A stretch of 64,000 nt of DNA, taken from positions 1 through 64,000 of IMG/VR virus record IMGVR_UViG_3300021963_000080; one strand, given 5' to 3'. Shown piece after piece: positions 1-64,000 of the stretch (position 1 is its first letter; every line of letters begins with the position of its first letter). The notes beneath the pieces are model-generated. The model searched no databases. It was not told the origin of the DNA and saw nothing but the letters and a program-made list of their open reading frames with translations. Source of the DNA: a virus. The position numbers were made by a program, and so were the translations under genes.

Positions 1-99
1 GAAGAAAATTCCGATACTATGGCCGTTTGGGATCTTGAAAAGAGTGCGTGGAGATCTTTCCGCCTAGATAGTGTATCAGCTATTCAATTTGATTTGTGA
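1..99 (+). CDS. C-terminal end of a WYL_2/Sm-like small phage protein (partial)
   Basis: The frame is open from base 1 to a TGA at 97-99. The last 32 residues contain VWDLEKSAWRSFRLDSV, a pattern typical of the C-terminus of small phage proteins of the WYL_2 (DUF2693-like) type, an Sm-like beta-barrel fold of unknown role. The N-terminus lies outside the window. It ends 6 bp before the glycosyltransferase start, so both are probably in one operon. Family recognition is from memory of the motif only. Confidence 0.6.
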   Translation, partial: EENSDTMAVWDLEKSAWRSFRLDSVSAIQFDL

Positions 100-105
100 G
101 ATAAT

Positions 106-1068
106 ATGCCAATCGCGACAGATGAACTAAGTAAAAACGCAATGGGTGGTACTGAGATGATGAAGTACGGTTTGCAAGACCGTATCGATCCTCAACTACT
201 CGACCACTTCCACATTACCGCTAGCCGCTTCCGCGGAACTAGCCCTGGTAAGCTGGAACTATACTGGCTACACGACCTTCCTGGTGATCCAGAATCCCAA
301 CACCTCGCTAATGGTGGATGGAATAAGTTTGAGAAACTAATCTTTGTCTCTAACTGGCAATTCCAACAATACCAACAACACTATGGACTTCCTTGGTATA
401 AGGCAGTTGTATTGCAAAATGCAATCGAACCAATCTATACAAAAGATAAGTCTAAAGACAAAATCAAAATTATCTACAACACTACTCCACATCGTGGATT
501 GGAGATTCTCGTTCCTGTGTTTGATAAGTTGTGCGAACGATATGACAACATTGAACTAGACGTATTCTCTTCGTTTAAAGCGTATGGATGGGCTGACCGA
601 GATGAGCCATACAAAGACCTATTCAAATTCTGTGAAGAGCATCCTAAGATCAATTATCACGGTTATCAACCGAATGATGTTGTAAGGGCTGCATTAGCGG
701 AAGCACATATCCAAGCATATCCTTCTATTTGGCTAGAGACATCGTGCATGGCATTGATGGAAGCAATGAGTGCTGGTTGTTTGTGTATTCATCCTAACTA
801 CGGGGCATTATACGAGACAGCAGCAAACTGGACTTGGATGTACCAATGGACACAAGACAAACGTGATCATGCAGTTACATTGATCAACCACTTAGCAATG
901 GCTATTGAAAATTATTGGACGGATGCTGTACAAACACGACTCGCTGGACAAAAATCATATGCTGATGTATTTTACAGCTGGCAATACCGCACACACCAAT
1001 GGAATGCACTACTTAGTGGAATATTAGAAGACCATAATATTAAGTTACCTGAAAAAACTGTTGACTAA
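106..1068 (+). CDS. Glycosyltransferase (GT4-like, GT-B fold)
   Basis: This 320-residue protein resembles group 1 glycosyltransferases, which transfer a sugar from a nucleotide-sugar donor. The C-terminal half has the usual Rossmann pattern. A strand followed by NTTPHRGLE (about residues 124-132) opens the second domain. YPSIWLETSCMALMEAMSAG (about 207-226) matches the EX7E donor-site region, with both Glu residues present. Only the N-terminal part is shorter than in bacterial enzymes. T4-like phages use such enzymes for DNA or virion glycosylation or for altering host surface sugars; the acceptor cannot be read from sequence. The start follows a GAGATAAT leader just after the upstream stop. 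Confidence 0.8.
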   Translation: MPIATDELSKNAMGGTEMMKYGLQDRIDPQLLDHFHITASRFRGTSPGKLELYWLHDLPGDPESQHLANGGWNKFEKLIFVSNWQFQQYQQHYGLPWYKAVVLQNAIEPIYTKDKSKDKIKIIYNTTPHRGLEILVPVFDKLCERYDNIELDVFSSFKAYGWADRDEPYKDLFKFCEEHPKINYHGYQPNDVVRAALAEAHIQAYPSIWLETSCMALMEAMSAGCLCIHPNYGALYETAANWTWMYQWTQDKRDHAVTLINHLAMAIENYWTDAVQTRLAGQKSYADVFYSWQYRTHQWNALLSGILEDHNIKLPEKTVD

Positions 1069-1095
1069 TTAGCGTAATTTAATTACAATAACCGA

Positions 1096-1956
1096 ATGAT
1101 TATCATAGACATCAACCAAGTGATGATCGCCAATATTATGGCTCAGCTTGGTAATCACACTAATACTGTGATTGAAGAGGATATATTCAGACATATGGTG
1201 CTGAATAGCATTCGTTCGTTCCGTAAAAACTTTGCTGATTATGGTGAGATTATTATTGCCTGTGATGATAAAAAGTACTGGCGTAAGCAAGTATTTCCAT
1301 ACTATAAAGCTAACCGTAAAAAGGCACGAGAACAGTCGGAAATTGACTGGAATCAAATCTTTAATTGTCTAAATAAGATTAGGGATGAGTTGAAACAATA
1401 CTCACCATACAGGGTGTTGCAAGTCGAAGGTGCTGAAGCAGACGACATTATAGCAACACTATGTATTGAGTATGGAACCATCCTACAGTCAAGTGAAAGA
1501 ATATTAATCTTATCAGGTGATAAAGATTTTGTACAATTACAAGTGTATGGAAACGTTGAGCAGTATAACCCTGTTCTTAAAAAGCAAATTAAGAACGCTA
1601 ACCCTCACAAATACTTACGTGAGCACATTCTCAAAGGTGATAGAGGGGATGGCATTCCTAACATCATGTCATCCGATACATGCATCATCGAAGGTGAACG
1701 TCAAAAGCCTTTGCCAGCAAAGCGAATCGAGCATCTCACTAACATCGCCGATTTGTCTAAAGTACTCCCACAAGATCAACTGAACAACTTTAAACGAAAC
1801 GAGCGTTTAATTGACCTCCACATGATTCCTGAAGAACTAAAGAATTCTATTTTAGAGAAGTATCATAGCGAAGCTAATAAATCGAAAGACAAGTTGGCTG
1901 AGTATTTTAAGAAGTTCAAACTCAAAACCTTGACTGAAAATATTGGTGAATTTTAA
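1096..1956 (+). CDS. rnh: RNase H / 5'-3' exonuclease of the FEN-1 family
   Basis: A T4 RNase H homologue of 286 residues (T4: 305). It removes RNA primers and flaps from lagging-strand fragments. Metal-binding acidic motifs are visible in order: an N-terminal IIIDINQV, CDDKKYWR after the first strand, VEGAEADDIIATL (about 111-123), SGDKDFVQL (about 140-148), and KGDRGDGIPNI (about 180-190) as the helix-hairpin-helix DNA-binding entry. All catalytic-type Asp/Glu clusters are present. The next gene starts 2 bp after its stop, as expected in a replication operon. Confidence 0.93.
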   Translation: MIIIDINQVMIANIMAQLGNHTNTVIEEDIFRHMVLNSIRSFRKNFADYGEIIIACDDKKYWRKQVFPYYKANRKKAREQSEIDWNQIFNCLNKIRDELKQYSPYRVLQVEGAEADDIIATLCIEYGTILQSSERILILSGDKDFVQLQVYGNVEQYNPVLKKQIKNANPHKYLREHILKGDRGDGIPNIMSSDTCIIEGERQKPLPAKRIEHLTNIADLSKVLPQDQLNNFKRNERLIDLHMIPEELKNSILEKYHSEANKSKDKLAEYFKKFKLKTLTENIGEF

Positions 1957-1957
1957 T

Positions 1958-2404
1958 ATGAGATTAGGTATATTTCAAATACTAGAGCAAGCATCAGCTC
2001 TCAAATCGACGGAAGATAAAATTAACTTTCTCCGTCAAAATCAAAACCCAGCGTTGCATACGATTCTGCGATATGCATATGACCCAACAATTGTATGGGA
2101 TCTTCCAGAAGGTGCTCCACCATTCAAGGAATGCCCATACCCTGCCCAAGAGCTACGCTTAATGTCGGAGGTACGTCGTTTGTATCTCTTTGTTAAGGGT
2201 GGCAATCCTAACCTTACTAAGTTGCGTAGAGAAGCTCTTTACATAGAACTATTAGAATCAATACATCCAAGTGATGCAGCGATCCTTGTTGCTATTAAGG
2301 ACAAGAAGATTCCATACAAAGGAATCACAGCTAAACTAGTTAAGGAAGCATTCCCAGGTCTTATCGCGGAGCAGAGTAACGATGAAGAGCGAACAACTTC
2401 ATAA
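1958..2404 (+). CDS. Conserved T4-like phage protein (DUF6433-like)
   Basis: The protein has 148 residues from an ATG two bases after the rnh stop. PEGAPPF, FVKGGNP and the closing KDKKIPYKGITAKLVKEAFPG are the recognisable blocks of a protein conserved beside rnh and phoH in environmental T4-like phages (DUF6433 as I remember it). No enzymatic motif is visible and the function is unknown. The upstream in-frame codons lie inside rnh, so the ATG at 1958 is preferred. Confidence 0.7.
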   Translation: MRLGIFQILEQASALKSTEDKINFLRQNQNPALHTILRYAYDPTIVWDLPEGAPPFKECPYPAQELRLMSEVRRLYLFVKGGNPNLTKLRREALYIELLESIHPSDAAILVAIKDKKIPYKGITAKLVKEAFPGLIAEQSNDEERTTS

Positions 2405-2561
2405 AACGAAAAAAACACACAGATCTTTTAAAGACTTCGGAGACGATAGTCACCATTTGTCTAAGAAAGCAAAAACGCAGCAATTAGCGAAAGCTAACAA
2501 CGCCATAGATAAAGCTATAAGGCGTAAAGATTGGAAAGTCATCATGGATGACAATTATTAA
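2382..2561 (+). CDS. Small basic protein, unknown
   Basis: A 59-residue ORF overlaps the end of the previous gene by 23 bp. It is rich in Lys and His (KTKKTHRSFKDFGDD near the start) and ends in KDWKVIMDDNY. The spacing fits the tight operon and the next gene has its own AAGGAG site. No family recognised; a nucleic-acid-binding role would be a guess from charge only. Confidence 0.55.
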   Translation: MKSEQLHKTKKTHRSFKDFGDDSHHLSKKAKTQQLAKANNAIDKAIRRKDWKVIMDDNY

Positions 2562-2575
2562 TAAGGAGACTTAAA

Positions 2576-2803
2576 ATGGAACTAATTGTAATTTTAGCAA
2601 TCGTAGCAGGAATTGGATTTCTTGTATACAAATCATTTTCACCAAAGGTAGCTGAAGTTCTAACACCGGAACCAACACCTGAGCCAGCCCCAGCACCAGT
2701 AGTCGAAGCCGCCAAGAAACCAGCTGCTAAGAAAACTGTTGCTAAGAAAGCTGCACCAGCAAAGACTACTACAGCACGTAAACCACGTACAACTAAGAAG
2801 TAA
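2576..2803 (+). CDS. Single-pass membrane protein with Pro/Ala/Lys-rich tail
   Basis: The protein has 75 residues and a good AAGGAG site upstream. Residues 1-20 (MELIVILAIVAGIGFLVYKS) form one membrane segment. The rest is low-complexity PEPTPEPAPAP followed by AKK/TAR repeats, giving a basic, histone-like C-terminus. The topology suggests an inner-membrane anchor with a cytoplasmic basic tail. Function unknown. Confidence 0.65.
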   Translation: MELIVILAIVAGIGFLVYKSFSPKVAEVLTPEPTPEPAPAPVVEAAKKPAAKKTVAKKAAPAKTTTARKPRTTKK

Positions 2804-3100
2804 ATGCCAATCTATTGTTTCCGTGACACAAAGACTGATGAAGTATTTGATATTATGATGCGCATCAGCGAACTAGACAAGTATAAAGAAGCAAACCCCG
2901 ACCACATAAGAGTGATCGAGGCGCCTAACATTGTCTCAGGTGTGTCTATTACCGGAAAGTTGGATAGTGGATTCAAAGACGTATTATCTAAAATCTCTGA
3001 AGCACATCCAAGTTCTCCGTTAGCAGAAACTCACGGAAAGAGATCGATTAAGCAAGTGCAGACCGAGAGAGCAATCCGTAAATGGAGGAGCTCTGAATAA
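2804..3100 (+). CDS. Conserved T4-like hypothetical (degenerate zinc-ribbon-like start)
   Basis: A 98-residue protein starts directly at the stop of the previous gene. The opening MPIYCFRDTKTDEVFD resembles FmdB-type N-termini, but the CxxC pairs of a zinc ribbon are missing. The block DSGFKDVLSKISEAHPSSPL is shared with similar small proteins near phoH in other T4-like phages. Role unknown. Confidence 0.6.
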   Translation: MPIYCFRDTKTDEVFDIMMRISELDKYKEANPDHIRVIEAPNIVSGVSITGKLDSGFKDVLSKISEAHPSSPLAETHGKRSIKQVQTERAIRKWRSSE

Positions 3101-3130
3101 CAACAACTAACCCAAATCGGTAGGAGAAAA

Positions 3131-3895
3131 ATGGCTAGCAAACGCTCAAGTGCATTGCACGTAGTAAACACATCAGACACACAACAAACTGAGCAACCAT
3201 CAAAACAACATTTGCCATTGAAAATAAAGTTGGACCACATGAAAACGTTTGGTCCGCTAACTGATAACCAAAAGAAGTTTTATGATGCATATAAGCGCGG
3301 CGACTATTTTATAGCGTTGCATGGTGTAGCAGGAACGGGAAAGAGCTTTATAGCACTTTATAAAGCACTAGAAGAGGTATTAGATAAGGGTAATCCTTTC
3401 GATAAAGTTATTATTGTTAGATCTGCTGTACAAGGCAGAGAAATTGGTCACCTTCCAGGCGACATAGAAGGTAAGTTAGAGATTTACAGACAGCCGTATA
3501 TGCAGATTTGCGATACATTGTTTGGTAGAAGAGATGCATATCAAAGATTAGAAGAGCAGCATCATATTGAATTCATATCGACCTCGTTTATTCGCGGTAT
3601 GACATTTGATGATGCTATTATTATTGTCGACGAGATGCAGAACATGACATATGAAGAAATTGATACAGTTATGACTCGTGTTGGTCATCGCTCAAAGATC
3701 ATATGGTGTGGGGATTATAGACAGTGTGATTTGAAAAAGAGAGATGATAAATCCGGTTTGCTCAAGTTTTTTGAAGTCGCTGCTTTAATGTCAGCGTTCA
3801 CGCGAATCGAGTTTACAACTAATGATATTGTTCGTAGTAGTTTAGTGAAAGATTATATCCTTGCAAAGATTCAACTCGAAGACTCAAAACCGTAA
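3131..3895 (+). CDS. phoH: PhoH-like P-loop ATPase
   Basis: A 254-residue member of the PhoH family, common in environmental T4-like phages. Walker A is HGVAGTGKSF (about 64-73) and Walker B is AIIIVDEMQNM (about 161-171). The PhoH-type RSAVQGREIGHLPGD and IWCGDYRQCDL blocks are intact. PhoH proteins are ATPases, often fused to RNA-binding or nuclease domains elsewhere; the phage role is not settled. A GTAGGAG ribosome site precedes the ATG. The first 35 residues are Gln/Ser-rich and look disordered. Confidence 0.9.
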   Translation: MASKRSSALHVVNTSDTQQTEQPSKQHLPLKIKLDHMKTFGPLTDNQKKFYDAYKRGDYFIALHGVAGTGKSFIALYKALEEVLDKGNPFDKVIIVRSAVQGREIGHLPGDIEGKLEIYRQPYMQICDTLFGRRDAYQRLEEQHHIEFISTSFIRGMTFDDAIIIVDEMQNMTYEEIDTVMTRVGHRSKIIWCGDYRQCDLKKRDDKSGLLKFFEVAALMSAFTRIEFTTNDIVRSSLVKDYILAKIQLEDSKP

Positions 3896-4625
3896 ATTGT
3901 TTGAGCGTCAAGATCTACCACAAATAGATCTTGAATCAACCACGATCGACGGGAAGCGCTACTACTGGACACCAGATGGCGCTCTCTATCCATCCGTAAC
4001 ATCTGTCCTTAGTAGTAACGAAGAAAAGAAAGCCGGACTTCAACGTTGGCGTAATAAGGTCGGTGAAGCAGAAGCAAATAGGATTTCTCGTAGAGCATCA
4101 GGTCGCGGAACTGAACTGCACAACATCTGTGAAGACTATCTGTTAAACAAAAACACATACCTCCAAAAGAGGATGCCTCTTAGTGTTGAGTTGTTCAAGA
4201 ACATCCAACCCGTTCTAGACGAACACGTTGATGTAATATATGGTAACGAACTAGCGTTATTCTCTCATACGCTAAAGACAGCCGGCCGTACAGATATGTT
4301 CTGTCGGTTCATGGGTGTCAATACAATTGTCGACTTTAAGTCAGCAACGACAAATAAGAGAGAAGATTGGATTGAGGACTACTTCTTACAATCAACAGCA
4401 TATGCAATTATGCTAGAAGAAGTGTACAAAGATCTCAGACCAATTGTAATTCCACAAATTGCTATCGTAATTGCTGTGGAAGAAGGAGAGAGCAAGTATC
4501 AGTTGTTCCTCAAACAAACTTCAGAGTACAGAGAAAAGGTCAAGTATACTTTTGGACAGTACGCTGAAAACAATCCCCTCCCCAAAGGTGTAAGGACAGA
4601 CGATCTGTTCGAAAAAGCACTTTAA
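3861..4625 (+). CDS. PD-(D/E)XK nuclease (MGME1/Cas4-like exonuclease)
   Basis: The frame opens at a TTG (3861) inside the 3' end of phoH; an alternative TTG start lies at 3897 and neither has a good ribosome site. Motifs: SVTSVLSS near the start, GRGTELHNICEDYL (the helix with a metal-binding His), AGRTDMFCRF, and VDFKSATTNK, the D-x-K core of the PD-(D/E)XK fold, followed by QSTAYAIML with the conserved Gln. This matches RecB-like single-strand exonucleases seen next to replication genes in T4-like phages. Confidence 0.8.
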   Translation: MQRFNSKTQNRKLFERQDLPQIDLESTTIDGKRYYWTPDGALYPSVTSVLSSNEEKKAGLQRWRNKVGEAEANRISRRASGRGTELHNICEDYLLNKNTYLQKRMPLSVELFKNIQPVLDEHVDVIYGNELALFSHTLKTAGRTDMFCRFMGVNTIVDFKSATTNKREDWIEDYFLQSTAYAIMLEEVYKDLRPIVIPQIAIVIAVEEGESKYQLFLKQTSEYREKVKYTFGQYAENNPLPKGVRTDDLFEKAL

Positions 4626-4645
4626 AATTAACTAGTTATAGCCTG

Positions 4646-4674
4646 TTGACATTTGCTCAAAGGTTGTGTAAAAT
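4646..4674 (+). promoter_or_regulatory. Sigma70-like promoter upstream of the HTH-like gene
   Basis: TTGACA at 4646-4651 and TAAAAT at 4669-4674 are separated by 17 bp. It sits in the first gap after the nuclease gene, 33 bp before the ATG at 4708. The downstream bases AGACTC recur after the leftward promoter at 21591. Confidence 0.7.
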
Positions 4675-4707
4675 AGACTCTACCTTATCTGATAGAGGAT
4701 TTACCGA

Positions 4708-5196
4708 ATGGTTAATATTCAAAGTGTGTTCAAGAAGTACGATATCAATCCGAATGGCTCCATCAACCGAGCAATCCAGAATGTTAGTTTGGCTATCTCT
4801 GAAGCACCCGATCCATTTGTCACGTCCAATCAGATTATTAGTGCGTTAGGTTGTAAGCCTATACGTGATAGTATCGATGCACAAATCATTGCAAAATGTC
4901 TAATTGAGCAAGCAATACTACAACGTGAGGAGTATATACCGGAGTTTGCCCTTACCAAGGCAAATGAGAAGCTCGCTAATATGAAGGTAAACCATCCCTA
5001 TTGTTTTGTTATGAAGGAGAGTACTGTGGAAGCAACTGCAACGTCTAAACGTGGTGGCGATAAGAAAGCCAAAGCCTTGGAGATTTTTGAGGCTAACCGT
5101 GATAAGAAGCCTAGCGATGTCGCTAAGCTGATTCAGATGGAACTTGGCATTACGTTTGCCAACGCTTATTACTACGTATCGCGCGTATTTAAGTAA
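4708..5196 (+). CDS. Probable DNA-binding protein with C-terminal HTH-like domain
   Basis: A 162-residue protein under its own promoter. The last 45 residues (KKAKALEIFEANRD ... GITFANAYYYVSRVFK) look like a small helix-turn-helix-type module, and the same pattern closes the protein at 24467 (KQAKAIEIVRKL ... KAGATTYFHNSR). The N-terminal 100 residues contain helices but no known domain. A regulatory role is inferred from the fold-like pattern and promoter; no target is visible. It lies just upstream of the candidate RNA at 5226-5428. Confidence 0.6.
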   Translation: MVNIQSVFKKYDINPNGSINRAIQNVSLAISEAPDPFVTSNQIISALGCKPIRDSIDAQIIAKCLIEQAILQREEYIPEFALTKANEKLANMKVNHPYCFVMKESTVEATATSKRGGDKKAKALEIFEANRDKKPSDVAKLIQMELGITFANAYYYVSRVFK

Positions 5197-5225
5197 GCAT
5201 TTTCCTATGGCCCTTTTGTTAGGGG

Positions 5226-5428
5226 TTATAGGTCTGTTAATTGGAAAAATCCTGTGTCCACTTGGATAATGCACTGTCAATGACGTCCCTGGTTCGAAAC
5301 ACACGTAATACAGTTGTACTAAACGGAAAGCAAGGTTAGCATCGGCCGGTGTCCTTGTATAAAGTTTAGACGATAAAAGCAAACGGCAGTAGGGTGATTG
5401 CTGTCCATAACAATTAACAGACCTATAA
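5226..5428 (+). ncRNA. Candidate structured RNA closed by a perfect 18-bp inverted repeat
   Basis: TTATAGGTCTGTTAATTG at 5226-5243 is exactly complementary to 5411-5428, with 167 bases between. Inside are further pairings: CTAAAC/GTTTAG enclosing CAAGG/CCTTG, TGTGT/ACACA, and a GGCAG/CTGTC hairpin (with one G-U pair). The 257-bp gap holds no ORF of note. The overall form, about 200 nt with a long terminal stem, would suit a stable small RNA. A T-loop-like GGTTCGAAA occurs inside but no tRNA cloverleaf folds. The strand is assumed from neighbouring genes. Confidence 0.5.
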
Positions 5429-5453
5429 TGTGTTAAATATTTAAAGGATCAAT

Positions 5454-5807
5454 ATGAGTATCATATATTTAAGTACACGTTCGAAAAAGACTCGCAAGCA
5501 AAAGCAGAAGCAGAAAGATGCTTGGGAGTTGTATAAAGAGAAGTATGGCCTTAATGAAAATAGAGGTCGTACTCAACAAATCGTTAAGACATGGGCCGAA
5601 CCAAAGCTAATGTCTCTACGACCTGGTGCGCTTGATCATAAACAACACAAATCATTGAACAGTGGTGCTGCTGTGGCAACGAAGACTGCGCGTCCAGTAT
5701 ATACCGGCGATCAGATGATTGGAATTGCAGCAATGCATAAGTCCAATCTCGTTCCTATCTTTAGTAGCGAATCTGCTCACGATGTTTCAAAAATGCGGAG
5801 AGGATAA
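5454..5807 (+). CDS. Conserved phage hypothetical protein
   Basis: 117 residues after an AAGGATC ribosome site. The N-terminus is strongly basic (KKTRKQKQKQKD). The C-terminus PVYTGDQMIGIAAMHKSNLVPIF ends in SKMRRG, a block found in many unrelated phages. Role unknown. It heads a run of small overlapping genes to 9 kb. Confidence 0.7.
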   Translation: MSIIYLSTRSKKTRKQKQKQKDAWELYKEKYGLNENRGRTQQIVKTWAEPKLMSLRPGALDHKQHKSLNSGAAVATKTARPVYTGDQMIGIAAMHKSNLVPIFSSESAHDVSKMRRG

Positions 5808-5808
5808 T

Positions 5809-6015
5809 ATGATTTTAGAAGTTCATGCTAAACCAAAAAGACATTTTGATGTCAGCTCGAGAAACGACTTGAAGATTGCAAAGAACTTTTTTCAAACTTG
5901 GTCGTGGGGTGGTAATGGGTGTCCGTTTGTTTTAGAACAACCCCATACATCTATTCCCGAGATGATGAGAGAAAAGATCATCAACAAGATGTTTAAAATT
6001 ACAATTGCAGAATAA
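5809..6015 (+). CDS. Conserved small phage protein
   Basis: 68 residues from an ATG one base after the previous stop. The block KNFFQTWSWGGNGCPFVLEQ recurs in many phages as a short protein of unknown role. A related FLKSWTW block occurs in the N-terminal extension of the ATPase frame at 6544, suggesting that segment derives from a second copy. Confidence 0.65.
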   Translation: MILEVHAKPKRHFDVSSRNDLKIAKNFFQTWSWGGNGCPFVLEQPHTSIPEMMREKIINKMFKITIAE

Positions 6016-6017
6016 AA

Positions 6018-6377
6018 ATGAAAGTAGCAATAAACAGATGTTTTGGTGGTTTTGGTTTATCGGATGAAGGGTTCGAAGAACTACTAAAGCGTAAGGGTAT
6101 TTTATTCGAGTTTGTGAAAAACGAATCGAGGTTCATGGGCAATACGTATTACCGGGCTGGCCATGTTGGAGAAGAAGAACACTATCTGTCTCCGGAGGAG
6201 TTCACCAAGGACCGTAATGATTATGATCTGATTACCGTATTGGAAGAGATGGGCAACAGAGCATGGGGCTTTGCGGCTGAGATTGCAATCATACATATAC
6301 CAGACGATGTTCAGTGGCATATTTCGGAGTATGATGGTCTGGAGCATGTCGCAGAAGATCATAGGATATGGCAATGA
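6018..6377 (+). CDS. Conserved phage hypothetical protein
   Basis: 119 residues starting MKVAINRCFGGFGLSDEG and ending YDGLEHVAEDHRIW. Both ends are hallmarks of a protein widespread in phages of several families. It is acidic, with no signal or membrane segment. Function not known. Its stop overlaps the next ATG (ATGA). Confidence 0.75.
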   Translation: MKVAINRCFGGFGLSDEGFEELLKRKGILFEFVKNESRFMGNTYYRAGHVGEEEHYLSPEEFTKDRNDYDLITVLEEMGNRAWGFAAEIAIIHIPDDVQWHISEYDGLEHVAEDHRIWQ

Positions 6378-6556
6378 AAGCATTAAGAGATCAATTGATT
6401 GATAGAATCGCTTCTATTGGCGGAGAAGAGCGAGAATTCTATGAGGATTACTCCGATTACGACCTTTTGGAAGATTATGAAAGCCTGCTAAGAGCGAACA
6501 TTGAAGAAGAGTTTGCAAATGAAAAAAAAGCGAGCGGTGATCAGTGTCAGATATAG
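6374..6556 (+). CDS. Small acidic protein, unknown
   Basis: 60 residues from the ATG at 6374, which overlaps the previous stop; an in-frame ATG at 6368 is the alternative, but AGGAT spacing favours 6374. It is rich in Glu, Asp and Tyr (EEREFYEDYSDYDLLEDYES). No family recognised. Confidence 0.5.
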   Translation: MKALRDQLIDRIASIGGEEREFYEDYSDYDLLEDYESLLRANIEEEFANEKKASGDQCQI

Positions 6557-7704
6557 TAAAGTATGTTAATAAAGCCCTTGCTAGTATTCTAAGTGAAGGA
6601 CGAATCCCTCGCCCCACTAGATCGTATAGAAGCCTTCGTCGTAGAAGACGATCAAAGCAATTTTTAAAATCATGGACGTGGCAGGAAGAACCGATGTCAT
6701 CTAACACAAACGAATTTTTTCTAGCATCATCAGATGTATCCGATCACATCACTACCAAACTTATGTTTGAACGTGTTGGCAAGAACACATTGATGGAAGA
6801 AGTAACTCTTCTTGCAACTAAACAACAATGGATGGAGTTCGTCAAGGATACATTCGGAGACGAAAAAAGCTATCAGATTACACACTACTCTTCAAGCGGT
6901 ATGCTTGTGATTGGTCGTGGAACAAAATCTTGGATGTCTTGCGAGCTTAACGCTAACGCTATCTCGATTAAAGTATATGGCACTCGCGAAGAGATTGATA
7001 CTTTCGTTGGATACTGTGCTGAAAAGTTTGAGATTGCAGAGTCTTATATTGAATGGATGTACTCATCAGATGGCTCCTCTGTAAACGTACCGTTACGTAC
7101 TGATAGAGTTCCGACGTCGGAGATGTATCCTTTCCTTGGAGAAGAGTCTATTGAAGACTACTACGATCGTTATCTAAACTCTGATGCTTCTATCTTACTG
7201 TTGATCGGACCACCCGGTACTGGTAAGACTACATTCATTCGTGGTTTGTTACAACACACCAAGTCAAGCGCAGTCGTTACATACGATGCTACAATTTTGG
7301 AAAAGGATTATGTATTCGCACAATTCATTGAAGGTGAAGCAAACGTAATGGTAATGGAAGATGCTGATACATTCTTGAAAGCTCGTAGTGATGGTAACTC
7401 CATGATGCATCGCTTCCTTAACGTAGGAGACGGACTTGTCACTACGAAGGGTAAGAAGTTGGTATTCTCTACTAACCTACCATCGATCCGTGATGTTGAT
7501 TCTGCATTAGTGAGACCTGGTCGTTGTTTTGATATCTTGCATTTTGATAACCTCACTAAGGATCAAGCTGTTACATTGGCGAAGAAAGTTAATATTGATC
7601 CCACTAAGCTGACAAAAGAAACTTATTCTATTGCTGAGATCTTCAATGGCGAAGTTCAACAACACACAAACAAAACAATCTCTAGAAAAGTCGGGTTTCT
7701 ATGA
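6544..7704 (+). CDS. AAA-family ATPase
   Basis: The GTG at 6544 gives 386 residues; an ATG at 6694 with GGAAG upstream would give 336 and may be the main start. The ATPase core is clear: Walker A LIGPPGTGKTTF (about 220-231), Walker B VMVMEDADTF, sensor-1 LVFSTNLPS, and an arginine stretch VRPGRCFDILHF. It resembles BCS1/proteasome-type AAA proteins carried by environmental T4-like phages. The first 50 residues are Arg-rich and include a FLKSWTW motif related to the protein at 5809. Target unknown. Confidence 0.8.
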   Translation: MSDIVKYVNKALASILSEGRIPRPTRSYRSLRRRRRSKQFLKSWTWQEEPMSSNTNEFFLASSDVSDHITTKLMFERVGKNTLMEEVTLLATKQQWMEFVKDTFGDEKSYQITHYSSSGMLVIGRGTKSWMSCELNANAISIKVYGTREEIDTFVGYCAEKFEIAESYIEWMYSSDGSSVNVPLRTDRVPTSEMYPFLGEESIEDYYDRYLNSDASILLLIGPPGTGKTTFIRGLLQHTKSSAVVTYDATILEKDYVFAQFIEGEANVMVMEDADTFLKARSDGNSMMHRFLNVGDGLVTTKGKKLVFSTNLPSIRDVDSALVRPGRCFDILHFDNLTKDQAVTLAKKVNIDPTKLTKETYSIAEIFNGEVQQHTNKTISRKVGFL

Positions 7705-7913
7705 GATGGATAAAGATCGCAGGATCCTTCATCATATTTGGTGGGGCATATATGCTTATGGTTTTTATCCTTGTTTTTACTTTAACCGCTGCTGTTGACT
7801 CTGACAACAGAGGTGGTGTATACTATAACTGTACATGGGCTGAGATTAGTCCTGACATGCCACCAAAGGTGAGAGAAGAATGCCGAAAATTAATCCGACG
7901 AAACACAACATGA
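7701..7913 (+). CDS. Small membrane protein
   Basis: 70 residues, overlapping the ATPase stop by 4 bp. Residues 4-31 form one long hydrophobic segment (IAGSFIIFGGAYMLMVFILV). The remainder is exported-looking with two Cys. No family recognised. Confidence 0.55.
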   Translation: MRWIKIAGSFIIFGGAYMLMVFILVFTLTAAVDSDNRGGVYYNCTWAEISPDMPPKVREECRKLIRRNTT

Positions 7914-8158
7914 CCGCTGAGCACGAGCTCCTGCAACTATTGCAAGAAGAGTGTGCTGAAGTAATTCAAGCCGCAAGTAAATGCATTCGGTTTGGAGAGA
8001 AAGATAACCACTTTCATTTGGAAAAGGAAATTGGGGATCTATTTTGTATTCTTGATATTATGCATCAGTTCGATATGTTCTCGCTGACTAAGGCTGAGAG
8101 CTATTATGAAGAAAAGTATCAAAAGCTAAAGAAGTATACTAACTTGGATTTGGAATGA
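7880..8158 (+). CDS. MazG-like nucleotide pyrophosphohydrolase
   Basis: 92 residues, or 82 if the ATG at 7910 is used. The metal-binding pattern EECAEVIQAASK followed by EKEIGDLFCILD matches the ExxE ... ExxD motif of all-alpha NTP pyrophosphohydrolases of the MazG/MazG-like type. Such phage enzymes hydrolyse (d)NTPs or ppGpp-like nucleotides; the substrate is not deducible. The 7880 start has a GAGAGAAG site but overlaps the previous gene by 34 bp. Confidence 0.75.
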   Translation: MPKINPTKHNMTAEHELLQLLQEECAEVIQAASKCIRFGEKDNHFHLEKEIGDLFCILDIMHQFDMFSLTKAESYYEEKYQKLKKYTNLDLE

Positions 8159-8295
8159 AAAGAATTGTAACTTATATCTGTTTGGTAATTGCATTGCCAA
8201 TTGTTATATTAGGTGCATTGTGGGTGTTTATAAAAGACGCTTTCAGAGCTGGCAAGCAAGTCGGTACCGCATTTCTTGATTATTTGGAGACATGA
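8155..8295 (+). CDS. Small single-pass membrane protein
   Basis: 46 residues, linked to both neighbours by ATGA overlaps. Residues 4-27 are hydrophobic (VTYICLVIALPIVILGALWV), followed by a basic, amphipathic tail. Unknown role. Confidence 0.5.
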   Translation: MKRIVTYICLVIALPIVILGALWVFIKDAFRAGKQVGTAFLDYLET

Positions 8296-8792
8296 TGTCA
8301 TTACTTAAAGTTACCCCATTAGAGAAGAAAAGTATCTCCTATAAAGTCGAGATGTATCGCGAAAACGATGATGGCACGACGAGCACATTTACTGTCGATG
8401 ATGGGTATCGTTGGGGTCAGGGGTGGCTAGATGAGTATGAAGACTCTATTCCCTATAAAGAAGATAATACAGTCCATTGCTCACCATCAACGGGATGGGG
8501 TAGTGACTTAGACGATCAATGTTCTTGTTGGTTCGAATTCAGTGATGATATTAGCGAAGAAGAACAGGAAGAGATCAAGAAGTGCTATCTAGAAGGCGAT
8601 GAGGATAACCGATGCGGAATGGGTTGGTTATTCGAAGGTGATCACAAGTGGCAAGTCGAAGAGGATTATATTGAAATCCTTGGTCCATACAGAGTAGATC
8701 GTTGTGATAGTGATGGCAACGTTATTGAAGAAAACATTGAATTGAAACCACGTCCTGATCCTTCAACTGTTTGGCCATTCTCTCCGAAATGA
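8292..8792 (+). CDS. Acidic hypothetical protein
   Basis: 166 residues, overlapping the previous stop; ATG codons at 8292 and 8295. Very acidic, with many Trp and Cys (SCWFEFSDDISEEEQEE; MGWLFEGDHKWQVEED). No known domain. It could be a nucleic-acid mimic by charge, but nothing specific supports that. Confidence 0.6.
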   Translation: MMSLLKVTPLEKKSISYKVEMYRENDDGTTSTFTVDDGYRWGQGWLDEYEDSIPYKEDNTVHCSPSTGWGSDLDDQCSCWFEFSDDISEEEQEEIKKCYLEGDEDNRCGMGWLFEGDHKWQVEEDYIEILGPYRVDRCDSDGNVIEENIELKPRPDPSTVWPFSPK

Positions 8793-9019
8793 ACCCAATT
8801 ACATTCCTAACATCCAACGTATCAGACCTTTGGTTATGGACTTACAGCATCATTGCTGGTTGGGGTACGACTGTTACATTGTTAGTAGTAGCAATCGGTT
8901 ATCTGCTGATTAGAGTAATCAGACTAGAGCAGAAAATCAAAACGATTGATAATAGACTTGTAGCAGAAACGAGAGACCTAAGTCTCCGTATCAACAAGCA
9001 AACGAATACGCTTGGCTGA
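8789..9019 (+). CDS. Single-pass membrane protein with coiled-coil tail
   Basis: 76 residues. Residues 14-44 are hydrophobic (WLWTYSIIAGWGTTVTLLVV), then a heptad-like stretch LEQKIKTIDNRLVAETRDL. It ends tail to tail with the minus-strand gene at 8978, overlapping it by 42 bp. Unknown. Confidence 0.55.
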   Translation: MNPITFLTSNVSDLWLWTYSIIAGWGTTVTLLVVAIGYLLIRVIRLEQKIKTIDNRLVAETRDLSLRINKQTNTLG

Positions 9020-9529
9020 ATTGATATAGTCTTTAAACTCAGGACTTCTTCCCCATCTAAACCCTGCTGGTTTTTGTTCTTCGAAGCAACGTAACTCTTT
9101 CCCTGTCTCGGGATGGTGACACCAACGTTGTCCTTTTTTGATATTGGATTTGCCAAATCGGCTAGATGCGATCATAATCTTTGTAATTTGATTATGACGT
9201 CTTCCTTCGAAGTTTGATTTGCCTTTCATAGTCGCAGAGACTTTGGCATTTGATTCTAGTGGTCTAGGCTTACCAATCCTAGCTTCGATACATTTACGGC
9301 GAATCTCTTCCGTAAAATATTTCCATCCCCAACGTTTGAGTTCTTTGTAGTCTCTTACTACGTCTTGGGCTTTATAATCCTTCGCTAAACGCTCGATCAC
9401 CTTCTCGAGGTTATCATACTCAGCAACTGATTGGATAAGCTCGTATTGGCCGGGATACTTCTGTCTAAACTCTTTTTCTGTCGACTCAACGACGATCAGT
9501 CTCTTAGACTGAAGAAATATCCTGTACAT
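8978..9529 (-). CDS. Protein with NUMOD-like KGKSNFEGxRH domain
   Basis: 183 residues. The C-terminal half carries SATMKGKSNFEGRRHNQ and then WCHHPETGKELRC ... GFRWGRSPEFKDYI. The same two-part domain opens the neighbouring 560-residue protein at 9533-11215. The repeat resembles NUMOD-type modules of homing-endonuclease accessory regions, but no nuclease core (GIY-YIG, HNH) is seen here. It follows its neighbour by 3 bp, so the two are co-transcribed from the late promoter at 11221. Confidence 0.6.
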   Translation of the reverse strand: MYRIFLQSKRLIVVESTEKEFRQKYPGQYELIQSVAEYDNLEKVIERLAKDYKAQDVVRDYKELKRWGWKYFTEEIRRKCIEARIGKPRPLESNAKVSATMKGKSNFEGRRHNQITKIMIASSRFGKSNIKKGQRWCHHPETGKELRCFEEQKPAGFRWGRSPEFKDYINSAKRIRLLVDTET

Positions 9530-9532
9530 ACA

Positions 9533-11215
9533 TTATTTTTTAGGAGCTGGGGGAGTAGGGGTTTGACCTAGTAACTTCTCAGCACGTGCGCGCGATGCTG
9601 CAGACTTTTCTTGCTCTCTTTGGAATGCACGTTGTAGTTTTAAAGCAGCACTCATACGCGCTTCCTTTACTGTGCAGCTGTGCTTCTCACCCTTGGCCAT
9701 CCATCCGTCGCAATTGTCACATCTTACTTTGCGACCGATCATCTCTTTTAGTTGTTTAAGTGTTTTCATTTTTTGTCCTGGAGTATCTTTACTATATGTT
9801 TGAGCTAGACTAGCAGTGCCTTCAAGTCTGTTTGAAGAATTATTGCCTTCGCTGACTGACTTCCAACCACCACCTTTTGACTTATACCACTTTGCAGCCC
9901 AGCCATTTGCATATGCGGAAGGATATACATCAAATTTAGATCGAGCAAGCGATTTAGCTTTTGACCACAATTCAGGATTAGTTGGTTTATTACTTTCACC
10001 CAAACTAGTTTGTTCGTTTTTTGGTTTTTTGCCAGCTTTTTTCATTGCTATAGCTATAGCTGCTTGTTGTTTAAAGTTTTTGGCTTCTGAGTGCATATTA
10101 ATAAAAAAGTTAGCTTGTTTTTTATCCAACGTTGTAGCGCTGGCTTTATTTTTTAATGCTTTTACTTTAGCCAAAGTGATTGGTCCATCAATCTTTGCCT
10201 TAAGGGTACCAGGTGCACCTCTTTTGCTATGACTTTGTTTGATTAATTCAGATGTTTGTTTTTCTTCTGTTGCAACGTTGATTGGTTTATTTCCTTTACC
10301 AGCTCTATCTGCAACTGGATCTTCTCTACGCTTGCGTCTTGCAGCTGCAGCACGATCTTGTTTATTCATCGACTGGGCTTTTGATTGAGGTAAACATTTT
10401 GGTTTGCCCTCTCCTGGCTCTCTTGCACAATCCCCTTTAATGTTTCCTTTTGTATCCATACGGACCCATTTTTCTTTGAACCATTTACGAAGATCTTCAT
10501 TAAGAGCAGGACACTTACCACCAAACTTAGGGGGAACGTGGGTTGTTCCGCATCTTCCACACTTTGTTGCTTTTGCTTCTTGTACAACAACCTCTTCACT
10601 GAACATATGAGTATTGCGTTGGCCATACTCTCTCATCATAACCCCGGCCAATGCATTTGCTTCGTTCTCATATGGAGAACCAGTATCACCAGCATCTTCT
10701 GGTAATGGCTCTAGTGTTCCTTGACGGTAATGAACGAGTTCGTGAGCGAGTGTGCGAAGAATATCCATTGTATGTCTACCAGCAACGTTTAATTCGATGC
10801 GTTGTTCTTCCGGATAGTATCCACCGAATGCGCCAAACTTCTCTGCCGCCTCTAAATCATAGTTGAGATCAATCTGCGGAAGCGTATCTAAATTGAGAGT
10901 ACCTTTTGCAAACTGCACAAAGTCTTCTACAGCATCTGCAACTTTTTTCTTCTCCAACAACACTTCCTCTTTGATCCATTCTCTAAACCCAGCTGTCCGA
11001 CCCCACTTATTTCCTCTAGGAAGATTGGCGCCAGGTTTTACGCGAGTTTCTTTCCCTGTCTCTTTATCAACAGCCCACTTATGATCCTTAGCGTTTTTAT
11101 GACCTTCTTGAGAAAAAGCAATAGCAATCTTAGAAGCATGCGTGTGTCTATGCCCTTCAAAATTGGATTTTCCCTTCATTGCACGGGATATTTTTTTGCG
11201 AGTTTGTATGTCCAT
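9533..11215 (-). CDS. Multidomain protein with HExxH metallopeptidase-like motif
   Basis: 560 residues. Order of parts: N-terminal KGKSNFEGHRH/NUMOD-like domain (1-75); a metallopeptidase-like segment with TLAHELVHYRQG and a downstream ENEANALAGVMMREYG (about 130-200); a four-Cys segment CGRCGTTH...CPALNE; KWFKEKWVRMD and a basic stretch like DUF6321 of marine T4-like phages; LWSKAKSLARSKFDVYPSAYANGWAAKW like DUF5872; and a last CDNCDGWMAKGEKHSC zinc-type pair. These are commonly virion-associated in T4-like phages. Proteolytic activity is inferred from HExxH only. Its mRNA is predicted to be leaderless. Confidence 0.7.
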   Translation of the reverse strand: MDIQTRKKISRAMKGKSNFEGHRHTHASKIAIAFSQEGHKNAKDHKWAVDKETGKETRVKPGANLPRGNKWGRTAGFREWIKEEVLLEKKKVADAVEDFVQFAKGTLNLDTLPQIDLNYDLEAAEKFGAFGGYYPEEQRIELNVAGRHTMDILRTLAHELVHYRQGTLEPLPEDAGDTGSPYENEANALAGVMMREYGQRNTHMFSEEVVVQEAKATKCGRCGTTHVPPKFGGKCPALNEDLRKWFKEKWVRMDTKGNIKGDCAREPGEGKPKCLPQSKAQSMNKQDRAAAARRKRREDPVADRAGKGNKPINVATEEKQTSELIKQSHSKRGAPGTLKAKIDGPITLAKVKALKNKASATTLDKKQANFFINMHSEAKNFKQQAAIAIAMKKAGKKPKNEQTSLGESNKPTNPELWSKAKSLARSKFDVYPSAYANGWAAKWYKSKGGGWKSVSEGNNSSNRLEGTASLAQTYSKDTPGQKMKTLKQLKEMIGRKVRCDNCDGWMAKGEKHSCTVKEARMSAALKLQRAFQREQEKSAASRARAEKLLGQTPTPPAPKK

Positions 11216-11220
11216 GGTGT

Positions 11221-11228
11221 TATTTATG
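11221..11228 (-). promoter_or_regulatory. T4-type late promoter octamer, 5 nt before ATG
   Basis: Minus strand reads CATAAATA, then 5 nt, then the ATG of the HExxH gene. T4 late octamers cover about -13 to -6, so +1 would fall on the A of the ATG. No Shine-Dalgarno sequence can exist in such a transcript. Confidence 0.6.
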
Positions 11229-11297
11229 ATAATTAGTGCCCCACTTATGTCCTCGCTAATGGCGTTAAGCGATGTAGTTGGCAGGGGCCTCCATTAT

Positions 11298-11332
11298 ACA
11301 CACCGTAAAAGATTAACGGTCCTAAGGTGTGT
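11298..11332. terminator. Hairpin in the gap between two minus-strand genes
   Basis: ACACACC (11298-11304) pairs with GGTGTGT (11326-11332), with an inner CCGT/ACGG pairing option. There is no U-tract on either strand, so this may be a processing or pausing hairpin rather than a true terminator. The remainder of the 138-bp gap holds nothing else I can name. Confidence 0.3.
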
Positions 11333-11353
11333 TCTTAGTTGTTTATTGATCTG

Positions 11354-12520
11354 TCAATTTATCTTTACAGGCGAAACTGTTAATACAACCGATGCAGTGC
11401 CGGGAATGTATGGAGAGGATCCGCTTACCGCATTCTGAGCTGGTAGTGTAGGTATGGTAATGTGGACTTCATCGGGCGTAAACCACATAAACTCAAAATA
11501 CTCATTAGGGGTTGTCGTGTTGATATAAAAATTCCAACCTATTAATGAAGAACCTGGATTTCCACCATGTGAAGATGGAACGTCAATTCTACCAGCCGAT
11601 CCTGCAACATCTACACCGTTTTGACGTAGCCATATAAAAACCGTATCGATTTGGGTACCAGAATTTGTTAACTGTACACTGAATTGAGCGTTATACAATC
11701 CAGGATGTTCAATAACAACCTGACTGTTATTAGCAATTGTAACTCCATAAGAAAAATCAACTTGATTATATGTTAAAGCGGTTGCTGTAGACGGATTGCA
11801 TGTTTGAGTTAAAGTGCTTTCAAAAGCTCCATAAAAAGCATTCTGATGGCCATGATCAAATATAAACTTTTTAGTTGGTGCATTGTATCTCAGATATAAA
11901 CCATCAGAAATAGTTTCTCTTGCAACATCATCTAAGTATCTAAGATTAACTTCACCGCCACCTGGTCCAGCCATTGATATCTTACTAACCCAACCCTCCA
12001 ACAATTTTAATTTTTGTTGAATGTCTTTAATATCCCTACTAACCACTGGAGGATCAGGCTGAACAAACATTGATGGGGGAGCTTCTGCCTTAATTTGTTT
12101 AGCAGCAACAGCAGCAAGCGAAGGAGTCTCAGCAGGAGCAAGGATCGCTGATTTCTCAACAACAACTTCTTCTATTACTTGTTCTGGCTCTACAACAGGC
12201 TCTGCTTCAAGGATTGCTTCCGGTTGTGTTTCTTTTATCTCATCTATTCGATTGAGCACAGTAGCAAACCGATCGAGGAGTTGCTGTTCTTCTTCAGTCT
12301 TTTTCTTCTCATCTGCTAATAACTTGCCGATGTCCTTAGAAAGGTCAGCGAACATTGATTGAAATGCATTTTTACGAGACTCACTAACAGCCTGTTCAGC
12401 AAGCTGTTGCTGCTCAATTTTTTGCTCCTCGATTGCTATTCGTCCTAAAAGGTCTTCGTCCTCAATACCTTGAGCAGCTTGCATTCTAGCGAGTAATTTC
12501 AATTCTTTTAGAGTATTCAT
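11354..12520 (-). CDS. Virion structural protein with coiled coil and jelly-roll-like C-terminus
   Basis: 388 residues. Residues 1-110 are helical and Gln/Glu-rich (probable coiled coil). Residues 110-165 are Pro/Val/Glu-rich linker. Residues 185-388 are beta-rich, with GLYNAQFSVQLTNSG and a closing TASVVLTVSPVKIN, like C1q/TNF-type jelly rolls of phage fibres. The block PGGGEVNLRYLDDV...GLYLRYNAPTKKF is common in structural proteins of T4-like environmental phages. Probably a virion decoration or fibre protein. Its ATG lies 5 nt after a late octamer. Confidence 0.65.
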   Translation of the reverse strand: MNTLKELKLLARMQAAQGIEDEDLLGRIAIEEQKIEQQQLAEQAVSESRKNAFQSMFADLSKDIGKLLADEKKKTEEEQQLLDRFATVLNRIDEIKETQPEAILEAEPVVEPEQVIEEVVVEKSAILAPAETPSLAAVAAKQIKAEAPPSMFVQPDPPVVSRDIKDIQQKLKLLEGWVSKISMAGPGGGEVNLRYLDDVARETISDGLYLRYNAPTKKFIFDHGHQNAFYGAFESTLTQTCNPSTATALTYNQVDFSYGVTIANNSQVVIEHPGLYNAQFSVQLTNSGTQIDTVFIWLRQNGVDVAGSAGRIDVPSSHGGNPGSSLIGWNFYINTTTPNEYFEFMWFTPDEVHITIPTLPAQNAVSGSSPYIPGTASVVLTVSPVKIN

Positions 12521-12525
12521 GCTAC

Positions 12526-12533
12526 TATTTATC
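12526..12533 (-). promoter_or_regulatory. T4-type late promoter octamer, 5 nt before ATG
   Basis: Minus strand reads GATAAATA, 5 nt, ATG (12520). This is the same geometry as at 11221 and 32804 and again predicts a leaderless mRNA. It lies back to back with the rightward sigma70-like promoter at 12538. Confidence 0.65.
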
Positions 12534-12537
12534 AGTG

Positions 12538-12566
12538 TTGATTTTATTGTATTTGTTGTGTATAAT
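12538..12566 (+). promoter_or_regulatory. Sigma70-like promoter of the small-gene operon
   Basis: TTGATT (12538-12543), 17 bp, TATAAT (12561-12566), followed by AAAAGGAGAG and the ATG at 12587. It drives the long operon of small genes to about 20.9 kb; I saw only one clear further promoter inside it (15223). Confidence 0.8.
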
Positions 12567-12586
12567 TGTACGAAAAGGAGAGTTTT

Positions 12587-12805
12587 ATGACCGATAATGA
12601 GTTAATGGTAATTACACGGGAGATGGACGATATTTTAGCGGCGTTTTCGATTAAGCATCAAATATCCCCCTTATCTCTTGCTGCTATTATTAATGCTCGT
12701 TTGATTTGGGCATGTAGGGACACTGGTATGGAAGATGATTATCACAAACTGCTAAGTACGATACAGACCAAACAATACGACACACAACCAATATATTCAC
12801 ACTGA
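12587..12805 (+). CDS. Small hypothetical protein
   Basis: 72 residues with an AAGGAG site. Predicted helical (NELMVITREMDDILAAFSIK; LSLAAIINARLIWACRD). First gene of the operon, one base before the next ATG. No family recognised. Confidence 0.65.
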   Translation: MTDNELMVITREMDDILAAFSIKHQISPLSLAAIINARLIWACRDTGMEDDYHKLLSTIQTKQYDTQPIYSH

Positions 12806-12806
12806 T

Positions 12807-13031
12807 ATGGTAAAAGAACTAACAATCCCGTTTGAAGTTGCTGATGGTATTACAAAAGCAAATCTGATCGAATCTCGTAGATACCTTCAATCAGAATTAG
12901 ATCAGTGGGAAGCCAATCCAAGGGATGACAATAATCCTACTGGGTACTGGTTGCATCCGGAAGATGTGGTCCTCAATAAGAAGCTGATTAAAGCAATGGA
13001 CCTATTGATTAATAATTATTATGGAGGGTAA
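12807..13031 (+). CDS. Conserved small T4-like hypothetical
   Basis: 74 residues. FEVADGITKANLIESRRYL and the closing YWLHPEDVVLNKKLIKAMDLLINNYYGG resemble a short protein recurrent in T4-like phages. Function unknown. The next gene begins at the base after its stop. Confidence 0.6.
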   Translation: MVKELTIPFEVADGITKANLIESRRYLQSELDQWEANPRDDNNPTGYWLHPEDVVLNKKLIKAMDLLINNYYGG

Positions 13032-13604
13032 ATGAATAAAGATTTAGATAAACTTCTATGTGAGAAGTATCCTAAGATGATGATCAACCGCAATAAGCCG
13101 ATGACTGAGACTGCTATGTGCTGGGGATTCGATTGTGGAGATGGTTGGTTCAACATCTTAGATCAATTGATGGGCAACATCCAACATCATATCGATTGGA
13201 GAAACGGACAAAGAGAAAGAGCAATCTTACACAATCAAGCAATTATTGATGCTCAAAGGATTCCAGCTGACTGGACTAAGTTCAATCAAATATATCATAA
13301 CCAAAGTGCGTGGAACGATGAGCTCCGTCAAAAGATTATCGAACATAATGCTGAGTTGAGAGAAGTGCCTGATGAGTGTCCTCAAGTAACTCTCGATCAA
13401 GTGAAAGAAAAGTTTGGTACATTACGTTTCTACTACACCGGTGGAGACGAATACATTCACGGTATGGTATCATTAGCCGAATCAATGACTGGTGTTACTT
13501 GTGAGTCGTGTGGTAACGTAGGTCAGCGTAGAGGTGGGGGTTGGGTTCATACTTATTGTCAACCATGTGAGGATAGAAGGAATGCGTCAATTAACGAACG
13601 ATGA
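13032..13604 (+). CDS. Conserved phage protein with C-terminal zinc-ribbon-like Cys pairs
   Basis: 190 residues. The opening contains WGFDCGDGWFNILDQL and the end VKEKFGTLRFYYTGG, then CESCGNVGQRRGGGWVHTYCQPCED, i.e. CxxC...CxxC around a Gly-rich loop. This combination is widespread in phages; the Cys pairs probably bind zinc. Activity unknown. Confidence 0.7.
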   Translation: MNKDLDKLLCEKYPKMMINRNKPMTETAMCWGFDCGDGWFNILDQLMGNIQHHIDWRNGQRERAILHNQAIIDAQRIPADWTKFNQIYHNQSAWNDELRQKIIEHNAELREVPDECPQVTLDQVKEKFGTLRFYYTGGDEYIHGMVSLAESMTGVTCESCGNVGQRRGGGWVHTYCQPCEDRRNASINER

Positions 13605-13773
13605 AATGAATATAGTTAAAGAGTGCATCAAGATCATTGTATGTAAAAAGGATCCAATGTATCCTGGCGTAAGGACTACATTTGATTTAGCACAAGCCCA
13701 GCACGTGGAGCAACAGATCGCTATTCACGTCGCTAAACATTTTGGTATAGAAGAAAGGTTTGATCATGTTTAA
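13582..13773 (+). CDS. Small hypothetical protein
   Basis: 63 residues from an ATG preceded by GAAGGA, overlapping the previous gene by 23 bp. Mixed helix with AQAQHVEQQIAIHVAKHFGI. Unknown. Confidence 0.55.
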   Translation: MRQLTNDEMNIVKECIKIIVCKKDPMYPGVRTTFDLAQAQHVEQQIAIHVAKHFGIEERFDHV

Positions 13774-13954
13774 GGTAATTGCAATCATTGCACTTGTCAT
13801 TGCTGTTGTAGCATTCGGTCCGTTCGTGTGGATCTGGTGTATCAACACATTATTCCCAATAGCAAACATTCAGTATACATTCGATACGTGGTTGGCAGCA
13901 TTGCTAATTGGAGGATCGTTTGGTGGTGTAGGCTTTGCCCGTAAATCAAAATAA
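13766..13954 (+). CDS. Two-segment membrane protein
   Basis: 62 residues. Residues 3-27 (VIAIIALVIAVVAFGPFVWI) and 41-57 (LAALLIGGSFGGVGF) are hydrophobic. Probable inner-membrane protein, unknown role. Confidence 0.55.
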   Translation: MFKVIAIIALVIAVVAFGPFVWIWCINTLFPIANIQYTFDTWLAALLIGGSFGGVGFARKSK

Positions 13955-13972
13955 GTTTTGGAAGGAACGGTT

Positions 13973-14398
13973 ATGAGCGAAAAAGATAGTATGGCAATTA
14001 GGTTTGATAAGGTCGCGGAAGATAAATCGTTCCTTCCTGTTACACGTTTATTGGCAATTGATATTATAAAGAATCCGTACCTTGTAGTAGGAGACTTTAT
14101 GAGAGAGCTTTCAGATCAAGATATCGAACTTCTACTTGACATTGCTGATGATGAAGACAATTGTCATTTTGAAGAGCTGATTCTAATATCAGAAATGTTA
14201 GCAGCAGCTGAAGGTATACCCAGTGAGTATGAAAACGAGCTCGAGTTAGTTGCAGTTGCTAGAGCTCGTATCAGTATGTTGTTAATGTATCTAACGATGG
14301 AGTCTCTTGCAAGAAAGAACTTAATCATTCTCCATAGAGAGAATATGACATTCGGCGATGATACTGGAGATAGAGTCGTTGCTGAGAGGATGCCGTGA
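13973..14398 (+). CDS. Hypothetical protein
   Basis: 141 residues from an ATG with GAAGGAAC upstream. Acidic and helical (IELLLDIADDEDNCHFEELI). No domain recognised. Confidence 0.6.
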   Translation: MSEKDSMAIRFDKVAEDKSFLPVTRLLAIDIIKNPYLVVGDFMRELSDQDIELLLDIADDEDNCHFEELILISEMLAAAEGIPSEYENELELVAVARARISMLLMYLTMESLARKNLIILHRENMTFGDDTGDRVVAERMP

Positions 14399-14553
14399 CC
14401 GATAGGCAAGTAGAGTTGTTATATGATGCTATGTTAGAGCAGTGGCCTATTCTTCCAAGTTGGGAGCATGAGCCACGTCGTTTCCAATATTACGTTAATA
14501 TGTTTAAGCATTGTCATAGGGAGAAGTGGGACGAGATCGTAAATGATAAGTAA
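14395..14553 (+). CDS. Small hypothetical protein (GTG start)
   Basis: 52 residues from GTG, overlapping the previous stop (GTGA), with GAGAGGA upstream. Trp-rich (LEQWPILPSWEHEPRRFQYY). Unknown. Confidence 0.5.
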   Translation: MTDRQVELLYDAMLEQWPILPSWEHEPRRFQYYVNMFKHCHREKWDEIVNDK

Positions 14554-14608
14554 ATGAGGATCCCACGGATCTGTGAGTAGTATAACTGTATCTCAACAGG
14601 AGGCGTTT

Positions 14609-14779
14609 ATGTCAGCAGAAGAGCATAAGTTGAAACATTCAACACGCATACACAAGTCACTATCAAAAAAATTGTATGAAAAGAAGAATGACATTAAGCA
14701 TTCACATCATACAGACAATCCCAGAAAACTTCTAAAAGAACAAACGATCCAAGAAAAGCGAAACAAATTTAGAACATGA
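14609..14779 (+). CDS. Small basic protein
   Basis: 56 residues with a strong AGGAGG site. Lys- and His-rich throughout (KLKHSTRIHKSLSKKLYEKK). Possibly nucleic-acid-binding from charge alone. It overlaps the next ATG. Confidence 0.55.
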   Translation: MSAEEHKLKHSTRIHKSLSKKLYEKKNDIKHSHHTDNPRKLLKEQTIQEKRNKFRT

Positions 14780-15138
14780 GAGACTATCAGCGAAGTAAGT
14801 TGTACAAGTGGGAAAGGATTGAGTATGAGTGGGATGATACAATCCTTACCCTCAATCAATGCCAACAACTTGCTTCCAGTATAGTTCCGAACGTTGAAGT
14901 GACAGACGGAAGAGCAAGAAGGTCACCATGTGCAAAGTATTCTACTAAACAGATCTGTATGCCAAAGTTTAGTAGAACAAAATGGAGTGTAATACATGAA
15001 TGTGCACACTTTATTGAGAGAGATAAACACGGACCCAGGTTTGTGAGTGCTTACATTAAGCTGCTTTCCGAGCATTACTGTCGGGATATTGACCAGCTAA
15101 AAGACAGTGCTAGTGAGTTTGGATTAGATTTTTCCTAG
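14776..15138 (+). CDS. Small zinc-metallopeptidase-like protein (HExxH)
   Basis: 120 residues. WSVIHECAHFIERDKHGPRF...YIKLLSEHY (about 73-103) has an HExxH helix and a following HGPxF segment, the layout of WLM/SprT-like minimal metallopeptidases in phages. The third zinc ligand is likely the His of KHGP. Four other Cys are scattered. Substrate unknown. Confidence 0.65.
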   Translation: MRDYQRSKLYKWERIEYEWDDTILTLNQCQQLASSIVPNVEVTDGRARRSPCAKYSTKQICMPKFSRTKWSVIHECAHFIERDKHGPRFVSAYIKLLSEHYCRDIDQLKDSASEFGLDFS

Positions 15139-15222
15139 TATAATACTATAGTATCTAACCTTCTTCCAGCGGAAGACAAAATTATGTAGTATATCTCGGA
15201 TTTTGAGATATAGAATAGCTAG

Positions 15223-15251
15223 TTGTGATTATATTATTTGTGAGGGATAAT
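15223..15251 (+). promoter_or_regulatory. Possible sigma70-like promoter
   Basis: TTGTGA (15223-15228), 17 bp, GATAAT (15246-15251). It lies in the only sizeable gap of the operon, after hairpins at 15171-15187 (CTTCC/GGAAG) and 15191-15211 (ATATCTC/GAGATAT) that could end upstream transcription. Confidence 0.5.
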
Positions 15252-15257
15252 GTAGAC

Positions 15258-15347
15258 ATGAGAGATCTTGTTGAATATTTCGTAATTGTGCTAATGCTTA
15301 TGGCATTGGTATTTCACTTAACTAGTAATAATGTGACTGTAATATGA
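15258..15347 (+). CDS. Tiny membrane protein
   Basis: 29 residues, one hydrophobic segment (VEYFVIVLMLMALVFHL). Its stop overlaps the next ATG (ATGA), as in the rest of the operon, but the ribosome site is poor. Confidence 0.4.
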   Translation: MRDLVEYFVIVLMLMALVFHLTSNNVTVI

Positions 15348-15685
15348 GTTTAGATGTTGATTTAATGATAACGCAACCCACTTCCGTGTACAGTGCTAAC
15401 ATCACGCACAATCTTGGTGCTATGGCTAAAGAAGTAGATGTGGGTGAGGGAAGAACACTATATGATATTCTCTGGCGACCAGATGAGTATGGGTATGTTT
15501 ATGCACGAGATATCGTCGAGTGTTTGCATACGGGGTGGAGAGTTCTGATATCCGATCCCGATCATTTCAATCAATTCAATCCAGCAAATGGATGGGGCCA
15601 CTACCAGGGGCTTGTTAAGTTCGTCCACCAATACTACAATGCTTGTAAAGATAATCCCAATGCAGAGCTGAGGGTATCGAGATGA
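15344..15685 (+). CDS. Conserved hypothetical protein (MSLDVxL ... NITHNL family)
   Basis: 113 residues. The blocks MSLDVDLMI, YSANITHNLGAMAKEV, LWRPDEYGY and FNPANGWGHYQGLVKFV belong to a protein found widely in phages and bacterial genomes. Full-length. No proven function. Confidence 0.75.
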   Translation: MSLDVDLMITQPTSVYSANITHNLGAMAKEVDVGEGRTLYDILWRPDEYGYVYARDIVECLHTGWRVLISDPDHFNQFNPANGWGHYQGLVKFVHQYYNACKDNPNAELRVSR

Positions 15686-15801
15686 TGGATATTAGTTGGT
15701 TAGTCAAAATAGTAGAAGACCATTTGTGGTATCCGATATCGCTATTGTATATTTCGTTAGTCGCGTTTGCGTTCGGAATGTTGATTGGATACTTGTTATG
15801 A
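15682..15801 (+). CDS. Tiny membrane protein
   Basis: 39 residues, linked by ATGA overlaps on both sides. One membrane segment in residues 17-38 (YPISLLYISLVAFAFGMLIG). Unknown. Confidence 0.45.
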   Translation: MMDISWLVKIVEDHLWYPISLLYISLVAFAFGMLIGYLL

Positions 15802-15977
15802 TAACATCATTCAAATGGGTATTGATTGCAGTATTAATCGATCCTGCAACCGGATCAGCAGTAGATTACACTTTCCTCGATTACTTCCATTCAAGAAGAG
15901 AATGTTATACTGAGAGAAACGTTCAGCCTTTTATTCCCAATGTCAAATATGCTTGTATGAAGAGAGATTTTACATGA
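15798..15977 (+). CDS. Small exported-looking protein
   Basis: 59 residues with a short hydrophobic start (WVLIAVLID) and two Cys (RRECYTE, KYACMK). A few other small proteins here share this start-plus-Cys layout. Unknown. Confidence 0.45.
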   Translation: MITSFKWVLIAVLIDPATGSAVDYTFLDYFHSRRECYTERNVQPFIPNVKYACMKRDFT

Positions 15978-16117
15978 ACGAATTTATAGATAAAGTTTTT
16001 AAGTATACAGTCAACGTTTTTAAGTATACAGCGATTGCGATCGCAGGCTTGTTGTGGTTTTTATTGTTAATCTCTATAATCTACCACATGATTAAGTTTA
16101 TAGGAACGTTGATATGA
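15974..16117 (+). CDS. Tiny membrane protein with internal 7-residue duplication
   Basis: 47 residues. VFKYTVN is followed directly by VFKYTAI, encoded by a 21-bp direct duplication of GTTTTTAAGTATACAG. A membrane segment follows (AIAGLLWFLLLISIIYHMI). Unknown. Confidence 0.45.
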   Translation: MNEFIDKVFKYTVNVFKYTAIAIAGLLWFLLLISIIYHMIKFIGTLI

Positions 16118-16371
16118 TTGGTGAATTTAAATTAGCCTCACACGAAGCTCAGCAAGAGTTTGATCGCAAACGCAATTACATCTACACCAATTGCCTACCA
16201 GGAGAGAGTATGGAAACGTTACAGCAAAGAGAAACTAAAGCAATCCTAGCGATGGGTGAAGCAATTAAAGTATTGTCACAACAACTAGATGATGCTAATC
16301 GCTGCTTACGAGCAGCAAATGAGCGTATTGCTCAATTGGAAGCTCAGGTATACGGTGGCCCAACGAAATGA
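16114..16371 (+). CDS. Small coiled-coil protein
   Basis: 85 residues. The last 45 are a clear heptad region (AIKVLSQQLDDANRCLRAAN). Common layout for small phage proteins; function unknown. Joined to neighbours by ATGA overlaps. Confidence 0.55.
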   Translation: MIGEFKLASHEAQQEFDRKRNYIYTNCLPGESMETLQQRETKAILAMGEAIKVLSQQLDDANRCLRAANERIAQLEAQVYGGPTK

Positions 16372-16616
16372 ATAGAAGAGGATTCCTGAAGACTTCAGGG
16401 TTTATTATTGCAGCTCCAGCAATCGTTAGAGCTGAGAATATAATGAAGATATGGACTCCTCCTAAAGATGATCTTATCGTTTATATCAATGGTGTGTATC
16501 AGAGTCCTACTGAGTATACTCAGTTGTTTGATGGTGCATTACGTTTCGATCATAAGAATGTTGAGTATCAAATTTATAATGTTACAAAGCAAACGTGGAT
16601 GAGGATAAATTGCTGA
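16368..16616 (+). CDS. Small protein with a twin-arginine (Tat) type leader
   Basis: 82 residues. The start MNRRGFLKTSGFIIAAPAIV followed by RA has the RRGFLK Tat motif, a hydrophobic core and an ALA-like cleavage area. The rest is beta-rich (DDLIVYINGVYQSPTEYTQL). Short phage proteins opening with RR-F-L and closing the leader in PAIVRA are recurrent in environmental phages, without a known role. Export through the host Tat system is inferred from the leader only. Confidence 0.6.
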   Translation: MNRRGFLKTSGFIIAAPAIVRAENIMKIWTPPKDDLIVYINGVYQSPTEYTQLFDGALRFDHKNVEYQIYNVTKQTWMRINC

Positions 16617-16837
16617 TGGCCAATCTTGATGTTAATAAACTAGAACAATTCTACCGTAATGCTCCGGTCGTTGATAAGGATCAAATCATTATCAGCCTAA
16701 TCGAGAAGAACAAAGCACTCATTGAACAATTAGAGATTGTAGAGGATAATCTCAGACGAGGACTCAGCAAGTCGTTGCAGAAGTTCCAAGCAAGATGTAT
16801 TAGAGAAGTGATTGAAGAAAATGAAACATCTATTTAA
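16616..16837 (+). CDS. Small helical protein
   Basis: 73 residues from the ATG overlapping the previous TGA. Helical and charged (IISLIEKNKALIEQLEIVED). Unknown. Confidence 0.5.
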   Translation: MANLDVNKLEQFYRNAPVVDKDQIIISLIEKNKALIEQLEIVEDNLRRGLSKSLQKFQARCIREVIEENETSI

Positions 16838-17060
16838 GAAAACTAAAGTAGTATTCGATGCTCATTTGAAGCAGTATGAAGTATACTACAAGAATTGGTT
16901 CGTCTGGCAATTCGATTCTTATTACAGGTATGATGAGCGGGACAGTAGAGGATACTTGACGTCGCCTATGCATTATTGCGACAAAGGGCAAGCAGAGGAA
17001 CGAGCAATTATTCGAGCACAAGCAATGATTGATACAGTTGAAGTATGGAGAAGCAAATGA
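16821..17060 (+). CDS. Small basic protein
   Basis: 79 residues from an ATG after GAAGAAA, overlapping the previous gene by 17 bp. Aromatic-rich (YEVYYKNWFVWQFDSYYRYD), ending in a helix. Unknown. Confidence 0.5.
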   Translation: MKHLFKKTKVVFDAHLKQYEVYYKNWFVWQFDSYYRYDERDSRGYLTSPMHYCDKGQAEERAIIRAQAMIDTVEVWRSK

Positions 17061-17290
17061 ATAGAATTAGTTACAGAACGCCAAGGACAATTGCTGTATT
17101 CTCAGCACCATCCTTTGTGATGTGTGCTTTGCCACATTATCTTGGAATCACAACAATCAAACCTGAGTTTGAAATATTCAGATCGATCTTTGATGGATCA
17201 GTCACTGGTCTATTCGTTGGGTCGATTGTATACTTGTTATATGCTTTTATTCACAATATTAGAGTAGAGACTTTAAATGAAGCGAATTGA
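17057..17290 (+). CDS. Small membrane protein
   Basis: 77 residues; the ATG at 17057 has GGAGAAG upstream and overlaps the previous stop. Two hydrophobic stretches (TIAVFSAPSFVMCALPHYLG; VTGLFVGSIVYLLYAFI). Unknown. Confidence 0.5.
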   Translation: MNRISYRTPRTIAVFSAPSFVMCALPHYLGITTIKPEFEIFRSIFDGSVTGLFVGSIVYLLYAFIHNIRVETLNEAN

Positions 17291-17456
17291 TGGTGATGTA
17301 TTAAAGCAAGCATTCGAAGAGATTGCAAGCGAAAACCTACTAGAAGAACTTCGTGAGTGGTTTGTTATGACAGCTCCGTTGTCTGCTAATAGAATATATG
17401 GTCGCTATGTTGAGTTGACCGAGCAGAAGGAACAAGATGAAAAAACTATTGAATGA
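17277..17456 (+). CDS. Small hypothetical protein
   Basis: 59 residues, overlapping both neighbours (14 bp and 20 bp). Acidic and helical (DVLKQAFEEIASENLLEELR). Unknown. Confidence 0.5.
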   Translation: MKRIDGDVLKQAFEEIASENLLEELREWFVMTAPLSANRIYGRYVELTEQKEQDEKTIE

Positions 17457-17667
17457 TCCGTTTACATACTTCCTATTGTATGTTGCGATGGTTCCGTTTA
17501 CGTTTGGCCACGCATACAATAACTTTCCCAACACATACAAAGCGTCTTGGACTATACAAGAAGTCTATGTTGAGTATGGTATATTAGAAAAGTCGATTGG
17601 TTCTCTTTTTGCTAGTGTTGCGTGGCCTTTCTATTGGTCAGCACAATCATGGAAGAAAGACAAATGA
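17437..17667 (+). CDS. Small membrane protein
   Basis: 76 residues after GAAGGAACAAG. Hydrophobic at 9-26 (FTYFLLYVAMVPFTFG) and 55-70 (GSLFASVAWPFYWSA). It resembles short two-pass phage membrane proteins of unknown role. Confidence 0.5.
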   Translation: MKKLLNDPFTYFLLYVAMVPFTFGHAYNNFPNTYKASWTIQEVYVEYGILEKSIGSLFASVAWPFYWSAQSWKKDK

Positions 17668-17927
17668 AGTATTTTGTAATATTACTTGCGCTACTGCTAA
17701 CTGCCTGCGATCATAATACTGTTGGCGTACCGCCAGATAAAGTTGTTGTGACTGATCAATGCTTGCGTAGAGAAACATTTAATGAATGTATGAAGAATCT
17801 TCCTGCTGGTCCTGTTGCAACGAAGTATAATGATTGGGATGAGGTTATATCAGAATGTCGAACAACATCGTACTACTTGTCCCAACGACCACGTGGTACT
17901 ATTGATGAAAAGTGTAGAGGGAATTAA
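17664..17927 (+). CDS. Small lipoprotein
   Basis: 87 residues from the ATG overlapping the previous stop. MKYFVILLALLLTACDHN is a clear lipoprotein signal with lipobox LTAC; Asp at +2 suggests inner-membrane retention under the E. coli rule. Four further Cys (DQCLRRE, NECMKN, SECRTT, EKCRGN) could form disulfides in the periplasm. Not recognisably a spanin. Confidence 0.6.
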   Translation: MKYFVILLALLLTACDHNTVGVPPDKVVVTDQCLRRETFNECMKNLPAGPVATKYNDWDEVISECRTTSYYLSQRPRGTIDEKCRGN

Positions 17928-17930
17928 TAA

Positions 17931-18443
17931 ATGACATTACTATCACATGCAATGGCAGAATTAGATCGTATCGGGATGACGGAAGACTCACCTGATGAGA
18001 TGAATGTAATGATGCGTAAGCACATTCTCCATATGATGCAAGAGTTTGCTAACGAAGGACATTCGGGGTTCTCTGCTTCGTATGCAATTAATATTCTAAC
18101 TAAGCTGTTAGACTTTAAACCGTTAACTCCTCTTACTGGTGAAGACTCAGAATGGAATGAAGTGTCTGAGCGAGCTGGTTATAGATGTTGGCAGAACAAT
18201 CGTCGCTCATCTGTATTCAAAAACGAGGATGGTGAATGTTATGATATCGATGGCAAAGTGTTCTGGGAATGGGCAATGCCATATGAAGATGGCGAGAAGC
18301 CGTACAAGTCATATTACACTTGCCGTGACTCTCGTGTCCCGGTGACGTTTCCATATACTGTTCCAGATAAGCCAATCTATCAGTATCGTCACTCAGACGC
18401 AGCTCCACAACAGCCACCTCAAAACGAGCAAGGGTTTTTGTGA
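17931..18443 (+). CDS. Hypothetical protein
   Basis: 170 residues. N-terminal helices (MMRKHILHMMQEFANEG), then a Trp/Tyr-rich middle with GYRCWQNNRRSSVFKNEDGE and a Pro-rich end. No domain recognised. Confidence 0.55.
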   Translation: MTLLSHAMAELDRIGMTEDSPDEMNVMMRKHILHMMQEFANEGHSGFSASYAINILTKLLDFKPLTPLTGEDSEWNEVSERAGYRCWQNNRRSSVFKNEDGECYDIDGKVFWEWAMPYEDGEKPYKSYYTCRDSRVPVTFPYTVPDKPIYQYRHSDAAPQQPPQNEQGFL

Positions 18444-18670
18444 ATCAAAAGATTAAGCAATTAGCTGATCAAGCAAAGGATAGTATTCCGCAAGGAACGC
18501 TATCTGTTGAGCAATGGATTGAGCAGTATAACAATCTATTTGCCAAGCTAATCATAGACGAATCCGCATTAGTAGCGGATAGAGATGAGAAGAATCCAGC
18601 TGGTTGTGGATGGATAACAAAGACGGTTGGTGATAGGATTAGAGAGCATTTTGGAGTCAGTGATGAATGA
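18440..18670 (+). CDS. IKQLADQA-family small protein, copy 1
   Basis: 76 residues. It has the pattern MNQKIKQLADQA ... FAKLIIDES ... IREHFGV shared by four proteins of this operon (18440, 18663, 19394, 20287). This is a recurrent small-protein family of T4-like environmental phages with no known role. Confidence 0.6.
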   Translation: MNQKIKQLADQAKDSIPQGTLSVEQWIEQYNNLFAKLIIDESALVADRDEKNPAGCGWITKTVGDRIREHFGVSDE

Positions 18671-18875
18671 AAAGATCAAACAATTAGTTGATAAGGCGTG
18701 GAAAGAGCGTGATTTGATTACGGAATCGAGATCTTTGGATGAGGCGTTTACTAGTAAGTTTGCTGAGTTGATTATTAGAGACTTAGCTCAGTTTTGTTAT
18801 GATAGTACAGAACTTAGGGTAGAGCAAGCATACAATCTCCGTAAAGAGATCTTTAACCGGTATGATATCAAATGA
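18663..18875 (+). CDS. IKQLADQA-family small protein, copy 2
   Basis: 70 residues. MNEKIKQLVDKAWKERD and FAELIIRDLAQFC align with copy 1, but the HFGV end has drifted to NRYDIK. It follows copy 1 directly with a short overlap, as expected for tandem duplication. Confidence 0.55.
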   Translation: MNEKIKQLVDKAWKERDLITESRSLDEAFTSKFAELIIRDLAQFCYDSTELRVEQAYNLRKEIFNRYDIK

Positions 18876-19114
18876 TCAGCGATGAACAATTAAAATGGAA
18901 GTATACTTTCTTTGCAATGACATTGATCGCAATGATGGCAGTCTATACAGCAATAGTTGGATGGGCATTGTATGATTTAGGGTTCAATGATGCGAGAGCA
19001 GAGTTTTCACAACCAATAAAGTATAGATGCCATGAACAAGTTGTATACCGCTCAACGCAGGGGTATTGGGAAAAGACTGGCCAGCAATGTAAGACGTTAG
19101 AGGAGATCAAGTGA
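18872..19114 (+). CDS. Small membrane protein
   Basis: 80 residues. A long hydrophobic segment (FFAMTLIAMMAVYTAIVGWA) followed by an external domain with two Cys (YRCHEQ, QQCKTL). Unknown. Confidence 0.5.
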   Translation: MISDEQLKWKYTFFAMTLIAMMAVYTAIVGWALYDLGFNDARAEFSQPIKYRCHEQVVYRSTQGYWEKTGQQCKTLEEIK

Positions 19115-19335
19115 AATACCATACAATTTACAAAGAAGTAGAAATTGACGTTGAATTATCCGATTTCGAAGATGATGAATTGATTCAAGAGTTGGAAGAT
19201 AGAGGCGTGATGTATGAAGACTTTGGTGATAGTAAGCTATTGCTAGAATCAATCTGGCAGAAGCGTAGGATTGGTGAAGACTATCAACGAGAGCTTGAGA
19301 AGTTAATTTACATGGCGTTGGGTAAGGTTGTATGA
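19111..19335 (+). CDS. Small acidic protein (GTG start)
   Basis: 74 residues from GTG with AGAGGAG upstream. EIDVELSDFEDDELIQELED gives a strongly acidic start, and the end is helical. Unknown. Confidence 0.5.
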   Translation: MKYHTIYKEVEIDVELSDFEDDELIQELEDRGVMYEDFGDSKLLLESIWQKRRIGEDYQRELEKLIYMALGKVV

Positions 19336-19397
19336 GCTGTGGCCACTTGCTAATTGCAATCGGTGTTTGTTTTGTTATTACAGGGTTGTTGATATGA
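19332..19397 (+). CDS. Tiny membrane peptide
   Basis: 21 residues (MSCGHLLIAIGVCFVITGLL then I), nearly all hydrophobic, linked by ATGA overlaps on both sides. Translation is plausible but unproven. Confidence 0.35.
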   Translation: MSCGHLLIAIGVCFVITGLLI

Positions 19398-19591
19398 ATC
19401 CGTTAGTGAAAAGTCTATTAGCGCGAGCACATTTGGATGCACCCGATATCAAAGATACTAATTGGATTGCAGAAAGGTTTGCTCAATTGATTCTCTTGGA
19501 ATGCAACATGGCACTACAGCCTTATTTGCGTGATATGATTAGTCGTGGCAAAGCGTGTGACTTGATCAATGATCATTTCGGAGTTGAATGA
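19394..19591 (+). CDS. IKQLADQA-family small protein, copy 3
   Basis: 65 residues. MNPLVKSLLARAHLD, ERFAQLILLEC and the closing INDHFGVE fit the family pattern; it is the most divergent N-terminus of the four. Confidence 0.55.
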   Translation: MNPLVKSLLARAHLDAPDIKDTNWIAERFAQLILLECNMALQPYLRDMISRGKACDLINDHFGVE

Positions 19592-20064
19592 TGGCATTTG
19601 ATAATCTACCTATCACTAAGAGTCAAGTAGAAGCGATCGTCAATGAGGCAATCAAGCCAATCTATGCTCAATTAGAGCAGCTCAAGATGGTCAAAGCGCA
19701 GATGCAATCGATTGACTTTAAACAACCAGTTAAGTTCAAGATTTATAAGCCCGTCGAACATGATCCGATAAGAGGGAATATCAATAGTGCTTTGCTGCCA
19801 TGGGTATATGATCAGGATAGACGTTCCGGGTTTAGTGCTAGTATGTGGGTGACGCCAGTTGATACATTACCTAATTTTGAATTGTCTGGTGATGTGAACA
19901 ATGTCAATATCCATAAGGAAAGAGATAGTCAGCGTGAGAGTGCTAAGAGTAAAATCATGGGATGCTTGAGATCTCATCCACATGAGAATATGGATAAAGA
20001 GTGTGAGATTTTGACAGAGATTGCAAGGCTTAATGCAGAATTGAGAGCGTTGCGTCGTGAATAA
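19588..20064 (+). CDS. Hypothetical protein with coiled-coil ends
   Basis: 158 residues; ATG codons at 19588 and 19591. Helical start (VEAIVNEAIKPIYAQLEQLK), beta middle, helical end (EILTEIARLNAELRALRRE). Unknown. Confidence 0.55.
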   Translation: MMAFDNLPITKSQVEAIVNEAIKPIYAQLEQLKMVKAQMQSIDFKQPVKFKIYKPVEHDPIRGNINSALLPWVYDQDRRSGFSASMWVTPVDTLPNFELSGDVNNVNIHKERDSQRESAKSKIMGCLRSHPHENMDKECEILTEIARLNAELRALRRE

Positions 20065-20290
20065 GTCTAGCGAAGCTCTGAAATTAGGATATATTTTGTT
20101 CAGAGTGAACGGTAAGTATTTTGTAGATTATCAGCGAGCAAGGGATTATAGAGTGACAATCACGGAAGGTCCTCTTGCGTTTGAAGGGTTCAACATCAAA
20201 AGAGGTTGGACCGGATTTTATTATAGAGTAGCAATGAACGGATATCCAATGCACAGAGCACCAGATTTAGATGTAAGGGTTGTGGAATGA
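20057..20290 (+). CDS. Small hypothetical protein (GTG start)
   Basis: 77 residues from GTG, overlapping the previous stop by 8 bp. Beta-rich with many Tyr/Phe (YILFRVNGKYFVDYQRARDY). Unknown. Confidence 0.5.
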   Translation: MNKSSEALKLGYILFRVNGKYFVDYQRARDYRVTITEGPLAFEGFNIKRGWTGFYYRVAMNGYPMHRAPDLDVRVVE

Positions 20291-20514
20291 ACGAGAGAAT
20301 TCAACAGTTGGCTGATAAAGTTGCCGACATGATCCCTGCTGGTGTATACACTATACACTATGAAAGTGGTCAAAGTGGCGTTGAGTTTACTGAAGATGCA
20401 CTAGAAAAGTTCGCCGAGTTGATTGTTCAAGAATGTGTTGATATTGCCGATGAATACGATGGTGTAGGTTCTACTATTGTTAGTAGGATTAAAAAACATT
20501 TCGGAGTAGAATAA
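20287..20514 (+). CDS. IKQLADQA-family small protein, copy 4
   Basis: 75 residues: MNERIQQLADKVADMIPAG, EKFAELIVQECVDIADEYDG and RIKKHFGVE. It is the most canonical member of the family in this operon. Confidence 0.6.
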   Translation: MNERIQQLADKVADMIPAGVYTIHYESGQSGVEFTEDALEKFAELIVQECVDIADEYDGVGSTIVSRIKKHFGVE

Positions 20515-20672
20515 TGAATGACCCAATAACCAATGGTTTAACGATCTTTGTAATAGTACTAGCATTCGTATTTGGATGGATATATGCACATAATACGATA
20601 GCAACAGAATGCGAAAAGCTCCAATCATTCTATGTTGGAAGCCATGTATATCAATGTAATGTAAAGAAATGA
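20514..20672 (+). CDS. Small exported or anchored protein
   Basis: 52 residues. One hydrophobic segment (LTIFVIVLAFVFGWIYA) and two Cys in the tail. It overlaps the previous stop by one base (TAATG). Unknown. Confidence 0.5.
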   Translation: MNDPITNGLTIFVIVLAFVFGWIYAHNTIATECEKLQSFYVGSHVYQCNVKK

Positions 20673-20782
20673 AAAAGTACTTAGACCGTGATTTCATAGA
20701 ACAAGCACTGATCTTTCTAGTAATACGGCCAGCAATATTGATATTTGCTATAGTAGTATTCGTATCAGGATTCTTCCAATGA
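20669..20782 (+). CDS. Tiny membrane protein
   Basis: 37 residues with one segment (LIFLVIRPAILIFAIVVFVS). Linked by ATGA overlaps to both neighbours. Unknown. Confidence 0.45.
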   Translation: MKKYLDRDFIEQALIFLVIRPAILIFAIVVFVSGFFQ

Positions 20783-20946
20783 TCTATAAAGTAATCTATC
20801 TACTAGAGAGAATAGAGAATAACCAAACAATCTATAATAAAGCAGAAAGAGTATTCACCCATAAGCAAGACGCTAATAGCTTTATAGAGACATTGGGAAG
20901 AAGATTCATTATGATTAAACATATAGAGAATTGTTGTATACATTGA
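20779..20946 (+). CDS. Small hypothetical protein, last gene of the operon
   Basis: 55 residues (MIYKVIYLLERIENNQTIYN at the start; ends NCCIH). After its stop no rightward gene is seen until 21704. Confidence 0.5.
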   Translation: MIYKVIYLLERIENNQTIYNKAERVFTHKQDANSFIETLGRRFIMIKHIENCCIH

Positions 20947-20983
20947 TGTATTACTCGTTGTAGTCATAGATGTATCCGCAAAT

Positions 20984-21078
20984 GTATAGAATATCGACCC
21001 CGTCTTAAACTTATATGTGCATGGTATAGAATAGGGGATAATAAGCACGAAAACCCGGCGTTAACTTAAACTTATATG
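20984..21078. repeat. Two-part direct repeat in the gene-poor island
   Basis: CTTAAACTTATATG occurs at 21004-21017 and 21065-21078 (61 bp apart). GTATAGAATA occurs about 20 bp before the first copy and about 40 bp before the second. The spacing differs, so this is not a simple tandem duplication. Iteron-like or regulator-binding use is possible. Confidence 0.5.
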
Positions 21079-21479
21079 CGGTAAGGTAGCGGATTAGATG
21101 TGGCCTTATACAGCTCAGTTAAGCCTCTACGCTGTGATCCTGCTGCAGGACACGATGCCACTCCAGTTAGTACAACGGTCGCTATAAACGGCTGTATTCC
21201 CGTGCTAGACGGATCCAGTATTTTCCAGATTTTCTGCTGCGACTCACTGAGACTCCGCTGCACCCAGCTGCACTGCTACTACGCTGCTCCACTGCCGTTC
21301 TGCTGGCAGTCTGCCAATCAACTAGTGGCTATTACTACCCATGGCTACACACCGCAGAACACGTGGTGCTCTCGTCCTTGAATCCCCTGATAGACTGTGG
21401 TGTTCAGCACTACTACTACACGATGGCGGGAATTAGCCATAGCACCTCCCTCTCCAGCGAAGGAGATACTTAACCGTCC
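21079..21479. other. C-rich gene-poor island
   Basis: About 400 bp with base use unlike the surrounding genes: the plus strand is rich in CTGCTGC, CCACTGC and CCAGCTGCAC motifs, so the minus strand is G-rich and purine-rich. Rightward ORFs here have poor starts and no recognisable product. It is downstream of two leftward promoters and may encode a leftward RNA; the only leftward ORF with a good ribosome site is at 21345-21440. Confidence 0.45.
21345..21440 (-). CDS. Possible 31-residue leftward peptide
   Basis: ATG at 21440 is preceded by GGAGAGGGAGGTGCT, a strong ribosome site about 40 nt after the predicted start of the promoter at 21480. The peptide begins MANSRHRVVVVLNTTV and has no known relatives that I recognise. 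It may be a real small protein or a chance ORF in a non-coding transcript. Confidence 0.35.
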   Translation of the reverse strand: MANSRHRVVVVLNTTVYQGIQGREHHVFCGV

Positions 21480-21508
21480 ATTATCGCAAATTCCAAAAAT
21501 TAAGTCAA
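21480..21508 (-). promoter_or_regulatory. Leftward sigma70-like promoter
   Basis: On the minus strand TTGACT (21508-21503), 17 bp, GATAAT (21485-21480) and GG just after, the same form as the rightward promoter cassettes to the right. It points into the C-rich island. Confidence 0.65.
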
Positions 21509-21590
21509 CACCGCACAACTACGCGCACCTGGAAACGCAGTCCGCTCTCGCCGTCCACCCCCAGTCGTTGCTGTTCGAACCAATGAGTCT

Positions 21591-21619
21591 ATTATCGTTT
21601 TTTTCAGAAAATAAGTCAA
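21591..21619 (-). promoter_or_regulatory. Leftward sigma70-like promoter
   Basis: On the minus strand TTGACT (21619-21614), 17 bp, GATAAT (21596-21591), then AGACTC. It starts about 30 bp to the left of, and diverges from, the rightward promoter at 21650. The first roughly 80 nt of its transcript contain no convincing ORF. Confidence 0.65.
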
Positions 21620-21649
21620 CTACTAAAGAAACCGCATGAAACCAGGCTG

Positions 21650-21678
21650 TTGACCTTTTTACAAATTAAAAGGACAAT
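21650..21678 (+). promoter_or_regulatory. Promoter cassette, copy 1
   Basis: TTGACC, 17 bp, GACAAT, followed by GGATTCATAATTTGAAAGGA, which contains the likely start point and ribosome site of the gene at 21704. First of nine closely related cassettes. Confidence 0.8.
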
Positions 21679-21703
21679 GGATTCATAATTTGAAAGGAAT
21701 GAT

Positions 21704-21880
21704 ATGTTTTCGAATCTAATGAGTGAAGTTGAGTATTTGAAGAGCACTGGCCAGGTGCCTGGTATCCTGGAGGGGATTGAATACATTCTCGATAATGAAG
21801 ATCAATATCCTTCGGAAGTTCGCAGGGAATTAATGGAATTCATGCGTCAGGGTCGTCAACTGTTTAGGGAGGCTGTATAA
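21704..21880 (+). CDS. Small hypothetical protein
   Basis: 58 residues (starts MFSNLMSEVEYLKSTGQ, ends RQGRQLFREAV). First gene after promoter copy 1; its stop TAA overlaps the next ATG (TAATG). Unknown. Confidence 0.55.
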   Translation: MFSNLMSEVEYLKSTGQVPGILEGIEYILDNEDQYPSEVRRELMEFMRQGRQLFREAV

Positions 21881-22056
21881 TGAATGCAAGAGCAATTGGT
21901 GGAATGGAAGTTCGCGATAGAGCTTTGGAGCTTGTCGAATGCGGACTTATTGATGCAAAAACGATGCTGACTGCATGCTTGGTTTATATGTCCCAAGACG
22001 ATGTGCAAGATATGCTGTGGGTTAACCAATTTGAGGAAGTATATGATGAAGAGTGA
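21880..22056 (+). CDS. Small hypothetical protein
   Basis: 58 residues (starts MNARAIGGMEVRDRALELVE). Helical. It overlaps both neighbours, which supports translation. Unknown. Confidence 0.55.
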   Translation: MNARAIGGMEVRDRALELVECGLIDAKTMLTACLVYMSQDDVQDMLWVNQFEEVYDEE

Positions 22057-22339
22057 TATCAGATACAGAATGAAGAACAAGACGTATGTCTTCCATTCAG
22101 ATCCCGGCCATGGCTGGTTGGCTGTTAAGAAGTCTGAATTGACTGAATTGCAGATCATGCAAGCGATTACTGGGTATTCTTATATGAAGGGTGAGACTGT
22201 CTATCTCGAGGAAGATTGCGACATGACTACGTTCTGCCGGAGGTTTGAGCAGATCCTTGGCCAGAAGCCGAAATTCCGGGAATCCTATTTGGAGAGAACT
22301 CCGATCCGTCACTACCCGCAATTTAAGGTCGTTTTGTGA
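22043..22339 (+). CDS. Hypothetical protein
   Basis: 98 residues from ATG ATG after GAGGAAG. Mixed alpha/beta (KNKTYVFHSDPGHGWLAVKK). No family recognised. Confidence 0.55.
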   Translation: MMKSDIRYRMKNKTYVFHSDPGHGWLAVKKSELTELQIMQAITGYSYMKGETVYLEEDCDMTTFCRRFEQILGQKPKFRESYLERTPIRHYPQFKVVL

Positions 22340-22343
22340 TCTG

Positions 22344-22372
22344 TTGACCTTTTTATTAAAAAAAGGGATACT
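22344..22372 (+). promoter_or_regulatory. Promoter cassette, copy 2
   Basis: TTGACC, 17 bp, GATACT, then a purine-rich AAAGGGAATT leader to the ATG at 22401. Confidence 0.7.
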
Positions 22373-22400
22373 GGACGTATATTAAATCAGAAAGGGAATT

Positions 22401-22676
22401 ATGAACAGAGCTCAAATGAAATCCTGCTGTGCTGCAGCGATTCGTCAACTATTTAAGTATGAAGGAATCGAATCAGCATTGATCTTCAATAACATCTACT
22501 ATACCGGAACTCGCACTATTAAAGTGTATCAGGTCAGTCTCAAGCGCAGCGACGTTGATGTTCCAAAGCTGAAAGACAGAATTATGGATGTTGCTGAAGC
22601 ATTCAACTTCGACGTCAAATTCAAAACAACTCCAGGCAATATGTGGGGTGGTCCTGCATTCATCGTTAAACTGTAA
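22401..22676 (+). CDS. Hypothetical protein
   Basis: 91 residues. Alternating beta/alpha (FNNIYYTGTRTIKVYQVSL; PKLKDRIMDVAEAFNFDVKF). Unknown function. Confidence 0.55.
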   Translation: MNRAQMKSCCAAAIRQLFKYEGIESALIFNNIYYTGTRTIKVYQVSLKRSDVDVPKLKDRIMDVAEAFNFDVKFKTTPGNMWGGPAFIVKL

Positions 22677-22684
22677 GGAATAAT

Positions 22685-22987
22685 ATGCTGACTCAAATCG
22701 ACGAGCAAATCGAAAAGCTGATGTGGGATTTCATCCACAACGATTGCAAAGTAGGCGATCGCGAGAAGACTGGTTTGGATCCACGTGCGTTCATAGGGAC
22801 GTTCTGGTATAATTATGATGCAATCATTATCGTGAAGGGTAATGAGCGAGTGCTTAATTATTATGGTGGTTTTGAATATATTGATGCTGATTATATTCGC
22901 GAGTATGGAAACTACGTCGTTTATTCAGCAGAAGCTGATCGTGTGCAAGAAGTGTTGGAAAATTTGATGGAGACGGAAGATGCCTAA
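22685..22987 (+). CDS. Hypothetical protein
   Basis: 100 residues, with TAAGGAATAAT before the ATG. GTFWYNYDAIIIVKGNERVL and acidic ends. Overlaps the next gene by 8 bp. Unknown. Confidence 0.55.
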   Translation: MLTQIDEQIEKLMWDFIHNDCKVGDREKTGLDPRAFIGTFWYNYDAIIIVKGNERVLNYYGGFEYIDADYIREYGNYVVYSAEADRVQEVLENLMETEDA

Positions 22988-23477
22988 TTGGTGTATGAAT
23001 TCATTGCAGATCTCGGGGTCTGTAGAGCAGATTAAGGAAATCAACGAAAAGCTGGAAGCCTGCAAGGGTGAAGACTTTTTCGATATCTTCATCAAGAACG
23101 CAAAAGAAGCGGGTAGGGATGAAGACTGGTATTCATACAATCACGAGCACTATGGTTGCAAATGGAACTGTACTGCTGCGAGCTGGGATGTAGACGGAGA
23201 CGGAACAACAATCACTATCGCATTTGATAGTCCGTGGGCTCCTCCAATGCAAGTATTTGAAACGATTCAGAATACTCCAGGCCTCTCTGTATGCGCTCAA
23301 TACTACGAACCAGGAATGGGATTCGTTGGAGAATATAATGATGGCAGTGACGACTACTATGATTATGGTGGTTGCACATCAGAAGACATCTATGACAACG
23401 TCCCTGCAGAGCTAGTCGATAGCTGGGGAATCTATGAGCAGATGGTAGAGTACGAACAAGAAAATAGCGAAGAATAG
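22980..23477 (+). CDS. Api92/DUF1281-type ferredoxin-fold protein
   Basis: 165 residues. The start MPNWCMNSLQISG and the block YNHEHYGCKWNCTAASWDVD with FDSPWAPPMQVFETI are hallmarks of the MPNWCxN family (YubB/Api92 ferredoxin-like domain) seen on phages and plasmids. Full-length, very acidic C-terminus. Function not established. Confidence 0.75.
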   Translation: MPNWCMNSLQISGSVEQIKEINEKLEACKGEDFFDIFIKNAKEAGRDEDWYSYNHEHYGCKWNCTAASWDVDGDGTTITIAFDSPWAPPMQVFETIQNTPGLSVCAQYYEPGMGFVGEYNDGSDDYYDYGGCTSEDIYDNVPAELVDSWGIYEQMVEYEQENSEE

Positions 23478-23482
23478 CCTAG

Positions 23483-23511
23483 TTGACCTTTTATTCGAAA
23501 TAAAGGACAAT
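23483..23511 (+). promoter_or_regulatory. Promoter cassette, copy 3
   Basis: TTGACC, 17 bp, GACAAT, then GGATCCATAAGTTGAG and AAAGGG before the ATG at 23543. Confidence 0.8.
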
Positions 23512-23542
23512 GGATCCATAAGTTGAGAAAAGAAAGGGAAAT

Positions 23543-24409
23543 ATGGAAATTCGTTATGAGGGCGATCAGTTCGTCGCGGTTAATAATGGTGTTGTTGTAG
23601 CAAGCTCTAAGAACAAAGACTATCTCAAGCGCAAAGTTGCTGCGATGGTTGAGTCTATGCCTGCTAAGCCTAAGGCTGTCGAGCAGTTCGCAATCAATGA
23701 TCGGTTCACATTCACTGATCAGTTGGTTAAGATGGTTGCTAAGGGGCAGACTGCGTCTTGTGTTATCACGGGCGAAGGCGGCCTTGGCAAATCATTCACT
23801 GTGATGAAGGCCTTGCGCGATGCTGGATTGAAAGATGTATCTGAGCTGCCAATTGGCGAAGTGATTCCTCCTCGTGGCTGCTTCCGTGTGGTTAAGGGGT
23901 TCTCTACAGCGAAGGGCCTGTATCGAATCCTATTTGAGAACCAGAATTCTATTATTGTATTCGATGATTGTGACTCTATTCTCAAAGATCCAGATGCATT
24001 GAACTTGCTGAAGGGTGCGTTGGATTCATATGACAAGCGTTACATCACATGGAATACTAGTATTAATGATGATGGGCTGCCTCGTAGCTTTGAATTCAAG
24101 GGTGGAGTCGTGTTTGTATCGAATATGAGCTCGGATAAGATCAGCCAAGCTATACGTTCACGTGCGATGAATGTCGATTTGTCTATGACTACCGACCAGA
24201 AGATCGAGCGTATGGAGACGATTATGCGTTCAGATGAGTTTATGTACGATGTTCCAATGCCTTTCAAGATTGAGAGCTTGGATTTGATTCGTCAAAACAA
24301 GGATACTGCATCGGAAATCTCGTTGAGAACGTTGATTAATGTGACGAAGATCCGCAATTCTGGCAACAGTAACTGGGCTTCCCTCGCAAAATACATGCTG
24401 GTTAACTGA
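23543..24409 (+). CDS. AAA ATPase (second)
   Basis: 288 residues. Walker A ITGEGGLGKSFT (about 74-85), Walker B SIIVFDDCDSI, sensor-1 VVFVSNMS and a following IRSRAMNVDL with Arg residues at the finger position. The N-terminal 60 residues contain a small beta domain (IRYEGDQFVAVNNGVVV). It is more like plasmid and phage single-domain AAA proteins than the ATPase at 6544. Monocistronic under cassette 3. Role unknown. Confidence 0.75.
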   Translation: MEIRYEGDQFVAVNNGVVVASSKNKDYLKRKVAAMVESMPAKPKAVEQFAINDRFTFTDQLVKMVAKGQTASCVITGEGGLGKSFTVMKALRDAGLKDVSELPIGEVIPPRGCFRVVKGFSTAKGLYRILFENQNSIIVFDDCDSILKDPDALNLLKGALDSYDKRYITWNTSINDDGLPRSFEFKGGVVFVSNMSSDKISQAIRSRAMNVDLSMTTDQKIERMETIMRSDEFMYDVPMPFKIESLDLIRQNKDTASEISLRTLINVTKIRNSGNSNWASLAKYMLVN

Positions 24410-24412
24410 TTG

Positions 24413-24441
24413 TTGACCTTTTGTTCGAAATAATGGACAAT
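24413..24441 (+). promoter_or_regulatory. Promoter cassette, copy 4
   Basis: TTGACC, 17 bp, GACAAT, then GGGTCATAGTGAAAAAGG and the ATG at 24467. It directly follows the ATPase stop. Confidence 0.8.
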
Positions 24442-24466
24442 GGGTCATAGTGAAAAAGGAATTATT

Positions 24467-24919
24467 ATGAAAACATATTCGAAAAGAACGGTTGTAAACG
24501 AGCGAGATGCCCGTAACACCGAGCTGACTGACCGTCTCAACCACTATAATGACTGGTTGATGGACGAAAAACGTGAATTTCCTTCCGTTTATCCTGGATA
24601 CCCCGGCGATAAAGGGAAGAAACCAACTACCGTGGTGGTAGAAAAGCCGAAATCGGCTCCTGTAAAACGTGAAAAAGGACGTAAATCTGTTATGAGTATT
24701 CAAACTGTAGGTATCAAAGTCGCTCGTTCGACTGTAAACAAGGCCCCTAAGGCCGGAACTAAGCAAGCTAAGGCGATTGAGATCGTTCGTAAGCTCGGTG
24801 TTGAGCAAAAAGCTCAGGCAATCGATGCTATTATGAGCGAATTGTCGATGTCTAAGGCTGGTGCGACGACTTATTTCCACAATAGCCGTCACACAATCGC
24901 GCGCGAAGCTTCTAAATGA
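24467..24919 (+). CDS. Basic protein with HTH-like C-terminus
   Basis: 150 residues from the ATG with AAAAGGA upstream. The middle is Lys/Pro-rich linker. The last 50 residues (KQAKAIEIVRKL ... SMSKAGATTYFHNSRHTIA) match the C-terminal module of the protein at 4708, so the two are probable paralogues and DNA binding is plausible. Confidence 0.6.
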   Translation: MKTYSKRTVVNERDARNTELTDRLNHYNDWLMDEKREFPSVYPGYPGDKGKKPTTVVVEKPKSAPVKREKGRKSVMSIQTVGIKVARSTVNKAPKAGTKQAKAIEIVRKLGVEQKAQAIDAIMSELSMSKAGATTYFHNSRHTIAREASK

Positions 24920-25131
24920 AGTACTGGCTGCTGATTGCCCTGTTCGATTATCAGGGGAATTTCGTCGGGAAGGTCCAGCAAGGACCATTCCCCGACAAGC
25001 CAGCGTGCATTGCTGCGTCTAAAATGACGGCTCCCGTGCTAGGCGATCCCCCTGCAAAGTCTCGCTGCTTCTCTGACGACCATGTCAAAGGGAAATCAAT
25101 CGACAAAGGCCCCCCATTCTTGCAAGACTAA
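24916..25131 (+). CDS. Small hypothetical protein
   Basis: 71 residues, overlapping the previous stop. Short hydrophobic start (YWLLIALFDYQGNFVG) and two Cys (PACIAAS, SRCFSDD). The pattern is seen in several small phage proteins; unknown. Confidence 0.5.
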   Translation: MKYWLLIALFDYQGNFVGKVQQGPFPDKPACIAASKMTAPVLGDPPAKSRCFSDDHVKGKSIDKGPPFLQD

Positions 25132-25147
25132 CATTAAGGACATTATA

Positions 25148-25420
25148 ATGTATACAGTATATAAATTGACAAACCAGAAAAACCGATCACAGACGTATAT
25201 CGGAACGACTGGCAACGTTGAAAAGCGAATGGAGTTGCACCAATCGCGAGCTCGAGGTGGTTTCGGATCGAATCTTCCAATCTCCAAAGCAATTAGCCGT
25301 GTGGGATTCAACAACTTCAAACTGACTTTGCTCGCCGAATTCCGCTCGCAGCACCAAGCACGTGCGCACGAGCGAGAGTTGATTGACACTTTAGAGCCCA
25401 CACTCAACGTAAACGCTTGA
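25148..25420 (+). CDS. GIY-YIG endonuclease-like protein
   Basis: 90 residues from the ATG after TAAGGACATT. YTVYKLTN ... QTYIGTTGNVEKRMELHQ is the GIY-YIG motif (here VYK / YIG) with the conserved Arg, and ARAHERELIDTLEP supplies the catalytic Glu region, ending in LNVNA. Only the nuclease core is present, with no DNA-binding tail as in mobile SegA-type enzymes. It may be a free-standing homing endonuclease or a remnant of one. Confidence 0.7.
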   Translation: MYTVYKLTNQKNRSQTYIGTTGNVEKRMELHQSRARGGFGSNLPISKAISRVGFNNFKLTLLAEFRSQHQARAHERELIDTLEPTLNVNA

Positions 25421-25443
25421 TTTCCCAGGGTTTTATAAACCTG

Positions 25444-25472
25444 TTGACCTTTTTACAAAATAAAAGGACAAT
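25444..25472 (+). promoter_or_regulatory. Promoter cassette, copy 5
   Basis: TTGACC, 17 bp, GACAAT, then GGGGGTATGTTAAATGAG and AAAGGGAATG before the ATG at 25503. Confidence 0.8.
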
Positions 25473-25502
25473 GGGGGTATGTTAAATGAGAAAGGGAATG
25501 AA

Positions 25503-25772
25503 ATGACGGAATTCGAAAGCAAGTGCTACGGTATCTCTGAAGCCACCATCCGCAAGGAATACATGAACTCTTTCACTGGTCGGATGACTGGTGTGGAAAT
25601 GGTTGCAATGGGTGTTTTGTCAGATGCTCAAGAGCTGATGACGTTTGGTCACGATCAAGCGCTTGATCAAGCTCGTAAGAATATTAACATCGCTAAGTTC
25701 ATTCTTTCTGAAATGATGGATGATCGCTTGGCTGCTGATAATTCTAAGAAGATTCACAAGGTGGCCGCATGA
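25503..25772 (+). CDS. Hypothetical protein
   Basis: 89 residues. Helical, with FTGRMTGVEMVAMGVLSDAQ and DQARKNINIAKFIL, resembling short phage proteins of unknown role. Overlaps the next ATG. Confidence 0.55.
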   Translation: MTEFESKCYGISEATIRKEYMNSFTGRMTGVEMVAMGVLSDAQELMTFGHDQALDQARKNINIAKFILSEMMDDRLAADNSKKIHKVAA

Positions 25773-25975
25773 GCGGTTGGAGGAAAAGACAAATTATGAG
25801 TAAAATGTCAGAACTAGCAATCGAGATCGAGGAAGGTATCGAGCAAGGCCAATCAATCGACGAATTGGTTGATGGTATTGTTGGATTCGGTCTCTCGAGA
25901 TCGTATGCATTGAAGTTGGTTAATAACGTTGTTGATTTGTACTGCAAAGAAAAGGACGGCTATGAAATTCAGTAA
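25769..25975 (+). CDS. Small hypothetical protein
   Basis: 68 residues; an internal ATG at 25796 is an alternative start. IEIEEGIEQGQSIDELVDGI looks helical. Unknown. Confidence 0.5.
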   Translation: MSGWRKRQIMSKMSELAIEIEEGIEQGQSIDELVDGIVGFGLSRSYALKLVNNVVDLYCKEKDGYEIQ

Positions 25976-26258
25976 AGATGCGTTGGTTAATGGAACGAGC
26001 TTTAAGGGTGACTTCTATGCTTACTACCACGAGATCGTAGAGGTCTTTGGTGAGCCAGATCATGGCCCGAACAATTTTGAACATGATAAGGTCACATGCG
26101 AGTGGGATCTTGAATTCGAAGACGGCACGGTTGCTACGATCTATGATTGGAAGGAACCAGAAACGCCAATGGGTCGCTATTTGTGGCACATAGGTGGTAA
26201 GTCGTACGAGGCCGTAGATCGTGTGCTGGAAACAATGGGCCGGTCTATTGCGGTGTAA
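25962..26258 (+). CDS. Conserved phage hypothetical protein
   Basis: 98 residues after AAAGGACGG. EVFGEPDHGPNN and CEWDLEFEDGTVATIYDWKE form a block found in many phages. Overlaps the previous gene by 14 bp. Role unknown. Confidence 0.6.
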   Translation: MKFSKDALVNGTSFKGDFYAYYHEIVEVFGEPDHGPNNFEHDKVTCEWDLEFEDGTVATIYDWKEPETPMGRYLWHIGGKSYEAVDRVLETMGRSIAV

Positions 26259-26263
26259 AGCAG

Positions 26264-26292
26264 TTGACCTTTTTTCAAATAAACGGGATAAT
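26264..26292 (+). promoter_or_regulatory. Promoter cassette, copy 6
   Basis: TTGACC, 17 bp, GATAAT, then GGATTCATAATTTGAAAAAG, nearly the same as copy 1, and the ATG at 26323. Confidence 0.8.
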
Positions 26293-26322
26293 GGATTCAT
26301 AATTTGAAAAAGGGGAACGAAG

Positions 26323-26496
26323 ATGGTTTTTGATGAGATAACGATTGAAGAAGATCCACAGTACGAAGCATATCAGCTTCAGCTGGAATATCAGCAGTAC
26401 TTGGAGTCAGATGAGTTCATTGATGAGATAAACGCAGAGTTGCAAATTATCTCTCAACAAGAAAAAGAACTCAACTCTGTTGACTTCATTGTTTAA
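26323..26496 (+). CDS. Small acidic protein
   Basis: 57 residues rich in Glu, Gln and Tyr (YEAYQLQLEYQQYLESDEF). A ribosome site AGGGGAACGA precedes it. The next promoter lies inside its last codons. Unknown. Confidence 0.55.
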   Translation: MVFDEITIEEDPQYEAYQLQLEYQQYLESDEFIDEINAELQIISQQEKELNSVDFIV

Positions 26497-26508
26497 TTCA
26501 GGGATAAT
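26480..26508 (+). promoter_or_regulatory. Promoter cassette, copy 7 (divergent sequence)
   Basis: TTGACT, 17 bp, GATAAT. It overlaps the end of the previous gene and precedes the ATG at 26532; it is the likely driver of the RNA at 26682. Confidence 0.7.
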
Positions 26509-26531
26509 CAACTTGTTGGAAAGGAAATAGT

Positions 26532-26681
26532 ATGCGATTCGAAGATATCGTTAAAGTGTTGATGGGCGAAGCCCAAGCGGTTGTGGATGCAGTGGAAGCT
26601 GCGCTGCAGTCTGATGTGACACAGTCACGCGTCTATAATAAGGGCGTGTTGGCTATGCAGGTTGAGTTCCAACCAAAATGA
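26532..26681 (+). CDS. Small hypothetical protein
   Basis: 49 residues (starts MRFEDIVKVLMGEAQ, ends AMQVEFQPK) with a GGAAAGGAAATAG ribosome site. It lies between promoter copy 7 and the large RNA. Unknown. Confidence 0.55.
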   Translation: MRFEDIVKVLMGEAQAVVDAVEAALQSDVTQSRVYNKGVLAMQVEFQPK

Positions 26682-27117
26682 CGTAGAGCGAGCTCGTCAA
26701 CTCGCAAAGCCTTAGCCTATCGGGAGATACGCGACAGGCACTATATTGAAGTGCTCTTGTAAAGCTAGATGCGTGCGCGCATATGTGGAGAGTATTTCAA
26801 TATGGGTTACCAACTCCAGTAGGGAGTATGCTAGGTACAATGTGATCGACGGATCGCGCCTGAGCGTACTTCATGAAGCCACCCGACGGTGCTGGAACAA
26901 GTTGGCGCGTAATGTGGACCAAACCTAATCGCAAGACGATTGCGTGAGAAGCTGGATGGAGTTCCAGAACGGTTAGGCCACCCCGTATTGATTAATCCGC
27001 AAGGAGAGACCGGGATATCCGGCACCAGTGGGCAGACTGGTGAATTTACCACTTTTTCCCCCGCCTTGATTTGTCAAGGCCTTCTCAGCCCCCGCATTCG
27101 CGGGGGTCTTTTTTTGT
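26682..27117 (+). ncRNA. Candidate large structured RNA (about 430 nt) with its own terminator
   Basis: The stretch has no convincing ORF, is richer in G+C than its neighbours, and is full of pairings: GCGAG/CTCGC, GCACT/AGTGC, ATGCG/CGCAT, ACTCC/GGAGT, long-range CGCGCC (26855 area) with GGCGCG (26904 area), GTGG..CCTAA with TTAGG..CCAC enclosing AATCG/CGATT and CTGGA/TCCAG hairpins, ACCAGT/ACTGGT, and GCCTTGA/TCAAGGC. It ends in an ideal terminator. It does not contain recognisable group I intron, RNase P or tRNA signatures. Class unknown; giant phage RNAs of GOLLD or ROOL type are only a loose comparison. Confidence 0.6.
27088..27116 (+). terminator. Rho-independent terminator of the large RNA
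   Basis: CCCCCGC, loop ATTC, GCGGGGG, then TC and seven T. It is followed at once by promoter copy 8, so the RNA unit is cleanly bounded on the right. Confidence 0.85.
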
Positions 27118-27118
27118 G

Positions 27119-27147
27119 TTGACCTTTTATCGGAAATAAAGGACAAT
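27119..27147 (+). promoter_or_regulatory. Promoter cassette, copy 8
   Basis: TTGACC, 17 bp, GACAAT, then GGGGTCATAGTTTGAAAAAA and GGGAG before the ATG at 27179. Confidence 0.8.
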
Positions 27148-27178
27148 GGGGTCATAGTTTGAAAAAAGGGAGAAAATT

Positions 27179-27517
27179 ATGATGTTGGTTATTCGCACAC
27201 AATTGATGGAAAACTACGGTGCTCACGACTGGGACGGTGAAGGCGAGTGCCCTCAGTACTGGAAGATGAAGGGTGGTTCAGAATTCAAGATCGCCAATGT
27301 TCCATTAAACATCGACCATGCAGTCGTTGTTGAGATGGCTGGTGTGGAGGAGTCCAACGATCACTATCGTGTCTCAATCATCGATTGGTCTATCGAATCT
27401 AATGACTATCTCTCTTGGTTTGAGCAATCACAGCTTGACTACGAAGGATTCATTCAATGTAAAGAGCCCCGAATTGAATATTCGGAATTGCAAGCAAAGT
27501 ACGCGGAGGCAGTATGA
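27179..27517 (+). CDS. Conserved phage hypothetical protein
   Basis: 112 residues (or from ATG 27182). VIRTQLMENYGAHDWDGEGE with CPQYWKMKGGSEF is the signature of a protein common in T4-like and other large phages. Function unknown. Overlaps the next ATG. Confidence 0.7.
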   Translation: MMLVIRTQLMENYGAHDWDGEGECPQYWKMKGGSEFKIANVPLNIDHAVVVEMAGVEESNDHYRVSIIDWSIESNDYLSWFEQSQLDYEGFIQCKEPRIEYSELQAKYAEAV

Positions 27518-27720
27518 GTTATTTTAAGATGGATCACGGCAGTCCATTTGATCGTGGCAATGCAGACAGTTACTACGGAAGACCAAAGGATCCTCACAAG
27601 GGTGGCGTTGGTGGAGACTCTGGCCCTAGGGTAGTAGATCTCACTGCACAAGAGCTTTGGCAATACAATGCTGGGTACGATTACAACGAACTGTTTGGAG
27701 ATAGAAAATCATGGGATTGA
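27514..27720 (+). CDS. Conserved phage hypothetical protein
   Basis: 68 residues. SYFKMDHGSPFDRGNADSYY and the closing YDYNELFGDRKSWD match a short protein widespread in phages. Role unknown. Confidence 0.7.
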   Translation: MSYFKMDHGSPFDRGNADSYYGRPKDPHKGGVGGDSGPRVVDLTAQELWQYNAGYDYNELFGDRKSWD

Positions 27721-27950
27721 ATGACATTCAAATCGAGGGACTTAGTCCCGTGCAAATGGAGATCGCGGACGTCCTATGGAAGTTCGATACACTCGATCAG
27801 ATTGACTCGTGGATTGCCAAGATTCCTACCCGCAGAGGCCGTATTGACGCTCGCGTAGTGCAAAACATGATGGTCGCAGCGGTCCTAGATCAGCAAGATC
27901 CGGACGTAGAAGAAGCCGGCCACTATTTGCGGGCGATCCAAGGCCGTTGA
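27711..27950 (+). CDS. Conserved phage hypothetical protein
   Basis: 79 residues. LSPVQMEIADVLWKFDTLDQ and VVQNMMVAAVLDQQ recur in similar small phage proteins. Helical. Role unknown. Confidence 0.6.
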   Translation: MGLNDIQIEGLSPVQMEIADVLWKFDTLDQIDSWIAKIPTRRGRIDARVVQNMMVAAVLDQQDPDVEEAGHYLRAIQGR

Positions 27951-27975
27951 CCTTTTTGTCAGAAAAGGGGATAAT
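27947..27975 (+). promoter_or_regulatory. Promoter cassette, copy 9
   Basis: TTGACC, 17 bp, GATAAT, then GGGATATATTAATTCGAAAG and GGAAAG before the ATG at 28005. Its -35 starts inside the stop codon of the previous gene. Confidence 0.8.
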
Positions 27976-28004
27976 GGGATATATTAATTCGAAAGGGAAA
28001 GAAA

Positions 28005-28133
28005 ATGGATTACGTAGATTTCAGCAAAGACCGTAAATTGGACAAGATTCAAGAGTTCGGTTTTAAGGCAGTTGGTTATGTGTTGGCGTTTGGTGCCGGC
28101 TTTGTGTTTTGCATGTTGGCTTTTGGAGTTTAA
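28005..28133 (+). CDS. Small membrane protein
   Basis: 42 residues: charged start (MDYVDFSKDRKLDKI) and one membrane segment (VGYVLAFGAGFVFCMLAFGV). Unknown. Confidence 0.5.
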   Translation: MDYVDFSKDRKLDKIQEFGFKAVGYVLAFGAGFVFCMLAFGV

Positions 28134-28135
28134 TT

Positions 28136-28402
28136 ATGAATATCTCAAATTTGGAACAATACGTCGAGCGTAAGAATTCATGGGGTCGTATTTTCAACAG
28201 CAAGCAGTTGTCTTTGTTGAATGCGAAGGATCGTCAGTCAATCGCAAATTCAATCGATGCGGACATGAGTCCTGAGAATTTGACATGCGATGGTGAGTTG
28301 CCTCGCAACCAAGTTCGTGCACGTGTCAAGTTCCTCTCTCGCTGTGCTGAGGAGTTGCTGTCAATCGATCCAAACGTCACTTTTTCTGAGATGGGAGTTT
28401 AA
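28136..28402 (+). CDS. Hypothetical protein
   Basis: 88 residues from the ATG two bases after the previous stop. Helical and charged (RNQVRARVKFLSRCAEELLS). Unknown. Confidence 0.5.
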   Translation: MNISNLEQYVERKNSWGRIFNSKQLSLLNAKDRQSIANSIDADMSPENLTCDGELPRNQVRARVKFLSRCAEELLSIDPNVTFSEMGV

Positions 28403-28404
28403 TT

Positions 28405-28602
28405 ATGTACAACGTCGTTGAAAATCCGATTCCCCGCAGTGGTTTGTTTGCAACTCCGACTCTGGATCAGATCGCAAACCAGATCGAGGGATTCCCTCCC
28501 GAGCAAAAAGCTCAGCTGTATTTGGTGATGCAATTGACACTCAATGCATGTCACCAGCTCGTGGAAGACAAGATCCTGTCGAAGGAAATCTTCGCATGCT
28601 GA
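28405..28602 (+). CDS. Small hypothetical protein
   Basis: 65 residues. LDQIANQIEGFPPEQKAQLY and a hydrophobic helix YLVMQLTLNACHQLV. Overlaps the next gene. Unknown. Confidence 0.5.
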   Translation: MYNVVENPIPRSGLFATPTLDQIANQIEGFPPEQKAQLYLVMQLTLNACHQLVEDKILSKEIFAC

Positions 28603-28895
28603 TGTTGGCTGAGCAGACTCAGTGGACTGACGGTCTTAAGAACGGCGTCTATTTGACAGACGATTCGAAGTCCAAGATGCTGGGGTTTGCAAAGCACGGG
28701 AGTTCTGAATTCAAGATGTTCAAACACCCGATTCGGTTTGACATCAGGGGACGCAAGTTCCTCGAGCTGATGAGAGTGCCTGATGAACAAGAGGGCAGAA
28801 AAGTCGAGGGTTCTAAGGGGGCCGTATATTATGTGCTAGACAATAAGTGCACGTGCCCGGGTTTTAAATACAGAGGAGAATGCAAGCATGTTTAA
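28596..28895 (+). CDS. SWIM zinc-finger protein
   Basis: 99 residues from the ATG at 28596. The C-terminus has CTCPGFKYRGECKH, i.e. C-x-C-x9-C-x-H, a SWIM-type zinc finger, which in other proteins binds DNA or protein partners. The N-terminal part (VYLTDDSKSKMLGFAKHGSS) has no known domain. Overlaps the next ATG by 8 bp. Confidence 0.7.
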   Translation: MLMLAEQTQWTDGLKNGVYLTDDSKSKMLGFAKHGSSEFKMFKHPIRFDIRGRKFLELMRVPDEQEGRKVEGSKGAVYYVLDNKCTCPGFKYRGECKHV

Positions 28896-29151
28896 TACAC
28901 AATCAACATCAAAGGCTAGACTGAAGAACGACACTCTCGGAGAAGACGCTCTGACAGGACTCTATGATGCATTCGTCAAGATGCCCGATGCGGAGTTCGA
29001 AGCTCTCTGCGTCTCAGTCGTACAGGCTGGCGGTGGCAAGCAACCACGCAAGGATGAGATCATCGCTGCGATCTACGCTACGAACTCTAAGAGCAGTAAG
29101 CTGAAGAAGGCACAGGACTTCATCCTAGCAGGGATGGGACTAGGCGTCTGA
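28888..29151 (+). CDS. Hypothetical protein
   Basis: 87 residues. KPRKDEI-like segment (KQPRKDEIIAAIYATNSKSS) and a hydrophobic end. Last gene of the unit; a GNRA-capped hairpin follows. Unknown. Confidence 0.5.
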   Translation: MFNTQSTSKARLKNDTLGEDALTGLYDAFVKMPDAEFEALCVSVVQAGGGKQPRKDEIIAAIYATNSKSSKLKKAQDFILAGMGLGV

Positions 29152-29156
29152 CGCTG

Positions 29157-29170
29157 GGGGCGAAAGCCCC
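29157..29170 (+). terminator. Hairpin at the end of the operon
   Basis: GGGGC, loop GAAA, GCCCC, 5 bp after the stop codon. There is no U-tract, so termination is uncertain. Confidence 0.4.
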
Positions 29171-29345
29171 ATGGGGGGGTATTTTAGTTTCCGGATTTAT
29201 ATAACGGCCGTACGTATAATCAACGACCCCCCATTTCATTCCAAATCCGGTTTCTAACTAAATCGCAGTCTGAAATTTTTTTGCGGGGGGGCTGGTTCCA
29301 AATTGCGTTTTATATAAAAGCGCCGGTTGAAATTTTTTTGCGGGG
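29171..29345. repeat. Intergenic repeats: crossed inverted repeats and an 18-bp direct repeat
   Basis: ATGGGGGG (29171) pairs with CCCCCCAT (29227) and CCGGATTT (29191) with AAATCCGG (29243). The pairs interleave, so both can form only as a pseudoknot. TGAAATTTTTTTGCGGGG occurs at 29271-29288 and 29328-29345. No ORF is present. Function unknown. Confidence 0.6.
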
Positions 29346-29359
29346 AAAACCACGCAAAG

Positions 29360-29388
29360 TTGCCTTTTATAATGTTTTGCTGTATTGT
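29360..29388 (+). promoter_or_regulatory. Sigma70-like promoter
   Basis: TTGCCT (29360-29365), 17 bp, TATTGT (29383-29388), 27 bp before the ATG at 29416, which has AAGGAGAG upstream. Confidence 0.6.
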
Positions 29389-29415
29389 GAGTAAATTAAC
29401 TAAGGAGAGTGTGTT

Positions 29416-29787
29416 ATGGGGATGTATGTCTACAGAGTAACAAAGGACCGTGTTGTGATTGATGGTAGGAAATGTCAGATCGCTATATTTGCCTACAAAC
29501 CTACTTACAGTGGATCTATGATCGGGGACAAGTATTTGTCTGCTGAACAGATTAATACAAAGTGGGCATTTAGGTCTGGGTGTATGGCTAAGACTAATAT
29601 TACTACAGATTACATTGCTATTATGTCTAATGATAAAGTACACTGTACTGTATACGGGAATCCTAATAGGCTAAGGACATTCTATGATGATGTTACAATG
29701 GGAACCGACAAAATGCCGTATATTGCAAGTTATGAGCTAAGGGAAGGCGTGTATCACTGTTCTGAGCCGGAGTTACAATATGCTTGA
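29416..29787 (+). CDS. Hypothetical protein
   Basis: 123 residues with a good ribosome site. Beta-rich (GMYVYRVTKDRVVIDGRKCQ). No family recognised. Overlaps the next gene by 8 bp. Confidence 0.55.
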   Translation: MGMYVYRVTKDRVVIDGRKCQIAIFAYKPTYSGSMIGDKYLSAEQINTKWAFRSGCMAKTNITTDYIAIMSNDKVHCTVYGNPNRLRTFYDDVTMGTDKMPYIASYELREGVYHCSEPELQYA

Positions 29788-30178
29788 TTGCCTAATACTA
29801 GGAGATAGTATTGCAGCTGGGACGCTGAAAGCAAGGCCTGAATGTGTAGGATATGTTCAAAGCGGTATTAATAGCCATAATTGGTTGAATAAGTTTGTAT
29901 CTGATTCTCCGTATGTTGCTGGAACTGTTATTATTAGCTTAGGGTCTAATGATTATAAAGATATTAAGACCGAGAGTGAATTGAGAGCTATCAGACAATT
30001 GACAAAGGGAAATAGGGTATACTGGATTGTTCCTGCAAATAAGCAGAACATCAAAGATATTGTTTTCAAAATTGCAAACGACTACCATGACCGTGTTGTC
30101 AAGATTGCAGATCTCTCTACAGACGGTGTCCATCCTACTGCAAAAGGATATAAGATGATTGCGGAGCAAACGAAATGA
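29780..30178 (+). CDS. SGNH/GDSL hydrolase
   Basis: 132 residues. Block I LILGDSIAAG (catalytic Ser), block III SLGSNDY (Gly and Asn of the oxyanion hole) and block V DLSTDGVHPTAKGY (Asp and His of the triad) are all present. Short for the family but complete. It likely cleaves an ester or acetyl group; in phages such enzymes may act on surface polysaccharide or lipid. No signal peptide, so a cytoplasmic product. Confidence 0.85.
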   Translation: MLDCLILGDSIAAGTLKARPECVGYVQSGINSHNWLNKFVSDSPYVAGTVIISLGSNDYKDIKTESELRAIRQLTKGNRVYWIVPANKQNIKDIVFKIANDYHDRVVKIADLSTDGVHPTAKGYKMIAEQTK

Positions 30179-30390
30179 CATGGGAACAATATAAAGAAAA
30201 TTGTACTACTGAGAATTTAGTACAAATAGCGAAAGAAGCTGGATTTGTTTGCCACTACGATCCGTTGCATAAATTCCACTCGATTATCGGAAACGATGAT
30301 GACCTTCGTCGGTTCTATCAACTAACAGCAGGACAGATCATCCTTGAGCAAATCGCGCAAGACGCACAGCGTTTAGGACTATACGAATGA
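30175..30390 (+). CDS. Small hypothetical protein
   Basis: 71 residues, overlapping the hydrolase stop. ENLVQIAKEAGFVCHYDPLH, helical C-terminus. Unknown. Confidence 0.5.
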   Translation: MTWEQYKENCTTENLVQIAKEAGFVCHYDPLHKFHSIIGNDDDLRRFYQLTAGQIILEQIAQDAQRLGLYE

Positions 30391-30572
30391 GCAGCCGGAT
30401 GCGAGACCAATTCATTGCGTCTGTCCATGTACTAAAAAATCGGCCTCCTTTGCTGAAGGAGTGCTTGAAGGCAGCGGAAGTGTGGAAAAAAATCGGGGAT
30501 TTAACAGCAGAGGAATACGACCTTATTATTGCCGCTACTAAAACACCCGCGGTTTTACAGGGCGTGAAATAA
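30387..30572 (+). CDS. Small helical protein
   Basis: 61 residues. Helical (LLKECLKAAEVWKKIGDLTA). Overlaps the previous stop. Unknown. Confidence 0.45.
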   Translation: MSSRMRDQFIASVHVLKNRPPLLKECLKAAEVWKKIGDLTAEEYDLIIAATKTPAVLQGVK

Positions 30573-30586
30573 TTATCAGAAAACTG

Positions 30587-30615
30587 TTGCCTTTTTATTA
30601 AAATAACGTTATAAT
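30587..30615 (+). promoter_or_regulatory. Sigma70-like promoter of the DUF932 gene
   Basis: TTGCCT (30587-30592), 17 bp, TATAAT (30610-30615), with AGAGTCATGGTGAG just after, similar to the cassettes at 21-28 kb. The ATG at 30671 follows a 55-nt leader. Confidence 0.8.
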
Positions 30616-30670
30616 AGAGTCATGGTGAGAAAAACACCTAATCTTATTAACTTGATGAAGGATATTTAAA

Positions 30671-31621
30671 ATGGCTCATATGATCGAAACTATTGCATAC
30701 GCTGGCGAAGTTCCTTGGCACGGTCTTGGCACTAAAGTACCGGCTGATTTGTCCCCTGCGCAGATGCTTGAGAAAGCAGGACTTGATTGGACAGTCGAGA
30801 AAACTCCCGCTTTTGCTAATATTGATGGCAAACAAGTATCAGTCGGCTGGTCCGCTCTGACACGTAGTTCTGATAATTCGATTCTCTCTGTTGTATCAAA
30901 TGACTGGAATCCAGTCCAGAATCACGAAGCATTCGAATTCTTCGACGAGTATTGTCGCGTTGGTGATATGGAAATGCATACAGCTGGAAGTTTAAAGGAC
31001 GGACAGATTGTATGGGGGTTGGCTAAAGTGAAAGACTCATTCGATCTGTTCAAAGGTGACCAAGTAGATTCATACTTGCTGTTTACTAACCCGCATAAGT
31101 TCGGACAGTGTATTGACGTTCGTTTCACTCCTATCCGCGTTGTCTGCAACAACACTCTGACACTTTCGCTTTCACAGAAATCTGACCGCGTTGTAAAGAA
31201 AAACCACCGGACAGAATTCAATGCGGCTGAAGTAAAACAAACTCTTGGTATCGCTACCGAGAAGCTCGCTAAGTATAAAGAGATGGCTGCATTCTTGGGT
31301 AGCAAGCGCTATACTGAAGAAACTGCTAAACAATACTTCAACGCCGTGTTCCCTGTTATTGCATACAACAAGGAAAAAGGACCACAACGCAAAGAGTTGT
31401 CCAAGTCTGCTACCCGTGCTTTGGAAGTACTCGGCACTCAACCCGGCGCTCGCTTTGCTGAGGGTTCGTGGTGGCAAGCATTCAACGCTGTGACATATTT
31501 GACCGACCACGAAATCGGTCGCTCACAAGATACTCGTCTACAGTCTGCTTGGTTTGGTGCTAATAAGAACCTAAAACTGAAAGCGCTCGAGACTGCAGTA
31601 GAGTTTGCTGAAGCAGCATAA
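30671..31621 (+). CDS. DUF932 phage/plasmid protein
   Basis: 316 residues, full-length for the family. The N-terminal PWHGLGTKV and the central GQCIDVRFTPIRVVCNNTLT block are the family signature (DUF932, TIGR03299). Members are common on phages and plasmids and are usually highly expressed; no activity has been proved. Monocistronic: its own promoter and a good terminator follow. Confidence 0.88.
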   Translation: MAHMIETIAYAGEVPWHGLGTKVPADLSPAQMLEKAGLDWTVEKTPAFANIDGKQVSVGWSALTRSSDNSILSVVSNDWNPVQNHEAFEFFDEYCRVGDMEMHTAGSLKDGQIVWGLAKVKDSFDLFKGDQVDSYLLFTNPHKFGQCIDVRFTPIRVVCNNTLTLSLSQKSDRVVKKNHRTEFNAAEVKQTLGIATEKLAKYKEMAAFLGSKRYTEETAKQYFNAVFPVIAYNKEKGPQRKELSKSATRALEVLGTQPGARFAEGSWWQAFNAVTYLTDHEIGRSQDTRLQSAWFGANKNLKLKALETAVEFAEAA

Positions 31622-31640
31622 CTCAAACAAACGGTCAAGA

Positions 31641-31659
31641 GGGGGCGTTGCCCCCTTTT
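31641..31659 (+). terminator. Rho-independent terminator of the DUF932 gene
   Basis: GGGGGC, loop GTT, GCCCCC, then TTTTCGTTTTT. Clean hairpin and U-tract. Confidence 0.85.
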
Positions 31660-31688
31660 CGTTTTTGTGGTATCATACTGGATAAATA
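31648..31688 (+). promoter_or_regulatory. Possible promoters of the tmRNA
   Basis: TTGCCC (31648), 17 bp, TATCAT (31671-31676) is a weak sigma70 match that overlaps the terminator. GATAAATA (31681-31688) matches the T4 late octamer; its start point would be about 31694, just where the acceptor piece begins. Either or both could be used. Confidence 0.4.
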
Positions 31689-31693
31689 AAGAT

Positions 31694-31758
31694 ATTGTTG
31701 TAATCCCTTCAAAGCGAAGGAATTCTGGACGTGGGTTCGACTCCCACCAGGTCCACCA
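31694..31758 (+). ncRNA. ssrA: tmRNA acceptor piece
   Basis: It contains TAATCCC, which can pair with AGGGTTA of the coding piece (P2), a CCTTC/GAAGG hairpin, the T-arm and an encoded CCA at 31756-31758. The 5' end is inferred from the P2 pairing. Confidence 0.8.
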
Positions 31759-31924
31759 GAAAGAGTATTATAGTGGGTTCGCAAGTATGAGTCGCATTCT
31801 AAAGAGTGCCCTTGAACTGGATATAGTATTCTTCCTAATGGGCCTGCCATGGTTTCGACAGGGTTAGATAGCAGAGACGGCAACACGGTAGGCGATGACC
31901 GTAAATCAAGCAAAATTAATAACT

Positions 31925-31957
31925 GCAAACGATGAGTTATTCCTAGCAGCTGCTTAA
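31925..31957 (+). other. tmRNA tag reading frame: ANDELFLAAA
   Basis: GCA AAC GAT GAG TTA TTC CTA GCA GCT GCT TAA. With the alanine from charging, the tag is AANDELFLAAA. It keeps the ANDE start and a non-polar Ala-Ala end typical of ClpXP degrons. AGCAAAA (31909) and TTTTGCT (31972) can form the P5 stem around it. Confidence 0.92.
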
Positions 31958-31976
31958 TTGCACTGCATGAGTTTTG

Positions 31977-32006
31977 CTAGTTGAACTTGGAAACAGAATC
32001 AACTAG
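31977..32006 (+). other. 3' hairpin of the tmRNA coding piece
   Basis: CTAGTTGA (31977-31984) pairs with TCAACTAG (31999-32006), an uninterrupted 8-bp stem. It likely marks the end of the mature coding piece. Confidence 0.7.
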
Positions 32007-32039
32007 CCATTATGTTTAATAACAAAAAAGGTATTTTTT

Positions 32040-32492
32040 ATGAAATTGAAATTAGCATTAGTTATTGCCTTGCTTACTACATCCGGCATTGCATCAGCAA
32101 TCGAAGTAGGTATCAACGCAGGCCGCTCATTCACTGGTACTGATCGTAACAACACCGGTATCACAATTGGCCAAAAGACTGGCGCAGTTGGAATTGAAGC
32201 TGGGTTTGATGCATTCCGTAGTGGTGTAGATCAAAACCGTTGGTCATTGATCGGCTCCTATGATGTTACTAAAGTTGCTGGCACAACCGTTGCTGTTAAA
32301 GCCGGCGGTGCATGGCTAGACAACAAAGGTACGACAAGTGATGGCTACACCGCTCTTGTTGGTGCTGGTGCATCATACCCACTATCTAAACAATTAGCAT
32401 TGACTGCTGACTATAAATATCAGATAGGTCAAAAGCGAGTAGATCAATTCAACGGTAGCAACGTTACTGCTGGCTTGAAGTATTCGTTCTAA
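32040..32492 (+). CDS. Phage-encoded outer-membrane beta-barrel protein
   Basis: 150 residues. Signal peptide MKLKLALVIALLTTSGIASA, then alternating strands (GVNAGRS-type repeats, WSLIGSYDVTKVAGTTVAVK, LALTADYKYQIG) and a terminal Phe (AGLKYSF) as needed for Bam-dependent insertion. Size suits an 8-strand OmpX/Ail/Lom-like barrel. In lysogenic phages such proteins alter host surface or block superinfection; here the role is unknown. It directly follows the tmRNA. Confidence 0.75.
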   Translation: MKLKLALVIALLTTSGIASAIEVGINAGRSFTGTDRNNTGITIGQKTGAVGIEAGFDAFRSGVDQNRWSLIGSYDVTKVAGTTVAVKAGGAWLDNKGTTSDGYTALVGAGASYPLSKQLALTADYKYQIGQKRVDQFNGSNVTAGLKYSF

Positions 32493-32562
32493 ATACATTG
32501 AGGAGTTGATGGATCTCAATAAAACCATCATTTTATAAACACACACAAAAAGGAGACACACA

Positions 32563-32778
32563 ATGTCTAAAACTCCATACGAGATTCGTCTCGATCTAAT
32601 TAAGATGGCTCAAGACCAACTTAACCAAAGGTACTACAATCAGTTCGAAGTGGCAAGACACAACGCACAGATTGCTAGCGCACCCTTGAACGAAGTGCCT
32701 GATTTTCCAAGCACTGAACAATTGTTACTAGAGGCTGAAAAGCTGAAACAATTCGTAGATAAAGCTGACAAAAGCTAA
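32563..32778 (+). CDS. Conserved small T4-like protein
   Basis: 71 residues with AAGGAGAC upstream. YEIRLDLIKMAQDQLNQRYY and FPSTEQLLLEAEKLKQFVDK form a helical protein seen in similar form in environmental T4-like phages. Unknown. Confidence 0.6.
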   Translation: MSKTPYEIRLDLIKMAQDQLNQRYYNQFEVARHNAQIASAPLNEVPDFPSTEQLLLEAEKLKQFVDKADKS

Positions 32779-32782
32779 ATCG

Positions 32783-32803
32783 GGGGGCGTCAAGCCCCTT
32801 TTG
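32783..32803 (+). terminator. Rho-independent terminator
   Basis: GGGGC, loop GTCAA, GCCCC, then TTTTG. It is placed directly before the late octamer at 32804. Confidence 0.75.
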
Positions 32804-32811
32804 TATAAATA
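32804..32811 (+). promoter_or_regulatory. T4-type late promoter octamer, 5 nt before ATG
   Basis: TATAAATA (perfect T4 late consensus), 5 nt, ATG at 32817. The start point predicted by T4 geometry is the A of the ATG. Confidence 0.75.
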
Positions 32812-32816
32812 ACCTT

Positions 32817-33440
32817 ATGTTTACTGTAAATAAGCAAACAAAGGTATACGAAAATCCAACTTGTAGTAGGGCAATAGACGAACACAAGGTGTTCACCAAA
32901 AGCTCTCACTACTTTGATAAAGACGGATTTGAATTAACACACGTAGAAAGAGAATTCTACTACGTTAATGGGTATACAATAACGGACATACTCAACCACA
33001 CATGCTGTCAACAACCATGGATGACAGTTAAGTCCGATAATTTTTTATTGGACCATTGCATCATACTCCATAGATGCAATTTCGAGGGAGCAGCAAAAGA
33101 GCAGCTTCTTTTTTACAAACACCAAGTCCCAACACTAAGCCAGTTGCTACAGTGTAAACAAAAATGGGGTTTGGATCTTGCACTCGACTACTTCGATGGA
33201 GAAGATATGTACGAAGTACTACACGTCGAACAAGATTTCAATACTTTACAGGAGTGTACTGCCTATAAGGAAAACATCGAGAAGTTTGTCTTTGCCATTG
33301 ATTGGGAAGACGCAGCAAAGCGATTGATTGCAAGGAAGGACGAATGGTCTTCTTTAATCGGATTTGCGCAGAACGATTGGAAAGCTAGATTTTTTGGCTT
33401 CCCTAAAGCAGAACTAACCCACAAAGCTCTAGTGTACTAA
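32817..33440 (+). CDS. Hypothetical late protein
   Basis: 207 residues. No signal or membrane segment. Aromatic and Cys-rich N-half (DILNHTCCQQPWMTVKSDNF), acidic middle. No domain recognised. Expression as a late, leaderless mRNA is inferred from the octamer. Confidence 0.6.
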   Translation: MFTVNKQTKVYENPTCSRAIDEHKVFTKSSHYFDKDGFELTHVEREFYYVNGYTITDILNHTCCQQPWMTVKSDNFLLDHCIILHRCNFEGAAKEQLLFYKHQVPTLSQLLQCKQKWGLDLALDYFDGEDMYEVLHVEQDFNTLQECTAYKENIEKFVFAIDWEDAAKRLIARKDEWSSLIGFAQNDWKARFFGFPKAELTHKALVY

Positions 33441-33495
33441 CAGTACCAAACAAATTCCAAGTACATAGACACATACTAGGCAGAACATCTGCCAG

Positions 33496-33524
33496 TAGAC
33501 TTTTGTGCCGTTTAATGGTACAAT
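33496..33524 (+). promoter_or_regulatory. Possible sigma70-like promoter
   Basis: TAGACT (33496-33501), 17 bp, TACAAT (33519-33524). Just before it a GGCAGA/TCTGCC hairpin (33479-33493) may end upstream transcription. The ATG at 33555 has AAGGAGGT. Confidence 0.5.
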
Positions 33525-33554
33525 GATTGGAGCTTTTAAAATTAAGGAGGTATT

Positions 33555-34127
33555 ATGAATAGGACATCTTATGCGCCTATGCTTAAAAACTTCGAACTTA
33601 TGTTCAAAGGATTTTTCTTCATCGTAGGTCTTTTAGTAGTCGCTATGTTACTTAACACAGCAGTCAACGTCAGAATGGACAACTACACTAAAATGACAGG
33701 CCTACCAGCTCATATGTCCGTCAAGGAGAAAGAGCAACAAATGCAATGCCTGACGCAGAACATTTATTGGGAAGCAGCATCAGAGCCTTTTGAAGGCAAG
33801 GTCGCTGTGGCACAAGTCACTATGAATAGAATGAATAGTGGCAAATTTCCAGAAACTGTTTGCGGTGTGGTACAACAACGAAATATATTCTACGATAAAG
33901 TCGTTTGCCAGTTTTCGTGGTTTTGTGAATCGACATATAAGACAAGACCAGTTCATCCTAAAATGTGGGATGAGAGTGAGGCTGTAGCAAAGAAAGTATT
34001 GTTCGAGGGGTTTAGACTCGATGGTTTGAAAGAGGCTCTATACTACCATGCGGATTACGTCAATCCAAAATGGAACAAAGAGCGAGTTACTAAAATAGGT
34101 CAACATATTTTTTATAAGGATAGATAA
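33555..34127 (+). CDS. SleB-type cell-wall hydrolase with N-terminal membrane anchor
   Basis: 190 residues. Residues 18-40 form a membrane segment or uncleaved signal (FFFIVGLLVVAMLLNTAV). The catalytic domain has CLTQNIYWEAASEPFEGKVA (catalytic Glu), NRMNSGKFPETVCGVV and CQFSWFC, the SleB/hydrolase_2 (PF07486) signature. The family cleaves peptidoglycan glycan strands. Anchor plus wall hydrolase suggests a signal-anchor endolysin or a lysis enzyme held in the inner membrane. The next gene may be a holin. Confidence 0.82.
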   Translation: MNRTSYAPMLKNFELMFKGFFFIVGLLVVAMLLNTAVNVRMDNYTKMTGLPAHMSVKEKEQQMQCLTQNIYWEAASEPFEGKVAVAQVTMNRMNSGKFPETVCGVVQQRNIFYDKVVCQFSWFCESTYKTRPVHPKMWDESEAVAKKVLFEGFRLDGLKEALYYHADYVNPKWNKERVTKIGQHIFYKDR

Positions 34128-34439
34128 ATGGAAAAGTTCGATTTAATTCTAATGGCGTGTAAGAAGTTCGTAGCTGAAAAGTTCTCACATCTGTCATCGG
34201 AAGCTGTCGGGTGGCTAGCAATAGTGTTTATTCATTGTGCTACAATTCCATCGATCCTTTCACTAATAATTGGTCTATCAGATAAGCTGCCATCTCTTGA
34301 TGTTGTTATGTTTGCATGGGGTGGCTTGTTGTTGATGTTTATCAAATCTTTGATACAACGCGACATGCTTAATATTATTACAATTGGCGTTGGATTTTTT
34401 ATCCAAGCGTTCTTACTAGCACTGGTCGTGTTTAAATGA
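34128..34439 (+). CDS. Multi-pass membrane protein, holin candidate
   Basis: 103 residues, starting at the base after the wall hydrolase. Three hydrophobic stretches (VGWLAIVFIHCATIPSILSL; VVMFAWGGLLLMFI; IITIGVGFFIQAFLLALVVF) and a short Lys end. Size, topology and neighbour fit a class I-like holin, but no holin family is recognised. Confidence 0.5.
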   Translation: MEKFDLILMACKKFVAEKFSHLSSEAVGWLAIVFIHCATIPSILSLIIGLSDKLPSLDVVMFAWGGLLLMFIKSLIQRDMLNIITIGVGFFIQAFLLALVVFK

Positions 34440-34678
34440 TTGAAGATCAAATTAATGAAATTATAAACGTTCAAGACTTTCTCGTCACGATTGAAAAAAT
34501 CGCTGAGGAAAAACGAATGGAATATCTTGACGCAGTATTATATTACTGTAGTCAGACTGGACTTGAGATTGAAACAGCAGCCGACTTGATAAGACGTAAT
34601 GCGAAGATGAAAGCGCGGGTACGTCTTGATGCTGAGGGTCTTGGGTATTTTCCTAAAACTGCAAAACTACCTATATGA
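34436..34678 (+). CDS. gp33: Late-transcription co-activator gp33
   Basis: 80 residues. The pattern MEYLDAVLYYCSQTGLEIET ... RLDAEGLGYFPKTAKLPI matches gp33 of T4-like phages. gp33 binds the RNA polymerase beta flap and links it with the sliding clamp for late promoters. It is short like its relatives. Its presence supports functional NATAAATA late promoters in this genome. Overlaps both neighbours by 4 bp. Confidence 0.8.
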   Translation: MIEDQINEIINVQDFLVTIEKIAEEKRMEYLDAVLYYCSQTGLEIETAADLIRRNAKMKARVRLDAEGLGYFPKTAKLPI

Positions 34679-35130
34679 AACCTTTTACACCAAAGCCCGT
34701 AGTTGGGTTTACGTGTGGAGCTTTTGATCTTTTTCATGCTGGCCATGTGCTAATGCTGGAAGAAGCAAAGCAACACTGTGATTATTTAATTGTCGGATTG
34801 CAATCTGATCCTTCTATTGATAGAGCATCTAAGAATAAACCAGTACAGAGCATTGTCGAGAGACAAGTTCAGGTTAAAGGATGCCGTCATGTAGACGAAG
34901 TTGTAATTTACGATACTGAGAAAGACTTAGAAGACCTATTCAAAACATTGCCGATCGATGTTCGTGTGATTGGTTCTGATTATAAGGATAGAGAATTCAC
35001 TGCAAAAGATTATTGCATTGACAATAATATTCAAATAGTGTATAATAAACGAACTCACTCATTCTCCACAACGGACTTGAGACAAAGAGTGTTCCTAGCG
35101 GAATCCATTAAACAACACTTAGAGCGATAA
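34675..35130 (+). CDS. Nucleotidyltransferase (glycerol-3-phosphate cytidylyltransferase-like)
   Basis: 151 residues. GAFDLFHAGHVLMLEEAKQH holds the HxGH nucleotide-binding motif, and RTHSFSTTDLRQR corresponds to the closing ISTT-x-LR motif. KNKPVQSIVERQ is the conserved substrate block. Activity is likely CTP:phospho-alcohol transfer, giving a CDP-activated precursor for surface polymers or glycosylation. The family is frequent in T4-like cyanophages. Confidence 0.85.
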   Translation: MKPFTPKPVVGFTCGAFDLFHAGHVLMLEEAKQHCDYLIVGLQSDPSIDRASKNKPVQSIVERQVQVKGCRHVDEVVIYDTEKDLEDLFKTLPIDVRVIGSDYKDREFTAKDYCIDNNIQIVYNKRTHSFSTTDLRQRVFLAESIKQHLER

Positions 35131-35131
35131 T

Positions 35132-35719
35132 ATGACTGGTTATGAGGCATACAAACTGTATGTCGCTTTGAAGAATCATTTTAATTCAGACACATACGAT
35201 TACTTTCGTTATGGAGGAAAGACAAGGGCTAATGCCAAGTCTTTTGAAATGCGCCATGACAAATACTTCTTCAATAAACTAGCAAAGCACAAGGACACCG
35301 AAAGGTTTGTCCTTGCTAATATTGTTGAAGATAATCCTAATGTTTGGGTTGGTGATTTAGCAAACGAACAGCAAGCTGAGAACAATTACAAGACGTGGTT
35401 GAAGCGTCAGGAATCGTTGTCCTATGTGTTCACAAATGATCTTGACAATCTCAGCCCGAGTTACAACGATAACCTTGTAGTGGAAGGATCCAACCATCCT
35501 TTACTGCTTAAGTTATTGATGCAGAAAAAAGTGTCATTGGAAACTATTGTTATCCTTAATGACCTTTGTGGTTTCTTTAGACATTGGAACAAGAAAATCG
35601 AAGAAGATGTTATTTGGCCAATGGTGTACAAGAAGTGCAAGAAGTACAGACCATTCCTTAAATTTGATAAGGATAAACTAAAACAAATTGTTGTTGACAA
35701 ATTCTCAACAATGAAGTAA
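35132..35719 (+). CDS. gp59: gp59 helicase loader
   Basis: 195 residues (T4: 217). YEAYKLYVALKNHFNSDTYDYFRYGGK at the start and HPLLLKLLMQKKVSLETIVI in the second half are the gp59 pattern. It loads gp41 helicase onto gp32-coated DNA. Placement directly before gp32 matches T4-like gene order. Confidence 0.85.
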   Translation: MTGYEAYKLYVALKNHFNSDTYDYFRYGGKTRANAKSFEMRHDKYFFNKLAKHKDTERFVLANIVEDNPNVWVGDLANEQQAENNYKTWLKRQESLSYVFTNDLDNLSPSYNDNLVVEGSNHPLLLKLLMQKKVSLETIVILNDLCGFFRHWNKKIEEDVIWPMVYKKCKKYRPFLKFDKDKLKQIVVDKFSTMK

Positions 35720-35727
35720 GATAAATA
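35720..35727 (+). promoter_or_regulatory. T4-type late octamer upstream of gp32
   Basis: GATAAATA, giving a start about 65 nt before the gp32 ATG. Here a normal leader with CGGAGAAAT exists, unlike the three leaderless cases. In T4 the gene 32 leader carries autoregulation; a TTATGCATAA hairpin is visible here but not a clear pseudoknot. Confidence 0.5.
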
Positions 35728-35797
35728 CTTCTATATTATGCATAATGTGGATACGACGATTTAATACATTTTATACAACGCTTATACGGAGAAATAC

Positions 35798-36736
35798 ATG
35801 AGCTCATCATTTGCCTCACTCAAGAAAAACAGCAAGTCACAATTCGACAAGCTCGTTACAGAAGTTCAGAAACTGAACGCCCCCACCCAAGGTTCACAAG
35901 AAGATAATCGATTCTGGAAACCAGAAGTAGATAAAGCCGGTAATGGTTATGCCATCATCCGTTTCTTGCCTGCACCTGATGGTGAAGATAAACCATACGT
36001 ACGTATTTGGGATCATGGATTCCAAGGTCCTGGTGGCTGGTATATCGAAAAGTCTCTTACCACTCTCGGTGAGAAAGATCCAGTATCAGAATACAACTCT
36101 CAATTGTGGAACTCTGGTATTGAAGCGAACAAAGAATTGGTTCGCAAATACAAGCGCCGTCTCTCTTTCATCTCCAACATCTATGTTGTGAAAGATCCTG
36201 CCCATCCTGAAAACGAAGGCAAAGTAATGCTTTACAAGTATGGAAAGAAAATCTGGGACAAGATCGAACTCGCTATGAACCCAGAGTTTGAAGATGAACA
36301 GAAAATCAATCCATTTGACTTCTGGGAAGGTGCAAACTTCAAGTTGAAGATTCGTAATGTAGAAGGCTATCGCAATTACGATAAGTCTGAGTTTGAACCA
36401 GCAACAGCTCTATTCAATGACGATGAAGAGTTGGAAGCATTGTGGAAGCAAGAGCATTCGTTAGAATCTTTTGTTGCTCCTAAAGAGTTTAAGTCTTATG
36501 ATGAGTTGAAAGCTCGTCTAAACAAAGCTCTTGGATTAGATGGTAATCCAGCTGCTGCTCGTACAACTGCTGCACAAGCTACTACCCCACCATGGGATGA
36601 TGAGCCTGCAACAGCTGCTGCCCCTGTCGCTAAGACAATGGCACCAAAGCCTGCTCCTAAAAAGTCTCTAGATGAGTCGTTCGTAGAGGACGATGATAAT
36701 ATGGACTTCTTCAAGAAGCTCGCTGCTGAAGAGTAA
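35798..36736 (+). CDS. gp32: Single-stranded DNA-binding protein gp32
   Basis: 312 residues (T4: 301). N-terminal basic segment (SSSFASLKKNSKSQFDKL) for cooperativity. The OB-fold core has FWKPEVDKAGNGYAIIRFLP and GPGGWYIEKSLTTLGEKDPV. The HC-C-C zinc motif of T4 gp32 is not visible, as in many marine relatives. The C-terminus is a long Ala/Pro linker ending in acidic EDDDNMDFFKKLAAEE, the partner-binding tail. It coats ssDNA in replication, repair and recombination. Confidence 0.93.
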   Translation: MSSSFASLKKNSKSQFDKLVTEVQKLNAPTQGSQEDNRFWKPEVDKAGNGYAIIRFLPAPDGEDKPYVRIWDHGFQGPGGWYIEKSLTTLGEKDPVSEYNSQLWNSGIEANKELVRKYKRRLSFISNIYVVKDPAHPENEGKVMLYKYGKKIWDKIELAMNPEFEDEQKINPFDFWEGANFKLKIRNVEGYRNYDKSEFEPATALFNDDEELEALWKQEHSLESFVAPKEFKSYDELKARLNKALGLDGNPAAARTTAAQATTPPWDDEPATAAAPVAKTMAPKPAPKKSLDESFVEDDDNMDFFKKLAAEE

Positions 36737-36740
36737 AAAG

Positions 36741-36763
36741 AAAGCCCCGAAAGGGGCTTTTTT
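36741..36763. terminator. Bidirectional terminator between convergent genes
   Basis: AAAGCCCC, loop GAAA, GGGGCTTT, then TTT on the plus strand and A-rich on the other side, so it can serve gp32 (+) and the fibre gene (-). Confidence 0.85.
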
Positions 36764-36796
36764 ATTGGGAGATATGCTGGCTTAATACGACCTAGC

Positions 36797-37873
36797 CTAT
36801 GAAGGTCCATAGGCAACACAGAAAAAGTTTTGGCTTGGAATATTAGTGGTGCGATTTACCCAAGCCGTACCGTCAGTTGTAGTTGCTACTTTTATGGTGG
36901 CGTTAAATCCTACGCATACGACAGTTCCAGCACCAGCGGCAGACATATACCATGGTCCTCCGCCTGTTGAAGTTGATGCGCTAGTCCACGATGTCCCATT
37001 GGTGCTCCAGTAACCAAGATTTGATCCTGATAATGCTATCCACCGGTTATATGTAGGATTATAAACCATGTTAGCAATCACGTGACTGCTGAAAGGAGTC
37101 CCACTACCAGTAGTTGTCCAAGAACTTCCGTTACTACTGTAAGTTAACTTACCTTCACCACTTGGCGCACCTGAAACATAAAGACCACCATTAGCTGTTC
37201 CCCAAGCAACCTGATTCCACGAGCTGTTAGTCGGGGGAGTACTTGATTGTGTCCAAGTAACCCCAGTTGGGCTGGTGTAAGCAGCCGCTCTGCCCGAGTC
37301 TATCGCGACAAATTGACTTTGAGTGGCACTCCATACGACAGATGAGAAAGACGCACCGCCCGGAGGGTTATAACTGCTTGCTGTCCAATTGACACCATCG
37401 GTACTCGTTAATATGTTGTTGGTCGGACTTCCAGTAGCCAGGATAACCCAATAGCCGCCACCATAAGCCGCACATCGCCAGTTGTTAGAAACCGGTAAGG
37501 TTGCTGAAGTCCATGTTTGTCCGTCAGAGCTGTATGCAGCCTGAGTGGTATTTTGTTTTGCTGCAAAAAACTTACCAGTGGAACCCCCACCCCAAGCTAC
37601 AGCAAACCAGTTACCTGCACCGCCCGGAAGAGTTGTAGTATTCCAGTTAACTCCTGCATCTGTTGAATAGATGGCAGTGGCAGTACTGCCCAAAGCCACG
37701 AATACACTAAGACTACTCTTTCCATAACCATCACTCATTGATATAGCGCCACTACTTCTTCCGAATAGGGTACGAACGTTCGTATCGTTCATTGAGATTG
37801 TTGCTGTAGAAGATTGACCTAACTCAGTATTAACAGCGCTCAGACTTATTGCACCGGAAGATGGTAACGCCAT
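36797..37873 (-). CDS. Tail fibre-like protein with repeated beta-propeller motifs
   Basis: 358 residues. The N-terminus MALPSSGAISLSAVNTELG and FGRSSGAISMSDGYGK are a common phage virion-attachment start. The rest contains at least five repeats of the form (Y)S-(S/T)-DG-x-W(T) spaced about 45 residues (STDAGVNWNTTT, SSDGQTWTSAT, STDGVNWTASS, YSSNGSSWTTT, TTDGTAWVNRT), which suggests a sialidase-type beta-propeller used as receptor-binding or sugar-binding tip. Directly follows the S74 gene (same operon). Confidence 0.7.
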   Translation of the reverse strand: MALPSSGAISLSAVNTELGQSSTATISMNDTNVRTLFGRSSGAISMSDGYGKSSLSVFVALGSTATAIYSTDAGVNWNTTTLPGGAGNWFAVAWGGGSTGKFFAAKQNTTQAAYSSDGQTWTSATLPVSNNWRCAAYGGGYWVILATGSPTNNILTSTDGVNWTASSYNPPGGASFSSVVWSATQSQFVAIDSGRAAAYTSPTGVTWTQSSTPPTNSSWNQVAWGTANGGLYVSGAPSGEGKLTYSSNGSSWTTTGSGTPFSSHVIANMVYNPTYNRWIALSGSNLGYWSTNGTSWTSASTSTGGGPWYMSAAGAGTVVCVGFNATIKVATTTDGTAWVNRTTNIPSQNFFCVAYGPS

Positions 37874-38913
37874 TAACTGCTCTTATTAGATTCTAGTTGT
37901 TCAATACGAGCTAGTAGTTGTTCGATGGCTCCAAAGGATAGTATGGCCAGCTTTCCATAATCAACGGCCAGGGATCCATCTGAACGAGTGCGTACCGCTT
38001 GTGGAAACACGCGTTTTACGTCTTGAGCAATAACGCCAAAGTCTGCTTTCTGTAGGAAGTATTCATCTTCCCCTCCATGCTCATCTATGTAAGCATCTGT
38101 CCAGTTAAACGTTTTACTACCGATAGCAGTCACTATACCAAGTGGATCTATTACTGATTGGACGTTCTCTTTAAAACGTTTATCGGAACTATAATAAGCA
38201 GTAATATTATTAGTAGCTCTAATCTCACCAGCAGTACCGGAAGGACTGGTTCCTACACCGAAGGATGTCGTTTGAACAGTGTTACTGAATGATGCTACAC
38301 CAGCGATTGTTAAACCAGCTCCACCTTGGATAGTGGACGTTACATTTGCAAATCCGGTAATAGTAGTATTACCAGCAGCCAACGTAGTAATGCCAGAAGC
38401 TGCACCAGCAATTGTTAGACTAGAACCCCCCTGGATCGTTGACGTGACATTAGCAAAGCCAGTAATAGTTGTGTTACCGACTCCTATTGTACGGGAAGAT
38501 GTACTACCGCTCGCTAATGTTGCATCTAAGGTAATTGTAGGAGAAGCTATTGTCGACCAATATAAATTACCACTTGCTCCTCCTGACATAAGAACTTGGG
38601 AAGCTGCTCCAACTGAACCGTTGGCAGTGATTGTATTAGATTGTACATTAGTTGCAGTTATTACACTTGCAGCAATAATGTTTCCTGTTAAAGAATTTGA
38701 TACTGTTATGTTCTGGAAAGATGCAATGCCAGTAAACTCAGGAGACGCAGTAAAGCTCGATACAATGTTGTTTAATATTTCAACATCTGTAGAAGAAGAG
38801 CCGGTTGGGGCTATTTCCTGACTTACTTGTATGGGTTCAGCAACTCCTCCTAGCTCACTAATACGGTCGCGGAGAGTTTGTCTGAAATTGGTAACGTTTT
38901 GTTGAACTGACAT
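37873..38913 (-). CDS. Tail fibre protein with C-terminal S74 intramolecular chaperone
   Basis: 346 residues. The fibre part has two near-identical repeats NTTITGFANVTSTIQGG (about 35-40 residues apart). The end SDKRFKENVQSVIDPLGIVT ... FGVIAQDVKRVFPQAV ... YGKLAILSFGAIEQLLARIE is a peptidase S74 chaperone with the Ser of SDKR at the self-cleavage site. The chaperone trimerises the fibre and is then cut off. Its stop overlaps the start of the next gene by one base. Confidence 0.85.
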   Translation of the reverse strand: MSVQQNVTNFRQTLRDRISELGGVAEPIQVSQEIAPTGSSSTDVEILNNIVSSFTASPEFTGIASFQNITVSNSLTGNIIAASVITATNVQSNTITANGSVGAASQVLMSGGASGNLYWSTIASPTITLDATLASGSTSSRTIGVGNTTITGFANVTSTIQGGSSLTIAGAASGITTLAAGNTTITGFANVTSTIQGGAGLTIAGVASFSNTVQTTSFGVGTSPSGTAGEIRATNNITAYYSSDKRFKENVQSVIDPLGIVTAIGSKTFNWTDAYIDEHGGEDEYFLQKADFGVIAQDVKRVFPQAVRTRSDGSLAVDYGKLAILSFGAIEQLLARIEQLESNKSS

Positions 38914-38925
38914 TATGGATATTGG

Positions 38926-41304
38926 CTAAGCTGCATAGTATGATTGGGGAGTATTGTTATAGTGCATCCACAAGAAATCTTTTTCTTTGGATTGCGTCTC
39001 AGCAGTTTTCTGTATTGGAGCTGGAGGCGCGCTTGGCTGAGTAGGAGCTCTACTTTGTTGAGCTTGATTCACCTTACCTATTGCATCAGCAATCATAGCT
39101 GATCCTCCACCCATTTCCTTCTGTAATGCGTTGAGCTTTGCAATCTGGTCCCCTGTCATAGTCTTCGATAGGTCAACGCCCATCCTTGAAGGATCGAATC
39201 CAAAAGCAGACGCAAACGTACTTCCTAAATCTCCTGATCCAGGGGCAGCGTTTTGAGTCCCACTAACATTGACCGCTCCTTTTCCTGGAATAGTTTTTAA
39301 ACTACCCTCCGGATTAGCTCCATTGTCGGTACCGCTGTAGGCTGGCAATCCCTGTATATAATCTCTTGGATTAACAAAGTCGCCAGCTTGGTTCTTCATT
39401 TCTATATGAAGATGGGGGCCTTCAGAAGCTCCTGTACTACCAACTTTTCCAATATTCTGACCTTTTTTAAGTTTGTCTCCTTGCTTAACATCAATTGACG
39501 ACATATGACCATATGTGCTGGTCATTCCGTTGGGATGTCTTATTGTAACAAACTTTCCTAGGCCACCCTTACCTTGATCTCCTGTAGCAATTACTTCGCC
39601 TTCCCCAGCCGTCAATATAGGAGCTCCCAGCTCTGCAGATAAATCAACTCCGCTATGCAAATGATCACTACGTTGCTCGCCAAATCTACCTTTCGATCTA
39701 GTGGCGCTTGGAAGAGGATTAGTAAAATCACTGCCAGCTGCTTGATTACCATTTGATTGATCTGCTGTTGCTCCTCCCTGATTGCCGCGGCCAGCTCCAG
39801 CTCCTGTTGCAGGGAGAGATCCGGCTGGCGTTTGAGCTGGTGTGGTTGTTGATGAAGATGGTGATGCATCGGCGGCTGGATTTTCTTCCAACTCTTTATC
39901 GAGATCGCTTAATAAACTATACAATTCGTATATTGTCAACCCGACAGTTAATGCTGTTGTAATAAACCCAACTGGTCCTGCAGCAAATCCTGCTGCTCCT
40001 ATTGCAGCCGCTGCAGCAAACCTTGCAGCAATGTATGCGGCGACGCGTTGCATGCCTATTTTTGCAACTAGCTTACGGAGTAATTGTAATGTCTTGGAGA
40101 AACTAGCCTTGGATTTTTCAAGTAATGTCTTATTCTTAGCCATCTCTCTGTTTTCCCCAACAGATCCAAATTGGGTTAGAGGTTTGCCCTCCATTACTTT
40201 GGGACTTGGGGGAGCAGAAGAAGGGGTGCCTGTAACCCCAGGAGCAGCTGTGGGAGTTACTGCAGCTGCCTTAGTATTTTTAATAACTTTAGAGATGCCA
40301 TATGCTGAAGCAGCTACTCCAGCTCCGACGCCAAGCTTTTGTAGAGTATCAATTGCCTCTTTATCGCCCGCTGCAGCTTTTCTTTGTAAGTCAGCTAGTT
40401 CTTCTCCTCCTAGCTCAACTCCTGTATATCCTGCAATTCCGCCAAGCGTTCCTCCAACTACCTTACCAAGAAGACCTCCCGGAGTATATCTAAGACCCGC
40501 ATACATTCCAGCGAGAGCGCCGACTGGTTTAGCAGCTTTGGTTACATTTGTCGTTACGCCAGCTGCGTTTCCTGCTTTTAAGTCCTCCCAGGCCATCTGG
40601 AGGTCTTTTTTCATGCTGTTGTATAAATTAGGTAACCCAGTAAGGATTGCATTTTTGATCGTATCACTAATCAACGTCGCTATACCTGATACAGCAGCTT
40701 TCGTTCCTTCTTTTAGAGCTTTAGTAAGCCCCGAGTCGTCCATGAAACGTTTTATGTCTTTTGCATTTGCAAGAGCTAGTAACCCCATCAAGCTACCTGC
40801 AATTAACGGATTGTTTCCAAGAAACCCTAACGCGCTACCAATCAATCCTTCTTTTTTATTAGGATCTTGTGTGCCGGATATGGACGCTCTTGATCCTTTT
40901 TGTTCTAAAGCACTTTCCGTACTAAGATAATCGGAACGATCCCCAAACTTCTTATTAAGGGTTGCGCGCTGCAAGTTTAGTTGAGCTAAAGATATTTTTC
41001 TAATATCGCTCATAATGGAAGTCAAAGCACTCAACTGACTAGCCATGTTCTTTTGGTTGACTACGTTTTCTTTTGCAAACCCAAGACTGGCTTTAGCACT
41101 TTTTGCATCCCCAGTACTGCCACCAGTATCTTGTCCATAAGACTGTACTGTATTACGAATAAACGGCCCGATACCCATTCCGAGGTTGTAGAATGATTTA
41201 GCGGAAGGAACATCACGTGTAGCACGTCGAGCTGTTCCTTTGGCTGCGTCAGCGGTAGTTTTACCCAGACCCTTGCCGATTGCGTTTATTAGTCGTTTTG
41301 CCAT
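38926..41304 (-). CDS. Tape-measure candidate with M23 peptidase domain
   Basis: 792 residues. N-terminal 300 residues are helical, with hydrophobic Gly/Ala stretches and a TM-like GPFIRN / LIGSALGFLGNNPLIAGSLM. Around 540-660 lies a complete M23 (lysostaphin-type) domain: HSGVDLSAELGAPI, TSTYGHMSSID, GPHLHIEMK, with the zinc ligands H-x3-D and HLH. Position just after gp26/gp51 is that of tape-measure genes behind frameshift chaperones, and M23 domains occur in several tape-measure proteins. Alternative: a separate hub lysin (T4 gp28/gp29 place). Confidence 0.72.
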   Translation of the reverse strand: MAKRLINAIGKGLGKTTADAAKGTARRATRDVPSAKSFYNLGMGIGPFIRNTVQSYGQDTGGSTGDAKSAKASLGFAKENVVNQKNMASQLSALTSIMSDIRKISLAQLNLQRATLNKKFGDRSDYLSTESALEQKGSRASISGTQDPNKKEGLIGSALGFLGNNPLIAGSLMGLLALANAKDIKRFMDDSGLTKALKEGTKAAVSGIATLISDTIKNAILTGLPNLYNSMKKDLQMAWEDLKAGNAAGVTTNVTKAAKPVGALAGMYAGLRYTPGGLLGKVVGGTLGGIAGYTGVELGGEELADLQRKAAAGDKEAIDTLQKLGVGAGVAASAYGISKVIKNTKAAAVTPTAAPGVTGTPSSAPPSPKVMEGKPLTQFGSVGENREMAKNKTLLEKSKASFSKTLQLLRKLVAKIGMQRVAAYIAARFAAAAAIGAAGFAAGPVGFITTALTVGLTIYELYSLLSDLDKELEENPAADASPSSSTTTPAQTPAGSLPATGAGAGRGNQGGATADQSNGNQAAGSDFTNPLPSATRSKGRFGEQRSDHLHSGVDLSAELGAPILTAGEGEVIATGDQGKGGLGKFVTIRHPNGMTSTYGHMSSIDVKQGDKLKKGQNIGKVGSTGASEGPHLHIEMKNQAGDFVNPRDYIQGLPAYSGTDNGANPEGSLKTIPGKGAVNVSGTQNAAPGSGDLGSTFASAFGFDPSRMGVDLSKTMTGDQIAKLNALQKEMGGGSAMIADAIGKVNQAQQSRAPTQPSAPPAPIQKTAETQSKEKDFLWMHYNNTPQSYYAA

Positions 41305-41439
41305 TTATCGTTGCTGTTGTTTTTCTGATTCTTGTTCTAAGTAATTCTTTAGTAAGTCGATATAGATGTCTCTTTCGAAAGGTAACATATCTTCTATTTC
41401 ACTTATTGAGTAGTGGTGGTGCTGAGCCATACTGAACAT
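41305..41439 (-). CDS. gp51: gp51-like small baseplate-hub/tail-assembly protein
   Basis: 44 residues (MFSMAQHHHYSISEIEDMLP and so on, ending KQQQR). It lies in the gap after gp26, the place of T4 gene 51, and has the acidic-aromatic MLPFERDIYIDLL block. No ribosome site precedes its ATG. The -1 frame of the gp26 end runs into it without a stop, so it is probably made as a gp26 fusion. Confidence 0.6.
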   Translation of the reverse strand: MFSMAQHHHYSISEIEDMLPFERDIYIDLLKNYLEQESEKQQQR

Positions 41440-41471
41440 TGTCTGGTAATAGTTTGATATACTATTATGAC

Positions 41472-42179
41472 TCAGCCCAACATAAAAAAATCGTTAAGAT
41501 TTTGTAACACCACCTTCTTCTCGTTTCCTAAACTGTTTGTATAAGTTGTCTCATACTTTAGTTTTGGCATAGTTTCTAAAAACTTTTGTACCTCTTTAAA
41601 CGATGATACGTCTAATGTAGCAAGGAATTCATCCAACTCTTCTTCTGTATAATCCCTTACATTGTATATGTTGTCAGCATCATATATTTTTTCAATGGAG
41701 TACTTAACAACTTCAAAATACAAATCTACCTCAGACTTAGCTTCGGCCAACTTATTCATCATATCCGTTCTTGGATAGCACAGAATCAATCCTAAGTTCT
41801 CATTAATCTTGACGTTGTTGTTGTGATCTGGATTTTTAGAGATCTCAATCAAATCTAGATCTACTTCTAACTTATACTGTTGTCCATCTTCATCATCTTT
41901 GTAGAACACATCAATTTTATTATTAACTGATTTTGCTCTTAGTTTAATAAACAAATACTCTAGATCAAACGTTGTTAATGTATTGACATCAACATTATCA
42001 ATAATACAATTATTAACCACTTGTGTAATTGATAATACAATATCTTGAGAATTGCCAGTTGTCTGAGCCATTAGAAGAATCTTTTCTTCTTTGACCAAGA
42101 ACGGGCGCATCTTAATTTTTTGACCCGTCGATGGGATCACTACATCAAATAGTGGATAATTAATTTTAGGAAGACTCAT
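41472..42179 (-). CDS. gp26: Baseplate hub subunit gp26 (probable chaperone part of a frameshift pair)
   Basis: 235 residues. The N-terminus PLFDVVIPSTGQKIKMRPFL with VKEEKILLMA is the T4 baseplate (PF12322, gp26) signature, and FDLEYLFIKLRAKSV is the second conserved block. It ends FFMLG at the T TTT TTT slip site (41484-41490 on the plus strand read as A7). Needed for hub or tail assembly; probably not a major structural part. Confidence 0.82.
   Translation of the reverse strand: MSLPKINYPLFDVVIPSTGQKIKMRPFLVKEEKILLMAQTTGNSQDIVLSITQVVNNCIIDNVDVNTLTTFDLEYLFIKLRAKSVNNKIDVFYKDDEDGQQYKLEVDLDLIEISKNPDHNNNVKINENLGLILCYPRTDMMNKLAEAKSEVDLYFEVVKYSIEKIYDADNIYNVRDYTEEELDEFLATLDVSSFKEVQKFLETMPKLKYETTYTNSLGNEKKVVLQNLNDFFMLG
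41484..41490 (-). promoter_or_regulatory. Putative -1 ribosomal frameshift site (T TTT TTT)
   Basis: In the gp26 frame the mRNA reads GAU UUU UUU AUG; the heptamer U UUU UUU permits tRNA re-pairing in -1. The shifted frame is open through the gap to the end of the gp51-like ORF. Confidence 0.6.
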
Positions 42180-42215
42180 TTCATTTCACCTTTCAGGATA
42201 TAAATTCAAATATAA

Positions 42216-43166
42216 TTATTCGCCGCTACCATAATACCAATTATTATAGTAATCGCTGTAACTATCCTCCACTTTCGGAGGAAATAATGTTTTCAACAAT
42301 GTTGTACCGCTATTGACAACGTTTAGAATATCATTGACATTTTGTGGTCTCTTTGTTGAAGAGATTGTTTGCAATACAGATGCATACTTCAATATAGATT
42401 GTCCTAATTGTAAGTTTTTGCTTGCTGTATTGTTGTTGTATGCTTTAGGATCTAGTGTACTTGGTATATCTTCATATTGCCAATTGCTGTAAGTAAATGT
42501 TACTGGAAATCTTACTAACTGGTTTGTATCATTCCAACCACGCTGCACGTCCCCTAGAAAAATTGGATAAGCATTGTGCAACTTTAATACGCCGACTTTA
42601 CTTTGCGCTTCATTGTACACGTATATGTCAATTGTTGTTTTGTACTGATCTTTATACTCAACCTCGAAAGGGAGCTTACCAAAAAGATCGTTAGAAGAGT
42701 TACCACGCGGCAACTCATCAAATCCAACAATGCCATTCATCCACAGATAAAAAAACTTATGGATCAAACCATCGCTATCATTAATGAAGGAAAATTGTTG
42801 ATCGGTGAATATAGGGAGATATGGCTTGCGCTCAATGGGCCCGATGCCGTATCTTTTTATTTCCGTTGTAGCCATACTCACGCCAGGCTGGGTAAATGTG
42901 TCAGCTCTATATGTTGCAAGAGATGCTATTTTTGCAGCTCCCGCCACCTTAAAAGAAGTACCAAAGATCTTTGGGGGCGTGAATACGATATGAGCCATCG
43001 AGGTTTTTTGTATTCCGTGCTTACGAATGTTTGCTCGAACGGAATCGGAAAAACTCTTATATTCTTGCTGACTGTAATTTAGTTCCTTCGGAGTACTTCT
43101 ATTAAGCACGCCAAGAAGGCTGGTGTATCCAATTACTTGTTGTAGGGTTTTATTGAAATCTGCCAT
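42216..43166 (-). CDS. gp54: Baseplate tail-tube initiator gp54
   Basis: 316 residues (T4: 320). QPGVSMATTEIKRYGIGPIE and FSFINDSDGLIHKFFYLWMN are typical of tube-like proteins of T4-like phages, and LHNAYPIFLGDVQRGWNDTN is the tube-domain loop. It starts polymerisation of the tail tube on the baseplate. gp48 lies nearby on the other strand. Confidence 0.75.
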   Translation of the reverse strand: MADFNKTLQQVIGYTSLLGVLNRSTPKELNYSQQEYKSFSDSVRANIRKHGIQKTSMAHIVFTPPKIFGTSFKVAGAAKIASLATYRADTFTQPGVSMATTEIKRYGIGPIERKPYLPIFTDQQFSFINDSDGLIHKFFYLWMNGIVGFDELPRGNSSNDLFGKLPFEVEYKDQYKTTIDIYVYNEAQSKVGVLKLHNAYPIFLGDVQRGWNDTNQLVRFPVTFTYSNWQYEDIPSTLDPKAYNNNTASKNLQLGQSILKYASVLQTISSTKRPQNVNDILNVVNSGTTLLKTLFPPKVEDSYSDYYNNWYYGSGE

Positions 43167-43168
43167 TT

Positions 43169-43762
43169 TTATCTTTGAATAATCGCCATTCGACTATCAG
43201 CATGAACTCGAGTTTTCGAGGCTTTAGTAAAACGCTCAAGCGGTAGGAATAATGCTATATCCCATAAACTCGCTGGCACCTGTGCCATATCTGTCTGTAC
43301 TTGACTATTTAGGTAGTGTTTAACGCATGGCTTGAAGAATCTTAGTTTCGATGCACTACTAAGCGTTTGATATGTCATTTTCAATCTAACGTTTTTGTCG
43401 TATTTGTTTTCTATCACATAATCATACAACCCGTCCATCAAAGCCGCTCTCATAGGCAAAGGCAAGTAATGCATGTTGATTCCATAAAAACCATCTGGGG
43501 TTTTGGCAAACGGAAATACTAAAGGGAATCTATCGTAGTATGGCAGTTTGTTGGCGTGCTTTGGTAAATAACCAAACAAAAACATTTTACCAATAGCAGA
43601 GTTGGAAGATGTAGATGGAGAATCTTGGATAATCGTTGCGGGATTGGCTCGTTTGACTGAAGAGGCTTCATTCCGAAACCATTGTTTCGCTTCTTCTGTC
43701 TTTGTGGATGTAATCCCTTGTTTAGCTGCTTTGTCTAACAAAGTAGCAAATATATTAGCCAT
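43169..43762 (-). CDS. Conserved T4-like protein next to gp4, unnamed
   Basis: 197 residues. LPYYDRFPLVFPF, GFYGINMHYLPLPMRAALMD and WDIALFLPLERFTKASKTRV are blocks I associate with a conserved protein of T4-like environmental phages. It overlaps gp4 by 8 bp. T4 has gene 2 (DNA-end protector) beside gene 4, so synteny would allow that role, but I see no direct evidence. Confidence 0.6.
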   Translation of the reverse strand: MANIFATLLDKAAKQGITSTKTEEAKQWFRNEASSVKRANPATIIQDSPSTSSNSAIGKMFLFGYLPKHANKLPYYDRFPLVFPFAKTPDGFYGINMHYLPLPMRAALMDGLYDYVIENKYDKNVRLKMTYQTLSSASKLRFFKPCVKHYLNSQVQTDMAQVPASLWDIALFLPLERFTKASKTRVHADSRMAIIQR

Positions 43763-44201
43763 TGAGTGATATTCCTAAATGATTTTCGGTAAATATGGCA
43801 AATTTCCAGTTCTTGCTTTCGCAGAACTTTTTAGCTGCTTGCCACTTAGCATTATTTACACCCCAAGTCATAACCTCATTGATATATTTTTTGGTTTTTC
43901 TTTTCTGAGGTTCTGGTGGCATTGTTTGCTTTTTGGGCTTTATTTCAACGACTACTGTTTCAATGGTACCGTCAGGTTTACGTTGTTTTAACCAAAAATC
44001 CGGAAAATAGCGATGCACCGCTCCGTCAACGGGAGAGCGGTATGGAATACAAAATTCCTCGCTGGACCAAGTAATGACGTCTTGGTGGGCGTCTAAATAG
44101 TTCATAAACTTCAATTCCCATGAAGACCTGAACACAATGTTTGACGCGTCACCTTTATACTTGTTCGGATGCTTGGGCTTAAAAAAACCTTTATAACTCA
44201 T
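43755..44201 (-). CDS. gp4: Head completion protein gp4
   Basis: 148 residues from the ATG at 44201 (T4: 150). MSYKGFFKPKHPNKYKGD, FRSSWELKFMNYLD, HRYFPDFWLKQ and EIKPKKQT ... KKYINEVMTWGVNNAKW are family blocks; they also form a nuclease-like D-ExK pattern (YFPDF ... VEIKPK). It stabilises filled heads before tail joining. An upstream in-frame start at 44234 lies across the divergent gp48 start and is less likely. Confidence 0.88.
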   Translation of the reverse strand: MSYKGFFKPKHPNKYKGDASNIVFRSSWELKFMNYLDAHQDVITWSSEEFCIPYRSPVDGAVHRYFPDFWLKQRKPDGTIETVVVEIKPKKQTMPPEPQKRKTKKYINEVMTWGVNNAKWQAAKKFCESKNWKFAIFTENHLGISLNG

Positions 44202-44213
44202 ATCAATATTTAG

Positions 44214-45524
44214 ATGGCAAACAAATACGTTCAATATGGAGCAGTCGTTGCAACCGGTGTCGGTGTAGCTGCTGTGACAAAAGGCATTTCTACGGCTCTC
44301 TCAACGGGAGGAACGGTAGCTGGCGGTATTGATGCAGCTACATCTACAGCAACCGGAGCTGTCTCCAATCCAGCTTTCTTAACCGGAGTTGGCTTGGGAT
44401 TGGCTGCTGTGGCATTAGGTTCTGGATCCAAGCGACCATCGCTAAGTTTTCCTAACTTAGCAGCAACAGCGGCCGTAGCGTTAAATGTTTCCAATCTTAT
44501 CCAACAAGGTAAGGCTGCTGCTGCATCTCTTGCGCAAGGTAAGGCAGGTCAAGATATATCAAGTAAAATTGGACCTCCTGTAGCACTACGTTCTCCGTAT
44601 GTTGAAGATCCTAGTGTTATGACGTCTACTAAACGACAAGCAAGGCAAACGCATAGGCTTGTATATCCAGACGACCTTACTACAAATTATTATATTAGGT
44701 TTGGTCTCTATCGCTACGAGCGTCTGGATAAAGCTAACAAAACTCTTAGCCAATCATCTCCTCATACAACGATTCGGCTACCGCTCCCTGCAAATTTAAT
44801 TGATGCTATTAGTCTAGCATATCAAGATGTTGGGTTAGGCATGTTCGGGGGAGCAGCGTTTGAAAATTTGATGACTAGAATGGGTCCAGGGGGACAGCAA
44901 GCTTCTGGAAATGGCCAAGGAGAGATTATGAGACACGCAACTGCTGCGGTCGGAAGTCTCATTGACTTGACAAACGATCCTAATTTTATGACTGCTGTAG
45001 CAAGGCGTCTTGCAGCAAACGTAGATCCGGGTTTGGGAGCTGCTTTTGATTTAGCGACTGGTACTGCTCCTAATCCTCATATGACGGTATCTTTCCAAGG
45101 TGTGGCGTTGAAAAAATACCAATTCAATTGGAGACTATCGCCAAACAACGAAAAAGAAAGTAAAATCCTTGAACAAGTTGTCCGTAATTTACAAGCAAGC
45201 GCTTTACCAGAAAAAAATGGTAAGTTTTTGCTAACGTTCCCTGATGTTGTAAAAATTGAAATGATGCCTAGCAACTTGTTTATATTTAAACCAATGATGA
45301 TAGATAACGTATCTGTTAATTATGCTCCGTCCGGTTCTCCTTCTTTCTTTAGAGGAGGAGATGATTCATTTGATAGGTATCCAACTGAAATTGAGTTGAG
45401 CATATCATTACGAGAAATTGATATCCACACAGCATCAGATTCTGACTATCAGACTATTCGTAATCTTCAAAACTTTTCTGATCCTGCTAATCTACCTTCA
45501 ACTCAAGGCACAACAAACCGCTAA
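44214..45524 (+). CDS. gp48: Baseplate tail-tube cap gp48
   Basis: 436 residues (T4: 364). The first 110 residues are Ala/Gly-rich and hydrophobic, which is odd for a baseplate part. The tube-cap signature is in the C-half: HMTVSFQGVALKKYQFNWRL followed by SPNNEKESKILEQVV, then VSVNYAPSGSPSFFRGGDDS and LSISLREIDI. It joins baseplate and tail tube. Divergent from gp4; the two ATGs are only 12 bp apart. Confidence 0.78.
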   Translation: MANKYVQYGAVVATGVGVAAVTKGISTALSTGGTVAGGIDAATSTATGAVSNPAFLTGVGLGLAAVALGSGSKRPSLSFPNLAATAAVALNVSNLIQQGKAAAASLAQGKAGQDISSKIGPPVALRSPYVEDPSVMTSTKRQARQTHRLVYPDDLTTNYYIRFGLYRYERLDKANKTLSQSSPHTTIRLPLPANLIDAISLAYQDVGLGMFGGAAFENLMTRMGPGGQQASGNGQGEIMRHATAAVGSLIDLTNDPNFMTAVARRLAANVDPGLGAAFDLATGTAPNPHMTVSFQGVALKKYQFNWRLSPNNEKESKILEQVVRNLQASALPEKNGKFLLTFPDVVKIEMMPSNLFIFKPMMIDNVSVNYAPSGSPSFFRGGDDSFDRYPTEIELSISLREIDIHTASDSDYQTIRNLQNFSDPANLPSTQGTTNR

Positions 45525-45527
45525 TAT

Positions 45528-46403
45528 ATGGCAAACTATTTTGAAACCTTTGCTCTTCAACAATATGGAGAGAATAAAGAAGTCAGTCGTACGTTGACTA
45601 CTCGCGCAAATATTGCGCAAAGTGTTTTAAAGCAATCAACTGCTTTCTATCCCTACACTCTGAAAGAAGGGGAAAGACCTGATACGCTATCGTTCTTGTA
45701 TTATTCGAAGCCGGAATTGGAGTGGCTTGTATTTTTTGCTAACGATATTATTGATCCTTATTATGATTGGTATCTGAGTAGCGAACAATTTAATAACTAC
45801 ATTACCAGCAAGTATGGTTCAATTGCTATAGCTCAAACTCGCACTCACCATTACGAAACCCTTTGGCTTGGAGACGATACACGAATCAGTCCTGATACGT
45901 ATAGTTTACTAACTGCTAATACTACTGTGAATTTAAAGAAGTATTGGGAGCCAATTGTTGATGAGTATGATAGAGCTATTTCGTATGGTCGTAAAAATTT
46001 ATCCTTAACCACAACAACAAACCAAGTAATTAGTTTAAAGATAAACAATACTAATGGTACGTTTACTGAAGGAGAAGACATATATCAACAAGACAATGGT
46101 ATTATAACATCTTCTGCTTCTTTGATAACGGCTAACTCTACTTACATGACGGCACAGCACGTTAGTGGCTCGTTTGTTACTACACGAAGCATTCTAGGCG
46201 CTGATTCAATTGCTAATACAACTCTTACTGATACCCCAATTGTATTAAAACAGAACATTCCAACAGAAGAGTTAATATACTGGCAGGCTGTGTCTTATTA
46301 TGATTATGAAAATCAAATAAACGAGAGCAAGAAACACGTTAAGTTGGTTGGGGCTGAGTATGCGCCGCTAGCAGAAAATAACCTAGCTGAGTTAATGGGA
46401 TAA
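45528..46403 (+). CDS. gp53: Baseplate wedge subunit gp53
   Basis: 291 residues (T4: 196). The N-terminal half carries the LysM-like gp53 wedge domain: RPDTLSFLYYSKPELEWLVF with FANDIIDPYYDWYLS. An inserted segment (about 160-240) resembles the small beta modules of gp7/gp8 here (NGTFTEGEDIYQQDNGIITS). It clamps the inner wedge. Ribosome site is weak; it follows gp48 by 3 bp. Confidence 0.85.
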   Translation: MANYFETFALQQYGENKEVSRTLTTRANIAQSVLKQSTAFYPYTLKEGERPDTLSFLYYSKPELEWLVFFANDIIDPYYDWYLSSEQFNNYITSKYGSIAIAQTRTHHYETLWLGDDTRISPDTYSLLTANTTVNLKKYWEPIVDEYDRAISYGRKNLSLTTTTNQVISLKINNTNGTFTEGEDIYQQDNGIITSSASLITANSTYMTAQHVSGSFVTTRSILGADSIANTTLTDTPIVLKQNIPTEELIYWQAVSYYDYENQINESKKHVKLVGAEYAPLAENNLAELMG

Positions 46404-46404
46404 T

Positions 46405-47706
46405 ATGGCGCTTAATGATTTTCCAGGCAAGGTTGTAATACAGCGCGCTGAAGTATACAACAGTCTTGGTACGAATTCAATTGTTAACAATCTATTATCA
46501 ATTGATATATTTGAAGACATATACACACCTTATGTGTACTGTGAGTTGTTAATTATCGATTACAATAAACTGGCCTCTTCTTTGCCACTTGTAGGAGAAG
46601 AGTTTTTGTTAATAGATTTTAAAACTGAAGACGGTCAGATTATTAGTTATCAGTTTTATTTGTACCAGCAAGATAATGGCGCAATTATAACTAATAATAA
46701 GTCGCAAGGATACTCGTTGCACGGAGTAACGCTCGAGCGAGCTTTTGATACAGCTAAAACTGTTTCGAGGTCCTACAAAGGAACATATGCTAGCATTGCT
46801 GGCCAAATTTACGACGACTTTATTAAAAAAGATACAGGAAAAGAATTCAACTACGAAGGGTCAAAGAGTGTAGCTCGATATATTGTACCTCAGATATCTC
46901 CTTTAAAAGCTATAGAGTATTGCAAGAAAAGAGCTGTGCCAGCCGGTAACGTTTTTAGCCCGTATACGTTCTTTAGAAATTCTCGTGGATATAATTTTAT
47001 ATCATTTAACAGTTTATTTCAGCTAGCAGGCAACTCAAGCGAAAATGTTATCCACACGTTTGGTTCTCCTTCACCCAATCCCACTGCTGATGATAATGAT
47101 ACTGTTGGGGGTAGAAATATTCGCAATGATATAATATCATTCGAGCCTCAAAATAAGTACAACTCTGTTAATAAAATTGATAGAGGAACGTACAGCACAA
47201 CGAGTTATAGTTTTGATTTGACTACAAAACAATTCACATTAAGAAAACAATTCAACCTGAGTGAAAATAAATCAAAATTTCAATTAGGAAGTGTTGGGGA
47301 GTTTAACACAGATGGGTTTTTGCAAGACTTCAATAATAGTCGTTGTTATGTAGAATACAGGCCAACTGATTTCAGTGTAGAATTAGAAGGTACTCAAACA
47401 GATTTCTTACCGGATGCTGTTGGAGAGATGAATGCTTACTTGGGATTATTTGGACAACAAGAAGTGCGGATGTTGTTGTATGGGGATTCTAATTTAACGT
47501 CCGGTCAAACATTAACCGTGACAATATATAAGCCTACGGATGAGATGAAGATACCTGAGGTAGACAATACACTTTCAGGAACATATTTAATATCGCGTAT
47601 AAGACATAATATTATATTCGGAACGCAGAATACGTACCAATGCCATATTACAGGCATTAAAGGTGCTATGAATGATACATTGAGAGGGTTGCAAAAAAAT
47701 GGCTGA
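46405..47706 (+). CDS. gp27: Baseplate hub protein gp27
   Basis: 433 residues (T4: 391). LLSIDIFEDIYTPYVYCELL and LHGVTLERAFDTAKTVSRSY, then a tail-like YLISRIRHNIIFGTQNTYQC, fit the gp27/gpD hub fold (four-barrel trimer) that holds the gp5 spike. Next gene gp5 overlaps by 8 bp. Confidence 0.8.
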   Translation: MALNDFPGKVVIQRAEVYNSLGTNSIVNNLLSIDIFEDIYTPYVYCELLIIDYNKLASSLPLVGEEFLLIDFKTEDGQIISYQFYLYQQDNGAIITNNKSQGYSLHGVTLERAFDTAKTVSRSYKGTYASIAGQIYDDFIKKDTGKEFNYEGSKSVARYIVPQISPLKAIEYCKKRAVPAGNVFSPYTFFRNSRGYNFISFNSLFQLAGNSSENVIHTFGSPSPNPTADDNDTVGGRNIRNDIISFEPQNKYNSVNKIDRGTYSTTSYSFDLTTKQFTLRKQFNLSENKSKFQLGSVGEFNTDGFLQDFNNSRCYVEYRPTDFSVELEGTQTDFLPDAVGEMNAYLGLFGQQEVRMLLYGDSNLTSGQTLTVTIYKPTDEMKIPEVDNTLSGTYLISRIRHNIIFGTQNTYQCHITGIKGAMNDTLRGLQKNG

Positions 47707-48610
47707 AATGGGTAAACAAGGTTTTGTTTGGTTTTTTGGTATTGTAGAGGATGTTATGGACCCCCTACAAGTAGGACGTGTCCGAGTTAGATGTCATAAC
47801 TTTCACAATATAAGCGATACGGTTTTGCCTACAAATGAACTGCCGTGGGCCCATGTTGTTCTTCCTACAACATCTGCTAGTTATCAGGGAAAAGGAATAT
47901 CTCCTACATTCATGCGAGAAGGAACGACTGTTGTGGGTTTCTTTGCTGATGGGGAAAGTGCTCAAATGCCAGTTGTGTTTGGTACGCTGCCAGGAATTCC
48001 ACAACCTAGTCCTGATTTTGTGGATTCGGAAAATATATCTCTTGAAAGTCACGATGTTAATAAATTGGCTCGAGGAATAAACAAGCTATCCCAAGCTAAA
48101 TTAGAAGTAGGGATTGACGAGAACGTAGAGGCTCCTCCAGGGGCTTTCTTTGGAGCTCAATATCCATTCAATAAAGTATTTGAGTCGGAGCGCGGCCATG
48201 TAATTGAAGTTGATGATACGCCAGGAGCGGAGAGAATACACATTTACCATAATGCTGGTCATTATACGGAAATGGTTCCAGGATTAAGAACAGATAAAGT
48301 TAATGGAGATCATATTGAGATTTCTATGCAAGCTCGATACATTAAGGTTCGAGGAGATATGGCAATTATCGTTGACGGCACCACTAGTATTTTATCCGAT
48401 GGGGCTATTACGATGGAGTCTAAAAAGCAAATAACAATGTCTGCCCCCTTGATAAATATATCAGGAACATTGGGAACAACAATAAACGGGGGATTGGTTA
48501 CTATTTCTGGAACTACTACCACCACAATCTCTGGTTTGTTGGGATTATATCTCAATCCTGGATCTTCGAGTAGTTCTGTTGACGTGGCCACAGCTGGTGG
48601 TAATCTCTAA
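47699..48610 (+). CDS. gp5: Baseplate spike gp5 without lysozyme domain
   Basis: 303 residues (T4: 575). OB-fold start GFVWFFGIVEDVMDPLQVGR, then LPWAHVVLPTTS, and MPVVFGTLPG; a spike section HVIEVDDTPGAERIHIYHNA; and a beta-helix end with TISG-type repeats. The T4 gp5 lysozyme domain is missing, as in marine relatives. Peptidoglycan cutting may instead use the M23 protein at 38926. Confidence 0.85.
   Translation: MAEMGKQGFVWFFGIVEDVMDPLQVGRVRVRCHNFHNISDTVLPTNELPWAHVVLPTTSASYQGKGISPTFMREGTTVVGFFADGESAQMPVVFGTLPGIPQPSPDFVDSENISLESHDVNKLARGINKLSQAKLEVGIDENVEAPPGAFFGAQYPFNKVFESERGHVIEVDDTPGAERIHIYHNAGHYTEMVPGLRTDKVNGDHIEISMQARYIKVRGDMAIIVDGTTSILSDGAITMESKKQITMSAPLINISGTLGTTINGGLVTISGTTTTTISGLLGLYLNPGSSSSSVDVATAGGNL
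48451..48458 (+). promoter_or_regulatory. Late octamer match inside gp5
   Basis: GATAAATA within the gp5 coding region, 160 bp before the PAAR gene. Could be an internal late promoter or chance. Confidence 0.25.
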
Positions 48611-48619
48611 GGACAATAT

Positions 48620-48886
48620 ATGCCAAAAAGTGTAGGCCGTGTAGGATTAGATACAGCAGGGGGGTTATTGAATACTCCTTTAGTTCCTAATGTATTTGTG
48701 AATGGATTACCCATTGCTGTGGTTGGAACAATTGTAGCTTATCATGGCAAAACTCCTCACGATGCTGTCAAGATGGCTATAGGTAGTGGTAATGTATTTG
48801 CAGGAGGATTGCCTGTATGTGGAGCTGGAGATGCTGCTACGTGCGGCCACCTACTTGTTTCAACTTCTAACGTATTTGTAAATTAA
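48620..48886 (+). CDS. PAAR spike-tip protein (gp5.4-like)
   Basis: 88 residues. GRVGLDTAGGLLNTP, FVNGLPIAVVGTIVAYHG, VFAGGLPVCGAGDAATCGHL give the PAAR repeat layout with His and Cys residues for the metal ion at the tip. It caps the gp5 spike. AGGAC ribosome site. Full length for phage PAAR proteins. Confidence 0.88.
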   Translation: MPKSVGRVGLDTAGGLLNTPLVPNVFVNGLPIAVVGTIVAYHGKTPHDAVKMAIGSGNVFAGGLPVCGAGDAATCGHLLVSTSNVFVN

Positions 48887-49315
48887 ATGACCACAATAAC
48901 CACAGCTGAAAAATACACTACTACCTCTTTAAAAGCAGAGCTGTATAGTGACTTTTTTGTTGGATTGGATATCCATCCTGGTAAGAAAGATTTGGCGCGG
49001 GCCACAAACGAAGTTGCTATTAAAAGAGCTATAACTAACTTACTTCTCACTGATTTTGACGAGCGCTTATATCAACCAAACTTAGGGGCTAATTTAAAAT
49101 ACTTGCTGTTTGAACCAGCTGACGGGGAAACGTTGTCTATCATGCGTGAGCATATAGAGAATTGTCTTACAAAGTTCGAACCAAGGATCAGAATATTATC
49201 TTTGAATATAGGAGCCTCAGCTGATGAGCAGCGTATTAATGTTACGTTGATTTTCTCAACTGTTAACATACCCAAACCAATAACAATTAACCTAATTCTT
49301 AATAGAGTTCGATAA
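48887..49315 (+). CDS. gp25: Baseplate wedge subunit gp25
   Basis: 142 residues (T4: 132). LYSDFFVGLDIHPGKKDLAR, NEVAIKRAITNLLLTDFDER and YQPNLGANLKYLLFEP are the gp25-like/GPW family core with the EPR-like motif (KFEPRIRIL). It forms the inner wedge with gp6 and gp53. Starts directly at the PAAR stop. Confidence 0.92.
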   Translation: MTTITTAEKYTTTSLKAELYSDFFVGLDIHPGKKDLARATNEVAIKRAITNLLLTDFDERLYQPNLGANLKYLLFEPADGETLSIMREHIENCLTKFEPRIRILSLNIGASADEQRINVTLIFSTVNIPKPITINLILNRVR

Positions 49316-51111
49316 TGGCAAACGAATCAATCAACTTAGTAAATTTAGACTTTAATGCATTAAAGTCATCTCTTAAAACTCATCTCTCAGGCCAAGCTGC
49401 TTTTCAAGATTATGATTTTGATGGTTCGAACATGGCCGTGTTGTTGGATCTATTGGCTTACAACACATACATCAATTCTTTCTATCTCAATATGGTAGCA
49501 AGTGAGATGTTTTTAGATTCAGCTCAGTTAAGAGATAGCGTTATATCCCATGCCAAGACATTAAACTATACTCCTCGCTCTTTCAGATCAGCTACAGCTA
49601 GAATTAACATTGCGGTCACGCCTTCTGTTTCTTCCAACACAACGACGGTGACAATTCCACGTGGCACATCGTTCACGTCTAAGGTTGGTTCAAACACATA
49701 TACATTCACATTACCAGACAACCACGTTATAACTGGATCGAGTAATGGTGTGTTTAGCGTATCAAACGTTGAAATAAAAGAAGGCGTATTGATGACTGAT
49801 ACGTTCATATACAACCAAACAAGCAGCGATCAGCGTTTTATTATTTCTAATCCAACTGTTGATACAACCACGCTGAGAGTATATGTTACAGAAAATAATG
49901 GCTCTAACGTTTTATCTTATACACAAGCCAATTCATATTTAAACATTGATTCAACTTCTCAAGTATTCTTCTTACAATCAGCAGAGAACGATTTGTATGA
50001 AGTTGTTTTTGGTAACGGTACACAAGGACGTCCTCCTTCTCATGGCGCCGCAGTTTCTGTTGTATATGGAGTAGGTAACGGAGAGCTTCCAAACGGATGT
50101 GCTCTGTTTAGTTCCGATGATGCAATTGATGGCCACAATAATGTTGCTATTACAACTGTCTCCGTGGCTACTGGCGGTCTCGTACATGAAACAACACAAT
50201 CGATTCGTAAGAACGCGCCTCGCTATTTTCAAACCCAAGAGCGTGCAGTTAATGCAGCTGATTACAAAACGTTATTACAATTAGCTTACCCAGAAATTAA
50301 TGCCATTCACGTTTATGGGGGTGAGGAAGAAGATCCACCTCGCTACGGCAAAGTCGTTGTCTCTTTAGATATTGTAGACTCAGATGGAGTTTCAGAAAGC
50401 AATAAAACTGTATATCAGAAATTTCTAAAAGAGCGTTGCCCGCTTACCATCGATCCGGTATTCATCGATCCGGAATACTTAAACTTAGAAGTGTATAGTG
50501 TTGTAACTTATAACATTAACACAATAACTGTTTCCGAAAACGATCTATTATCCACGGTTAAATCTAAAGTACGTGTTTTCAACGAACAAAATTTAAACGA
50601 CTTCAATACTACATTCAGATATTCCAAATTAGTGGAAAGCATTGATAGTGTTAGTACTAGTGTTTTAAGTAATGGCACAGAGGTAGTACCATATAAAGCT
50701 CTCAATCCTGTATTGAATAGCCCTTCACCATTTACCGTACGGTTCAATAATAAACTAAAGATCTTGAACTCTGCTTACATTCATCCGTACGTGTCTAACC
50801 ACGCCGTGACCTCTACATACTTTACATATAATGGGGTTTTATGTAGAATGGAAGATGATGGTAATGGAGTAATGCGTCTTGTTTCATTAGAAACCCAAGA
50901 CGGTCAGCATGTCACTGTAATTAATATCGGTACTGTAGATTATGATACCGGTACAGTATTCATTAACGGTTTAAATATATCTTCCTATGAGGGACCATAT
51001 ATTAAAATGAGAGCCGTAACTGATTTGCATGATATTGATGCTATGTTAAATAACATTATCCGAATAAAAGATGAGGATATTTTTGTAACGGCTAATGGTA
51101 TAAGACGATGA
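49315..51111 (+). CDS. gp6: Baseplate wedge subunit gp6
   Basis: 598 residues (T4: 660). FDGSNMAVLLDLLAYNTYIN with SFYLNMVASEMFLDSA is the gp6/J-like signature; a beta domain with FVNTT-like repeats and the RSFRSATARINIAVTP linker follow; RKNAPRYFQTQERAVNAADYK is the second conserved block. gp6 forms the ring that holds the wedges. Overlaps gp25 by one base. Confidence 0.92.
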   Translation: MANESINLVNLDFNALKSSLKTHLSGQAAFQDYDFDGSNMAVLLDLLAYNTYINSFYLNMVASEMFLDSAQLRDSVISHAKTLNYTPRSFRSATARINIAVTPSVSSNTTTVTIPRGTSFTSKVGSNTYTFTLPDNHVITGSSNGVFSVSNVEIKEGVLMTDTFIYNQTSSDQRFIISNPTVDTTTLRVYVTENNGSNVLSYTQANSYLNIDSTSQVFFLQSAENDLYEVVFGNGTQGRPPSHGAAVSVVYGVGNGELPNGCALFSSDDAIDGHNNVAITTVSVATGGLVHETTQSIRKNAPRYFQTQERAVNAADYKTLLQLAYPEINAIHVYGGEEEDPPRYGKVVVSLDIVDSDGVSESNKTVYQKFLKERCPLTIDPVFIDPEYLNLEVYSVVTYNINTITVSENDLLSTVKSKVRVFNEQNLNDFNTTFRYSKLVESIDSVSTSVLSNGTEVVPYKALNPVLNSPSPFTVRFNNKLKILNSAYIHPYVSNHAVTSTYFTYNGVLCRMEDDGNGVMRLVSLETQDGQHVTVINIGTVDYDTGTVFINGLNISSYEGPYIKMRAVTDLHDIDAMLNNIIRIKDEDIFVTANGIRR

Positions 51112-54100
51112 AGTACACGTATGGAAAAATTTCTCCTTTAGTAGAAACACAGTTTCCTGCTTTCTATAGAGAAGAAGGTCCTCTATTTGTATCGTTTGTA
51201 AAAGCCTACTATGAATGGCTAGAATCAAGCGGGAACCCTCTTTATTACTCAAGAAACCTTTTATCGTTTAAGGATATAGACACAACCCTTGATCAATTTC
51301 TTCCTCATTTCCAAACAATGTATTTGGATGGAGTGTCTCTTACTGGTGTAGAACAAAAACGCGATGTTATAAAACACGCATTAGATATTCACAGAACAAA
51401 AGGAACGATTCAAGCTCTACGTCTTGTATTTCGTTTGCTTTTTGATGAAGCGGTAAACGTTTATTATCCTGGTAATGATATTCTGAGAACATCAGACGGC
51501 AAATGGACTGTACCAATTTATTTGGAATTGTCTATCAGCAGTAAGACAGTTGGGTTTGTAGGAAAAGATATAACCGGTACTGTATCGGGAGCAAGAGCTT
51601 TTGTAGAAAGTGTGGTACGACGCAATCACAACGGTAACGTCATTGATGTTGCATATCTATCTAATGTTCGCGGTCAATTTATTACCGATGAATTAGTGAG
51701 TAGCGATAATGTCGTTGAAGGCAGTCCTAGAATCGTAGGATCATTAACGTCAATAGAAGTAACAACAGCTGGTAGCGATTTTGAAATCGGTCAAATATTG
51801 AATGTTACGTCAGATCGAACAGGCCGTTTAGGAAAAGTCCGCGTTACAGACGTTGGTGTTAGAACTGGTGAAGTTAACTACAGACTTCAAGATGGTGGAT
51901 TTGGATATACTCTGAATGCTAATGTGTTCGGCGACACTCAGAAAGTATATGTGTCAGCAAACGTTCTTTCAATAACCTCGTTCACAACCAGTAACACTTC
52001 TATAACAAACTACAGTGAATTTAGTACCGTAAGACAGCCCCTCGTAAACGTAGCTTTCTCAAGTGCTAACGTTACTTTTGCCAATGGTAGTTTAGTGTAT
52101 GGAGTCAATTCCACAGGGGGCTACGTTGCTGGGGGATTCATTCTTGGGGCAAACCAAGTAACGACAACAGGCTGGTTGCTGATATCTCCACATAGTGTTG
52201 CTAATGTCGGTTTAGATACAATAACGAGCGCAAACACTTTATCTGGATCATTCGTTGTAGGCGAGATGGTATATCAAGCAAATGCTTCAGGTAATGCTGC
52301 TGTCGGTGTTGTGGTATATGCTAACAGCTCTGCTGCAACACTAGACCAACGCTTTGGTCCTTTTACTACCAATACTTTGCTAGTTGGCAAAACGTCACAT
52401 TGTACTGCTAACGTCACTACTGTTAGTACTCTAGCATTTGATAATACAAACTTCAGTAATGCGTCTATCACAAAAATATATGCAAACGCCACAACAAACG
52501 GAGCTGTCAAATCTACAGCTACGGATATAACAGCAGTTGGTACTGTTGTTGGAAGTAATTCCCAAGCAGTAGGCGTTTACAGCATCACAAATGCGTTTGT
52601 TGCTGATGCTTCAAACCGCAATTACATCTACGATACATCGACAGGAGCACAAGCAGTTGTTACCATCATAAGTTCTGGTAGCCCTGGCGGATTTAAAATT
52701 GGTGGTATTTCAAATACAGAAATTGTTTTCATAGGAGCAGATAGGCTTAACGGAAATAATAGCGGTAACGTATCTTTTATGTCCATTAATTTGAATGCTA
52801 ATAATTCTAATGCTGCGTCAAATACTGGCTATGGGTTTGCCCGCCTTCCTGCTGCAAATAGTTCTTCCGTAATAGGAACAGCTCTTACTAAAATACCATT
52901 AACAATCGGTTCTATTATTTCATTGACAGAACGTAATCCTGGTAACGATAATACAGCTCAGCCTTTTGTTGTGGAAATAGAGAAAGCGATTGCTGCTTAT
53001 GGCAAGCGAGAAATAATTAATTTAAACATTACCAATCAAACGGCTGGATTTAGAGACGGAGAACTCGCAACTCAATCAATCATAAGTCCAGGAATTTCTG
53101 CAAACGTTGGTAGTGTTTCTGGTACGTTCGATACTGCTGGTAGAGAAGTTGTCACTCAAGTTCGCTCCGATGGTAATACAGTCTATGGTGAGATTTACTC
53201 CGCTGCTGTAATTGGAGCGAATGGATCTTTACGTATCCTCGTATCAAATACAGCAAATACGTTCGATGTATCCAATACCATTGTGGGAACATATTCGGGA
53301 GCAGTTGCTACGCCAAATGCAATTGTGGCAAACAATCTTACTATTAGTGCTAAAGGTATAATTGAATCTTCAAACAGCAGTTTAGTTACACTACGAAGAA
53401 TATCGTTTGTTAATTTCATTACAGGAACAGTTCTTGTTGGAGCGGAATCTGGCTCGACGGCCAATGTTGTTTATATTACGGAAGATGCGTCAGCAAATGT
53501 TCTTGGCAATAATGCTGTCGTAGAAGCCGCGGCCGGTATTACAAACGGAACACTCCGATCTGTAGAAGTAGTCGATTCGGGATTCTCTTATCAGAGCGGC
53601 GAATACATCACACTATATGCCGACAATAATCCAATCGAGGGTGCTGGATTGGTTACTCTTGGTACGCAAGGTTCAAGCGAAGGGTATTGGAAGGGTCAGG
53701 ACGGCTTCTTGGACAGCAATAAGTATATCCAGGACAATCATTACTACCAAGAATACTCATATGAGATTCAATCTGGTATCGATCAGAATAAATATAATGA
53801 TTTTGTTAAAAACACTGTGCACGTTGCTGGCACAAGGATGTTTGGATCATTCTATAAAGATTTAGTAGGACAAAACGCTCCGGTACGTGTAGAGGCCACA
53901 TACCCAAAAATCACTACGCTAAGTTTAGGTAGTATTGTGGGAGACTTTACTGCAGGAGAATTGGTCAATCAATCCAACGGTACATCAAATACAGCAAACG
54001 GTTATGTATTATCGTTTAGTAACACCCTAAATACCTTACAACTTATAAACACTGTAGGGACATTTGTAACGTCCAACGTTGTTACAGGAGCAAACTCTTC

Positions 54101-54143
54101 TGCTCAAGGTAACACAACAACCATAGAGATTACTATTTCTTAA
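51108..54143 (+). CDS. gp7: Baseplate wedge gp7-like protein
   Basis: 1011 residues (T4 gp7: 1032). The N-terminal 130 residues (FPAFYREEGPLFVSFVKAYY; LDQFLPHFQTMYLDG; IHRTKGTIQALRLVFRLLF) match the gp7/gpI-like wedge start. The rest is a long beta-rich, Asn/Ser/Val-rich region with many small repeats of the form GSFxVGExVYQxNxSGNAAxGVVxYANSS. Order gp6-gp7-gp8 agrees with T4. Confidence 0.75.
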   Translation: MKYTYGKISPLVETQFPAFYREEGPLFVSFVKAYYEWLESSGNPLYYSRNLLSFKDIDTTLDQFLPHFQTMYLDGVSLTGVEQKRDVIKHALDIHRTKGTIQALRLVFRLLFDEAVNVYYPGNDILRTSDGKWTVPIYLELSISSKTVGFVGKDITGTVSGARAFVESVVRRNHNGNVIDVAYLSNVRGQFITDELVSSDNVVEGSPRIVGSLTSIEVTTAGSDFEIGQILNVTSDRTGRLGKVRVTDVGVRTGEVNYRLQDGGFGYTLNANVFGDTQKVYVSANVLSITSFTTSNTSITNYSEFSTVRQPLVNVAFSSANVTFANGSLVYGVNSTGGYVAGGFILGANQVTTTGWLLISPHSVANVGLDTITSANTLSGSFVVGEMVYQANASGNAAVGVVVYANSSAATLDQRFGPFTTNTLLVGKTSHCTANVTTVSTLAFDNTNFSNASITKIYANATTNGAVKSTATDITAVGTVVGSNSQAVGVYSITNAFVADASNRNYIYDTSTGAQAVVTIISSGSPGGFKIGGISNTEIVFIGADRLNGNNSGNVSFMSINLNANNSNAASNTGYGFARLPAANSSSVIGTALTKIPLTIGSIISLTERNPGNDNTAQPFVVEIEKAIAAYGKREIINLNITNQTAGFRDGELATQSIISPGISANVGSVSGTFDTAGREVVTQVRSDGNTVYGEIYSAAVIGANGSLRILVSNTANTFDVSNTIVGTYSGAVATPNAIVANNLTISAKGIIESSNSSLVTLRRISFVNFITGTVLVGAESGSTANVVYITEDASANVLGNNAVVEAAAGITNGTLRSVEVVDSGFSYQSGEYITLYADNNPIEGAGLVTLGTQGSSEGYWKGQDGFLDSNKYIQDNHYYQEYSYEIQSGIDQNKYNDFVKNTVHVAGTRMFGSFYKDLVGQNAPVRVEATYPKITTLSLGSIVGDFTAGELVNQSNGTSNTANGYVLSFSNTLNTLQLINTVGTFVTSNVVTGANSSAQGNTTTIEITIS

Positions 54144-54144
54144 T

Positions 54145-55914
54145 ATGTCAAAGATTTTCACGAATCGTTTTAAAATTAATGCAATTAATGCATTAGTTGC
54201 ATCTCAGCCTGCGTATTTTATTTTTGTTGGCCGTCATACGCCTTATGATAACGAATCTATACCTCCTACCCTCGTCGATAACATTCAGACAACATACGTT
54301 GACGTCTACGACCAAATGCTCTTTGCTAAAGCCGTCGAACAAACGGATGTATCATTCATGGTACCGAGAGTAGATTGGACATACGGTACCGTTTATAACC
54401 AATATGACCACCAATCGACTGCTCTATATGATACATCGTTTTATGTAAGCGTTGACTCTGGTAGTGGATATGATGTATTCAAATGTTTGAGTAATGCAGG
54501 AGGGATTCCTTCTACTATTGCTCCTGATTTGGCCCAAACGTCTGCTAGCGATGACATATACGAAACATCGGACGGGTACCAATGGAAGTATATGTACTCT
54601 ATTACTAATGCCCAGTTTGATAAATTTGCCACAGCAGATTTTATTCCTGTTATAACTAATGCAAACGTTGTAGCAAATGCTGTACATGGTTCTATAGATT
54701 ATATTGATGTGTCATATGAGGGATCTAACTATGATTCGTACACTAATGGAGCTTTCCAGTCTGTCACAGTAGCTGGTAATACTCAAGTTTTTTATATTCA
54801 ATCAACCGCTTCTGCTAATTCTAATTTTTATAACGGATGTGCAATCAAAGTAACGTCGGGAACAGGGACCGGTCAGCAGCGTACTGTAGAAAGCTACACA
54901 GTAAGTGGTTCGACAAGACAGATTGTTATCAATACAGCTTTTGATGTCAATCCTACTACTTCCTCAACGTATGAAATAACTCCAAATGCAGTCGTTGTAG
55001 GAGATGGTTCTGGCTTTATTGGAAGAGCAATAGTAAACTCTACATCTAACTCAATATATAAAGTTGAGATTACTGATCGGGGTACAGACTATACATTTGG
55101 ATCGCTAACATTTACAGGAAATACAGGTGGCATTTCCAACACAGCAGTTGGTAGAGTTATTATCAGTCCTCCCGGAGGACATGGTAGCGATGCTACAGAA
55201 GAGCTTGGGGCTCATTATATGGGGCTAAGCGTTAAGTTCGATACATCTGAAGCAATCGCAAATGGTAAAGTATTTGATGTTAATGATTTTAGAGTGATAG
55301 GGGTTCTAAGTAGTCCTCTACTCGCAAACTTAGAGCTTACATACACTGGGTCAATTGGAACGTTTGAAGTTGGTGAGCAAATAACTCAATCAAACACAGG
55401 CGCGAGTGGATATGTTACATTTGCAAACACTACAGTATTGAGAATGGCAAATGTTAGCTCTAGCAATAACTGGTTTGTACCGGGAAATTCAATATACGGA
55501 GTAATAACTGGGGGAAACACCGCCACGACTGCTCAGGTAGTTTCGGTTAGAAACAACGGTAGTGCCAATCTATCAGCAAACCTTGCTTACATCAACCAAA
55601 CAACAACTTTAAATGTATCCGCTGTGACGGGGACATTTACTGAAGATGAAATTGTTACTGGAACAGGAAATACAGCAACATCGAATGCTGTATTATATAA
55701 AGCCAATAGTTCCGTAATACACATTACAAACGTTAAGGGTACTTTCGGGGGTACATTAACAGGCGCCGATAGCGGTGCAACTGCAACAATAACAACAACT
55801 CGTCCCGGAGACTTTGTTGTTGGTAGCGGAGATGTTGTCTATATAGAGAATATTACCGCGATAAATAAAAATGCAGGCCAAACAGAAAAAATTAAAGCAG
55901 TTATCGAGTTCTAA
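54145..55914 (+). CDS. gp8: Baseplate wedge gp8-like protein
   Basis: 589 residues (T4: 334). The N-terminal 180 residues hold gp8 blocks: YFIFVGRHTPYDNESIPPTL, DQMLFAKAVEQTDVSFMVPR, YDTSFYVSVDSGSGYDVFKC and DGYQWKYMYSIT. The larger C-part has the same small beta modules as gp7 (GTFEVGEQITQSNTGASGYV), explaining the extra length. Confidence 0.85.
   Translation: MSKIFTNRFKINAINALVASQPAYFIFVGRHTPYDNESIPPTLVDNIQTTYVDVYDQMLFAKAVEQTDVSFMVPRVDWTYGTVYNQYDHQSTALYDTSFYVSVDSGSGYDVFKCLSNAGGIPSTIAPDLAQTSASDDIYETSDGYQWKYMYSITNAQFDKFATADFIPVITNANVVANAVHGSIDYIDVSYEGSNYDSYTNGAFQSVTVAGNTQVFYIQSTASANSNFYNGCAIKVTSGTGTGQQRTVESYTVSGSTRQIVINTAFDVNPTTSSTYEITPNAVVVGDGSGFIGRAIVNSTSNSIYKVEITDRGTDYTFGSLTFTGNTGGISNTAVGRVIISPPGGHGSDATEELGAHYMGLSVKFDTSEAIANGKVFDVNDFRVIGVLSSPLLANLELTYTGSIGTFEVGEQITQSNTGASGYVTFANTTVLRMANVSSSNNWFVPGNSIYGVITGGNTATTAQVVSVRNNGSANLSANLAYINQTTTLNVSAVTGTFTEDEIVTGTGNTATSNAVLYKANSSVIHITNVKGTFGGTLTGADSGATATITTTRPGDFVVGSGDVVYIENITAINKNAGQTEKIKAVIEF
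55860..55867 (+). promoter_or_regulatory. Late octamer match before the 2165-residue gene
   Basis: GATAAATA in the last codons of gp8, 56 bp before the next ATG (55924), which has AGAGGAAGTC. Position fits a late promoter, but the match is inside coding DNA. Confidence 0.35.
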
Positions 55915-55923
55915 GAGGAAGTC

Positions 55924-58900
55924 ATGCCACTTGACAAGCAAACAACAACATTAGCCCAGACACCATACTTTGACGATTATGATGAGACGAAGAACTATCA
56001 CAGAGTTCTTTTCAAACCTTCCGTCGCCGTACAAGCACGTGAGCTAACTCAACTTCAAACAATATTACAAAACCAGATTGAAAGATTTGGGGATAATATT
56101 TTTAGAACTGGTACCATTATTAAAGGTTGTTCTTTAACGACTGATGATCAATATTACTATGTTAAATTGTTTGATACTCAAATCAACGGCAATTCATATA
56201 CTCTATCTGCACTTACTAATACCTACGTAACAGAATCGTCTTCTAACCTAACCGCTGTATCAGTAAATTATAAAACTGGCGGACAGCAAACGGATCCTGA
56301 TTTAAATACACTGTATATTAAGTATTTGAATACCGGTACTGGTGGCCAGAAAGCTTTCAGTAATGGTGCAACATTAACAATATACAATCGTAATTACCGC
56401 GTCGAGACTATTGCTATCAATAGTGGCGGTACCCTATACTCAAACAGTGACACTATTGCATTCAGTGGTGGCGGTGGTGCTGGCGCAGTTGCTGGTGTTA
56501 CTACTTACGCTAACGGTACGCTTAAGTCAATTGAGATTACAGATAATGGTAGTGGATATACTACTTCTCCAACAGTCACAGTAACAACAAGCACAGGCTC
56601 TGGGGCTAATTTAACATCGTTCAACTATCTCGCTCAGATCGCTGTTGCTAATAGCCTGTACACAGCACCAACAGGACGTGGTTATGCAGTTAAAACGTCC
56701 GAGGGGGTTATCTATCAAAAGGGCCACTTTATTCGTGTTGGCTCGCATGAGGAAGTTGTATCCAAGTATAACACATCACCAAATAACGTCGTAATTGGCT
56801 TCCATACAACAGAGGCAGTTGTTAACAGCAACTCCGATCAGACATTGCTGGATAATGCTAATAACTCTACTAACTACACAGCTCCTGGTGCTGATCGTCT
56901 AAAACTTACTGCTAACCTAGTTGTTCTTTCGACTGCTAACGCTGCATCTAATAATGACTTCCTTGCATTGTATGAGTTTGAAAACGGAAGAATTATTAAG
57001 GACAGAACCACTACACAATTTAATTCGATCAACAAAGAACTCTCTAAGAGAACATTTGAAGAGTCAGGTAATTATGTTGTGGATCCGATTCCGATGTACA
57101 CTGAATCGATTAGCGGAAACACAACCCATTTGAATTTGGTGATTGGTGCTGGTTTAGCATACGTGGAAGGCAATCGCGTTCAAATTTACAATAATACTAA
57201 GATTCCTCTACGTAAGTCAACTAATACGATTACTAACGATGCGCAAACAATATCTACCAACTATGGTGGCTACGTTTATGTTAAAGAATTGCTTGGTAAC
57301 TTTGATATTAAGTTAGGAACGACTGTCACGCTACGTAGTACAGCAGGAACAGACTTATCAGATAATGCCGGAGGCTCTCCTACGACTCCTGGTACCCAGA
57401 TTGGTACAGCTCAAGTACGTTCATTGGTATTTGATGCCGGCACTCCAGGTACTCCTGATTGCCAATATAGACTTTACATTTATGATGTGAAGATGAGCTC
57501 AGGGTTCTCGTTCAAAGATGTAAGATCTATTGCAGTTGCTGGCGTCGGTGTCGCGGACGTTGTATTGAACGCTGATAATTTAGCTGTAATAAACGACATC
57601 CAGTATGATTCGTTGATTTTTAATACTGGTACGTTTGGTGTTCAAACTCTTACAAACGAAACGTTCATTAGTAGATCACAGACTAACGCTGCATTTGCGG
57701 TTGGGGGAACCTTAAGCACATCATTCTCTGGTGGTAATACTCTTCCATATTCTGCTGGATCGACATTGAATAGCGTACAAGAACGCGACTTCATTGTTAT
57801 CCCTCAGACAACTCTTGTTTCTTCAACAAACAAGACTGGAACTGTTGCTACAACAAGCGGTGCAAATACTGTAACTGGTACAAGTACATTATTCACTTCC
57901 GAATATTCTGTTGGTCAGTTTATTAAAGTTGGTACACAAGATCCATTACGTATTGTTAAGATTTCAAGCAATACATCTATTCAAGTGGCTAACAACTTTG
58001 CTGCTTCTTTGTCTGCAAACGTTCATACTATTGCTTATCCAGCAAACGTTCCAATCGATTTCCAGAACCAAGCAGGAAAATCAATTGCTATTGATGGAAC
58101 ACAAACAACACTGACGTTGAATCTTGGCCACGGTCTAACAGGAACTGGTACAGTTTCTATCTACCATGATATTCAAAATGAAAGCCCAGCTGTTAAAGTT
58201 AAGACAGTTAAAAGCCCAGTGTTTGTTAAGCTGTCCACAGCTGCTACAACAACATCTACAACCGGACCATGGTGCTTAGGTATTCCTGATGCATATGAAG
58301 TAACTGGAGTATACGTCGGCTCTGCTAACACATATAGCAACACAACAACAAACTACGTAAACGAATTCTTCTTAGATAGCGGTCAGAACGACAACTATTA
58401 TGGTTTGTCATATTTGAAGAAGCGTCCAGGCTCAACGCTAGCAATTGCTAATACAAACTGCTTGTTAGTATCGTTGAAAGCATTCACACATGGTGTTGGC
58501 AAATACATCTCTACAGAATCATACGCTTCAGCGATCGATGATGCTACAGAGCCATTACCATCTAATAAGATTCGTACGCAAGACGTTCCTGTTTACACAT
58601 CTCCAAAAACTGGTAAAGCATATGACTTGCGTGATGTAATTGACTTTAGACCTATTTGCTCTAATACGGCAAACGTAAATGCAACTGCAGTTGCAGGAGC
58701 TACAATCGATCCATCTACGACAATTACATTTGCTTCCGCAGAGAAATATTTTCCTTCTCCTACAAGAGAATTTACCGCTAGCGTAAACTCATATCTGGCA
58801 AGACAAGATAGAGTAGTAATTGACACATACGGTGGTATTACTGTAACAGAAGGCATTCCTGCAAACAACCCTTCTGGTCCTTCAGAGCCTAAAGGCACAA

Positions 58901-61900
58901 TGACAATTGGTATGGTCAATGTAGCACCGTATCCTAGCTTATCTGCTAAAGATGCAGCTGATTCGAGCCGTACTGATCTCGGTGTTTATATTAACCCGAT
59001 GCAAAACAAACGCTATACGATGAAGGATATTTCCGACATCGAGCGTCGTATTAATAGACTAGAGTATTATGCTCTACTGAATACTCTAGAGCAAAATACT
59101 AAGCAACTTGTGTTGCCTGGAGAAGCAAATAGCTCAATCGAAAGATTTAAAAACGGCTTCTTTGTTGATCCATTGACAGATTACAACGTATCCAATCTTA
59201 ACGATGCTGAGTATAGTGTTATTATTGACACAAACAAAGGAGTTGCTAGACCAAACTTCAGCGATGTAAAAATTGATTTAGTTTACGATTCGGCTAATAG
59301 CACAAATACTACCAAGACGGGAGATATTGTAACGCTAAGTTTTACAGAGAAAAATCTCGTACAACAACCGATAGCAAATAAGATTCGTACTCTTGTTGAT
59401 CAGTTCTGGAAGTATAAAGCAAACGTTAGTTTGTATCCTCCTTATGACAACTACTATGATATTACACGCAAGGGTGTATCTATTACTGTTGATATTGCCA
59501 CTCCGTTGAATGCATTGGCTAGAGCAACAAGTAGTGCGCTTTCCCAACTTAACGTGTCTACCAACTTAGACAGCGTGGCTAACGTTGGTAATGCAATATT
59601 TGTTGGTATGAATGGTACGAACCGTGTATTTGAGCAAGACGTTCTTAAAACGTTTACAGATACAAAAGTCAAAATCAATCCTGGTCAAGAGTTAATTACT
59701 CAACAGAACCTCGGGGATTATGTTACTGACTTTACGTTGAGACCTTACATACGGGAACAAAGAATATACTTCTTTACAGCTGGATTACGTCCAGGAGCAA
59801 CCCACTACGTGTTCTTCGATAACGTCAACGTATCGAGCTACGTCACACCAGCCAGCATAACTGTCTTTACAAATGTTACGGAAAATTCATTTACTGTAAC
59901 TGGAGCGAAGGGGGCTGCATTAGTAGCGGGCGATAATGGTCAGTTAGCTGGTTATATCGACCTTCCTGGCGGTACATTCTTTGTTGGTGAGCGTAATGTT
60001 GTTATTATGGACGTCGATGCTACAGCTTCGGAGACATCAGCTACATCTAAAGCCGTTGGTTCATTTGTAGCGTACGCTTATGGTGTTAACAAAACAAACC
60101 TATCACTCTCTACGAAGACTATTGATGTAACGTATGATAATTCGTTTGGAGTAGCTAACTATACAAACACCTATGTTGTTTCTGATAAAGTAAGATTTGA
60201 ACGTCCGGACCCTCTATCACAAACGTTTAGAGTGCAACGTCAATTGGCTGATACTGATGGCGTATTCATTACTGGCATTGATGTATTCTTTAGGGCGAAG
60301 GATGCAACGCAAGGCGTTACCTTAGAATTACGCGAAACAAATAATGGTGTACCTTCACATATTATTGTTCCTTTCTCTCGTACACGACTGTCCCCTGCAA
60401 ACGTTAGCGTAAGCGAGACAGCTTCAAATGCAACTTCATTTACGTTTGCTTCTCCTGTATATCTGAAAACAGAAACGGACTATGCAATCGTCATTTACCC
60501 TGATGCTAACTCTCCTGAATATACGATTTGGACGGCTGAGACAGGCGTTAAAGACGTAGCCAACACTTCGTTGATCAGTAACCAGAACTGGGGACTGGGA
60601 ACGATGTTCTATTCAACTTCTGGTACAGCTTGGACGCCAGTACAAGACGAGGACTTGAAGTTTACAGTCAAGCGCGCTCTGTTTAATAATCTAAGTGGTA
60701 CAGCAAAAGTACACAACGGAGATTATGAGTTCCTAACACTAGCAAATACAGAAGGATACTTTACTGGGGGCGAAACTGTTGCGCAATTAAGTAACACATA
60801 TTTGAGTGGTACTTTTACGACTAATGTAGCGAACGTTGTTGTAGGTACAAGCTCAAGTCAAGCGGCTGCTCTATCAGTTGGCGATAATGTATTGTTTGTG
60901 TATTCTAATAATGCTGCTATAGGTACTGGTAATGTTAATGTAACGACTGTTACTGTTTCTAATGGCGGCGGTCAAACAACAGACTTCGTTACAGAATATT
61001 CCGCTGGGGATTTCATCCGCATTGGTAGCGATATCAGACAAGTTGTTGCTGTCACTAACTCAACATCGATAACAATTGACTCTGCGTTGAGCACTAGTGC
61101 TTCTAACTCAACTCATTACCGTATGGATCCTGTGTTTGATGTTAGCCGCGTAACTGCAGCCAACTCTTCCACAATTACTATTAATAAGGTACCTAAGTTA
61201 ACAAGCAATGCTTCTATTATTGTTAATGGTCAAAAAGTAGTTCGTGGTGTTGTGAGTGCTTACGATTATGGTAATACAAAGATCTATATCAGTTCTTCAA
61301 CGTCTGCTAATGATACGTTCAAGATTCAAACATCTAACTCTGCTTATAGAGGTACGATCGTTGGAGATACAAGTCAAGCGCTTGGTGTTGTAAGTACAGT
61401 CGATAACATAAAAGCTAATATCTTTAGACCATTAATTAATACATTACAAATACCTGGTACAACTGTTTCGTTGGTTGGAACACTAACAACCAATGCTGGT
61501 TCTACAGACACTAAATCTTACTTCTTAACTGCTTCAAGCAGATTGGATCTGGGAGATGATGCTATCATTAAGAGTAAGTCTAATGAGATTGTAGGATCTA
61601 CAATTACAAAATCATTCACTGCTGACTTGCAAATGTCAGGAGCAACTACTGACATATCTCCATTAGTGGATATGAACCCATCAAGTGTTGTTCTGACAAG
61701 AAACTTAGTCAATAACGATTATACTAATGAGACCGGTCGTTTTGGTAGTGCTACATCTAAGTATGTCTCCAAGCGTATTGCGCTAGCTGACGGTTTAGAT
61801 GCGGAGGATGCTAAAATATTCATTACAGCATATAAGCCAAGCGGTACTACAATTCAAGTGTATGCTAAGATCCTTAACTTCACGGATGGAGAGGCATTTG

Positions 61901-62421
61901 AGGATAAAGACTGGACATTGATGGATCAAGTGACATCTGGTGCCATATACAGTGATTCATTGAATGAGGAAGACTATAGAGAATATGAGTACACATTCCC
62001 TAAAACTCCTCCATCAACATTATTGTCTGGGGTCGTTACAACATACTCGAACACTACTATTACAGGCGTAGATACTACATTCTCTACAACAGTTGTTGCT
62101 GGGGATTTGGTCAAGATTGTTAAATCCAACACATTAACAGACTATGATTTGTTCCCTGTTGTATCTGTAGCGAATAATACGTCACTACAAGTAACATCTA
62201 ACACATCGTTTACTGGGACTGGTAACACGATTGAGCTTGTAACCCAGAAGAAGGCTGCGTTCAAATATACACGTAACAATTATATTACTCGCTACCACGA
62301 TTCAAACAATGCTGCATTTGATACATACAAATACATGGCAGTAAAGATTGTATTGTTATCTCCATACAATTACTTGGTGCCAACATTGAATGATGTTCGA
62401 GTGTTAGCGGTATCAGTATAA
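55924..62421 (+). CDS. Giant DUF4815-type baseplate/tail protein
   Basis: 2165 residues, the largest gene in the window. The N-terminal FDDYDETKNYHRVLFKPSVA with VQARELTQLQTILQNQIERF is the DUF4815 signature of environmental T4-like phages. The middle (about residues 1010-1080) has RYTMKDISDIERRINRLEYY ALLNTLE, a helical connector, and LSQTFRVQRQLADTDGVFIT with a carbohydrate-binding-like beta region. It probably takes the peripheral-baseplate place of T4 gp10 and links fibres. It is rich in Asn, Thr, Ser and Val, like gp7 and gp8. Confidence 0.75.
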   Translation: MPLDKQTTTLAQTPYFDDYDETKNYHRVLFKPSVAVQARELTQLQTILQNQIERFGDNIFRTGTIIKGCSLTTDDQYYYVKLFDTQINGNSYTLSALTNTYVTESSSNLTAVSVNYKTGGQQTDPDLNTLYIKYLNTGTGGQKAFSNGATLTIYNRNYRVETIAINSGGTLYSNSDTIAFSGGGGAGAVAGVTTYANGTLKSIEITDNGSGYTTSPTVTVTTSTGSGANLTSFNYLAQIAVANSLYTAPTGRGYAVKTSEGVIYQKGHFIRVGSHEEVVSKYNTSPNNVVIGFHTTEAVVNSNSDQTLLDNANNSTNYTAPGADRLKLTANLVVLSTANAASNNDFLALYEFENGRIIKDRTTTQFNSINKELSKRTFEESGNYVVDPIPMYTESISGNTTHLNLVIGAGLAYVEGNRVQIYNNTKIPLRKSTNTITNDAQTISTNYGGYVYVKELLGNFDIKLGTTVTLRSTAGTDLSDNAGGSPTTPGTQIGTAQVRSLVFDAGTPGTPDCQYRLYIYDVKMSSGFSFKDVRSIAVAGVGVADVVLNADNLAVINDIQYDSLIFNTGTFGVQTLTNETFISRSQTNAAFAVGGTLSTSFSGGNTLPYSAGSTLNSVQERDFIVIPQTTLVSSTNKTGTVATTSGANTVTGTSTLFTSEYSVGQFIKVGTQDPLRIVKISSNTSIQVANNFAASLSANVHTIAYPANVPIDFQNQAGKSIAIDGTQTTLTLNLGHGLTGTGTVSIYHDIQNESPAVKVKTVKSPVFVKLSTAATTTSTTGPWCLGIPDAYEVTGVYVGSANTYSNTTTNYVNEFFLDSGQNDNYYGLSYLKKRPGSTLAIANTNCLLVSLKAFTHGVGKYISTESYASAIDDATEPLPSNKIRTQDVPVYTSPKTGKAYDLRDVIDFRPICSNTANVNATAVAGATIDPSTTITFASAEKYFPSPTREFTASVNSYLARQDRVVIDTYGGITVTEGIPANNPSGPSEPKGTMTIGMVNVAPYPSLSAKDAADSSRTDLGVYINPMQNKRYTMKDISDIERRINRLEYYALLNTLEQNTKQLVLPGEANSSIERFKNGFFVDPLTDYNVSNLNDAEYSVIIDTNKGVARPNFSDVKIDLVYDSANSTNTTKTGDIVTLSFTEKNLVQQPIANKIRTLVDQFWKYKANVSLYPPYDNYYDITRKGVSITVDIATPLNALARATSSALSQLNVSTNLDSVANVGNAIFVGMNGTNRVFEQDVLKTFTDTKVKINPGQELITQQNLGDYVTDFTLRPYIREQRIYFFTAGLRPGATHYVFFDNVNVSSYVTPASITVFTNVTENSFTVTGAKGAALVAGDNGQLAGYIDLPGGTFFVGERNVVIMDVDATASETSATSKAVGSFVAYAYGVNKTNLSLSTKTIDVTYDNSFGVANYTNTYVVSDKVRFERPDPLSQTFRVQRQLADTDGVFITGIDVFFRAKDATQGVTLELRETNNGVPSHIIVPFSRTRLSPANVSVSETASNATSFTFASPVYLKTETDYAIVIYPDANSPEYTIWTAETGVKDVANTSLISNQNWGLGTMFYSTSGTAWTPVQDEDLKFTVKRALFNNLSGTAKVHNGDYEFLTLANTEGYFTGGETVAQLSNTYLSGTFTTNVANVVVGTSSSQAAALSVGDNVLFVYSNNAAIGTGNVNVTTVTVSNGGGQTTDFVTEYSAGDFIRIGSDIRQVVAVTNSTSITIDSALSTSASNSTHYRMDPVFDVSRVTAANSSTITINKVPKLTSNASIIVNGQKVVRGVVSAYDYGNTKIYISSSTSANDTFKIQTSNSAYRGTIVGDTSQALGVVSTVDNIKANIFRPLINTLQIPGTTVSLVGTLTTNAGSTDTKSYFLTASSRLDLGDDAIIKSKSNEIVGSTITKSFTADLQMSGATTDISPLVDMNPSSVVLTRNLVNNDYTNETGRFGSATSKYVSKRIALADGLDAEDAKIFITAYKPSGTTIQVYAKILNFTDGEAFEDKDWTLMDQVTSGAIYSDSLNEEDYREYEYTFPKTPPSTLLSGVVTTYSNTTITGVDTTFSTTVVAGDLVKIVKSNTLTDYDLFPVVSVANNTSLQVTSNTSFTGTGNTIELVTQKKAAFKYTRNNYITRYHDSNNAAFDTYKYMAVKIVLLSPYNYLVPTLNDVRVLAVSV

Positions 62422-62429
62422 GGTGAGGG

Positions 62430-62648
62430 ATGCTTATCAAAACAAACGACGCCAGTTTTATGCGCGATGAGGATACTACCGCGCTGATAAATACAAATAA
62501 GACAGCATATGATTTGTATAAACAGCAACGCAACACCATTGTAAGCAACCAAACATTAAAGGCTGAAGTTGATATGTTAAAACAAGACCTCAGCGATATT
62601 AAACAACTTTTAGGACAGATAGCACAAAATGTCGGTATCAATCGCTAA
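62430..62648 (+). CDS. Small coiled-coil protein before the tail fibre
   Basis: 72 residues. SFMRDEDTTALINTNKTAYD followed by a heptad end (LKAEVDMLKQDLSDIKQLL). Similar short proteins precede fibre genes in related phages; it may be a fibre chaperone or connector. Overlaps the fibre gene by 20 bp. A late octamer GATAAATA lies at 62486-62493 inside it. Confidence 0.6.
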   Translation: MLIKTNDASFMRDEDTTALINTNKTAYDLYKQQRNTIVSNQTLKAEVDMLKQDLSDIKQLLGQIAQNVGINR

Positions 62649-64000
62649 CGTAAATTTATCTACAGATACATTCCAAAACTGGTTGGATAAAACCAATCAA
62701 GTATTGGATAAGGTATCTACCGTCGTTGTCACTACCGCTGCTAATACTGCTGGCGGGTTGACGGCTGGTAACGCAAGTGTTAATGGAATATTTTCTGCTA
62801 ACGTAATTGCTGTGGGGGAAAGTCTACGTGGCGGTACTGTAACAACCGCAGCCAACCTTGCAATTACATCTAACGTTGTATTCTCAGGAGCAAACGTTGG
62901 TGGATCTGTTACAAACTTCAACTTATCGTCTTCTAACGTTGTTATTGATTCTGCTGTTACAACAATTAGCGGTGGTACTCTTACTGTTACCTCAAATGCT
63001 AACTTCAAGAGCAATACAATCTTTATTAATACGGCAGGTCGTTTAGGGGTTAATACTGGATCGCCTGACGCAACATTGTCTGTAGTTGGTACTGCAAACG
63101 TTTCTGGTAATGCTAAGTTTTCTGGTGTTGTTACTCTTGGCGCTAACGTCAACATCCAAGCAAATACAACTCTAACTCTATCGAGTGTTCCCAATAGCGG
63201 TTATTTGTTCTTTGGTAATACAAACTTACGCTACCTCGGATACGATGCTTCCCAATATGTGTTTGCTGTTGCAAACGTTGCTGTACAAGGCACGTTAATA
63301 GCAAACGCAATTACTGCAGCTGCAAACGTTACACTAGGAGCCGGGGTGGGCAGTGGGGTTTATATTGTAGGGGACGTCACTGGCAATGCTAATACTTTAT
63401 CAAGATCAGTAACTGCTGGTTCGTATATGTCTGGTGGTGGAACATTATCGACAAACATCACATTGAATGCTAATGCTTCAGCAGCTGCCACAGCAAGCGT
63501 TCTTGTAGCACGAGATGCTAATGGTAGTTTCTCTGCTAACGTTGTAACTGTCAACAACATTACAATATCTTCTGGCACTCTAACATCAAACGTTAGTGGT
63601 ACAATTACTCAATCTAATAATATCTTATTTGGCGGAACTGCATATCCTGGAGCCCTAACTTCTATTGGAAGTACGGTAGCATTAAGAGATAGTAGTGGAA
63701 ATATTACTACCAACTTGTTTGTTGGTACAGCAACCGCAGCTCGATATGCTGACTTGGCTGAGATGTATTTGGCTGATCAAGATTATCCAGTAGGAACAGT
63801 TGTTAAAGTTGGCGGCTCAAAAGAAGTTACTGCATATACGGCTATTGACTACATTCGCGCTTTAGGTACAATATCTGATAAACCGGCTTATCTAATGAAT
63901 AAAGACTTAGAAGGTGGCGTTCCAGTTGCATTAAAAGGTCGTGTGCCTGTTCGTGTGCTTGGATTAGTTAAAAAAGGCCAAGGATTAGCTGCAAGTGCTA
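62629..64000 (+). CDS. Tail fibre protein (runs off the window)
   Basis: Starts at ATG 62629 (MSVSIANVNLSTDTFQNWLD) and stays open to base 64000, giving 457 residues with no stop. The shaft has short repeats ending in ANV, typical of fibre beta-structures. Near the end of the window YADLAEMYLADQDYPVGTVV and GRVPVRVLGLVKKGQGL match the conserved C-terminal block of structural proteins of cyanophage-like T4 relatives, so little is likely missing. Probable long-fibre or whisker part. Confidence 0.75.
   Translation, partial: MSVSIANVNLSTDTFQNWLDKTNQVLDKVSTVVVTTAANTAGGLTAGNASVNGIFSANVIAVGESLRGGTVTTAANLAITSNVVFSGANVGGSVTNFNLSSSNVVIDSAVTTISGGTLTVTSNANFKSNTIFINTAGRLGVNTGSPDATLSVVGTANVSGNAKFSGVVTLGANVNIQANTTLTLSSVPNSGYLFFGNTNLRYLGYDASQYVFAVANVAVQGTLIANAITAAANVTLGAGVGSGVYIVGDVTGNANTLSRSVTAGSYMSGGGTLSTNITLNANASAAATASVLVARDANGSFSANVVTVNNITISSGTLTSNVSGTITQSNNILFGGTAYPGALTSIGSTVALRDSSGNITTNLFVGTATAARYADLAEMYLADQDYPVGTVVKVGGSKEVTAYTAIDYIRALGTISDKPAYLMNKDLEGGVPVALKGRVPVRVLGLVKKGQGLAASA

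Follow-up and report, generated by a model that had tools for sequence, protein, structure and literature searches.

The window, a 64,000-nucleotide stretch of viral DNA (positions 1 to 64,000 of IMG/VR record IMGVR_UViG_3300021963_000080), possesses at positions 26797-26991 of the + strand the conserved core of a structured non-coding RNA whose family, found in phages, is uncatalogued. Taken as family and structure alone, this assignment is almost certain. Computation established the family and its structure, and showed that it is fused to tRNAs and can persist without one. The whole statement, in which this tRNA-fused structured RNA is also processed and plays a trans-acting role, is given about even weight. 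The family and its CCA-pairing closing helix appear to be new; the kind to which they belong, structured phage RNA at tRNA islands, is already known.

Identification and covariation of the RNA family

Region 26682-27117 had been proposed to hold an undescribed large structured RNA without credible ORF, richer in GC and closed by a strong terminator. It opens directly after the stop codon of a 49-aa ORF and ends, as proposed, in a strong intrinsic terminator (27088-27115, + strand). Its + strand overlaps only mechanical ORFs of 60 aa or less, and its GC content of about 0.50 exceeds the 0.41-0.45 of most neighbouring windows. The minimum free energy of the region is -163 kcal/mol (z = -4.0), a value reached by none of 100 dinucleotide shuffles.

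Relatives were sought by fetching IMG/VR loci around two neighbouring proteins and comparing the RNA locally. The first three loci with a weakly similar block (L144, L152 and L160) lay inside tRNA arrays, and DNA patterns derived from this block gave 50, 74 and 88 viral loci. The family is present in about 120 viral contigs. Alignment of 56 sequences of less than 90% identity contained 46 invariant columns, and RNAalifold predicted 42 pairs, 31 of them with compensatory changes. The structure was derived from averaged pair probabilities and the pairs were counted on 43 sequences with the window left out. In this set 88% of the cells are paired and both sides change at 45 of the 64 pairs; the covariation score is 0.443, against 0.11 or less for slid partners and 0.18 for shuffled partners. 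Thus the homologue search and covariation test suggested with the original prediction supported it, the homologues keeping their pairings by compensatory changes.

The covariance model R1 was built from the same 43 sequences, again without the window. Its sole match in the 64 kb is to 26797-26991 of the window, at 119.6 bits (E 9e-40). Across the fetched loci, members scored between 76 and 206 bits, the next best match had 17.3 bits and everything else remained below 18. Among 99 distinct members, 90.7% of the cells pair and 48 of 64 pairs change on both sides, in an alignment fitted to the model.

An Rfam scan had also been suggested as a check. Whole-library scans of the window with Rfam 15 gave no family at gathering score in the region, hence no strong match to a known class, and scans of the members L144, L229 and L262 likewise gave nothing at gathering score, ROOL and OLE included. 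The sub-threshold candidates anti-hemB (E 0.0004, 22 bits below gathering) and sroD were rejected, as they fall on the 3' hairpins and terminator or on the opposite strand, outside the core. No family copy was found by two DNA-pattern scans of 85,000 prokaryote genomes, whose strict patterns may miss a few. By blastn, no match was obtained with the window RNA against phage isolates, with the window core against plasmids, or with three core queries of different subtypes against 50,697 phage records. The literature search, which covered open-access journals and a minority of preprints, found no description of this RNA.

Secondary structure of the core

The core of the family measures about 200 nt and comprises the helices P1 to P8, of which the long P1 closes it; many unpaired bases in its junctions are invariant. 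The originally supposed RNA of about 430 nt therefore shrinks to a conserved unit of about 200 nt, the remainder being a leader and 3' hairpins. With the outer P1 pairs counted in (TGTGGA 26784-26789 with TCCGCA 26996-27001), the RNA of the window extends from 26784 to 27001, and the 5' strand of P1 within the core (UCAAUAUGGG, 26797-26806) pairs with CCCGUAUUGA at 26982-26991. Folded alone, the window core takes the family architecture with all helices P1-P8 kept, and the predicted probability of P1 without the leader is 0.999.

Inside P1 follow P2 (CCAA 26810-26813 with UUGG 26902-26905) and P3 (CCAGU 26816-26820 with GCUGG 26891-26895). Both are nearly invariant across the family, and P3 is invariant in all aligned relatives. 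P4 (26823-26872) is a long, strongly covarying hairpin with a conserved GACGG apical loop, which across the family is either GACGG or GCCGN. The segment 26910-26916 consists of an invariant UAAUGU and then G (A in 5%), of which UAAU is single-stranded and the rest enters P5 (GUG 26914-26916 with CAC 26979-26981). P5, with the family consensus GUG:CAY, is paired in 100 of 100 relatives. P6 to P8 differ by subtype. In the window, P6 is formed in the family register by AACC (26922-26925) and GGUU (26971-26974) and covaries as AACC:GGTT in 13 sequences of the same subtype; P7 is the hairpin CGCAA-GACGA-UUGCG (26930-26944), whose stem covaries strongly, and P8 the hairpin CUGGA..UCCAG (26952-26967). 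Three unpaired stretches vary hardly or not at all: UU after P1, CAnGAA after P4 and UAAU before P5.

Two long-range pairings had been suggested before any relatives were known. One survives in part: in GTGG..CCTAA/TTAGG..CCAC, the outer GTG/CAC is P5, while the inner CCTAA/TTAGG is out of register with AACC:GGTT. The other, CGCGCC/GGCGCG, was rejected. Its six pairs form in 65, 70, 35, 8, 56 and 85% of the relatives that have letters there, and its strands belong to the conserved P4 and the P2 flank.

Fusion of the core to tRNA 3' ends

The context of the core was counted in 100 non-redundant members with enough upstream sequence. The RNA starts at the exact 3' CCA end of a tRNA in 86 of them. 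The original prediction spoke of a phage operon, yet most members of the family sit in tRNA arrays and not in mRNA operons. The linked tRNAs are mostly Glu-UUC (76) and Gln-UUG (7), with one each of Ile-GAU, Ser-UGA and Glu-CUC; two further members appeared tRNA-linked by eye but were not called. In 85 of the 86, a UGG at the distal end of P1 pairs with the tRNA CCA. In ten members a short hairpin replaces the tRNA, and the outer pairs of P1 then resemble CACU:AGUG rather than CCA:UGG. In L214 the core has no tRNA and lies directly behind a sigma70 promoter (TTGACT-N17-TATAAT) placed just before P1. The tRNA-CCA fusion is thus typical of the family and not defining, the window copy being without it.

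Short hairpins of the form CCATATAAAAACACATTR..YARTGTGTTTCTATATGG, with an AU-rich stem similar to P1, were observed in L294, L198, L264, L283 and many other loci. Their 5' strand begins with CCA, often that of a tRNA, and their loops vary from 27 to 60 nt. In related phages such shorter hairpins follow many tRNA CCA ends, and the core is therefore to be counted among several inserts that share a tRNA-trailer hairpin. Leaders resembling GTTCTTTAAAAATTT were found just upstream of the core in the tRNA-less L167, L172, L191 and L234; these resemble the boxA antitermination sites of rRNA operons.

Possible function of the RNA

We infer that the RNA is expressed and stable, that it is processed from its transcript and that it acts in trans. 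Host RNases would cut it out of a long transcript, with P1 as the processing and protecting stalk; in most phages, P1 includes the CCA of the tRNA, paired with UGG. Once excised, the stable folded RNA would act in trans while the phage infects its host. In the processing stalks of rRNA and tRNA precursors, a long perfect helix closes around a structured RNA within a polycistronic stable-RNA transcript and is cut by RNase III. P1 of the new family differs from them in enclosing a conserved non-ribosomal core, and its cleavage is putative. Two observations favour a trans-acting RNA: natural versions retain the core after loss of the tRNA, and the bare hairpins suggest that a CCA can be sequestered without it.

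A cis role in tRNA maturation could explain the linkage in 86% of the members equally well. This is the main rival, rather unlikely in our judgement: by locking the CCA in P1, the element would control or perform removal of the 3' trailer, either as a ribozyme or as a substrate of RNase III or RNase E. The exact abutment on the CCA, the CCA:UGG pairing for tRNA-Glu, Gln, Ser and Ile and the similar AU-rich short hairpins behind the CCA of many other tRNAs in these phages all fit with it. However, the window and a dozen other members keep the core without adjoining tRNA, no tRNA was found in the whole record of the window, and the bare hairpins again suggest a core unneeded for holding the CCA. 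A precedent is given by the theta ribozymes, for which a comparable role is proposed; they are structured RNAs located directly at phage tRNA 3' ends, within 5 nt (PMC10879173). They are small, HDV-like and found mostly in gut phages, and only 4.5% of their tRNAs have an encoded CCA (PMC10879173). The new family differs in being larger, in sitting on an encoded CCA and in having the CCA paired inside a helix. A theta ribozyme has its cleavage site at the tRNA 3' end with G1 starting P1. The present elements start at the CCA, and the helix runs on through it. In many members P1 is unbroken across the supposed cleavage point, unlike in HDV-like ribozymes.

The trans-acting reading may also be extended to a class of composite particles, a proposal which we regard as tentative and somewhat short of an even chance. 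As P1 continues from the 3' end of the tRNA, tRNA and RNA would form one particle, in which the tRNA or its stand-in hairpin, as 5' partner, would deliver, protect or regulate the trans-acting RNA. The window copy would be an escapee with a strand-exchanging leader, and the arrays would hold at least three further undescribed helix-closed families.

Organization and history of the window locus

A sigma70-like promoter (TTGACT-N17-GATAAT, 26480-26508) precedes the tiny gene, the 49-aa ORF (26532-26681) with a purine-rich ribosome site; an alignable C-terminus of this ORF was seen by eye at the same place in the close relative L008. No further promoter-like site was found on the + strand between this promoter and the terminator. 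As 26480-26508 is the nearest upstream promoter-like site, the RNA is most likely the 3' end of that small transcript. Lying directly 3' of the ORF stop, it is probably the 3' UTR of the ORF or processed from it. A riboswitch or 5' leader element was rejected because the RNA sits behind its gene, ahead of the terminator.

The region begins with a 5' domain (26682-26739) containing the hairpins 26688-26705 and 26709-26739, which is present at the same site in L008 with 72-75% identity. Downstream of the core, three hairpins (27010-27022, 27023-27042 and 27063-27080) lead to the terminator, and L008 keeps only the last of them. The fresh promoter noticed at once behind the terminator (27119-27147) is real as sequence. 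It is, however, one of at least six repeated promoter elements in the genome, belongs to the next gene and lies outside the RNA. Copies of this promoter/leader repeat (TTGACCTTTTT..GACAATGG..TTTGAAAAAGGG) were located at 21648, 23482, 24411, 25442, 26263 and 27117 of the window.

No tRNA is found next to the window copy or elsewhere in its 86.5-kb record, which has only a permuted tmRNA. This phage-encoded two-piece tmRNA (31651-32048) is of betaproteobacterial type with the tag ANDELFLAAA; ARAGORN called tmRNAs in L008, L010, L011 and L023 too. In the tree of cores, the window branches with the tRNA-linked L220 and L227 (support 0.995) and not with the remaining tRNA-less members, which indicates two or more separate losses of the tRNA linkage. 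The same locus consists of leader, hairpin and terminator in L008 and L010; in L011 the leader hairpin is accompanied by a tRNA-Glu and a second hairpin. All three close relatives lack the core both at this locus and in their records, which makes it dispensable for phages of this type. The most likely history, which we infer from these comparisons, is the insertion of a tRNA-linked core into this locus. The window copy has left its tRNA and now probably belongs to the 3' UTR of a tiny gene, where it has a terminator of its own.

A competing leader fold

The window leader contains the strand S0 (ACTATATTGAAGTGCTC, 26740-26756), which can form an alternative 18-bp hairpin with S1 (26788-26805) around an inner hairpin (GATGCGTGCGCGCAT, 26768-26782). 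S1 also supplies the 5' side of P1, so S0:S1 and P1 are mutually exclusive. With predicted energies of -163.0 and -159.7 kcal/mol, respectively, the S0:S1 hairpin comes out 3.3 kcal/mol better than the family fold, and the window copy may therefore be a misfolded, a switched or a decaying one. Such a leader, sharing S1 with P1, is possible in all ten of the hairpin-led relatives without tRNA. Hence in both departures from tRNAs a leader hairpin competes with P1 for one strand.

It was considered whether the RNA is a switch, in which S1 would pair with either S0 or S2 (P1) and toggle between a leader hairpin and the closed fold. The closeness of the two exclusive folds in energy is consistent with this, as is the leader energy, which does not exceed the 5% level of shuffles in nine out of ten hairpin-led relatives. 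On the other side, the fold with P1 is the predicted minimum in nine of these ten, so the leader may be only a transient folding intermediate, and the tRNA-linked members are without the S0 strand (mean -5.5 against -5.2 for shuffles). A switch as the function of the family is improbable; the S0:S1 leader itself may be a switch or a folding intermediate.

Improbable origins and comparison with known phage RNAs

A non-functional spacer, a mobile inverted-repeat element or an unrecognised coding sequence is very improbable. It is true that P1 forms a long inverted repeat and that hairpins of this sort hold inserts of several kinds in the arrays. Against this stand the compensatory changes and invariant unpaired bases across 43-100 sequences. 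G-U wobbles are conserved in P1, which points to pairing at the RNA level and not to a DNA inverted repeat, and the record of the window has one strong R1 copy, so the element is not a proliferating repeat. The indels and compensatory changes of the family alignment are typical of RNA and not of codons.

A divergent member of GOLLD, ROOL or the T4 small stable RNAs C and D can be practically dismissed: the setting in phage tRNA islands is shared, but no Rfam family reaches gathering score, R1 with filters off gives 6.8 bits or less in the tRNA region of T4, where RNA C and RNA D (species 1 and 2) lie, and in 16 of 20 phages with the family the GOLLD model matches nothing at E up to 10.

GOLLD (RF02032), considered as an identity of the core and rejected, had no match in the record of the window or overlapping the cores of relatives. 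The only GOLLD match above cut-off is a separate element (L273:1501-1966, 201 bits) about 0.8 kb downstream of the new core in one jumbo phage of 367 kb. GOLLD and ROOL resemble the new family as structured phage RNAs near tRNA islands, the function of each being without assignment. They show no similarity to it in sequence or model; the new core has only about 200 nt, and its closing helix joins it to the tRNA CCA. In GOLLD, tRNAs can occur within the linker (PMC12286853). T4 RNA C and RNA D (139 and 119 nt) are likewise small stable RNAs in a phage tRNA cluster, and rnaD starts within two bases of tRNA-Arg.

Several structured RNAs are known from phage tRNA islands (T4 RNA C and D, GOLLD, ROOL and theta ribozymes), mostly without known function. 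The new family is compact and strongly covarying, and its closing helix, which takes in the tRNA CCA, directly links such RNAs to the processing or use of tRNA. Being small, with invariant junction bases and natural tRNA-free versions, it is tractable for structure and function work, and the alignment and R1 model make it searchable in metatranscriptomes.

Other RNAs of the tRNA arrays

A second uncatalogued RNA of about 115 nt, Module C, was observed 3' of the core in tRNA arrays (L262:2096-2213 on the - strand and 18 others, alignment A4). Both sides change at 21 of its 27 predicted pairs in 31 sequences. It has no Rfam match, and its model R2 found no match in the record of the window or in the T4 region. 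A relation to T4 RNA D, suggested by eye from a shared GUAAG..CCUGAGUAA, was rejected on this ground. A third helix-closed RNA of about 150 nt, Module B (L144:2216-2375), has no Rfam match and shows both-side changes at 21 of 39 pairs in 18 sequences. Module D, also helix-closed and without Rfam match, has about 200 nt and lies between the core and tRNA-Tyr in L229 (6048-6250), and is found in L183, L227 and L267 as well. A block of the L008 RNA (L008:5655-5754) has a 77% match to sequence near tRNAs in L106, L178, L229 and L233.
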